In this document: piece after piece, positions 1 through 33,462 of the stretch
Position numbering within the stretch: the first letter of the stretch is position 1
Layout: each line of letters begins with the position of its first letter
Assembly (NCBI GenBank): GCA_017474845.1
Contig: JAFVGS010000031.1
Location: 1-33,462, forward strand
Reading direction: 5' to 3'
DNA: 33,462 bases
DNA from: Prevotella sp.
GTDB lineage: Bacteria > Bacteroidota > Bacteroidia > Bacteroidales > Bacteroidaceae
Notes under the pieces: model-generated
The model's database searches: none
What the model was told of the DNA's origin: nothing
What the model saw: the letters and a program-made list of their open reading frames with translations, nothing else
Translations under genes and position numbers: made by a program

Positions 1-169
1 AAATTCATGCCGCAAAGGTAAGCATAATTTTTTTAACCGCTGTGTTCTACAACGCGGTTTTGGCATCTTGCAGAGGCTAACTGGCTGAAAATCAATTGCA
101 ACTTTTTTGAAAAAAGTTCAAAGCGTTAAAGTTGGGTTAATATGTCTTTGTTAGTATGTTAGTCTGTCT
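1..169. other. Left-edge intergenic stretch
   Basis: No gene is supported here. A -7-like box TACCTTTGC lies on the minus strand at 20-12 and points off the window, so a minus-strand gene may begin just outside. No TTTG sits 20 bases upstream of it, so it is weak. A 9-bp perfect palindrome (AACTTTTTT, one spacer base, AAAAAAGTT) at 100-118 could help end transcription of the DUF4435 gene. The bases 137-179 contain short repeats of the type TTAGTNTG. A weak 6-bp hairpin (AACCGC/GCGGTT) lies at about 35-59. Confidence 0.4.
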
Positions 170-1168
170 TTAATCTGAATCCAAGTATGTTCTTATATCT
201 TCCTGTACGCGGCGGAACTGCTCGGAAGACATATAGCCACTGTTCTTCTTGAGCATTGCCTTGATATCCTGCAACGAGTTCTCGTAACAGGTCATCTCAT
301 TATGCTTCTGCGTCTGATGGGCCCTGGCACGGTTAATCTCCGTCTGCCGCTCCTGACGCAGCAGGTTACACACCTTTGAGAGTATCGGCGACACAACAGT
401 GTCGAACAGATGATGACCCTGTATATATAAATAGGTGGTCTGTGGTGTCACGCCGAGTGCCTTGATACTGTCCTTCGTGGCCAGATATTCCTCCTTGGCA
501 TCGGGATACTGGCGCTGCAGCTCGTTGATCTTCGTATGCACCTTGCGCCTCACATTCTCTATCGACGGTCCGGGAGTCATCACATTGAAGCCTCCGGGAT
601 CGGCGATGCGGTTAAAGTCCGTGATGGTGAACTTCGGATAGTTACCGTTACGGTAGACCATCACCGACCAGACGAACAGCGGGAAGATGGCCTCGGAGAA
701 CAGACGGAAATACTCACGGAAGTCGAAGATGCGATGGTCGTTCAGCGTCACGGAGACACAGACGTTATGGAGCGACGGGGCATAGCATTGGAAGTTCTCG
801 ATGGCATAGACATAGGTATGGAACACATACGGACTCTCCAATACCTGACGTGACGAACTTGTTGTACCCTGAATCAGATAGTCGTAGTCGGCATCCACAC
901 AGGCAATCATGTCCCTACCTAAGGGTTCTCCTTTGAGAAAGTTCATCAGCACCGACTTCTTTCCCCGGGTGAGTTTCCCCTTCGACGGCAGCATCACCTC
1001 AAAATAGCGCTTTTCGTTCTCGAACTCCGAGAGCACCGTGCGCCAGAAGTAGATATCGTCATAGCTCTCTACATAGGCCACAATCCTATGCCTTGCCTTC
1101 TTCGATGTCAGCGCATTCGCCGCCTCGAAGTAGCGGCTATTGAGATTATCCTTCAGTCGGTTCGCCAT
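170..1168 (-). CDS. DUF4435 (TOPRIM-like) protein, possible effector of a two-gene defence module
   Basis: The ATG at 1168-1166 is preferred: it overlaps the upstream gene's TGA by one base (TGATG), as in coupled gene pairs, and gives 332 residues. The frame stays open further upstream, but only over the ATPase gene. The N-terminal third has the DUF4435 pattern: an acidic residue in VESYDDIYFW (E34) and a DxD in CVDADYDYL (D92, D94), matching the metal-binding residues of TOPRIM nucleases. DUF4435 proteins are partners of AAA ATPases. In PARIS the DUF4435 protein AriB is the toxic effector released by the ATPase AriA. Equating this gene with AriB is inference; an unrelated nucleic-acid repair role is also possible. 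It is the last gene of the glyS-led minus-strand run. Confidence 0.8.
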   Translation of the reverse strand: MANRLKDNLNSRYFEAANALTSKKARHRIVAYVESYDDIYFWRTVLSEFENEKRYFEVMLPSKGKLTRGKKSVLMNFLKGEPLGRDMIACVDADYDYLIQGTTSSSRQVLESPYVFHTYVYAIENFQCYAPSLHNVCVSVTLNDHRIFDFREYFRLFSEAIFPLFVWSVMVYRNGNYPKFTITDFNRIADPGGFNVMTPGPSIENVRRKVHTKINELQRQYPDAKEEYLATKDSIKALGVTPQTTYLYIQGHHLFDTVVSPILSKVCNLLRQERQTEINRARAHQTQKHNEMTCYENSLQDIKAMLKKNSGYMSSEQFRRVQEDIRTYLDSD

Positions 1169-1974
1169 CACACCGTGATATCTGTAACCTCCGTGACAGC
1201 ATCCACCCAACCGTTCATGACGACGGCCGGCGAGTGCGTGGTCAGGATGATCTGCACGTTCGGATTCAGTTCCAGACAGAGGTCGATGATGCGCTTCTGC
1301 CACTCGATATGTAGCGACACCTCGGGTTCGTCCATGAAGAGCACGTACGGCTGGTTGTCCTCCACGAGCACGGTGAGCAGGATGGCCAGGATCTGCTTCT
1401 CGCCGCTCGACAGCTGATAGGGCACCAGCGTCTCACCGATCTGCGAGAACCGTATCTCGTTCTCCGTCCTGACGATCTTCTTCCCGGTTTCCGTGAACAG
1501 GTCGTCGACGATATCCTGGAAACGTCTCTTCTTCTCCGACAGCTGCTGGGCGGCATCGGCATGCCCCTGTTGCAGCTGCTCGATGATGCGGTTGCCGATG
1601 TTCACCTGATAGTCGAGATACTTCCGCTGCAGATGAAAGAGCTGGAAGTCGAGGGCCGAGCGGATGCGGGTGTCCACCATGTTCAACGTCTCATTGTCGA
1701 GCATCGGGGAGTCGAGCGAACGGATGATGTCGAAACGGATGTGCGTGGCATCGGCAGGCTCCACGTCGATATGCACCCCCTTCAACAGATGGTTGATGAT
1801 ATCACCGTTGGTGTTCACACTCTTGATCACCTTGTTCAGGATGGTACTCTTGCCCACACCGTTGATACCGCTCAGGATATTCACCTGCCGGTTCAGTTCC
1901 CACACCACGTGCTTCTTCCCGCTCCAGAGCGAGTCGATCTCTATCCTTCGGATGTAGTCAGCATACTTTTGCAT
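1168..1974 (-). CDS. AAA-family ATP-binding protein (ABC/OLD-like ATPase)
   Basis: A 268-residue ABC-type ATPase of the AAA_15/AAA_21 kind. Walker A is GINGVGKST at residues 36-44. A short helical, probably coiled-coil insertion occupies about residues 105-165. The C-terminal part has the signature QLSSGEKQ, Walker B with the catalytic glutamate (YVLFMDEPEVSLH) and the switch histidine in TTHSP. All nucleotide-hydrolysis residues look intact. It is 30 bp downstream of the FKBP lipoprotein gene and coupled by TGATG to the DUF4435 gene. ATPase plus DUF4435 is the architecture of PARIS (AriA/AriB), but AriA is, as I recall, clearly longer. This could therefore be a compact relative or a different conserved Bacteroidales pair. 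No promoter is visible between it and the FKBP gene, so it is probably read from the glyS promoter. Confidence 0.85.
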   Translation of the reverse strand: MQKYADYIRRIEIDSLWSGKKHVVWELNRQVNILSGINGVGKSTILNKVIKSVNTNGDIINHLLKGVHIDVEPADATHIRFDIIRSLDSPMLDNETLNMVDTRIRSALDFQLFHLQRKYLDYQVNIGNRIIEQLQQGHADAAQQLSEKKRRFQDIVDDLFTETGKKIVRTENEIRFSQIGETLVPYQLSSGEKQILAILLTVLVEDNQPYVLFMDEPEVSLHIEWQKRIIDLCLELNPNVQIILTTHSPAVVMNGWVDAVTEVTDITV

Positions 1975-2004
1975 AGGCTTAGGTTTTTACTGGATGTCTT
2001 GTTG

Positions 2005-2637
2005 TTATCGGCTCTTGAACGTTCCCACTTCATCACCCGGATGCCAGAACGAATCCATGACGATGTCGAAGATCAGGTTACTGTATCCCGGTATGGCGTC
2101 CGTCGATGTGGTGCCGTAGCCTAACTGGTAGGGGATGTACACCCGCCAGTAGTCTCCGGGATGCATGTTCATCAGGGCCGTAGCGAAGCCGGTGACGGTA
2201 CCCGAGACATTCATGTCCGTCATGTCCGCCGTCTGCCAGTCGAAGTCGTTCAGGAAGGTCTGGTCGAACACATAGCCGTCCTTATAGCTCTTCGACGGGA
2301 TGAGTCTTCCACGATAGGCCACACGCACGGTGTCCGTATAGGCAGGACTTCCTGAACCTTCGCCCTTTGCCAGCTCCTCCACATAGATGTAGTCGCTGTT
2401 CTTGAGGTCTGTCGCACTCGCGTCCTTCGAATAGGTGACAATCTTGCGATACCAGCCGCCGTTAGTCTGTGTCGCCCACCGGTCCGTAGTGCCCTCATTG
2501 CGCTCCTGCCAGTTGGCAAACTCTTCCTCCTCATCGTTCTCCTCAGAGCAAGAAGCGAGAAGAGATAAGTGAAAAGTGAAGAGTATCAATCCCACACACT
2601 CAAACCATTTCTTCCAACGAATATTCCCAATCTTCAT
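2005..2637 (-). CDS. FKBP-type peptidyl-prolyl isomerase lipoprotein
   Basis: A 210-residue lipoprotein. The signal peptide ends in a lipobox LLASC with the lipidated Cys at residue 30. The following SEENDEEEE resembles the acidic lipoprotein export signal that sends Bacteroidetes lipoproteins to the cell surface. Residues about 90-200 form an FKBP domain: VRVAYRGRLI, GYVFDQTF, a G-x-A-x-x-MxPGDYWRVYIPYQLGYG stretch and the closing LIFDIVMDSFW. The usual role is cis-trans isomerisation of prolyl bonds in envelope proteins. It follows glyS after 85 bp that hold an inverted repeat. The signal peptide's hydrophobic core is encoded by a 7-bp tandem repeat (see 2547-2588). Confidence 0.88.
   Translation of the reverse strand: MKIGNIRWKKWFECVGLILFTFHLSLLASCSEENDEEEEFANWQERNEGTTDRWATQTNGGWYRKIVTYSKDASATDLKNSDYIYVEELAKGEGSGSPAYTDTVRVAYRGRLIPSKSYKDGYVFDQTFLNDFDWQTADMTDMNVSGTVTGFATALMNMHPGDYWRVYIPYQLGYGTTSTDAIPGYSNLIFDIVMDSFWHPGDEVGTFKSR
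2547..2588 (-). repeat. Heptad repeat inside the FKBP signal-peptide coding region
   Basis: On the plus strand six consecutive 7-bp units fit AGNNNNA: AGCAAGA, AGCGAGA, AGAGATA, AGTGAAA, AGTGAAG, AGTATCA. On the coding strand they encode the hydrophobic core and lipobox of the FKBP lipoprotein. The 7-bp period shifts reading frame each unit, so it is a DNA-level rather than a peptide repeat. Confidence 0.75.
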
Positions 2638-2655
2638 TATCTATATTCTTTTATC

Positions 2656-2717
2656 AACACGGATTATAAGGATTTTAAGGATTCTCATTTTTCCTTATAA
2701 TCCATATAATCCGTGTT
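2656..2717. repeat. Inverted repeat built of 9-bp units in the glyS-FKBP gap
   Basis: Arms 2656-2673 and 2700-2717 are inverted copies matching at 17 of 18 bases, with looser pairing continuing inward. Each arm is itself a 9-bp tandem repeat: GGATTATAA at 2661, GGATTTTAA at 2670, GGATTCTCA at 2679, mirrored by AATCC units spaced 9 bp apart. In RNA this would form a long A/U-rich hairpin between two co-directional genes. It could act as a processing site, stabiliser or attenuator; no poly-U marks it as a simple terminator. Confidence 0.75.
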
Positions 2718-2722
2718 TATTA

Positions 2723-4264
2723 TTACTGAAGCTTTTTAAGAAGGCTTGCGATGCTCACCTTGTCCTCGATGATGGCGTTCAGTTCGCTGATAGCCACGCG
2801 CTCCTGCTCCATCGTGTCGCGGAAACGGAGGGTGACGCAACCATCATTGAGGGTATCGTGGTCGACGGTGACGCAGTACGGCGTACCGATGGCGTCCTGA
2901 CGACGATAGCGCTTGCCTATAGAGTCCTTCTCGTCATACTGGCAGTTGAAGTGGAACTTCAGCTGATCGATAATCTCGCGGGCCTTCTCGGGCAGACCGT
3001 CCTTCTTCACCAGCGGCATCACGGCGCACTTCACAGGAGCCAAGGCTGCGGGCAACTTCAAGACCACACGGGTCTCGCCGTTCTCCAGTTTCTCCTCCTC
3101 GAAGGCGTGGCACATGATGCTCAGGAACATACGGTCGACACCGATTGACGTCTCGATGACGTACGGGGTATAGCTCTCGTTGGTCTGTGGATCGAAGTAT
3201 TTGATGCTCTTACCTGAGTATTTCTCATGCTGCGACAAGTCGAAGTTCGTACGAGAGTGGATACCCTCCACCTCCTTGAAGCCGAACGGCATCTTGAACT
3301 CGATATCGGTAGCGGCGTTGGCATAGTGAGCCAGCTTGTCGTGGTCGTGGAAACGGTAGTTCTCAGCGCCGAAGCCTAAGGCCTGGTGCCACTTCATACG
3401 CGTCTCCTTCCATTTCGGGAACCACTCCAACTCTGTGCCTGGCTGTACGAAGAACTGCATCTCCATCTGCTCGAACTCCCTCATACGGAAGATGAACTGA
3501 CGGGCGACGATCTCATTACGGAAAGCCTTACCGATCTGGGCGATACCGAAGGGGATCTTCATGCGGCCCGTCTTCTGCACGTTCAGGTAGTTCACGAAGA
3601 TACCCTGAGCCGTCTCAGGACGCAGGTAGATCTTCATCGAAGCATCTGCGCTGGCACCCATCTCCGTAGAGAACATCAGGTTGAACTGACGCACGTCCGT
3701 CCAGTTCCTGGTTCCGCTGATGGGGCAGACAATCTCCTCGTCGAGGATAATCTGCTTCAGTTCGTCGAGATCCGGGCCCTGCATGGCAGCAGCATAACGG
3801 GCATGGAGGGCGTCACGCTTCTCCTTCGTCTCCTTCACACGCTCCGAAGTCTCTAAATACTTCGCCTCGTCGAAGCTGTCGCCGAAGCGCTTGCGAGCCT
3901 TCTCCACTTCCTTCTGGATCTTCTCGTCGTACTTGGCAATCTGGTCCTCGATGAGCACATCGGCACGATAGCGCTTCTTCGAGTCGCGGTTATCGATCAG
4001 GGGATCGTTGAAGGCATCCACGTGTCCGCTGGCCTTCCATATCGTCGGGTGCATGAAGATGGCCGAGTCGATACCCACGATGTTCTCGTGCAGCATCGTC
4101 ATCGCCTTCCACCAGTACTGCTTGATATTATTCTTCAACTCCACGCCGTTCTGACCGTAGTCATACACAGCGCCTAAACCATCGTAAATCTCACTTGAAG
4201 GGAACACGAAACCATACTCCTTACAGTGACTCACGATCTTCTTAAATACATCTTCTTGTGCCAT
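2723..4264 (-). CDS. glyS: Glycyl-tRNA synthetase (dimeric class II type)
   Basis: This 513-residue protein charges tRNA-Gly with glycine in the cytoplasm. It is the single-chain alpha2 type, of the usual length. The N-terminus (IVSHCKEYGFVFPSSEIYDGLGAVYDYGQNGVELKNNIK) is diagnostic. Class II motif 2 is seen around FRNEIVARQFIFRMREFEQMEMQ and motif 3 around GVDRMFLSIM. The C-terminal anticodon-binding domain starts near LKLPAALAPVKCAVMPLV. The ATG at 4264 lies about 30 bp downstream of a near-consensus promoter (4295-4327), so it leads the run glyS-FKBP-ATPase-DUF4435. Confidence 0.97.
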   Translation of the reverse strand: MAQEDVFKKIVSHCKEYGFVFPSSEIYDGLGAVYDYGQNGVELKNNIKQYWWKAMTMLHENIVGIDSAIFMHPTIWKASGHVDAFNDPLIDNRDSKKRYRADVLIEDQIAKYDEKIQKEVEKARKRFGDSFDEAKYLETSERVKETKEKRDALHARYAAAMQGPDLDELKQIILDEEIVCPISGTRNWTDVRQFNLMFSTEMGASADASMKIYLRPETAQGIFVNYLNVQKTGRMKIPFGIAQIGKAFRNEIVARQFIFRMREFEQMEMQFFVQPGTELEWFPKWKETRMKWHQALGFGAENYRFHDHDKLAHYANAATDIEFKMPFGFKEVEGIHSRTNFDLSQHEKYSGKSIKYFDPQTNESYTPYVIETSIGVDRMFLSIMCHAFEEEKLENGETRVVLKLPAALAPVKCAVMPLVKKDGLPEKAREIIDQLKFHFNCQYDEKDSIGKRYRRQDAIGTPYCVTVDHDTLNDGCVTLRFRDTMEQERVAISELNAIIEDKVSIASLLKKLQ

Positions 4265-4294
4265 ATTCTATATATACCTTATTTATTTTTGGCT

Positions 4295-4327
4295 GCAAAG
4301 TTAGTGAAAATATGTCGAAACACCAAA
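4295..4327 (-). promoter_or_regulatory. Promoter of glyS
   Basis: Reading the minus strand, TTTG at 4327-4324 is followed after exactly 20 bases by TAACTTTGC at 4303-4295. This is the Bacteroidetes primary-sigma pattern (-33 TTTG, -7 TAnnTTTG). The leader before the glyS ATG is about 25 bases. Confidence 0.85.
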
Positions 4328-4333
4328 CCAAAT

Positions 4334-4361
4334 AACAATTAACAATTGACATTTAACATTT
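4334..4361. repeat. Heptad repeat upstream of the glyS promoter
   Basis: Four 7-bp units of the form NACAWTT: AACAATT, AACAATT, GACATTT, AACATTT. They lie just upstream of the glyS -33 box. The sequence belongs to the same 7-bp-period class seen at other gene borders in the window. Confidence 0.7.
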
Positions 4362-4425
4362 TATCCCATTGTTTCAACAGCCTTTCAAGGCTTGGGAGTC
4401 ATGGAAAAGATAGGGGAAAGCGTTC

Positions 4426-4513
4426 GTCCGCCCAGCCCGGACGGTGAGTCCGCGCAGGGAGGACTGTGCGTCCGGGCTGGGCGGACTCATCGTCCAGACG
4501 GCCTGGACGATGA
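4426..4513. repeat. Four-unit 22-bp array GTCC-N9-GGAC-N5 forming nested hairpins
   Basis: Four exact units start at 4426, 4448, 4470 and 4492. Each is GTCC, nine variable bases, GGAC, five variable bases. The N9 cores are GCCCAGCCC, GCGCAGGGA, GGGCTGGGC and AGACGGCCT; the N5 spacers are GGTGA, TGTGC, TCATC and GATGA. Core 1 is the exact reverse complement of core 3, so 4426-4443 and 4469-4486 form an 18-bp perfect stem with unit 2 at its tip. Spacers 3 and 4 are also complementary, so 4486-4497 and 4503-4514 form a perfect 12-bp stem around a 5-base loop. A decayed fifth unit may follow (CAGGGAGGA at 4519-4527 repeats 4455-4463). The period of 22 is not a multiple of three, which argues against coding. 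The array is GC-rich in an A/T-rich intergenic region between glyS and the tRNA. Function unknown. Confidence 0.9.
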
Positions 4514-4590
4514 GCGAACAGGGAGGAAAGTCTCGGATTAGGCCGTTATCCATCCGCCTCGTAATAGGCCAAAGCCGTAGATAAAACGCC

Positions 4591-4615
4591 GAATCCTCGC
4601 TATTGGCGAGGATTC
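4591..4615 (-). terminator. Terminator of the tRNA transcript
   Basis: A 9-bp perfect stem (GAATCCTCG/CGAGGATTC) with a 7-base loop starts two bases after the tRNA 3' end. On the minus strand it is followed by GGCGTTTTATC, a short U tract, consistent with an intrinsic terminator. Confidence 0.75.
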
Positions 4616-4616
4616 T

Positions 4617-4694
4617 TGGTAGGGACACCCGGGCTCGAACCGGGGACCTCTGCAATGTGACTGCAGCGCTCTAAACCAACTGGGCTATGCCCCT
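4617..4694 (-). tRNA. tRNA-Val (anticodon CAC), atypical
   Basis: The minus strand folds as a cloverleaf: acceptor AGGGGCA with TGTCCCT (one G-U), D arm with GG in the loop, anticodon stem CTGCA/TGCAG, T arm CCCGG/CCGGG with TTCGAGC loop, discriminator A73 and an encoded CCA (4619-4617). The 7-base anticodon loop GTCACAT puts T at position 33 and CAC at 34-36, so it should read the valine codon GUG. A73 agrees with valine identity. Odd points: the D stem has a C12-A23 mismatch, and loop bases 32 and 38 are G and T rather than the usual pyrimidine and A. It is a single-gene transcript with promoter at 4787-4819 and terminator at 4591-4615. I am surer that it is a tRNA than that it is fully active. 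Confidence 0.88.
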
Positions 4695-4786
4695 AACTTT
4701 CGTTTGCGGGTGCAAGGACGGTGCAAACCGAATGCAATCGAGCTCGCTCGAATTGCTGAGGTGCAGCCCGTTCTCGCATTTGCGCT

Positions 4787-4819
4787 GCAAAGGTACGAAG
4801 AATTTCTGAAACCACCAAA
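4787..4819 (-). promoter_or_regulatory. Promoter of the tRNA
   Basis: On the minus strand TTTG at 4819-4816 is followed after 20 bases by TACCTTTGC at 4795-4787. The mature tRNA begins about 90 bases downstream. The leader contains a hairpin around GCAATCGAG...CTCGAATTGC (about 4733-4755) that may guide 5' processing. Confidence 0.8.
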
Positions 4820-4828
4820 GGTTTTCCG

Positions 4829-4865
4829 AAAAAAAAATAATCCCCGACGTAAGTGGCGGGGATTA
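4829..4865 (-). terminator. Intrinsic terminator of the endonuclease gene
   Basis: A 9-bp perfect stem, TAATCCCCG at 4838-4846 with CGGGGATTA at 4857-4865, is followed on the minus strand by nine T residues (4837-4829). It lies 31 bp after the stop of the endonuclease gene and ends the TonB receptor/lipoprotein/nuclease unit just before the tRNA promoter. Confidence 0.9.
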
Positions 4866-4896
4866 CCTGATTATATCACGACAACTATGATGTTTT

Positions 4897-5949
4897 TCAC
4901 TTCATCACAACCTTGCGCCTGTTGCGGACGTAAACGCCTTTCTTCAGGTGGCGACCGTCATGACGCTGGCCACGGAGGTCGTAGACCTTATCGTCTACAG
5001 ATGGAGCAAGAGCCTTGTGGATCTCGGAGATGCCCGTCGTCTCGGGCTTCACGTAGTTGTTATAGCTGAAGGCCACATCGGTGTAGGAACCCCAGATGTA
5101 CTGCTCAAGTCCGGGATAGTCGACGAAGGGGTTGCGGTTCTTCTGGATACCGTAGATGGCCTCGTTGCGTTTGATCTCCTTCTCGCTGATGGGATCCTGC
5201 TGCGCCCAACGGAGGAGCATCTTCAGAGCCCACTCCTTGAAGAAGGGGAATATCGTGCCATCGAGCATCGTCTTGTCGCCTTTGTCCCAGTCTTTCGGGC
5301 TGCGGTCCTTTCCACCACCACTCTTATATGCCTCATAACAGGTGGCCATGTAGAAATAGACACGGGCTAAATCTCCCTTATACTCATCGTTAGGCTCGAA
5401 TACACGAGCCTGACCATTGACGACGGTATAGCCGATGGCTGGGTCGCAGATGCCAAACTTCGAGAAACCGCCTGCCGACTGTTTCGTGGGGTTACGGCTC
5501 TTGTCCAACTCGCCATAGGGATAGTTGGAGCGGAAGGTATTGACGGCACGATCGGTAGGGAATAGATGGTGAAGATCGGTGTACATCGGATAGTCTGTGG
5601 CATTGGAACCTTCATTGAACCAGCTCTTGGGCATGGCATGCTCACGGTTGTAGACCTTGCCTTCCTCGTCAATGTCAGCGCCCTTGTCCTGATCTTCCTT
5701 GGGTGTGAAGTTGGAGATGCCGGAATAGATGTCCCATATCTTTCCATCCTCACGGATATCGTAGCTGTTGATGGCTTCCCATACGCCGGGCGTATAACTC
5801 TGCACCGCGTGGGGAGCAATGATCTGGAAGAGGGCGGTCTTCAGTTCCACGCCTTTCTTGCCGTCGGCAGCCTGATAGTATGTGTCTGCGGGCTGTGCCA
5901 GTGAAGTGAGACTTAATAGAGGAAAAGCGAATAGTAATAGTTTCTTCAT
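4897..5949 (-). CDS. Secreted endonuclease I family nuclease with T9SS-like tail
   Basis: A 350-residue protein with a signal peptide (MKKLLLFAFPLLSLTSLAQ). The endonuclease I (EndA/NucM, beta-beta-alpha metal) core is clear: NREHAMPKSWF at 101-111 with H104 as likely general base, then DLHHLFPTD at 125-133, N137 and RSN at 140-142 as metal and phosphate ligands. Such enzymes cut DNA, and often RNA, outside the cytoplasm without sequence specificity. The last 40 or so residues (VYDLRGQR...LKKGVYVRNRRKVVMK) look like a short type-A C-terminal sorting signal of the type IX secretion system, so surface attachment or release is plausible. It is the last gene after the TonB receptor and OB-fold lipoprotein, but a terminator (5969-6006) lies just upstream. 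No -7 box was seen in the 73-bp gap, so expression probably depends on read-through. Confidence 0.9.
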   Translation of the reverse strand: MKKLLLFAFPLLSLTSLAQPADTYYQAADGKKGVELKTALFQIIAPHAVQSYTPGVWEAINSYDIREDGKIWDIYSGISNFTPKEDQDKGADIDEEGKVYNREHAMPKSWFNEGSNATDYPMYTDLHHLFPTDRAVNTFRSNYPYGELDKSRNPTKQSAGGFSKFGICDPAIGYTVVNGQARVFEPNDEYKGDLARVYFYMATCYEAYKSGGGKDRSPKDWDKGDKTMLDGTIFPFFKEWALKMLLRWAQQDPISEKEIKRNEAIYGIQKNRNPFVDYPGLEQYIWGSYTDVAFSYNNYVKPETTGISEIHKALAPSVDDKVYDLRGQRHDGRHLKKGVYVRNRRKVVMK

Positions 5950-5968
5950 ATTGTTGATAGTCGTAATT

Positions 5969-6006
5969 AAAAAAGGCTCCCGACACCAAAGTCGGCATCG
6001 GGAGCC
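5969..6006 (-). terminator. Terminator between the lipoprotein and nuclease genes
   Basis: A 9-bp perfect stem (GGCTCCCGA at 5975-5983 with TCGGGAGCC at 5998-6006) is followed on the minus strand by TTTTTTAATT. It begins 16 bp after the lipoprotein stop and probably sets a lower transcript level for the nuclease downstream. Confidence 0.85.
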
Positions 6007-6022
6007 CTATTAGATTCTGTGA

Positions 6023-7552
6023 TTAATTAGCCTTCTTGAATGAGAAGCAGACACCCTGACAGAGTTCGACAAGCTCTTTATAGGTATCCTTGTAGCCGAT
6101 GATGGTAATCTCATCGCCCACCTGGAGACCATTGTCAGCGATGAAGAACTTACGGGCATCACCTGTAGCTCCCCATCCGGGATAGGTGCCATAGACATAC
6201 AGCTCAGTGGTACCATCGGTGATATAGAGGTTACCATAGTCGTTCTCCTTGCCGTTACTACCCAGCAGCGAGCTGATCTTACCTGTCACCATATAATAGG
6301 TGTTCTTATCGTCAGGCATGGTCAGGAACTCGGCAATCGTCACCTCCTTCACATCGTAGAGCATCTTGCAAGTGCCATTCACCATCTGCGGACTGTCCTT
6401 ATAAGCACCGCGCTTACCAAGCACTTCGACGACGTCACCCACCTCGATGCCTGAATCAAGGAAGCCTTCCGTACGATAGACGAGTGTCTCGCCGCTGAAG
6501 TCCTTAATGTAGAAGCTCTTGCCCTGCTTGTCGCTCTCATAGAGTTTGGTGACAACACCCTGCATGCGATACTGTGTGTCTCCCACCTCGGCAGCGAGGA
6601 ACTCTGCCACTGTGACATCGAGGATGGCTCCAGCCTGGGCAATGTTAAACTGTGAGGTATACTCCTTTCCTGCGTTATAGGTCTTCAACGTCACTGTAGC
6701 ACTGCGGTCACCACCCGTATTGGGCTGTGCACGGAAAGTGACAGTGTTGGAAGTAACAGACGAAATAGAGAGCCACTCAGGAAGATTGTCGACGTTGATG
6801 CCGTCGCCCTTGCAGCTGACGTGAGCAGTTACCTCACCACCCTCTAAGGGCAGTTCAGCTTTGGCAACCTTAGCACCGTCAACAGTCAGCGAGTCAACTT
6901 TGATAAGCGACTTGTTGATCTTGACAACAGTGACGTTCACCAATTCGACAGTACCGTTGTATGTAGTCTTCGGACCTTCAACGGTCACCTCATCACCCAC
7001 TTCGATACCCCAGGCAGCGATAGAGTTGTTCTGTCCGTCGCGACCGCTCTTGTCGAGTGTACCATAGATATAGATCTCGCCAGTGCCATCGTTCAGATAC
7101 CAGTTACCATAGGTGGTATTGGCAATGCCGGTGACAGCACCAGTGACACGATAAGTCTTGGCATCAGGTCCTGCGATAACCTGCGCACAAATGGCGTTGG
7201 AAACCTCGGAAAGACCCTGGATGACGTTGATTTCCTGAGTCTTGTTACCTGAATTGAGCTTCAGGGCAGCCGTACGTCCGGCATAAGCCTCTGCAGAGAA
7301 AGACACAGTCGTTTCACCTGCAGAGCCGCTCAGCGGACTCACGGTGAGCCATGCAGGGATGCTGGCGGCATCGAAGCTCCAAGCGTCAGCAGAAGACACG
7401 AAGATCTGCGTGGTGCCTCCGTTCTTGTCAAGTGACACATAAGAGGTCGACACATTGAGGCCGTCCAGATAGATGGCATCGTTGTCAGACTTACAGCCCG
7501 TCAGCAGAGCGATGACAGCGGCAAAAAATGGAATAATATATTTCAGTTTCAT
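6023..7552 (-). CDS. Lipoprotein with BACON and three OB-fold domains
   Basis: A 509-residue lipoprotein with lipobox LLTGC (Cys20), followed by KSDND, which could be a surface-export signal. Residues about 30-115 are a BACON domain (DAWSFDAASIPAWLTVSPLSG and INVIQG are typical). An OB-fold region follows at about 117-210 (YRVTGAVTGI, GNWYLNDGTGEIYIYG). A second BACON-like segment spans about 215-305 (LPEWLSISSV, FNIAQAG). Two more OB folds occupy about 308-400 and 403-509, each opening with a TVAEF/TIAEF motif and carrying YIKDFSGE or YITDGTTELYVYG strands. OB folds of this kind bind nucleic acids or oligosaccharides. Sitting between a TonB receptor and a secreted nuclease, this protein may capture nucleic acid at the surface; that role is inference. 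Confidence 0.85.
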   Translation of the reverse strand: MKLKYIIPFFAAVIALLTGCKSDNDAIYLDGLNVSTSYVSLDKNGGTTQIFVSSADAWSFDAASIPAWLTVSPLSGSAGETTVSFSAEAYAGRTAALKLNSGNKTQEINVIQGLSEVSNAICAQVIAGPDAKTYRVTGAVTGIANTTYGNWYLNDGTGEIYIYGTLDKSGRDGQNNSIAAWGIEVGDEVTVEGPKTTYNGTVELVNVTVVKINKSLIKVDSLTVDGAKVAKAELPLEGGEVTAHVSCKGDGINVDNLPEWLSISSVTSNTVTFRAQPNTGGDRSATVTLKTYNAGKEYTSQFNIAQAGAILDVTVAEFLAAEVGDTQYRMQGVVTKLYESDKQGKSFYIKDFSGETLVYRTEGFLDSGIEVGDVVEVLGKRGAYKDSPQMVNGTCKMLYDVKEVTIAEFLTMPDDKNTYYMVTGKISSLLGSNGKENDYGNLYITDGTTELYVYGTYPGWGATGDARKFFIADNGLQVGDEITIIGYKDTYKELVELCQGVCFSFKKAN

Positions 7553-7556
7553 ATTC

Positions 7557-7578
7557 TTTACCTTTTTACTTTTTTACC
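7557..7578. repeat. Short heptad repeat in the receptor-lipoprotein gap
   Basis: Units TTTACCT, TTTTACT and an 8-base TTTTTACC occupy most of the 33-bp gap between the two co-directional genes. The period is 7 with one unit of 8. Confidence 0.5.
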
Positions 7579-7585
7579 TTTTCCT

Positions 7586-10500
7586 TTAGTTAAAGAAGTA
7601 CTTGATACCTACAGAAGCATACCAGCACTGACCGAGCGAGTTGTAGGGCTTCCACTTTTCGGTGTTGCCATCGATAGTCTTCGGGGTAGAGAAGGTTGCA
7701 AAGCCATCGGCATCGACGCCTTCATACTTGATGATGCGGGAGTACTGCACGCTGTTGCTGGGAGCAGTGCTGTAGTCGAGGTTGGCAATCTTGGCCACGC
7801 CCCACTCGTTGTTGAAGAAGTTCAGCACGTTCTTCATGTCAAAGCTCAGCTGCAGGACATGCTTGGTCTTGCCCAGGTCGAGTTTGAAGTCATGCTTGTA
7901 GCTGAAGTCAATGCGATGAACCCAAGGAGAATAGACGGCATAAGCCTCTGCATATTCACCCTGACGGCTGCTGAGGTAGTCGTCGCTGTGTACGAAGGCC
8001 ATGAAGCGGTCGCGGTCGTCGTCACTGACAAAGCGGAAGTCACGGTTTGCGACCTGCTGGTCTGTGGGCACATAGACGACATCATACTGATAGCCGTCAC
8101 CGTTCATGTCGTTGCTCACCAGATAAGAGGTGTTGTAGCCACCGCGCCAGGTCTCATAGATCAGGCTGTAGTGGTTGCCGCTACGGTCATGGATAGTGGC
8201 GTTGGCCACGATACGGTCAGGCGTGACATACTGCGAGTTGTGCAGTCCCACGTAGTTCGGACCCTGCTCGCAGGGGATGTATGTGAATGCCGAAGAGGCA
8301 TCAGAACCTGGCATACCAGTCTTCTCCTTGCTGACAGTGTGTGTATAGGCAGCCATCAAGCTGATCCACTCTGCGGGCTGTGCATTGAGGGTGGCGTTGA
8401 AAGTCCATCCATAGCCCTTCGACGTATTGTCGAGCACGAAGGCGTTAGGCATCTGCACCAACTTGCCGGCCTTGTTGGTGTACATATACTTGAAGTCCTG
8501 ATAGAGGGCGCGGTTGTCAGCTCCGTTCAGACGTGCGAAGCCACCAACATCCTTAATGCTCCAGTCTGAGATACAGACGGCGTTGATGGTCTTGTTGAAG
8601 ATAGCCTCAACGGTAGCGGTGAACGGGAACGACGTCGGAATCTGGTAGTCGACAGCAACGGAGGTCTTCCATACCTGCGGCATCTTGAAGTCGGGGTTCA
8701 CGGCGTTGATGGCAGAACCAGCTTCACCATCCTCGGGCTTGATAGTCGAAGGACCGAGGTTATGATCGATGATGTAATCGCGGAGGGTGTTACCCCACAT
8801 GAGGTTTCCAGCAAACTGCGACATGTCGGCCTGCTTACCACTGTTCTTACCCGTTGCATTCCAGATACCCTTGTACTGTACCATGTTGGAGTTGGTGGGC
8901 ATATTGGTGAAGAACACGAGGGGCAGACGTCCAGAGAAGAGACCTGAACCGCCACGCACCTTCAGCGACTTGTCGCCGAACACATCCCATGTGAAGCCCA
9001 CACGCGGAGAGAAGGTGAAACTGGAGTCAGGCCACTTACCTGTATCGATATGCTGGCCATTGTAGTCAAGGTCATAGATAGCCTTGTTGGTCATCAGATC
9101 GTCGTTGTTGAAGAACAGTCCGTCTACACGGAGGCCGTAGGTCAACTTCAGGTTGTCAAGGATGTTCCAGTCATCCTGCAGGTAAATGCCGAGCTTGTTG
9201 AACCTCACACGTGCTGCGGGATCGGTCTCACCGTTATAACCGTAAGTAAGAGCCACGACCTCAGGATTGCTGTTGAAGAGGAGTGCGGGATCCAGCACAC
9301 CGTTCACCCACATATCGTCGGTAGCATTGAAGCGGTAGTAACCTGTACCGTTACGCATATACATATTATCGGCCATCTGGTGCTCGAAGCTGATACCTGC
9401 GGTGAATTTGTGGTTCTCCATATAATAGGTAGCATCGTCCTTGATGTTCCAGATCGTGTTGTGAACGGCGTTGTTATAGGTGAACAGCTCATAGCCGAGG
9501 GCCATGTAGTTGTTGTTGTCTTTCGTAATGTCGATATGGGGGAACATAGCCGACTCCGAGTCACGGATATCGTCGAGCTTCGAGTAGGTGAACAGCAGCT
9601 GGTTCGACAGATTGTCTGTGAAACGGCTGTTCAGGTCGAAGGTGAACGAGTGTACCACGTTGTCCATGGCATACATCGAGTTGGCGAACGACATAGACGA
9701 CTTCGACATACGTGCGTCTGCCATACGCGGGCCACCGTCCATCGAAGAGGCGTTGGGCGAACTCCAGTTGCGGTTCTTCGTATAGTTGTAGCGCAGGGCG
9801 AGATGATGCCTATCGGTGATATTCCAGTCCAGACGGGCCAGGATCTTGTAGTTGCTCTTGTCTGCAGGGAAGCTGGTATAGCTGCCGGTGTTATAGCCAT
9901 ACTTGCTGGCTACATAGTCAGAAACAGCCTGAAGGTCGGCCTTCGTCGTGCGTGAGATATAGTTCTCGGGATCTGCGGGATTGTCCTCATCGGCACCCTG
10001 CCAGCGGTTCACCACACTCGGGATCTGCACCATCTCACCGTTGACGAAGAAGAACAGCTTGTCCTTGATGATCGGGCCACCGAGGGTGAAGCCGTAGGTG
10101 GTCGTACGGTCTTTCTCGCGGGCACCGTTGATCTGGTTGTGATAGACGGCGTCGCCCTGCATGTTCTCGTTCTGATGATAGATGTAAGCCGTACCTCTGA
10201 AGGTATTGGTACCCGACTTTGTGATGGCGTTCACACCACCACCGATGAAGTTCGTCTGACGGACATCGTAGGGCGATACCACCACCTGGAGTTCCTCGAT
10301 GGCATCAATAGAGATAGGATTGCCACCACCAGGCAGACCTGCAGAGAGGCCGAAGTTGTTATTGAAGTTGGCACCGTCGACTGTGAAGTTAGCCGTACGA
10401 CCGTCGGCACCTGCAAAGCTCATGCCGTTACCACCGTAAGGAGAGAGGCGGGTGAAGTCGGTGATACTGCGCGACACTGTCGGCATGTTGGTAATCTGGG

Positions 10501-10927
10501 CACTGGTGATGTTGGTAGAGGCACCGGTCTTCTCAGCGGCGAACTTCGAAGCCTTTCCGCTAACCACCACCTCAGCCAGCTGCGTAGCATCCTCAGAGAT
10601 GGAAACGGCCAGGTTATAGGTTTCTGCAAGCTGTAGAACCACACCCTTTACAACCCTCGGCTGATAGCCGATGTAGGAAACGGTCACCTCATAAGGGCCG
10701 CCAGTACGCATACCCTGAATCGAGAAGCGGCCTGCTGTGTTCGTCACGGCCGTGTAACGGGTTCCGGAAGGCTCGTGCAAAGCCACCACAGTTGCGCCGA
10801 TGACTTCTTCGCCGTTAGCATCGTCGAATGTCACCTTACCAGCCATACTGGAAGTAGTGATTTGTGCTACTGCTGTCAACGAGAGTGTCAACAGCGTAAC
10901 AACCAGCAAAAACAATCTTTTCTGCAT
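7586..10927 (-). CDS. Oar-like TonB-dependent outer-membrane receptor
   Basis: A 1113-residue outer-membrane transporter. A signal peptide ends near AVAQ (residue 21). A carboxypeptidase-regulatory-like beta-sandwich follows at about 28-110 (GKVTFDDANGEEVIGATVVAL). The plug domain spans about 130-235, with the segment SIDAIEELQVVVSPYDVRQTNF, and a 22-strand-type beta barrel makes up the rest, ending in aromatic KYFFN. The KSGTNTFRGTAYIYHQNENM and GGPIIKDKLFFFVNGE motifs are typical of Oar-type receptors rather than SusC, and no SusD gene is adjacent. The substrate is unknown; the neighbours suggest nucleic-acid breakdown products. It leads the three-gene unit and has a -7 box about 64 bp upstream of the ATG. 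Confidence 0.92.
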   Translation of the reverse strand: MQKRLFLLVVTLLTLSLTAVAQITTSSMAGKVTFDDANGEEVIGATVVALHEPSGTRYTAVTNTAGRFSIQGMRTGGPYEVTVSYIGYQPRVVKGVVLQLAETYNLAVSISEDATQLAEVVVSGKASKFAAEKTGASTNITSAQITNMPTVSRSITDFTRLSPYGGNGMSFAGADGRTANFTVDGANFNNNFGLSAGLPGGGNPISIDAIEELQVVVSPYDVRQTNFIGGGVNAITKSGTNTFRGTAYIYHQNENMQGDAVYHNQINGAREKDRTTTYGFTLGGPIIKDKLFFFVNGEMVQIPSVVNRWQGADEDNPADPENYISRTTKADLQAVSDYVASKYGYNTGSYTSFPADKSNYKILARLDWNITDRHHLALRYNYTKNRNWSSPNASSMDGGPRMADARMSKSSMSFANSMYAMDNVVHSFTFDLNSRFTDNLSNQLLFTYSKLDDIRDSESAMFPHIDITKDNNNYMALGYELFTYNNAVHNTIWNIKDDATYYMENHKFTAGISFEHQMADNMYMRNGTGYYRFNATDDMWVNGVLDPALLFNSNPEVVALTYGYNGETDPAARVRFNKLGIYLQDDWNILDNLKLTYGLRVDGLFFNNDDLMTNKAIYDLDYNGQHIDTGKWPDSSFTFSPRVGFTWDVFGDKSLKVRGGSGLFSGRLPLVFFTNMPTNSNMVQYKGIWNATGKNSGKQADMSQFAGNLMWGNTLRDYIIDHNLGPSTIKPEDGEAGSAINAVNPDFKMPQVWKTSVAVDYQIPTSFPFTATVEAIFNKTINAVCISDWSIKDVGGFARLNGADNRALYQDFKYMYTNKAGKLVQMPNAFVLDNTSKGYGWTFNATLNAQPAEWISLMAAYTHTVSKEKTGMPGSDASSAFTYIPCEQGPNYVGLHNSQYVTPDRIVANATIHDRSGNHYSLIYETWRGGYNTSYLVSNDMNGDGYQYDVVYVPTDQQVANRDFRFVSDDDRDRFMAFVHSDDYLSSRQGEYAEAYAVYSPWVHRIDFSYKHDFKLDLGKTKHVLQLSFDMKNVLNFFNNEWGVAKIANLDYSTAPSNSVQYSRIIKYEGVDADGFATFSTPKTIDGNTEKWKPYNSLGQCWYASVGIKYFFN

Positions 10928-10990
10928 AAATTTGGTAAAGTTATTAATTAATTAATATGTCGTAAAAACGACTGATTTCCAATTTTCGCT

Positions 10991-10999
10991 GCAAAGTTA
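10991..10999 (-). promoter_or_regulatory. -7 box upstream of the TonB receptor gene
   Basis: TAACTTTGC on the minus strand (10999-10991) is a full -7 match. No TTTG is found 19-21 bases upstream, so the promoter may need an activator. The gap to pgeF (11000-11070) is A/T-rich and holds only a weak A-run/T-run hairpin. Confidence 0.6.
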
Positions 11000-11070
11000 G
11001 GAAAAAGATTCGATATAAAGGTATAAAAAAGGAACTTTTTTTAATATAAATGAACAATTATTGCGATTTA

Positions 11071-11856
11071 TTATCTTAGGACAATTCCAGTAAGGATTCG
11101 CCCAGACAATGTTCCCAACTTTCGGGCAGAGAAGAAATCGTCGGTCTGGTCGTAGGTGCAGATATCTGTCAGACGGATATTTGCCGAGGGGATGCCTGTG
11201 GATTCGAGTTGTAGCCGACAGCAATTGGGCAGGTCGATGTGCCACTTGTCCATCCGCTCAGCGATGACATCCATCGGGTATCCGGCTGCAGCGAAAGGCT
11301 CATAGACATCGTCGCCCACCTCAAAGTTGCGCCGTGAGATACCCGGACCTATGACGGCAAGCAGACTTTCGGGCCTGGAATGATACGACCTCGCCATCGC
11401 TGCGACTGCCGCCTCAATGATATTGGCCACCGTTCCGCGCCAACCACTGTGTACCACGCCAGCAGCATGATGCTCGGGGTCATATATAATAATAGGTATA
11501 CAGTCAGCCGTCGAGACACCGATGCAGATGCCCGGCACGTTGGTGATCAGGGCGTCGATGCCTTCAAGGGCGGTGCGGCGGATGTCTTCTGACAAGAGGA
11601 AAAAGGTCTTGCTGATCTGGGTGACACCCGTGCCATGCACCTGATGGGGCATGATGAGACGATCAGGCTTGATGTGGAGATGTTTGCAGAGAGACTTTCT
11701 GTTTTGGGCGATATGCTCCGGATCGTCGCCAGAATAGGGGTTGACATTGAAGGAGGCATAGTTTCCCTCGCTAACGCCACCATGACGCGTGCTGCTGAAA
11801 GCCGTCACGTTGGGAGCTATATCGTAATAATGGAGTTGGGGTTCAGGCGTCTTCAT
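11071..11856 (-). CDS. pgeF: Laccase-domain peptidoglycan editing factor (PgeF/YfiH family)
   Basis: Starting at the ATG at 11856 the protein has 261 residues, normal for the family. An ATG three codons upstream (11865) is equally possible. Either start lies inside the end of obgE (14 or 23 base overlap), so translation is probably coupled. Metal ligands of the multicopper-oxidase-like fold are present: QVHGT (H74), STADC (C119) and VVHSGWRGT (H136). The family removes misincorporated residues from peptidoglycan precursors and has also been assigned purine-nucleoside phosphorolysis/deaminase activity. It is the last gene of hpt-adk-obgE-pgeF. Confidence 0.92.
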
Positions 11857-13009
11857 CTTCCTCATATTCGAAGTCTTCGAGGTCTTCGATTTCGTCTTCG
11901 TCGATATATTCGATGTCTTCATCCTCCCCCTCGTCAGCCAGTTCCTCGGCAAAACGGCTCATATCTTTGTCACGATGAACGAGCGTGTCCTCGGCTGTTA
12001 CGGCAGCGAGCTTGTTACTCTCGGCATTGAGTTCCCGCCAAAGCACATCCTTCAGTTCTTCCAGTCCGAAGCCTGTAACGGCGGAGATGAAGACCACAGA
12101 CAAATCATCGGGCAACGTCTCACGGAGCATCTCGATGAGTTCGTCGTCAAGAAGGTCGCATTTGGTCACAGCCAGCACACGGTGCTTGTCGAGCATCTCG
12201 GGATTGAACTGTTTCAGTTCGTTGAGCAGAATCTCGTATTCGCGTTTGATGTCGTCCGTATCTCCCGGCACCATGAACAACAACAGCGAGTTGCGCTCGA
12301 TATGACGGAGGAAGCGGAGACCGAGGCCCTTACCTTCCGAGGCTCCCTCGATGATACCAGGGATATCGGCCATCACGAAAGACTTGTTGTCGCGATAGCC
12401 CACGATGCCGAGGGAGGGCTCCATCGTGGTGAAGGGATAGTTGGCAATCTTGGGACGGGCATTGGAGAGGGCAGACACTAACGTAGACTTGCCGGCATTG
12501 GGGAATCCCACGAGACCCACATCAGCCAAGAGCTTCAGCTCAAGGATGATGGTCATCTCCTGCATGGGTTCACCTGGCTGTGCATAGCGGGGAGCCTGGT
12601 TCGTAGCGCTACGGAACTGGAAGTTGCCCAGTCCGCCACGACCACCTTTCAAGAGCAACACCTCCTGTCCGTCGTAGGTGACATCGCAGACATACTTGCC
12701 CGTCTCGGCATTGTAGACCACAGTACCACATGGCACATCGATATACACATCCTTGCCGTCGGTGCCGTGACACTTGTCCTTTCCGCCGTTGCCACCATGC
12801 TCCGCGAAGATATGACGCTCGTATTTCAGGTGCAGCAGCGTCCAGTAGTTATGATTACCACGCAGGATGATGCTGCCTCCCTTACCGCCGTCACCTCCGT
12901 CGGGACCGCCGTTGGGATTGTACTTCACATGCTTGAGGTGCATCGAACCCCTGCCGCCCTTTCCCGAGCGGCACAGGATCTTCACGTAGTCTACAAAATT
13001 ACTCTCCAT
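11843..13009 (-). CDS. obgE: Obg family GTPase
   Basis: A 388-residue GTPase that associates with the 50S subunit and the stringent response. The N-terminal glycine-rich Obg fold spans 1 to about 158 ([38 protein letters not shown]). The G domain follows, with P-loop GFPNAGKST, switch segment [22 protein letters not shown] (DxxG) and TKCD in place of NKxD. The C-terminal tail after residue about 355 is strongly acidic, which is common in Obg proteins. Its 3' end overlaps pgeF. Confidence 0.96.
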
Positions 13010-13020
13010 ATCTTTTTCTA

Positions 13021-13116
13021 CAACGAATTACACGAATTTCACGAATTACGCGATGCATATCTCCATTGCGAATCAGGTACTACTCAAATAATTCGTTTAA
13101 TTCGTGAAATTCGTTG
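13021..13116. repeat. Long inverted repeat of 9-bp units between adk and obgE
   Basis: Arms 13021-13048 and 13089-13116 are inverted copies matching at 25 of 28 bases. Each arm is three phased 9-bp units: ACGAATTAC, ACGAATTTC, ACGAATTAC on the left, and TAATTCGTT, TAATTCGTG, AAATTCGTT on the right. It fills nearly the whole 111-bp intercistronic gap. It has the same architecture as the repeat at 2656-2717 but a different unit. A 28-bp A/U-rich RNA stem is expected; no poly-U run makes it a simple terminator. Confidence 0.85.
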
Positions 13117-13120
13117 TCTT

Positions 13121-13696
13121 TTAAATCTTGTCGATGACAGCGCAGATGTCGGCGAAGATGCGGTCCAGTTCGCCGAGACCATTGATATGATAATGAACGC
13201 CCTCCTTGCCATACCACTCGATGAGGGGCTGGGTCTGGGAGTGATACACCACGAGGCGCTTCTTGATGGTCTCCTCGTTGTCATCGGCACGGCCGCTCTG
13301 CTGACCGCGGAGGATAAGACGCTTCATCAATTCGTCCTCAGGCACGTCGAGTTCAATCATCGCAGCCACCTTGTCGCCACGCTCGTCGAGCATCTTCTTC
13401 AAAGCCTCTGCCTGCGGGATGGTGCGGGGGAAACCGTCGAAGATCACGCCCTTGTGCTCACGGCCAAAAGAGTCATAAACTGAGGCAAGGATACTCACCA
13501 TCAGATCGTCGGGGATCAACTGCCCCTGGTCGATGTAGCTCTTGGCGGTCTTGCCGAGTTCCGTACCGTTCTTGATTTCTGCCCGAAGCACATCGCCCGT
13601 GGAGATATGGTTCAGACCGTACTTCTCAATCATCTTGTCGCTCTGTGTGCCCTTGCCTGAGCCCGGTGCACCGAAAATCACAATATTCTTCACCAT
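13121..13696 (-). CDS. adk: Adenylate kinase (short form)
   Basis: A 191-residue cytoplasmic enzyme that interconverts ATP, AMP and ADP. The P-loop is GAPGSGKGT at residues 9-17. The AMP-binding segment HISTGDVLRAEI, the FDGFPRT motif and a short LID (RGQQSGRADDNEETIKKRL) follow, without the zinc-finger insertion of the long form. It lies between hpt and obgE in a housekeeping operon common in Bacteroidales. Confidence 0.96.
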   Translation of the reverse strand: MVKNIVIFGAPGSGKGTQSDKMIEKYGLNHISTGDVLRAEIKNGTELGKTAKSYIDQGQLIPDDLMVSILASVYDSFGREHKGVIFDGFPRTIPQAEALKKMLDERGDKVAAMIELDVPEDELMKRLILRGQQSGRADDNEETIKKRLVVYHSQTQPLIEWYGKEGVHYHINGLGELDRIFADICAVIDKI

Positions 13697-13700
13697 TTTA

Positions 13701-13736
13701 TTTACGATTTACTAATTTACTATTTACGATTTATTA
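13701..13736. repeat. Heptad repeat filling the hpt-adk gap
   Basis: Units TTTACGA, TTTACTAA (8 bases), TTTACTA, TTTACGA, TTTATTA run from just after the adk start into the hpt stop codon. The unit pattern TTTANNA repeats with a period of 7. Confidence 0.7.
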
Positions 13737-14270
13737 CTCAACGATAGTGTAGACGTCTTTCAGCTCACGTCCCAGTCCGTCGTAGTCGAGACCATAGCCC
13801 ACAATGAAGTCATCGGGGATGCGGAAGGCCACATAATCCAGATCCAGGTCCTCCTTCAGCTTCTCCGGCTTGAAGAACAGCGTACAGATACGAACAGATT
13901 CAGGATTCCTCGTCCCTAACGACTCTATCATCTGCTTCATCGTCTGACCGCTCTCCACGATATCCTCCACAATCACCACGGTGCGTCCGGACAGGTTCTC
14001 ATTGATGCCCAGCACTTCCCGCACTTTACCCGTAGATGTCGTCCCCTGGTAGGATGCCAGTTTGACGAAAGATATCTCACAGGGAACTGTCATCTCCCTC
14101 ATCAGGTCGGCGGCGAAGATGAACGATCCATTAAGCACGCCCAGGAAGATCGGATTCTTACCTTCCAAGTCCTTACTCATCTGCTCTGCCAGAGCCTTCA
14201 CATGCTGTTTGATTTCCGCCTCCGGGATGGAGACACGGAAGCTTTTGTCCTTGATTTTTACTGTGTCCAT
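13734..14270 (-). CDS. hpt: Hypoxanthine phosphoribosyltransferase
   Basis: A 178-residue purine-salvage enzyme that joins hypoxanthine or guanine to PRPP. The PRPP-binding motif VVIVEDIVESGQT is present with both acidic residues, along with FLGVLNGSFIFAADL near the start and the purine-binding C-terminal part (DYVAFRIPDDFIVGYGLDYD). It is the first gene of hpt-adk-obgE-pgeF and is divergent from nnr. Confidence 0.95.
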   Translation of the reverse strand: MDTVKIKDKSFRVSIPEAEIKQHVKALAEQMSKDLEGKNPIFLGVLNGSFIFAADLMREMTVPCEISFVKLASYQGTTSTGKVREVLGINENLSGRTVVIVEDIVESGQTMKQMIESLGTRNPESVRICTLFFKPEKLKEDLDLDYVAFRIPDDFIVGYGLDYDGLGRELKDVYTIVE

Positions 14271-14292
14271 AGGTCGAATACGTTATTTTTGT

Positions 14293-14325
14293 GCAAAAGT
14301 ACGAAAAATTTTTGGAATCACCAAA
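14293..14325 (-). promoter_or_regulatory. Promoter of hpt
   Basis: On the minus strand TTTG at 14325-14322, 20 bases, then TACTTTTGC at 14301-14293. It shares bases 14311-14325 with the opposing nnr promoter, so the two polymerases probably cannot bind together. Confidence 0.85.
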
Positions 14326-14343
14326 TCTTTTTCCTACCTTTGC
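14311..14343 (+). promoter_or_regulatory. Promoter of nnr
   Basis: TTTG at 14311-14314, 20 bases, then TACCTTTGC at 14335-14343. The nnr ATG begins only seven bases after the -7 box, so the mRNA should have almost no 5' leader. The two -33 boxes of the divergent pair form the palindrome TTTGG-N5-CCAAA at 14311-14325. Confidence 0.85.
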
Positions 14344-14349
14344 ACCATT

Positions 14350-15861
14350 ATGAAGATTTTTACGAGTGCCCAGATACACGAACTGGACAAATATACGATT
14401 GAAAACGAGCCCATCAAGTCTATCGATCTGATGGAGCGGGCAGCCAAGGCCATCTGCCAGGCCATCACTGAGGTGTGGGGCAGTACCACACGTGTCATCG
14501 TCTTCGCCGGCCCAGGAAACAATGGGGGCGACGCGCTCGCCGTGGCCCGGATGCTGCTGGACCGCAACTACGATGTCACGGCCTATCTGTTCAACATACA
14601 GGGGCATCTCTCCGAAGACTGTGCCGCCAATAAGAAACGGCTGCAGGATAAGAAGTCGAAAGCACTCATCGAGGTGATTCAGGAGTTCGAGCCCCCACAG
14701 CTCGAAGCCGACACCCTCGTCGTCGACGGCCTCTTCGGCTCCGGATTGAACAAACCCCTTGCAGGCGGTTTCGCATCACTGGTGAAGTATATCAATGCCT
14801 CACCATCGAAGGTCGTCAGCATCGACATCCCTTCAGGACTCATGACTGAAGACAACACCTACAATGTCCGCGCCAATATCATCCGTGCCGACATGACACT
14901 CACGCTCCAGCATCAGAAACTATCGTTCCTCTTCGCAGAGAACCAGCAGTTCATCGGACAGTTGAAAGTGCTCGACATACGGCTGAGCAAGGAGGGCACC
15001 GAGAAGATTGACGCCAACTACACGCTGCTTGAAGAGAGCGACATCCGCCAAAGGCTTCTGCCACGCGATCCCTTCGCCCATAAAGGGAAGATGGGCAATG
15101 CCCTCATCATCGCAGGCAGCTATGGCATGGGGGGAGCGGCAGTACTCGCCACGAAAGCATGCCTGAGAATCGGAGTCGGACGCGTCACCACCCACACCCC
15201 CAAGCGTAACTACATGATCATGCAGATCAGCGTGCCTGAGGCCGTACTGCAGTTCGACCGTGAAGAGACCACCTTCTCCGAGGCAGTCGACACGGAGGAC
15301 TTCACGGCTGTGGGTATCGGTCCCGGACTGGGTACCAGCGAACAGACTGCCATCGCGATCATCGCCCAGTTGCGACGCACCCAGTGTCCGTTGGTGGCCG
15401 ATGCCGATGCCATCAATATCCTCGCCAACCATCGGGCATGGCTCCAACAGCTGCCCAAGGGTATCATCATGACGCCCCACCCAAAGGAGTTCGACCGTCT
15501 GGAAGGTCCCAGCAGCGACAGTTTCGAGCGTCTGATGAAGGCGCGCGACCTGGCCGAGCGTCTGCAGGCCTATATATTGTTGAAGGGCCACCATACTTCG
15601 CTGTGCCTGCCCGACGGACATATCGTCTTCAACACCACGGGGAATGCCGGTATGGCCACCGCCGGCAGCGGCGACGTGCTTACTGGCATCATCACCGGAC
15701 TACTCGCCCGTGGCTACAAACAGGAAGATGCCTGTATCGTGGGCATGTATCTGCACGGACTCTCTGGCGACATTGCGGCCAAGGAGTTAGGTCAGGAGAG
15801 CGTCATCGCCAGCGACCTGATCCAGTATCTGCCCTATGCCTTCAAACGGATCAAAGAATAA
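14350..15861 (+). CDS. nnr: Bifunctional NAD(P)H-hydrate repair enzyme
   Basis: A 503-residue fusion of the epimerase (N-terminal, about 1-215) and ADP/ATP-dependent dehydratase (about 225-503) that repair hydrated NADH and NADPH. The epimerase motif GPGNNGGD is at residues 54-61, with DGLFGSGLNKPL and SIDIPSGL following. The dehydratase has HKGKMGNALIIAGSYGMGGA from about 244 and the catalytic AGSGDVLTG with D442. The ATG at 14350 is chosen because the protein family starts MKIFTSAQIHELD and because the promoter ends just before it; the frame upstream is open only over hpt. Confidence 0.96.
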   Translation: MKIFTSAQIHELDKYTIENEPIKSIDLMERAAKAICQAITEVWGSTTRVIVFAGPGNNGGDALAVARMLLDRNYDVTAYLFNIQGHLSEDCAANKKRLQDKKSKALIEVIQEFEPPQLEADTLVVDGLFGSGLNKPLAGGFASLVKYINASPSKVVSIDIPSGLMTEDNTYNVRANIIRADMTLTLQHQKLSFLFAENQQFIGQLKVLDIRLSKEGTEKIDANYTLLEESDIRQRLLPRDPFAHKGKMGNALIIAGSYGMGGAAVLATKACLRIGVGRVTTHTPKRNYMIMQISVPEAVLQFDREETTFSEAVDTEDFTAVGIGPGLGTSEQTAIAIIAQLRRTQCPLVADADAINILANHRAWLQQLPKGIIMTPHPKEFDRLEGPSSDSFERLMKARDLAERLQAYILLKGHHTSLCLPDGHIVFNTTGNAGMATAGSGDVLTGIITGLLARGYKQEDACIVGMYLHGLSGDIAAKELGQESVIASDLIQYLPYAFKRIKE

Positions 15862-15885
15862 TGATCATTAGTTTACAGTTTACAG

Positions 15886-16998
15886 ATGATTACCAAGACA
15901 TACAAAAGAGCGCTGCTCAGTTTATCATTTTTCATTTTTCATTTATCATTTAGCGTAGCGCAAACAGTAAGCAGCGTCTATCAGCCGGGTGTAACCACGG
16001 AGGGAGCTGTCTATTTCCTGCCAAAGACGGCAGTCAGTGTCACGGTGCAGGTGGAGAAGACTACCTACACCCCAGGCGACTTCTGCCAGTATGCCGAGCG
16101 TTACCTCCGCATCAAAGATGTCTCCCCCACTCCGTCTGTCGGTTATCGCATCATCGCCGTCCGTCAGGACGCCGTAGCCGTGCCAGACACCGCCAAGCGC
16201 TATGCCGTGAAGTTCGACGCCAAGACCTCCGCCGCCAATGTGCGTCTCTCCGATGACGGCATACTACTTGGTATCAATACCGAGGAAAGAGATTATACAG
16301 AAGGCAAGAACCAGCAACAGGAGTATCCTCACTCCTCACTCCCCACTCCCCACTCCTCCAAAACGAACCCCCGCCAATACATGAACGAGGAGACTCTCGC
16401 CGCAGGGAGTACTGCCAAGATGGCCGAGCTTACGGCCCAGGACATCTATGAAATCCGCGAGAGCCGTAACCTCCTTGTCCGCGGACAGGCAGACAACATG
16501 CCCAAGGACGGAGAGCAGCTGCGCCTGATGCTCAAACAGCTTGACATACAGGATCGGTCACTCACCAGTCTCTTTACCGGCACTTACGACAGAGACACCA
16601 TCCAGCAGGTCTTCACCTTCGTTCCGTCACAGTTCGAAAGCCGGAAAGTGATCTTCCGCTTTTCTGAAAAACTGGGACTCGTTGACGCTGATGACCTCGC
16701 GGGCGTACCTTATTATATATATATAAAGGATCTCGAGACCGTTCCCAAGCCCGAACCCGTTGATCCCAAGAAGAAACTGAAGCAGTTTAGCGGGATCTAT
16801 GTCAACATCCCCGGCCGTCTGCGTTCTACTATCAGCAACACCCAAGGTATGATTGTTACCGATGAATATCCCGCAGGACAGTTCGGGAACGTAGAACTGC
16901 TCAGTGGTGCACTCTTCAACAAGCGCTATACCACCCGTCTGCGTCTCAATCCCCTCTCAGGCGCCGTTGACCGCCTGGATGCGGAATTACCCAAATAA
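15886..16998 (+). CDS. DUF4831 family exported protein
   Basis: A 370-residue protein with a signal peptide ending near VAQ (residue 26). The body matches DUF4831 by its opening (VYQPGVTTEGAVYFLPKTAVSVTV), the YTPGDFCQYAERYL segment and the ending with YARxTTRLRLNP-like strands. The function of the family is unknown to me; it is Bacteroidetes-specific and probably sits in the envelope. It starts 24 bp after nnr and ends one base before a terminator. Two 7-bp tandem repeats lie in the gene: one encodes the signal-peptide core, the other the linker HSSLPTPHSS. Confidence 0.85.
   Translation: MITKTYKRALLSLSFFIFHLSFSVAQTVSSVYQPGVTTEGAVYFLPKTAVSVTVQVEKTTYTPGDFCQYAERYLRIKDVSPTPSVGYRIIAVRQDAVAVPDTAKRYAVKFDAKTSAANVRLSDDGILLGINTEERDYTEGKNQQQEYPHSSLPTPHSSKTNPRQYMNEETLAAGSTAKMAELTAQDIYEIRESRNLLVRGQADNMPKDGEQLRLMLKQLDIQDRSLTSLFTGTYDRDTIQQVFTFVPSQFESRKVIFRFSEKLGLVDADDLAGVPYYIYIKDLETVPKPEPVDPKKKLKQFSGIYVNIPGRLRSTISNTQGMIVTDEYPAGQFGNVELLSGALFNKRYTTRLRLNPLSGAVDRLDAELPK
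15921..15955 (+). repeat. Heptad repeat encoding the DUF4831 signal-peptide core
   Basis: Five 7-bp units: TTTATCA, TTTTTCA, TTTTTCA, TTTATCA, TTTAGCG. They encode the hydrophobic stretch LSFFIFHLSFSV. A separate pair, GTTTACA twice (15871-15884), lies directly before the ATG. Confidence 0.85.
16326..16360 (+). repeat. Heptad repeat inside the DUF4831 coding sequence
   Basis: Five 7-bp units TCCTCAC, TCCTCAC, TCCCCAC, TCCCCAC, TCCTCCA occupy 35 bases in the middle of the gene. They encode a Ser/Pro/His-rich linker. The surrounding sequence is normal coding DNA, so the block looks inserted or expanded. Confidence 0.85.
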
Positions 16999-16999
16999 A

Positions 17000-17029
17000 G
17001 AAATCCCACCGGCGGTGGGATTTCTTTTT
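17000..17029 (+). terminator. Terminator of nnr-DUF4831
   Basis: An 11-bp perfect stem, GAAATCCCACC at 17000-17010 with GGTGGGATTTC at 17014-17024, a 3-base loop and TTTTT after it. It starts one base after the DUF4831 stop. It may also serve the minus-strand gene ending at 17044, although its U tract there is poor. Confidence 0.92.
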
Positions 17030-17043
17030 CATTCATTCTATTC

Positions 17044-17385
17044 TTACAACTTATCGAACTTCTTCAGCACATCCTGCAAGCGGGCTACGCTGTCGGGATC
17101 CTTGTCGTTCTGGGCAATCAATTCCAGATGATGACGGATGTCAGACATCTTGTCGAAGAGCAGCAGTGCTTGCTCATAGCCCTTACCGATGTTCTCAAAG
17201 TTCTTGGAGAGAGAGTTGTAGTCCTCCAACAAACGCTGAAGTTCGTCAACACGCCTCTGATAGTCGTTGAGCAACTGCTGTCCTTCTGAAGCCTGCTGCT
17301 TGGCGGCCTTCATCTGGAAGAAGAGAGCCACGCCAAGGCCAACCACTATAGCTATCAGAATAATTTCAAGTACACTCATAGTCAT
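17044..17385 (-). CDS. Membrane-anchored coiled-coil protein
   Basis: No family recognised. Using the ATG at 17385, which overlaps the STAS gene stop by one base (TGATG), the product has 113 residues; an ATG two codons further in is possible. An N-terminal membrane segment (SVLEIILIAIVVGLGVALFF) is followed by a long charged helix with heptad character from about residue 28 to 80 and a short helical tail. It has the look of a membrane scaffold or sensor. Its tight coupling to a STAS antagonist and an RsbW-like kinase suggests a part in the same partner-switch, which is inference. Confidence 0.75.
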   Translation of the reverse strand: MTMSVLEIILIAIVVGLGVALFFQMKAAKQQASEGQQLLNDYQRRVDELQRLLEDYNSLSKNFENIGKGYEQALLLFDKMSDIRHHLELIAQNDKDPDSVARLQDVLKKFDKL

Positions 17386-17696
17386 CAACCTTTTTTCTGT
17401 TCAACCTTCATAAACTGAGTAAAGCCCGTCATGGCGAGCACTTTGTAGATTTCAGGGCTGACATTGGTCATCTTGAACTGACCGCGCAGCTGCATGACCG
17501 TACGCATGGTCTTCTGGATGATACGCAGACCAGAGCTGGCCATGTAAGTAAGATCAGTGCAGTCCATTTCCAGGTCTACGCCACCGTCCTTGAGAGCCGG
17601 CTGGATATCCTGCTCAAACTGAGTTGCATTCATCGTGTCGATACGACTACCCGTCTTGATGATGGTTTTGCCACCTTCTTTTAAAATCTGTGTCAT
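17385..17696 (-). CDS. STAS-domain anti-sigma factor antagonist
   Basis: A 103-residue single STAS domain of SpoIIAA/RsbV type. The phosphorylation site motif is YMASSGLRII, with S55 just before the glycine as the likely acceptor. In partner switching the unphosphorylated antagonist binds the RsbW-type kinase. It lies 24 bp downstream of the kinase gene and is coupled by TGATG to the coiled-coil gene. No PP2C/SpoIIE phosphatase is encoded nearby. Confidence 0.9.
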   Translation of the reverse strand: MTQILKEGGKTIIKTGSRIDTMNATQFEQDIQPALKDGGVDLEMDCTDLTYMASSGLRIIQKTMRTVMQLRGQFKMTNVSPEIYKVLAMTGFTQFMKVEQKKG

Positions 17697-17705
17697 AATC
17701 CTAAT

Positions 17706-17733
17706 GTTTTATATTTTATGTTATAGTTTATCA
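17706..17733. repeat. Heptad repeat in the kinase-STAS gap
   Basis: Units GTTTTAT, ATTTTAT, GTTATAG, TTTATCA cover the gap between the two genes and the last codons of the kinase gene. Confidence 0.5.
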
Positions 17734-18140
17734 TTAATTTTTTTCGTCATCGTCAACAGGTTCTTCCCCTTGAAGCGCTGATAAGTCACCTCGTCCATAA
17801 TATTCTTCACTAAGAAGATGCCCATGCCGCCAAGCTCACGCTCAGCAGGATTAACACTCATATCCGAGTCTTCCTTCGACGTCGGGTCGAACTCACGTCC
17901 CTGGTCACTGAGCACAAGGGTCAGTTCCTTGTCATCAGACGTGACCATCAGTTCGATCTCTCCATCAGTACCTTGGGGATAAGCATAGGAAACCACATTC
18001 ACAACCAACTCCTCAATGACGAGATTCAGATCCATGGTCATCTCCATGCTCAGCCCCAATTCCTCGCTGATCTCACCAATGAATTGATTGACCTTCTCCA
18101 GTTCTGTCATCTGGTTCCTAATACGAAGTTCCTTTCTCAT
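17721..18140 (-). CDS. RsbW/SpoIIAB-like anti-sigma serine kinase
   Basis: A 139-residue HATPase_c protein from the ATG at 18140 (a GTG two codons upstream is possible). The N box LNLVIEELVVNVVSYAYP carries E44 and N48; the G1 box is SDQGREFDP and the G2 box GGMGIFLVK. These belong to the GHKL kinases that phosphorylate STAS antagonists and bind sigma factors or other partners. The next gene is exactly such an antagonist. The target it controls is not in the window. Confidence 0.92.
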   Translation of the reverse strand: MRKELRIRNQMTELEKVNQFIGEISEELGLSMEMTMDLNLVIEELVVNVVSYAYPQGTDGEIELMVTSDDKELTLVLSDQGREFDPTSKEDSDMSVNPAERELGGMGIFLVKNIMDEVTYQRFKGKNLLTMTKKINDKL

Positions 18141-18179
18141 AAACACGCATTTGGTTAGAGTGATTAATCCGTTATTGCT

Positions 18180-18212
18180 GCAAAATTACGCACTTTTTTT
18201 GAATTATACAAT
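18180..18212 (-). promoter_or_regulatory. Promoter of the RsbW-like kinase gene
   Basis: On the minus strand ATTG at 18212-18209, 20 bases, then TAATTTTGC at 18188-18180. The -33 matches only TTG, the -7 fully. The leader to the ATG is about 35 bases. Confidence 0.7.
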
Positions 18213-18222
18213 AAAAAACAGG

Positions 18223-18267
18223 AAAAAAAGCAAATCCCCTTGCTTTTTTGTAAAGCAAAGGGATTTG
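18223..18267 (-). terminator. Terminator of the aldolase gene
   Basis: A long stem pairing CAAATCCC...GCTTT with AAAGCAA...GGGATTTG (18231-18267, one mismatch or bulge), followed on the minus strand by CTTTTTTTCC. It begins 21 bp after the aldolase stop. Confidence 0.88.
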
Positions 18268-18288
18268 TAACAGTTGTCCAACCTTGTA

Positions 18289-19290
18289 TTAGCACTGAGC
18301 GAGCTTGCCGTCAGAACCGAGCACATTCACGATCTTGTGGATGTACATCTTCTTCATGTTCTCACGAGCGGGCTTCAGATACTGACGAGGATCGAAGTCT
18401 CCAGGATGCTCAGCAAGGTGCTTGCGGATTGCAGCCGTCATAGCCAGACGAGAGTCTGAGTCGATGTTGATCTTGCAGACAGCGCTCTTCGAAGCTTCAC
18501 GCAGCTGCTCCTCGGGGATACCGATAGCTGCCTCGAGGTGACCACCATACTGGTTGATGGTGTTGACCTCTTCCATGGGAACTGAAGAAGAACCGTGGAG
18601 CACGATGGGGAAGCCGGGGAGCTTCTTCTCGATCTCATGCAGGATGTCGAATGCCAATGGCGGTGGAACGAGCACACCGTTCACCAGTGTGCACTGCTCA
18701 GGTGTGAACTTGTGAGCACCGTGAGAAGTACCGATAGAGATAGCCAGAGAGTCACAACCAGTGCGGGTAGAGAAGTCGATAACTTCCTCAGGCTTGGTGT
18801 AGTGAGACTCTGCAGCAGCAACCTCATCTTCAACACCGGCGAGCACGCCGAGCTCAGCCTCAACGGTTACGTCGAACTGGTGAGCATAGTCAACAACCTT
18901 CTTTGCCAATGCGATATTCTCCTCATAAGGCAGAGAAGAACCGTCAATCATCACTGAAGAGAAGCCATTGTCGATACACTCCTTACAGAGCTCGAAGCTG
19001 TCACCGTGGTCAAGGTGCAGAACAATCTCAGGATGCTCGCAGCCGAGCTCCTTAGCATACTCTACAGCACCCTTTGCCAGGTTACGGAGGATCGTGCCGT
19101 TAGCATAGTTACGAGCACCCTTTGAAACCTGCATGATAACGGGAGACTTTGTCTCAACTGCAGCCATAACGATGGCCTGCATCTGCTCCATTGTGTTGAA
19201 GTTAAAAGCGGGGATAGCATAGCCACCGGCTACTGCTCTCTTGAACATCTCGCGGGTATTAACGAGACCTAAATCCTTGTAATTTACCAT
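18289..19290 (-). CDS. fba: Class II fructose-1,6-bisphosphate aldolase
   Basis: A 333-residue zinc-dependent aldolase of glycolysis and gluconeogenesis, cleaving fructose 1,6-bisphosphate to DHAP and glyceraldehyde 3-phosphate. The motif LHLDHGDS at 91-98 gives catalytic D94 and zinc ligand H95; the other zinc-ligand regions lie around VEAELGVLAG, GTSHGAHKF and VLHGSSSVP. It is a single-gene transcript with its own -7 box and terminator. Confidence 0.97.
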   Translation of the reverse strand: MVNYKDLGLVNTREMFKRAVAGGYAIPAFNFNTMEQMQAIVMAAVETKSPVIMQVSKGARNYANGTILRNLAKGAVEYAKELGCEHPEIVLHLDHGDSFELCKECIDNGFSSVMIDGSSLPYEENIALAKKVVDYAHQFDVTVEAELGVLAGVEDEVAAAESHYTKPEEVIDFSTRTGCDSLAISIGTSHGAHKFTPEQCTLVNGVLVPPPLAFDILHEIEKKLPGFPIVLHGSSSVPMEEVNTINQYGGHLEAAIGIPEEQLREASKSAVCKINIDSDSRLAMTAAIRKHLAEHPGDFDPRQYLKPARENMKKMYIHKIVNVLGSDGKLAQC

Positions 19291-19332
19291 ATTAATTATT
19301 TTTAAAAAAAATGAGTAATTATCTTAGCGACT

Positions 19333-19341
19333 GCAAAGATA
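19333..19341 (-). promoter_or_regulatory. -7 box of the aldolase gene
   Basis: TATCTTTGC on the minus strand, about 42 bases before the ATG. No TTTG lies 20 bases upstream; that space is occupied by the terminator of the LytTR gene. Confidence 0.65.
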
Positions 19342-19353
19342 CGAAAAAAGCGT

Positions 19354-19382
19354 AAAAAGCAGTGCATGAAGCACCGCTTTTA
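19354..19382 (-). terminator. Terminator of the efflux/two-component operon
   Basis: Stem AAAAGCGGTGC with GCACTGCTTTT (one mismatch) around a 5-base loop, followed on the minus strand by TACGCTTTTTTC. It begins about 8 bp after the LytTR stop. Confidence 0.75.
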
Positions 19383-19389
19383 ACGTTTT

Positions 19390-20100
19390 TTACACGAGCG
19401 TATGTATATCGAAGAAGTTCTGCACGTCATCCTTGTAGTTTTCGGAGATGGGAATGTAGTTCTCTCCGAAGACAATGCGAAAACGATCCACAAGGGGTGT
19501 CTCCGTCATGTGGACGATATAAGAGCGATGGGTACGCAGGAACTCCGGCCTGGGCAGATACTCCTCGAGTTTCTTCATCGACATGAGCGACATCACCTTC
19601 TCACCGTTTTTCAGATAGAAACGCACATAGTCTTTCAGACCCTCGATAAAGAGGATGTCATCGAGATTGACACGCTGCAGCTTGTAGTCGGTCTTGACGA
19701 ACATGAAACGGTCACGACGATAGGCATCCTGCCGCTGGATGATGGAGAACCACTCCAAGGCCTTGTCGGTGGACTTGAGGAAGTCGTCATAGGAGACAGG
19801 CTTCAACAGATAGTCGAGAGCATTGACCTTATAGCCTTCGACGGCATACTGCGGGAAGGCGGTGGTAAAGATGATACGCGTATCCTTGGGCAGGATCTTG
19901 GCAAACTCGATACCGCTGAGTTCTGGCATCTGAATGTCGAGAAAGAGCAACTGGACAGGGCTCTCGCGCAGGTCCTTCATAGCCAGGATAGCACTGTTGT
20001 AGGTTCCTACGAGTTGCAGATAGGGTGTCTTACGGGCATAACTCTCCAGCAGGCCTGCTGCCAGGGGCTCGTCATCGATGATGGCACAAGTAATGGTCAT
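19390..20100 (-). CDS. LytTR-family response regulator
   Basis: A 236-residue regulator. The receiver domain (1 to about 120) has IIDDEP at 8-12, the phospho-acceptor D55 in LLFLDIQMPE and the conserved lysine in YLLKPV. The C-terminal LytTR DNA-binding domain begins near RDRFMFVKTDYKLQRVNLDDILFIEGLKDYVRFY and ends with LPRPEFLRTHRSYIVH. Its start overlaps the kinase stop by four bases (ATGA), so the two form a two-component pair. It closes the operon that begins with tolC. Confidence 0.95.
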   Translation of the reverse strand: MTITCAIIDDEPLAAGLLESYARKTPYLQLVGTYNSAILAMKDLRESPVQLLFLDIQMPELSGIEFAKILPKDTRIIFTTAFPQYAVEGYKVNALDYLLKPVSYDDFLKSTDKALEWFSIIQRQDAYRRDRFMFVKTDYKLQRVNLDDILFIEGLKDYVRFYLKNGEKVMSLMSMKKLEEYLPRPEFLRTHRSYIVHMTETPLVDRFRIVFGENYIPISENYKDDVQNFFDIHTLV

Positions 20101-21140
20101 AATGTGATTTTAATTGTTGATGAATAAACTGTTCCGTCGTCGCTGACACCTTTCTCCCACTCATAGTGTTCGTAGTAGGCGAGATCCAGGCGTCGCTGTA
20201 CCTGCTGAAGGCCAATACCATGGCCACTGCGGTCTGTCTCTGACTTCGGGAAATTAGAGTTCTCGATAACGACACAAAGGGAGTTACCCTTCTGCGTCAT
20301 GGACATATGGATGAAGCTGGGCTCCGTAGAGCTGATGCCATGCTTGAAGGCATTCTCGACAAGTGATATGAACAGTAAAGGAGCCACCTTCGTATGGGGG
20401 TTCTCCAAATCGGTTACAAGTTTCACGTCGACTGTCTGAGGCAGACGGATCTTCATCAGGTTGATATAGTTCTCTATGAACTTCACTTCATCGTCGAGCG
20501 ACACCAGCTGTTCCTGATTGTCGTAGAGCATGTGGCGCAGCATGTTCGAGAGTTGCTGGATGGCACTCTGCGCCCTCGTGTGGTCGATGGCAGTCAGCGC
20601 ATAGATATTGTTCAGCGTGTTGAGCAGGAAGTGGGGATTGATCTGTGAACGCAGGTTACCCAGTTCCGCTGCCACCCTTGCCGCCTCGGCATTCCTTAGG
20701 GCCTTATCAGCCCAGTACCACTGCTGTGCCAGTGATATACAGGTGGCTGCGGTGGCAAAGATACAGAAGTTGGCGATATCACGGACAAAGGACATGAAGT
20801 CGTCGAGCGCATCTGGTATGCGGGAGAGTCTGTAGGAAGGTTGGAACAAGTCACGCGTAAAATCCATCCAATAATGCAGGAAAATAGCGAAACTGATGAT
20901 CATAATGAAATTGATAATCGTGTAATAGCGATGCTTGCCTTCCACGAAATACCTATACGTCAGCCACTTGAAGTTGGCATAGAACACCACCATCAGCAGC
21001 AGCGACGGCATACAGCTCATCAGATACTGGAGCATTGACATACCCGTTCCTCTCATATACTGCATGGGTGACAGGAACATGAACGCCCAGAACACGATGT
21101 GCAGAAATATCTTCAGTCTCTTATCCAGCATATATCTCAC
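20097..21140 (-). CDS. LytS-type sensor histidine kinase
   Basis: A 347-residue membrane kinase with about four hydrophobic segments (near 10-25, 40-55, 74-92 and 118-140) and no recognisable extracellular domain. The His_kinase motif NLRSQINPHFLLNTLNNIYAL places the phosphorylated histidine at H170. The HATPase part has VPLLFISLVENAFKHGI-like N-box and GHGIGLQQVQRRL. An internal ATG at residue 4 is an alternative start. It is cotranscribed with an ABC efflux system and may sense the same stress. Confidence 0.93.
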   Translation of the reverse strand: MRYMLDKRLKIFLHIVFWAFMFLSPMQYMRGTGMSMLQYLMSCMPSLLLMVVFYANFKWLTYRYFVEGKHRYYTIINFIMIISFAIFLHYWMDFTRDLFQPSYRLSRIPDALDDFMSFVRDIANFCIFATAATCISLAQQWYWADKALRNAEAARVAAELGNLRSQINPHFLLNTLNNIYALTAIDHTRAQSAIQQLSNMLRHMLYDNQEQLVSLDDEVKFIENYINLMKIRLPQTVDVKLVTDLENPHTKVAPLLFISLVENAFKHGISSTEPSFIHMSMTQKGNSLCVVIENSNFPKSETDRSGHGIGLQQVQRRLDLAYYEHYEWEKGVSDDGTVYSSTIKITL

Positions 21141-21162
21141 TTTTTTACTCTTTCACCTTTCA

Positions 21163-22380
21163 CTATTCGTGTCGGATAGCTTCTATCGGATCCATATTGG
21201 CAGCCTTCTGGGCAGGGATATAGCCGAAGAGCACACCAATAAACACACAGACGAGGAACGACACATAGATGCTCCATGCCGGCACGCTCGACGGCATGCC
21301 AAAGGCTGAGACGCCAGCACTCGCCCCACACCCGACAAGGACACCTATCAGTCCTCCCGTCACAGAAATAAGCACCGACTCAATGAGGAACTGTAGGGAG
21401 ATAACAGGTCCTGTGGCACCTACAGCCATGCGAAGACCAATTTCCTTCGTACGCTCCGTCACCGAGACAAGCATAATATTCATGATGCCGATACCAGCCA
21501 CCAACAGAGAGAAGGCTGCTGCCACGACAAGGATGATCGTCACGGTATCCATCGTCGACGACATCGTCTCCATCATCTCAGCCTGTGAACGGATGGTAAA
21601 GTCGTCATCGGCCTCATCTTTAAGTTTGTGGTTGCTGCGCAGGATCTGGGTGAGCTCCTCAATGGCGGCATCGGAGAGTTCCTCTGTTACTGCCGAACAG
21701 ACGATACTGGAGAAATAAGTCTGTGCAGCGATACGCTTCATCACCGTCGTATAGGGGGCAATGATCACATTGTCCTGATCCATTCCCCAAGAGTTGTATC
21801 CCTTCGACTTCAACACGCCCACGATACGCATGGGAATGCTCTTGAAACGAATGGTCTTGCCAATGGGATCGGCTCCTTCGCCAAAGAGTTCCTTAACGAT
21901 GGTGGTACCTACCACCACCACTTTGGAGGCCTTCCTGATGTCCTCCTCGGTAAAGCACTCGCCTTCCTCCACAGGCCACTGCTTGATGTCGAGGTAGTCG
22001 ATACTCTCGCCATACATCGAGGCGTTGGTATTGTTGTTGCCATAGATGGCCTGTCCGCTGGCGGTGACTTCCGGTGACACTTTCGTCACGAACTTCTTCT
22101 CACGCATGATGCGCTCATAGTCAGCCATCTTCAGCGTCTGCATGCTCGAAGGATCCTGACGTACACCACCACGCATATCGGCTCCCGGACGGATGGTCAA
22201 CAGGTTCGTACCCATGGTGGAGAGTTCCTTGCGAATGCTCTCTTTCGAGCCCTGGCCGATACTCATCATAATGATGACAGCGGCCACACCGATGATGATA
22301 CCAAGCATGGAGAGGAATGACCTCATCTTATTGTTGGCCACGGCCTTCAGGCTTACTTTGAATAGGTTTAATAAATTCAT
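21163..22380 (-). CDS. MacB-type ABC transporter permease
   Basis: A 405-residue inner-membrane permease. One N-terminal membrane segment (SFLSMLGIIIGVAAVIIMMSI) is followed by a MacB periplasmic core (about 45-255) and an FtsX domain with three membrane segments, ending AQKAANMDPIEAIRHE, a typical MacB terminus. Here the ATPase is a separate gene directly upstream, instead of fused as in E. coli MacB. With the adaptor and TolC it should form a tripartite exporter; the substrate (peptide, macrolide or lipid-like) cannot be told from the sequence. Confidence 0.93.
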   Translation of the reverse strand: MNLLNLFKVSLKAVANNKMRSFLSMLGIIIGVAAVIIMMSIGQGSKESIRKELSTMGTNLLTIRPGADMRGGVRQDPSSMQTLKMADYERIMREKKFVTKVSPEVTASGQAIYGNNNTNASMYGESIDYLDIKQWPVEEGECFTEEDIRKASKVVVVGTTIVKELFGEGADPIGKTIRFKSIPMRIVGVLKSKGYNSWGMDQDNVIIAPYTTVMKRIAAQTYFSSIVCSAVTEELSDAAIEELTQILRSNHKLKDEADDDFTIRSQAEMMETMSSTMDTVTIILVVAAAFSLLVAGIGIMNIMLVSVTERTKEIGLRMAVGATGPVISLQFLIESVLISVTGGLIGVLVGCGASAGVSAFGMPSSVPAWSIYVSFLVCVFIGVLFGYIPAQKAANMDPIEAIRHE

Positions 22381-22408
22381 TAATCTCTAAATTCTAAAAT
22401 CTTAATTC
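22381..22408. repeat. Heptad repeat filling the ATPase-permease gap
   Basis: Units TAATCTC, TAAATTC, TAAAATC, TTAATTC exactly fill the 28-bp gap, and the next heptad (TCAATCA) carries the ATPase stop codon. Confidence 0.75.
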
Positions 22409-23161
22409 TCAATCATCCTGAGGGGCTGGCAACAGGGCCAGAGCCTCAGCTGCCGACTTGATATTCGTATTGATAGTATCCTCACGAATCTTTCCGTCAC
22501 GCAGGTTGATATTGCGACTCGAATACTCAGCGATCTCTGGGTTGTGGGTCACAAAGATAATGGTATGGCCTTGCTTGTACAACTCCTGGAACAGCACCAG
22601 CATCTCAAACGACGTACGGGTATCGAGGTTACCTGTCGCCTCGTCGGCAAGGAGCACGGCAGGGTCGTTGACAAGGGCACGTGCGATGGCCACACGCTGC
22701 ATCTGACCACCCGACATCTGGTTCGACTTGTGGTACATACGATCTCCCAGTCCTACTGCCTGTAAAGCCTTGATGGCTCTATCGCGACGCTCTGAAGCCG
22801 ATACCTCAGAGTTATACATCAGCGGCAGTTCCACATTCTCTAATGCCGTGGTCTTTGGCAACAGGTTATAGCTCTGGAACACAAAGCCGATCTTCCGGTT
22901 ACGGAGACGGGCGCGCTTGGTCTTCGACATCGTCCGAACGCTGATACCATCGAGGAGATATTCTCCACTCGTGGGGGTATCGAGACAACCGAGCTGGTTC
23001 AGAAGCGTAGACTTGCCGGAGCCCGAGGTGCCCTGGATGGTGACGAACTCGCCCTCGTAGATCTTGAACGAAACGCCACGCAGTGCCTTCACTGTTTCAG
23101 AGCCCACCTGGAAGTACCGCTTCACATTCTGCAGCTCGATGACTACTTTTCTTTCATCCAT
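22409..23161 (-). CDS. MacB/LolD-type ABC transporter ATPase
   Basis: A 250-residue nucleotide-binding subunit. Walker A GTSGSGKST is at 44-52, the Q loop is in VFQSYNLLPK, the signature is MSGGQMQRVAIARAL, Walker B is VLLADEATGNLD and the switch histidine is in FVTHNPEIAEY. The C-terminal tail of about 30 residues is variable. It is placed between the adaptor (11 bp gap) and permease genes. Confidence 0.95.
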   Translation of the reverse strand: MDERKVVIELQNVKRYFQVGSETVKALRGVSFKIYEGEFVTIQGTSGSGKSTLLNQLGCLDTPTSGEYLLDGISVRTMSKTKRARLRNRKIGFVFQSYNLLPKTTALENVELPLMYNSEVSASERRDRAIKALQAVGLGDRMYHKSNQMSGGQMQRVAIARALVNDPAVLLADEATGNLDTRTSFEMLVLFQELYKQGHTIIFVTHNPEIAEYSSRNINLRDGKIREDTINTNIKSAAEALALLPAPQDD

Positions 23162-23172
23162 AATACTTTTTT

Positions 23173-24405
23173 CTACCTTCTTGGCTGGGCATTACCGCCG
23201 CCGTTGGCGTTGCCGCCCTGTCCGTTGCGGTTGTTATTATTGTTTCTCGGACGTGGCATGAAGGGGTTACCTCCCTGCTGACCCATCTCAGGAGCAGCAC
23301 CGCCGGAGATCTCGAAATCTGCGAGCACCTCGGTACCGGCAGCAATGCCACCGGTGATCTCGGTCATCACACCATTGCTGGTGCCCACCTCCACCTTATG
23401 AGCCGTGAAGACAGGACCTTCCTTTGTCCACAACTTATGATCACCCTCGCAGTCGCTGATGCTCTCGCCTTTCTGCAAAACGGCCTCACTGGGATGGAAG
23501 CGCAGGGCCTTGGCAGGCACAGCGAGCACATTGTCCTTCTCCATCGTGAAGATCGTGACATTGGCCGTCAGTCCGGGTTTCAGTTTCAGGTCGGCATTGG
23601 GTGCAGAGATCACCACCTCATAGGTGACGACATTGCTCTCCGTCTTGGCTTCCTGGCGCACCTGCGTCACGGTGCCGTCGAACTTATCCTCAGGGAAGGC
23701 GTCGACCGTAAAGCTCACGCGCTGGCCTTCCTTCACGCCACCGATATCAGCCTCGTCGATATCGGCAATCACACGCATATCCGTCAGGTCCTGGGCGATG
23801 ACGAAGAGCTCCGGGGTGTTGAACGAGGCGGCCACCGTCTGACCCTCCTCCACACTCTTCGAGAGGATGACACCGTCGATGGGCGACGTGATCGTAGCAT
23901 AGCCGAGGTTGGTCTGGGCCTTCTGCACACTCTCACGAGAGGTGTTCACCTGCTCCTTGGCCTTCAGATAAGAGAGTTGGGCACTCTCAAACTCGTCGGC
24001 ACTCACGAGTCCCTTCTCATAGAGCGTCTTATACCTATTATAATTAGCCTGCTCATACGCAGCCGTACTCTGGGCACTCGACAGATTGGCCTTCGACGTA
24101 TTCAGCTCGCTGATAAGGTTTGTACGGTCCAGTTCGGCAATGACCTGACCTTTCTTCACCACAGAATTGTAGTCCACATAGAGATGGCTGACGATACCAG
24201 AGACCTGTGTACCAACCGTCACACTTGTCACAGGCTCAATCGTACCCGTGGCGGTGATGCTGGTATGGATGCTCGTACTCTCCACCTTGGCGGTCTCGAA
24301 CGTTATTTTCTCTTCCTTTTTCCCGCCTCTCAGGAAGAACCATGCAATCAGGATCACGGCGATAACGCCGATGGCGATCCAACCTTTCTTTCCGATCTTT
24401 TTCAT
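23173..24405 (-). CDS. MacA/HlyD-type periplasmic adaptor
   Basis: A 410-residue membrane-fusion protein. An N-terminal membrane anchor (WIAIGVIAVILIAWFFL) precedes the biotinyl-lipoyl half (VTVGTQVSGIVSHLYVDYNSVVKKGQVIAELD), a helical hairpin at about 100-165, the second lipoyl half (ATITSPIDGVILSKSVEEGQTV) and beta-barrel and proximal domains. The last 30 residues are an Asn/Gly/Arg-rich low-complexity tail that is unusual for the family. It links the inner-membrane ABC pump to the TolC channel encoded upstream. Confidence 0.93.
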   Translation of the reverse strand: MKKIGKKGWIAIGVIAVILIAWFFLRGGKKEEKITFETAKVESTSIHTSITATGTIEPVTSVTVGTQVSGIVSHLYVDYNSVVKKGQVIAELDRTNLISELNTSKANLSSAQSTAAYEQANYNRYKTLYEKGLVSADEFESAQLSYLKAKEQVNTSRESVQKAQTNLGYATITSPIDGVILSKSVEEGQTVAASFNTPELFVIAQDLTDMRVIADIDEADIGGVKEGQRVSFTVDAFPEDKFDGTVTQVRQEAKTESNVVTYEVVISAPNADLKLKPGLTANVTIFTMEKDNVLAVPAKALRFHPSEAVLQKGESISDCEGDHKLWTKEGPVFTAHKVEVGTSNGVMTEITGGIAAGTEVLADFEISGGAAPEMGQQGGNPFMPRPRNNNNNRNGQGGNANGGGNAQPRR

Positions 24406-24412
24406 ATCTTCT

Positions 24413-24445
24413 TAACTTCTTTAACTTCCTTAACTTCTATAACTC
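24413..24445. repeat. 9-bp tandem repeat filling the tolC-adaptor gap
   Basis: TAACTT recurs at 24413, 24422 and 24431 and TAACTC at 24440, an exact 9-bp period, with three variable pyrimidine-rich bases between. The array takes up practically all of the 41-bp gap between the two genes. Confidence 0.85.
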
Positions 24446-24446
24446 C

Positions 24447-25781
24447 TTATTTTATCTCTCCTCCCTGATAGAACGCTAACATCTGCTGATTATACAGCGT
24501 CAGATACTTCGACTGCAACTGGTTCTGTTGGGCATTGAGCAGATTATCCTTGCCCGCCAACAGCTCCACAATATTCTTCAGTCCCAGACGGAACTGCTCC
24601 GACAACAGGTCATAACTCTGCTGGGCACTCTCCACACTACTCTTGGCAGCCTTATACTTCTCCTGATTCGTCACGGCATTCAGCCAGTAGCCCTGGATAT
24701 CGCTATAGAGCGTCTTCTGCTGGTCCTGCAAGTTAAGCTGTGCCTGCAACTGCTGGATCTTGGCCTTGTTGACAGCCGTCTTCGTAGACCGGCCGTCATA
24801 GATGGGCATACTGACACCCACACCGAGCTGCGTGTTCACATTACTCTTGAACTGCGAGCCCCAGCCACTGCCGCTCAGTGAGTTGGTAGAGGTGCTGACA
24901 CCACCCGTCAGACTGACATTCGGCATCCACCCTGCCTTGGCAATACTCACGCTCACCTCACTGCTCTTGAGGGACAGCTGTGAGCGTTCGATTTCAGGAC
25001 GGCTCAGCAAGGCCTCCTCATAGACAGCCTGCAGGGCGGGGATCTCTGCAAGGATCCTATCCTCGCCAATCTCCGGCACTGCCACGTCAAATGCCGTCTC
25101 ATCGGTAATCTCCAACAATTGCTTCAACTGTAACTTATAGTTAAGCAACTGGCTCTTGGTTTCCACGATGCCATACTCATCGTTGGCACGCTGTGCTGAC
25201 AACTGCGCGAGATCAGCCTTCGACATCTTACCCACGTTCAGCATCTCCTGACCGCGCTCCTCATTCTTCTTGCTGGTTTCGAGCATCTGCTCACTCACCT
25301 TCACGCTCTCATCAAGATAGAGTATCTGGGCAAAGATCTGGGCGATGCGCTCCTGAATGCTGTTCGCCGTCTCACGGGCGGTGAGATCAGCCTCCTGTTC
25401 TGCGAGACGGTCCAGTTTGACAGTGTTCGTATTACGCCCGCCGTTCCAGACGGTCCACTGGCCGCTCACCGAATAGGAGCCGTTGTACGAGGTCTTGTCC
25501 ACCTTCGCATTCACCGTACCATTAGAGACATACGCCGTACCCGTATCCTTCCAGGGCTGATATCCCAGACTCTGGTTCGTGGAGGCACTGAAGGTAGGCA
25601 GCAAGGCAGCCTTCGCACCTTTCAGGTCCTCCGTCGCACTTTCTTTCTGCAACTGCGACTTCTTCAGTGTGATGTTGTTTTCCATTGCGTAGTCGATGCA
25701 GTCCTGAAGCGTCCATTGCTTCTGAGCCGACATCTGAAGCGTTCCCAGCATCGCTACACCTATTAATAATACTTTTCTCAT
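24447..25781 (-). CDS. TolC-family outer-membrane efflux channel
   Basis: From the ATG at 25781 the product has 444 residues and a clean signal peptide (MRKVLLIGVAMLGTLQMSAQ); the frame upstream lacks another ATG. Two OEP repeats give the helical hairpins of the periplasmic tunnel: the first opens WTLQDCIDYAMENNITLKKSQLQKESA, the second follows LPALQAVYEEALLSRPEIERSQLSLKSSE. It is the first gene of the six-gene operon and has a consensus promoter. Confidence 0.94.
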   Translation of the reverse strand: MRKVLLIGVAMLGTLQMSAQKQWTLQDCIDYAMENNITLKKSQLQKESATEDLKGAKAALLPTFSASTNQSLGYQPWKDTGTAYVSNGTVNAKVDKTSYNGSYSVSGQWTVWNGGRNTNTVKLDRLAEQEADLTARETANSIQERIAQIFAQILYLDESVKVSEQMLETSKKNEERGQEMLNVGKMSKADLAQLSAQRANDEYGIVETKSQLLNYKLQLKQLLEITDETAFDVAVPEIGEDRILAEIPALQAVYEEALLSRPEIERSQLSLKSSEVSVSIAKAGWMPNVSLTGGVSTSTNSLSGSGWGSQFKSNVNTQLGVGVSMPIYDGRSTKTAVNKAKIQQLQAQLNLQDQQKTLYSDIQGYWLNAVTNQEKYKAAKSSVESAQQSYDLLSEQFRLGLKNIVELLAGKDNLLNAQQNQLQSKYLTLYNQQMLAFYQGGEIK

Positions 25782-25823
25782 AAAACTACATTCTTTCAAT
25801 CTATATGATTTCAAAATTCGTCG

Positions 25824-25856
25824 GCAAAGATACGTAGTTTATCGCAAACTTCCAAA
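25824..25856 (-). promoter_or_regulatory. Promoter of the tolC-MacAB-LytSR operon
   Basis: On the minus strand TTTG at 25856-25853, 20 bases, then TATCTTTGC at 25832-25824. The leader to the tolC ATG is about 38 bases. Confidence 0.85.
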
Positions 25857-25885
25857 GAAAATAGATAAGATTAACAGTTATTACA

Positions 25886-25928
25886 ACAAAATAAGAGTCA
25901 GAGGCTGCTCCCCTGACCCTTATTTTGT
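25886..25928 (-). terminator. Terminator of the aquaporin gene
   Basis: A 16-bp stem with one mismatch (25886-25901 with 25913-25928), A-rich on one side and U-rich on the other, around an 11-base loop. It starts 14 bp after the aquaporin stop; its symmetry could let it work in both directions. Confidence 0.88.
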
Positions 25929-25942
25929 TTACAAAGTCCATC

Positions 25943-26617
25943 TTACTCTTTCGAGTCAATGAGCTTCCAGATACCGGCAGCGCAGGCACCACCCACGAAC
26001 GGGCCGATGATGAAGATCCAGAGGTTCTCCAGTGCCGTACCACCCTGGAAGACAGCAGGAGCGATAGAACGGGCTGGGTTCACGGAAGTACCTGTATAAC
26101 GGATACAAACGAGATGTACCAGGATCAGCGAGAGACCGATGGCCAGACCAGCGAAGTTGTTGGTAGCACCGTTGGTTTTAGAGGTAGCCCCCAACACAAC
26201 GAGCACGAACACACAGGTGAAGATGATCTCTGCGAGCAGACCGCCGAGCACACTCACATTAGCCTGCAGGTCGTTGGCACCCGTACCCTCCAGACCAGGC
26301 ACATTCTGCGTCAGCACGAAGAGCAGCAGGCTGCCGATGAACGCACCGATCACCTGGAACAGGATGTACATACCACAGTCCTTGGCACTCATCCTTCCGC
26401 TCAGGAACACACCGAGGGTGATGGCTGGATTGATGTGGCAGCCGCTGATGCCGCCGATGGTGTAAGCCATAGCGACCACAGCAAGACCAAAGGCAAAAGC
26501 CGTTCCTACCACAGCGGGAATGTTGTTGATGGGATCACAACCCAGGCTCACAGCCACGCCACAGCCCATTAATACGAGCACCATCGTGCCCACCATCTCT
26601 GCTAAATACTTTTTCAT
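25943..26617 (-). CDS. aqpZ: Aquaporin of the AqpZ type (MIP family)
   Basis: A 224-residue, six-helix water channel. The start at 26617 (MKKYLAEMVGT) matches the family; codons upstream overlap the promoter. Both pore loops are intact: GCHINPAITLG and GTSVNPARSI. The histidine in LILVHLVCIRYTGTSVNPARS and the arginine after the second NPA are selectivity-filter residues of water-specific aquaporins, arguing against a glycerol facilitator. It is a monocistronic gene with its own promoter and terminator. Confidence 0.94.
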   Translation of the reverse strand: MKKYLAEMVGTMVLVLMGCGVAVSLGCDPINNIPAVVGTAFAFGLAVVAMAYTIGGISGCHINPAITLGVFLSGRMSAKDCGMYILFQVIGAFIGSLLLFVLTQNVPGLEGTGANDLQANVSVLGGLLAEIIFTCVFVLVVLGATSKTNGATNNFAGLAIGLSLILVHLVCIRYTGTSVNPARSIAPAVFQGGTALENLWIFIIGPFVGGACAAGIWKLIDSKE

Positions 26618-26658
26618 ACGCTTTTGTTGTTTAATGATTAATAATACGGTATTTCGGT

Positions 26659-26691
26659 GCAAAAGTACAAAATACCCTTGAAACCTCCAAA
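26659..26691 (-). promoter_or_regulatory. Promoter of aqpZ
   Basis: On the minus strand TTTG at 26691-26688, 20 bases, then TACTTTTGC at 26667-26659. The leader is about 38 bases. Confidence 0.87.
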
Positions 26692-26725
26692 CTTTTCGGC
26701 AAATATGTTACATTATTTTCAAGCA

Positions 26726-26758
26726 AGCGGCCTAACCTCGCTGTGAGATTAGGCCGCT
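26726..26758 (-). terminator. Strong hairpin between the AraC gene and aqpZ
   Basis: A 10-bp perfect stem, AGCGGCCTAA with TTAGGCCGCT, continuing after one mismatch into CTC/GAG around a 5-base loop. It lies about 90 bp beyond the AraC-family gene stop. There is no clear U tract on either strand, so terminator is only the most likely reading. The rest of 26759-26845 shows nothing recognisable. Confidence 0.5.
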
Positions 26759-26845
26759 CGTCAGATATACGGGACGCTTCTTAGATGTTCATTTTGATTC
26801 GCTTATCTTCACAATCTCCACGATGTCAACGGCATTACCGCCACT

Positions 26846-27775
26846 TCATTTATTTCGTCCGCTTATGTCCTGTTGATCCTTCCTGTATTCATTGGGTGAC
26901 ATGCCCAAATGTTCTCGGACGTATTTACCGAAGAACGAAGCATTGGGGAATCCCAGTTCGATGCCTATTTGTGAGGCCGTCAGTTCGGTATTCTTCAGAT
27001 AGTGGGTGATGTCCTCAATGACATATTCCGAGATCCATTCCGTTGGCGACTTCCCACTGACCGTTCGGCACACCGTGGAAAGGTATTTAGGCGTGATGCA
27101 GAGTTCCTCGGCATACTCACTGACGCTAAGTTTCTTGATGCGTCGGCAGGCAACATTTTTCAGGAACTGATGGAAGAGTGTCTCCATGCGCGAATGGCCT
27201 TCCTGTGGCAACTCATCCTCCGCTTTCTGATTATTGCTCATCAACTGATGACACAATTCCAGCAATGCCACACGCAGCAGGCTGACCAATATCTCACGTT
27301 TGAAGGGATTGTCCTCGTTGAGCCATTGGTAGCGCAGTTCGTTAAAGAGCCCGAAACGGTCTGCAGGAATGTCGATGATGTTGTAGCGCTGTTTATAGAG
27401 CATATTGTTCCATATCAGCATCTGCGACTGCAGGATACTGCGTAGCAGTCGGTCACTGAGACACATTACCTTGCACTCGAAATCAGGACTCATCATGATG
27501 TTTGAGAGAACGACATGTGAGGTACACACAAATATCTGCTGCGCGTTGACCGTAGTGGATTGCCCGGACACTTCCATCAGCATCCGACCAGTAATGCATG
27601 CCGCCACCACGTTAAAGTCTATTTTCCCACTTCCTAATTGGGGAATCTCCCGAAGGTTGTCAACAATAACTAGTTCGTCATCATTGTACCTAATCAGTTC
27701 CTCGTTGACAGACATCGCCGTGACATCCATCAGTTTCACGTTCTGTATGACTTGTTCCTTTCGCTGATAGTCCAT
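26846..27775 (-). CDS. AraC-family transcriptional regulator
   Basis: A 309-residue regulator. The N-terminal part (to about 190) is a cupin-like sensing domain typical of Bacteroidetes AraC proteins. The C-terminal pair of helix-turn-helix motifs spans about 205-300: LSVSEYAEELCITPKYLSTVCRTVSGKSP and then LTASQIGIELGFPNASFFGKYVREHLGMSPNEYR. It is divergent from the RND efflux operon and probably activates it, and may bind the direct repeat at 27863-27920. Confidence 0.93.
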   Translation of the reverse strand: MDYQRKEQVIQNVKLMDVTAMSVNEELIRYNDDELVIVDNLREIPQLGSGKIDFNVVAACITGRMLMEVSGQSTTVNAQQIFVCTSHVVLSNIMMSPDFECKVMCLSDRLLRSILQSQMLIWNNMLYKQRYNIIDIPADRFGLFNELRYQWLNEDNPFKREILVSLLRVALLELCHQLMSNNQKAEDELPQEGHSRMETLFHQFLKNVACRRIKKLSVSEYAEELCITPKYLSTVCRTVSGKSPTEWISEYVIEDITHYLKNTELTASQIGIELGFPNASFFGKYVREHLGMSPNEYRKDQQDISGRNK

Positions 27776-27793
27776 ATTTGTGCATTTGATGTG

Positions 27794-27802
27794 GCAAAGG
27801 TA
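27794..27802 (-). promoter_or_regulatory. -7 box of the AraC gene
   Basis: TACCTTTGC on the minus strand, 18 bases before the ATG. The -33 region holds only GGTTTTTTC, so the promoter is probably moderate. Confidence 0.65.
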
Positions 27803-27862
27803 GTTTATTTATTTGAAAAAACCACCATATTGGATGTTCTTGTTTTCGTCAATGATGTGCCG

Positions 27863-27920
27863 AATAGCTCATTTCTTGAATTTGGAACATCTCTGAAGCC
27901 TTTCAATAGCTCAATTATTG
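27863..27920 (+). promoter_or_regulatory. Direct repeat, candidate AraC operator of the RND operon
   Basis: AATAGCTCATTTCTTG at 27863-27878 and AATAGCTCAATTATTG at 27905-27920 match at 14 of 16 bases and are 42 bp apart, four helical turns. Direct repeats on one face of the helix are the usual AraC-protein target. The downstream copy is followed by a poor -7 box (GAATTTTGC) about 35 bp before the adaptor ATG, as expected for an activated promoter. Confidence 0.6.
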
Positions 27921-27972
27921 CGAGAATATAACGAATTTTGCACGCAGATTTCAAAAATTTATCAATAGAAAA

Positions 27973-29013
27973 ATGACAAACAAGACATGTGTGATGCTGC
28001 TGGCTGGGATGCTGATGCTCGGCAGTTGCGGCGAGAAAAACAGAAAGGAAAGGGCGGTGGAACCTGTCAATGTTAAGACGATGACGGTGCAGCAGGAGAC
28101 TGCCGACGGCCTGCAAGGCTACAGTGGTACGATTGAGGAAGCATCGGCCACCTCGCTGTCGTTTGCCGTACCCGGGACGGTAAGACAGATCATGGCCAGC
28201 GAAGGTCAGCGTGTCAGCAAAGGACAGTTGCTGGCAGTACTTGACGAGACATCGCTCCGCAGCAGTCATGCCAGTGCAAAGGCTGCTCTGACTCAAGCCG
28301 AGGATGCTTACCAGCGTATGAAACAACTGCACGACAATGGTTCGCTGCCCGACATCCAATGGGTGGATGTGGAGAGCAAGTTGCAGCAAGCTCGCTCTTT
28401 GGAAGAGATTGCCCGCAAACAGTTGGCCGATGGTCGGCTCTATGCACCTGCCGGTGGTGTCATCAGCAAGAAAAACGTGGAGCCAGGACAAACAGTCGCC
28501 CCAGGCCTTGAGGTTTTGCGACTGCTTAATGTGTCGGCAGTGAAAATGACCATCAGCGTGCCGGAACGTGAGATAGGCAGCATTGCCATCGGCACCAGTG
28601 CCACAGCCACCGTCGATGCCCTTGATGCCCGCCAGTATGCCGTCAGGGTCAGCGAGAAAGGAACCACGGCTAATCCGCTCACACGATCATACGAAGTGAA
28701 GTTCAGTATCAGTAATGCAGATGGCGCACTGAGGCCAGGCATGCTGTGTAGTGTCACCCTTGCCCCAACCGATGCGATGGAAACCGGAAACAAAGTTCTG
28801 CCCGCCAGTGCCGTAATGCTGACAGAGAAGAACACCCATTACGTGTGGATTGTCACTGACGGCAAGGCTCATCGCCGTAATGTCACCATCGGCGGAACGG
28901 CCACAGGCGGCGTTGTCATCGCAACCGGTCTCACCGCCTCCGACACCGTCATCGTCGAGGGCATGCAGAAGGTCTATGAAGGTTGCACGGTTAAAGAAAT
29001 TGAGCAGTTATGA
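27973..29013 (+). CDS. RND efflux periplasmic adaptor (lipoprotein)
   Basis: A 346-residue membrane-fusion protein anchored by a lipobox MLGSC (Cys19). It has the lipoyl halves (LSFAVPGTVRQIMASEGQRVSKGQLLAVLD and LYAPAGGVISKKNVEPGQTV), a short alpha hairpin between them and the beta-barrel segment ending GALRPGMLCSVTL. It couples the RND pump to TolC. Its stop overlaps the pump's start by four bases (ATGA). Confidence 0.94.
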   Translation: MTNKTCVMLLAGMLMLGSCGEKNRKERAVEPVNVKTMTVQQETADGLQGYSGTIEEASATSLSFAVPGTVRQIMASEGQRVSKGQLLAVLDETSLRSSHASAKAALTQAEDAYQRMKQLHDNGSLPDIQWVDVESKLQQARSLEEIARKQLADGRLYAPAGGVISKKNVEPGQTVAPGLEVLRLLNVSAVKMTISVPEREIGSIAIGTSATATVDALDARQYAVRVSEKGTTANPLTRSYEVKFSISNADGALRPGMLCSVTLAPTDAMETGNKVLPASAVMLTEKNTHYVWIVTDGKAHRRNVTIGGTATGGVVIATGLTASDTVIVEGMQKVYEGCTVKEIEQL

Positions 29014-32000
29014 ATATCGTCAAGACATCTTTCAGGTATCATCGCATCGTCATCCTGCTGGTGACGGTGCTGATGATGGGCGGCGCGTATGCGCTGAAGT
29101 TTATCAACAAGAACGAGTTTCCCGACTGCACCGTGCGGCAGGGCATCGTGGTGGCAGTGTGTCCGGGGGCGACGGCAGAGCAGGTGGAGCAGGAGGTGAC
29201 AAAGCCGTTGGAGGACTACATCTTCACGTACAAGGATGTGCGCAAGGAGAAGACTACCTCGACGTCGATGAGCGGCATGAGCGTGGTGCAGGTGCAACTG
29301 AACGACGAGATTGAGGACAAGGAGGAGTTCTGGGCGAAATTCAAGCACGGCGTGAACGAGTTCAAGGCTCAACTGCCGCGAGGGGTCGTGGCCGTGATGG
29401 TGATGGACGACTTCGGCGACTCGTCGGCCCTGCTTATCACGATGGAGAGCGACGACAAGACCTACCGCCAACTGTCGGACTATATGGATCAGTTGAAAGA
29501 CTGTCTGCGCACGGTGGAGAGCGTGGGGCGCATGACCGTGACGGGTATGCAGAAGGACCAGGTGAGCATCATCCTCGACAACGACCGGCTGGCACGCTAC
29601 GGCCTGAGTGACCGGACGCTGGCCATGACGCTCTTCTCGAAAGGCTTTACGACCACGGCGGGGCGCATCCGCGACGAGGTGAGCGAGCAACCCATCTTCG
29701 TGAACCGCTCGGAGGCCAGCGTTCGCGACATCGAGGAGATGATAGTGCTCTCCACGCCAGCGGGCAACGTGGTGCGGCTGAAGGACGTGGCAGAGGTGAG
29801 GCGCGAATATCCATCGCCCGACTCGTACATCACGAACAACGGCCATAAGTGTCTGCTGCTGTCGGTGGAGATGAAGATGGGCAAGGACATCGTGGCGATG
29901 GGGGAGGCGGTGAAGGAGCAGATAGCCGAATTCCAGGAGACCCTGCCACGGGACATCACACTGTATAACATTACCGACCAGTCGAAGGTGGTGGACGATG
30001 CCGTGATGAAGTTCCTCAGCGAACTGGCCATTGCCGTCGTTGCGGTCATCATCGTGGTGATGCTGCTGCTGCCGATGCGTGTGGCACTGGTTTCAGCTGG
30101 CACCATCCCTATCACCATATTCATTTCCTTAGGTCTGTTCATGGCCTGTGGACTGGAGTTGAACTGTATCACGCTCTGTGTACTAATCCTGTCATTAGGC
30201 ATGGTGGTGGACAACTGCATCGTCATCATTGACTCCTACCTGGAGAAACTGGGACTGCTGCCGCAAGACCTGCCGCGAGAGGAATACGACCGTCTGAGGC
30301 GGGAGGCCAGCATTGACAGTGCCCGACACTTCTTCCGCAGCATCTTCTCTGCCACGCTGGCCATCTCTGTGACGTTCTTCCCCATCTTGTTCACCGTGAC
30401 GGGAATGCCGCTCGACTTCCTGGAGTCGTTCCCGTGGGCCATCAGCATCGTACTGTTCACGTCGCTGTTGGTGGCAGAACTGTTGGTGCCCTACCTGCAA
30501 TACACGTTCATCAAGAACCCGCTGAAACCACGCGAGAAGGAGCATGACGAGAACATACAGATGCAGACAGGACGGCTGACGTGGAAAAAGCACACCACAC
30601 CGTCGATGCTCGACCTTCTGCAGCGGTCGTACAATAAGGTCATTGGCTGGTGTTTCCGTCACACGAAGACCACGCTTACCCTGGGCATCGGCAGTGTGCT
30701 GCTGGGCATCCTGCTGATGGGCAGCATCCCGCAGAAGCTCATGCCCATTGCCGAGCGCAACCAGTTTGCCGTAGAGATATACCTGCCGTCGGGCACGTCG
30801 CTAGAAAAGACGTCGATGATAGCCGACTCTCTGGAGCGCATGATGCGCCGCGATTCGCGCGTGCTGTCGGTGGCCTCGTTCCACGGCAGTGGCTCACCGC
30901 GTTTCCAGTTCTCCTACGCTCCACAGATGGGTGGTACAAACTTTGCGCAGTTCATCGTCAACACGCCCAGCAACGACGACACGGTCGATATGCTTGACGA
31001 GTTTCAGGACCTTTACGCAGACTACTTCCCCGAGGCATACGTGCGCTTCAAGCAGATGTCCTATTCCGAGGCTGTCTCACCGTTGGAGGTGCGGCTGACG
31101 GGCAGCAATCTGGATCACCTGCGCTTGGCTGCCGACTCCATTCAGACGGTGCTGCGCCAGTGGCCGGAACTGAAGATGGTGCGCTCGAACCTGAACGAGC
31201 CGCGCCCCACAAACCACATTGCGCTGCGAGAGGACTATTCCACTCGTCTCGGCCTGACCAACATCGGCATAGAATCGACATTGGCCTTGCGCTACGGCAG
31301 CGGTTTGCCGGTAGCAAGTGTCTATGAAGACGACGACGAGGTGCCAGTGGTCATCAAGAGCACGCGTGCAGACGCTTCATCGGCTACCGATCTGTCCAGC
31401 GAGCAGATTCCCGTAGTGGGCGGCATCGACAACGTGCCTCTGCGCCAGGTGGCAGACATTGTGCCAGAATGGGAACTTGGCAGTATTCCCCATCGCAACG
31501 GTGTGCGCCAGGTCACCGTCAGTGCCGAGTTCGACCGCACCGAAAGACCCAATGGCATGGTGGAGAAGGAAAAGGTGGAGCGGATGATTGCCAGTCGCGG
31601 GCCCGAGTTCCTGCCCGCTGACGTAAATGTCACATACGGCGGCGACTTCGAGGAGTCGGACGACAATATGCCAAAGGTGATGCGGGCACTTGCCATTTCC
31701 ATTATGATTAATTTCTTCATCCTTCTGTTCCACTACCGCAATGCCCGCACGGCCACCCTGCTGCTATTCTGCTTTGCCCTGTGTCTGCCTGGCACCGCCA
31801 TCGGCGTGAAACTGATGGATTGTGACTTCGGCTGCACCTGCGTCATGGGTGTCATCAGTCTTCTGGGTATACTGGTGCGCAACAGCATCATCATGCTCGA
31901 TTATACCAACGAACTCTTGGAAGAAGGGCAGACAATGTACGATGCCTGTCTGCATGCCGCCCAGCGACGTATGCGCCCCATTTTCCTTACCTCGGCAGCC

Positions 32001-32174
32001 GCTTCTATGGGCGTTCTGCCTATGGTGACAGGCGGCAGTCAGTTGTGGGTGCCTATGGGCTCCGTCATCTTCTTTGGCACGCTCATCACCATGCTCTTCA
32101 TTCTCACCGTCATCCCAGTGGCCTATTTTACCATCAATAAGCATACAATATATAAAAAATCTGTAAACGAATGA
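29010..32174 (+). CDS. RND-family efflux pump (inner-membrane permease)
   Basis: A 1054-residue proton-driven pump of the AcrB/MMPL superfamily. The N-terminal helix is followed by a large periplasmic loop, helices 2-6, a second C-terminal periplasmic loop and helices 8-12. Helix 4 carries GMVVDNCIVIIDSYLEK: D401 corresponds to the first of the two proton-relay aspartates of AcrB, and the second is N402, as in many HAE pumps of other subfamilies. The substrate is unknown. It overlaps both neighbours by four bases, so adaptor, pump and TolC are made together. Confidence 0.95.
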   Translation: MNIVKTSFRYHRIVILLVTVLMMGGAYALKFINKNEFPDCTVRQGIVVAVCPGATAEQVEQEVTKPLEDYIFTYKDVRKEKTTSTSMSGMSVVQVQLNDEIEDKEEFWAKFKHGVNEFKAQLPRGVVAVMVMDDFGDSSALLITMESDDKTYRQLSDYMDQLKDCLRTVESVGRMTVTGMQKDQVSIILDNDRLARYGLSDRTLAMTLFSKGFTTTAGRIRDEVSEQPIFVNRSEASVRDIEEMIVLSTPAGNVVRLKDVAEVRREYPSPDSYITNNGHKCLLLSVEMKMGKDIVAMGEAVKEQIAEFQETLPRDITLYNITDQSKVVDDAVMKFLSELAIAVVAVIIVVMLLLPMRVALVSAGTIPITIFISLGLFMACGLELNCITLCVLILSLGMVVDNCIVIIDSYLEKLGLLPQDLPREEYDRLRREASIDSARHFFRSIFSATLAISVTFFPILFTVTGMPLDFLESFPWAISIVLFTSLLVAELLVPYLQYTFIKNPLKPREKEHDENIQMQTGRLTWKKHTTPSMLDLLQRSYNKVIGWCFRHTKTTLTLGIGSVLLGILLMGSIPQKLMPIAERNQFAVEIYLPSGTSLEKTSMIADSLERMMRRDSRVLSVASFHGSGSPRFQFSYAPQMGGTNFAQFIVNTPSNDDTVDMLDEFQDLYADYFPEAYVRFKQMSYSEAVSPLEVRLTGSNLDHLRLAADSIQTVLRQWPELKMVRSNLNEPRPTNHIALREDYSTRLGLTNIGIESTLALRYGSGLPVASVYEDDDEVPVVIKSTRADASSATDLSSEQIPVVGGIDNVPLRQVADIVPEWELGSIPHRNGVRQVTVSAEFDRTERPNGMVEKEKVERMIASRGPEFLPADVNVTYGGDFEESDDNMPKVMRALAISIMINFFILLFHYRNARTATLLLFCFALCLPGTAIGVKLMDCDFGCTCVMGVISLLGILVRNSIIMLDYTNELLEEGQTMYDACLHAAQRRMRPIFLTSAAASMGVLPMVTGGSQLWVPMGSVIFFGTLITMLFILTVIPVAYFTINKHTIYKKSVNE

Positions 32175-33462
32175 AAAGAACGCTCTTTCTTATAACAGTA
32201 ATGGTTTGCTGTGGTGGCTTGTCTGCCCAGCAAACCTATAGTCTGGAGCAGATACTCGACTCTGCCCTACACAACAATATCGCCATGCGCAATGCTAGAC
32301 AAGAGATAGATGCCGCCCAGCAGCAGCGCAAGGAGGCTTTCACCAAATACTTCCCCAACGTCAGCGCCACGGGCTTGTGGTTTAATGCCAACAAAGGCAC
32401 GGCAGAGAAAACACTCTACCCTTCGGAGATGATTTCCCCTGAGATGGGGGCAGGACTGGCCCAGATGTTCCCAGCCGAGGCTTTGGCCGCTTTGCAGAAT
32501 CCAGTCAGCCTCTCACTGATGAAGCACGGCACTGTAGCCGGTATCACTGCCATGCAGCCCGTCTTTGCAGGTGGCCTGATTGTCAACGGCAACCGCTTGG
32601 CAAAGGTCGGCGAAGACGTCAGCCGTCTGCAACTGCAACTGTCGGAGAATGAAGTGGAGAAAATTGCCGAGCAGTATTTCTGGCAAATCGTCTCACTTCA
32701 GGAGAAGATGAAAACCGTCGCTGCTGTCGAAACCATGCTAGCAGACATTCACAAGGATGTCGATGCGGCTGTCAGTGCCGGCATTGCTCTCCGCAATGAC
32801 CTGCTGCAAGTGCAGTTGCGACAGAACGAGGTGGAAAGCCAGCGACTAAAACTCCAGAACGGCATCAGCATCGTCCGTCTGTTGCTTGCCCAGTACTGTG
32901 GATTGCGTGACACGTCTTTTACACTCAGCCACCATGCAGATGCTGTGATTCCTGTGCCTTTGAAACAAGACCATCAGCAGGCATTGTTTTCAACATCTGA
33001 GTACCAGTTGCTTGGCAAACAGGTCGAGGCTGCCAACTTACAACGTAAGATGGAGATTGGCAAGAATCTCCCCACCGTCGCCGTGGGGGTAGGCTACAAC
33101 TACCACACATTGCTCGAAAACGACCACTCCTTCGCTATGCTCTTCGCCACTGTCAGCGTCCCTATCTCCGACTGGTGGGGCGGCTCACATGCCATAAAAC
33201 GCAAGAAAATCGCCTACCAGCAGGCGCAAGACCAACTCGCCGACAACGCCCAACTGCTCACCATCCGTATGCAGAACGCCTGGAACAGCGTAGTGGAAGC
33301 CCGTCAGCAACTCGACATAGCCCAGCGCAGCATCGAGCAGTCGGAAGAGAACCTCCGCCTCCACCGCGATTACTACCGTGCCGGCACCTGCAAGATGTCC
33401 GACCTCCTCGAAGCCCAGCTTCTCTACCAGCAGTCGTGCGACAAGCATACCGATGCCTATGC
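32171..33462 (+). CDS. TolC-family outer-membrane channel, cut by window end
   Basis: The frame starts with ATG at 32171, overlapping the pump stop (ATGA), and stays open for 430 codons to the right edge. A signal peptide (MKRTLFLITVMVCCGGLSAQ) is followed by the OEP pattern QTYSLEQILDSALHNNIAMRNARQEIDAAQQQ and a second repeat from about residue 275 (YQLLGKQVEAANLQRKMEIGKNLPTVAVGVGYNY). The last visible part (YYRAGTCKMSDLLEAQLLYQQ) is the conserved helix near the C-terminus, so only a few dozen residues are missing. Confidence 0.93.
   Translation, partial: MKRTLFLITVMVCCGGLSAQQTYSLEQILDSALHNNIAMRNARQEIDAAQQQRKEAFTKYFPNVSATGLWFNANKGTAEKTLYPSEMISPEMGAGLAQMFPAEALAALQNPVSLSLMKHGTVAGITAMQPVFAGGLIVNGNRLAKVGEDVSRLQLQLSENEVEKIAEQYFWQIVSLQEKMKTVAAVETMLADIHKDVDAAVSAGIALRNDLLQVQLRQNEVESQRLKLQNGISIVRLLLAQYCGLRDTSFTLSHHADAVIPVPLKQDHQQALFSTSEYQLLGKQVEAANLQRKMEIGKNLPTVAVGVGYNYHTLLENDHSFAMLFATVSVPISDWWGGSHAIKRKKIAYQQAQDQLADNAQLLTIRMQNAWNSVVEARQQLDIAQRSIEQSEENLRLHRDYYRAGTCKMSDLLEAQLLYQQSCDKHTDAY

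Follow-up and report, generated by a model that had tools for sequence, protein, structure and literature searches.

Phased arrays of 22-bp palindromic units with changing arm sequences in Prevotella

Palindromic repeats dispersed in genomes are as a rule identified from their sequence. Rickettsia palindromic elements (RPEs), for instance, are single palindromes, longer than the units described here and with a conserved sequence. In operator arrays, such as the ArgR boxes, palindromes are spaced by whole helical turns, and a CRISPR array consists of identical repeats of about 25-40 bp separated by unique spacers. As for REP/BIME sequences, the accessible text of PMC3733652 distinguishes GTAG- and CGTC-tagged families, the CGTC types being present in Bacteroidota among other phyla. 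In the literature searched, little of it from subscription journals and including the accessible text of PMC3733652 and PMC5771137, no arrays of the kind reported below are described.

We looked at a stretch of 33,462 nucleotides from a Prevotella sp. genome (contig JAFVGS010000031.1), called here the window. A preliminary description had pointed to four units with exactly placed GTCC and GGAC and a period of 22 bp, and this was confirmed: positions 4426-4508 hold four GTCC-N9-GGAC units at exactly 22 bp, with 5-base gaps (Table 1). Constant ends with variable cores proved to be the general pattern, but in this copy the nine inner bases are not entirely free: units 1 and 3 are exact reverse complements of each other and unit 4 is self-complementary. 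The inverted repeat of unit 4 reaches further than the unit itself, over 4486-4514 (CTCATCGTCCAG/CTGGACGATGAG), and the outer ends GTTCG and CGAAC pair in the predicted fold of either strand. Scored as three units with palindrome centres every 11 bp, the array reached 33 of 36; the highest value among 40 block-shuffles of the window was 28, a score equalled or exceeded nowhere else in the window. Relatives do not retain the C that precedes GTCC in three of the four units and usually have A there; compared with their 6+6-base constant part, the window copy is a somewhat worn member of its family.

Table 1. Positions of the array units and of neighbouring features in the window.
Feature	Position	Strand	Description or basis
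Unit 1	4426..4442	.	GTCC-N9-GGAC; exact reverse complement of unit 3
Unit 2	4448..4464	.	GTCC-N9-GGAC
Unit 3	4470..4486	.	GTCC-N9-GGAC; exact reverse complement of unit 1
Unit 4	4492..4508	.	GTCC-N9-GGAC, self-complementary
Outer inverted ends	4422..4519	.	GTTCG 4422-4426 and CGAAC 4515-4519, flanking all four units
glyS-like gene (presumed glycyl-tRNA synthetase)	2723..4264	-	ORF; neighbour
Putative promoter for glyS	4296..4327	-	TAACTTTG 4296-4303 and TTTG 4324-4327
10-bp inverted repeat followed by GGCGTTTTAT	4591..4615	-	Sequence; role putative
tRNA-Val (CAC)	4617..4694	-	ARAGORN and Rfam; neighbour, outside the element

The array had been described as lying beside a tRNA. A tRNA-Val does adjoin it, and the inverted repeat followed by GGCGTTTTAT is likely the terminator of this tRNA, but an association looks incidental, copies of the array being present at many other places. 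The glyS-like gene presumably encodes glycyl-tRNA synthetase, in agreement with the preliminary description, and its product is 94-97% identical to those in the closest named Prevotella/Xylanibacter records. Because the putative promoter, which we take from the consensus to be of the Bacteroidota type, sits between the array and glyS, the array is probably outside the glyS mRNA. The tRNA-Val (CAC) is upstream of glyS in two of nine close named relatives (L084 and L087, at about 0.7 and 2.1 kb). The glyS neighbourhood was checked in all nine and none has an array near glyS; a site tied to the tRNA or to glyS was thus not borne out. An RNase P-like RNA, suggested by 'GGAGGAAAGTC' beside the array, was also discarded, the RNase P RNA of this genome being at G000:C35. 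An AT-rich 7-bp tandem repeat (CAATTAA, 4329-4358) was noticed upstream of glyS, and similar AATTATC-type runs precede glyS in L082, L083, and L085. On the minus strand at 170-1974, two genes next to each other have matches to AriB (E 2.9e-73) and AriA (E 4.7e-56) of the PARIS anti-phage system.

The preliminary description had raised the possibilities that related genomes would hold no second instance, or that the cores would be ordinary diverged copies lacking the preserved spacing. Neither turned out to be the case. A DNA search of 150 same-genus genomes gave relatives in two others, G136 and G072, and the six arrays examined next, that of the window included, all had exactly four units at an exact 22-bp spacing. 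A sequence-only model made from these six arrays matched in at least 97 of 398 same-genus genomes, among them at least 23 of the 175 with a completeness of 90% or more and a contamination of 5% or less; both counts are lower bounds, owing to stricter filters and to 10 scored candidates per genome. With a second model (25 arrays), the window array was the sole match in its own genome, G000, which is 59% complete, and a sample of 344 order-wide genomes gave matches in G000 only. This taxonomic limit rests on the AGTCCG-type model and on arm-blind scans of the DNA fetched, most of the genomes compared being drafts and that of the window incomplete.

In the inspected loci, the full unit reads AGTYCG-N7-CGRACT-N3, with local variants, and palindrome centres follow one another every 11 bp. 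The constant part is therefore 6+6 bases with a 7-base core and a 3-base spacer, not 4+4 with N9 and N5 as had been proposed. Copies are found at many other intergenic places as well as inside genes. Among 84 distinct arrays, a set biased by the model towards the AGTCCG family, 40 have three units, 30 four, 10 two, three five, and one seven. The seven-unit array (L014 1458-1608, in G173) has similar units and apparently arose by recent tandem expansion. Four loci of G182 hold four- or five-unit arrays; the arm variant TGTCCG...CGGACA was read in one of them, L034, and L176, L177, and L178 score alike. The intergenic arrays L006, L008, and L010 of G072 have partly common flanks, of CCCCCGAAAG type on the left and of TGTCGGAGRCG type on the right, so that the array may sit there in a larger repeated module.

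We then scanned for 6-bp inverted arms that recur with a set period, whatever the arm sequence. At a period of 22, this arm-blind scan found nine arrays in 1.38 Mb of named loci, which had been chosen for glyS and not for arrays, seven in 400 kb of G266, 15 in 292 kb of G072, and 74 in small loci mostly picked for their arrays. The other periods from 17 to 30 gave 0-4, and shuffled sequence gave none. In 1.2 Mb of G266, at a threshold of 30, a half-period of 11 gave 28 arrays while half-periods of 9, 10, 12, and 13 gave 4, 1, 2, and 0; G266 shuffles at half-periods 10-12 gave no arrays. The scan demands exact spacing, so it misses worn arrays and the strictness of the spacing is partly built in, but the comparison of periods is unaffected. 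A strict spacing of about two helical turns, as had been suggested, is borne out. The arms are another matter. Those of G266 fall, by our own grouping, into several families (AGTCCG, TGGGAC/TGGGAA, CAACTT, and singles), L085 (Prevotella ruminicola KHT3) has TTCCCA arms, and L134 (Hallella colorans) has arms of GCGATT type. What is constant is the geometry; the arm sequence differs between families and genomes, and GTCC/GGAC is no universal constant. When 104 arrays (76 AGTCCG-like, 28 other) were set in register, spacers differed even within one array (column identity 0.31-0.58). In the DNA fetched from outside the Prevotella lineage, only weak cases were met: L110 and L132 with 31 of 36, and L116, a plain tandem repeat. 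One named locus of 21.5 kb, L090, holds three arm types together, namely a GTAATA array of nearly perfect units (9741-9807), a GCTACC array, and a weaker TCTTTC array.

Within the same model-biased set of 84, 35 arrays are inside open frames that measure 450 nt or more and extend at least 90 nt to either side, a few of those from the GC-rich G072 being doubtful. They are read in frame, giving peptides such as VRTxRTxSPxxxDxESxxxGL. Since 22 leaves a remainder of 1 when divided by 3, each of three successive units is read in a frame of its own, and 66 bp keep the reading frame. Ten of 13 candidate host proteins were scanned against Pfam and all ten matched a family with an E value of 0.001 or better (L018 under the curated cut-off), including ABC-F-type ATPase, CobB-like, GH92, GH106, sulfatase, and MMPL proteins and others. 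In the unselected 1.2 Mb of G266, 27 of the 28 arrays are outside long open frames.

Three genes were compared between species. In a gene with an MG2 domain, segments from seven loci, one from each, share a length of 186 nt and the phase of their dyad centres (L227 and L228, which had no anchors, were left out). The arms are of AGTCCG type in five segments, ACTTTA in L223, and GTTTCC/TGGAAA in L225. In the linker of the ABC-F gene, six of 20 homologues, the best of 40 genomes, have arrays scoring 32-35 of 36, with arms AGTCCG, AGTCCC/TGGGAC, CTTCCG, TGGGAA (two), and GTTTTC. The phase is common to five of the six, one of them after subtraction of a 30-nt upstream insertion, and L061 is out of phase with the others; L069 was left out. 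For the THUMP-like (PG_1098-type) gene, 31 homologues were examined: L185, the query, and those of the 29 genomes that ranked next among 136 with a match. Of these, 13 have an array with a score of 31-36 out of 36, and L281 has a weak one with 27. Phase modulo 11 was measured for 12 of the strong arrays and is identical in 11, one of which was corrected for a one-codon upstream insertion. The exception is L277; L285 was left out of this measurement and is put in phase by the scan of the homologues. The arms read at this one site are AGTCCG, CTTCCG, ATTCCC, AGTCCC, GTTTCC, GTTTGC, and GAGAAA. On a tree of 30 of the 31 rows, built with the linker left out, rooted at the midpoint, and with L281 counted as having no array, a strongly supported branch separates 16 rows, 13 of which have arrays, from 14 that have none. 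Three changes of presence are required on it, and nine of arm type among array bearers (seven labels, so a floor of six); with all eight labels, 12 changes are required, a number as low being reached in 64 of 200 shuffles. Site and phase therefore persist at these genes while the arm word does not. Array-free homologues of the ABC-F and THUMP-like genes have linkers of different length and sequence, and no clean pair of filled and empty sites, nor any target duplication, of the sort expected of a MITE, was found among the homologues of either gene; for lack of such a pair, insertion and copying are steps that we infer.

Arms are partly shared between loci of one genome. For the strong arrays at the three genes, less the G327 copy (L025), same-genome pairs had a mean identity of 0.62 (n = 7; four at 0.71-0.82 and three at 0.36-0.43), compared with 0.50 for the same gene in different genomes (108 pairs) and 0.49 when neither was shared (185 pairs; permutation p 0.016). 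In three of the seven comparisons (G081, G082, and G083), the arms differ at two genes. Cores of AGTCCG-type arrays, G072 left out, agreed at 0.72 within genomes (46 pairs) versus 0.515 between them (1665 pairs). In G037, a genome-specific 22-bp unit occurs in two coding arrays of an unselected 300 kb and in the arrays at both studied genes, that is at four loci, and four other arrays from the same 300-kb stretches are without it. Similar arrays are present at three places of G266, two of which (L049 and L056) are nearly identical, each behind a copy of an upstream region of about 300 bp, and may represent one larger duplication. Also in G266, other intergenic repeats of AAACGCCGAGTTGATAGT type adjoin arrays (L054 1993-2092). 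This sharing points to a copying between loci of one genome that would be incomplete and kept within families.

The arrays were then set against the known systems. Like REP/BIME sequences as presented in the accessible text of PMC3733652, they are short palindromes in many copies, mostly intergenic with some within genes. Unlike them, the 104 arrays in register are without a terminal GTAG or CGTC tag tetranucleotide, and they are tandem units placed head to tail at a fixed 22 bp, with an arm sequence that is not fixed. As in RPEs, palindromes are read in frame within protein genes, but here a phased array is concerned whose sequence is replaced at one gene site while its geometry stays. The constant parts of 6+6 bases within a 22-bp period set the arrays apart from CRISPR, a system that the preliminary description had likewise set aside. 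REP, RPE, and CRISPR thus each fail at least one tested defining feature. Minisatellites (VNTRs) share with the arrays their tandem units and the fresh homogenisation of some of them, but not the strongly kept arms beside diverging cores and spacers, the usual number of three or four units, or the 22-bp period whatever the sequence. In arrangement, the arrays resemble operator arrays such as the ArgR boxes: dyads are phased two helical turns apart, half-sites are conserved, and cores are free. The Prevotella arrays differ from these in being also found inside genes, in half-sites that change with family and genome, and in a binder that is putative.

Selection for structure or for an array-binding protein had been proposed; the protein option gains from what follows, and for structure, taken as folded RNA, there is no support. 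That the arrays act as RNA (a small RNA, a terminator, or an array of hairpins in mRNA) is in our opinion very improbable. In its favour, the predicted folds of both strands of the window array are much stronger than those of shuffled sequence (z -6.6 and -8.2), and two features look terminator-like, the GGCTTTTT at the end of several intergenic copies in G266 and the A and T tracts that flank several copies in G072. However, the strong folding of the two strands was set aside because it is expected of any palindromic DNA; moreover, the predicted pairing varies from copy to copy, and in the window the tRNA alone reaches an Rfam gathering score. In 29 coding arrays (the 35 less six set aside, five from the GC-rich G072 and L003), the arm pairs that were non-standard when read on the sense strand were G.T in 19 cases, A.C in 21, and other in 22, showing no preference for G.U. 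Nor is there stem covariation: across 74 arrays, agreement between hairpin partners is no higher than for any pair of arms in the array (z -0.6 within the unit and -0.3 across the spacer), arms of the same orientation are more alike than those of opposite orientation (z +4.7), and core similarity is 0.56 inside an array compared with 0.36 between arrays. The last two observations point to ordinary tandem duplication. At third codon positions of 22 orthologous coding array pairs, agreement was 229 of 247 in arms (a figure inflated by the grouping of the pairs by arm type), 88 of 204 in cores and spacers, and 4994 of 9886 in the rest of the gene. Cores at or below the third-position level, next to fixed arms, show the arms to be kept as DNA. 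The likeness of same-orientation arms would also suit a purely mutational concerted evolution, in which arms would stay alike through slippage by 22-bp units and through template switches from one inverted arm to another, with neither bound protein nor function. The nearly identical units of some arrays (L231, L283, and L285) fit this explanation, as do window units 1 and 3, whose exact reverse complementarity is what template switching would give. Yet template switching predicts that hairpin partners are the most alike, contrary to what the 74 arrays show, and it leaves unexplained both the fixed 11-bp spacing of centres outside genes (27 of the 28 G266 arrays) and the arm families common to distant loci. 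We regard it as improbable.

More weight is due to selfish mobile palindromes in the style of REP or RPE, several families of which would coexist, a transposase reading the arms as hairpin or duplex and moving arrays of 66-88 bp, which would persist between genes and in protein linkers. Dispersal in many copies, arrays read in frame within long reading frames, cores alike within genomes, the genome-specific unit at four G037 loci, and the similar arrays at different places of G266, two of the three maybe from one duplication, are all in its favour. It is nevertheless unlikely, though well worth keeping in mind. Random insertion would not give a site and phase that persist across species through at least nine arm changes, and copying followed by neutral decay predicts something other than arms that outlast cores. 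No empty site or target duplication came to light in the ABC-F linker or the THUMP-like gene. Besides, the Y1 transposase domain of RAYT proteins (PF01797), counted as present or not in each genome, was found in 11 of 14 array-bearing genomes and was absent from G266 (99% complete, with 28 arrays in 1.2 Mb), G226, and G205; a RAYT-driven REP system is thus not required.

The window array is one member of a dispersed family, met so far in Prevotella-type genomes. The explanation we prefer, tentatively, is that the arrays are phased sites for a putative protein on double-stranded DNA, evolving in concert. Usually three or four 19-bp palindromes at a period of 22 bp, in which like half-sites alternate in orientation, place dyad centres every 11 bp on one face of the double helix. 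Each half-site would be read as duplex DNA by a putative dimeric protein, which may exist as one or several paralogues of different specificities; as arms differ between loci of one genome (G266; G081, G082, and G083), one protein cannot serve all arrays. Cooperative binding of the dimer along the phased sites would fix the arms and let cores and spacers drift. A new arm type would take over an array in two ways: one 22-bp unit would spread by tandem turnover, and arrays elsewhere in the genome would overwrite the old one in register through copying or gene conversion. The coexistence of freshly homogenised arrays (L231, L283, and L285) with arrays of diverged cores suggests a cycle, in which unit turnover or copying would renew an array whose cores then drift with the arms held. 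The arrays are most likely, in our view, dispersed protein-binding sites, whose cellular purpose may be chromosome organisation, tethering, or plain selfish spread by means of a host protein. A broader proposal, possible in our view but held with some doubt, is that of an element class defined by geometry, whose position would persist at particular sites, also within genes, and whose word would be rewritten in all half-sites at once and tend to be common to several loci of a genome. It would form a genome-wide address system co-evolving with a putative family of array-binding or array-rewriting proteins.

Because the word is replaceable and the spacing persists, repeat finders that work from sequence would list such arrays as curiosities without relation to each other, or as linkers that are hypervariable. 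Should some protein read them, they would represent a chromosome-wide DNA-binding system of a new kind, in a genus that is abundant in the gut and rumen. Should nothing read them, they would offer a natural experiment on concerted evolution in which nine or more arm replacements have taken place at a single gene site. In both cases, the species assembled here allow a direct test of the question.
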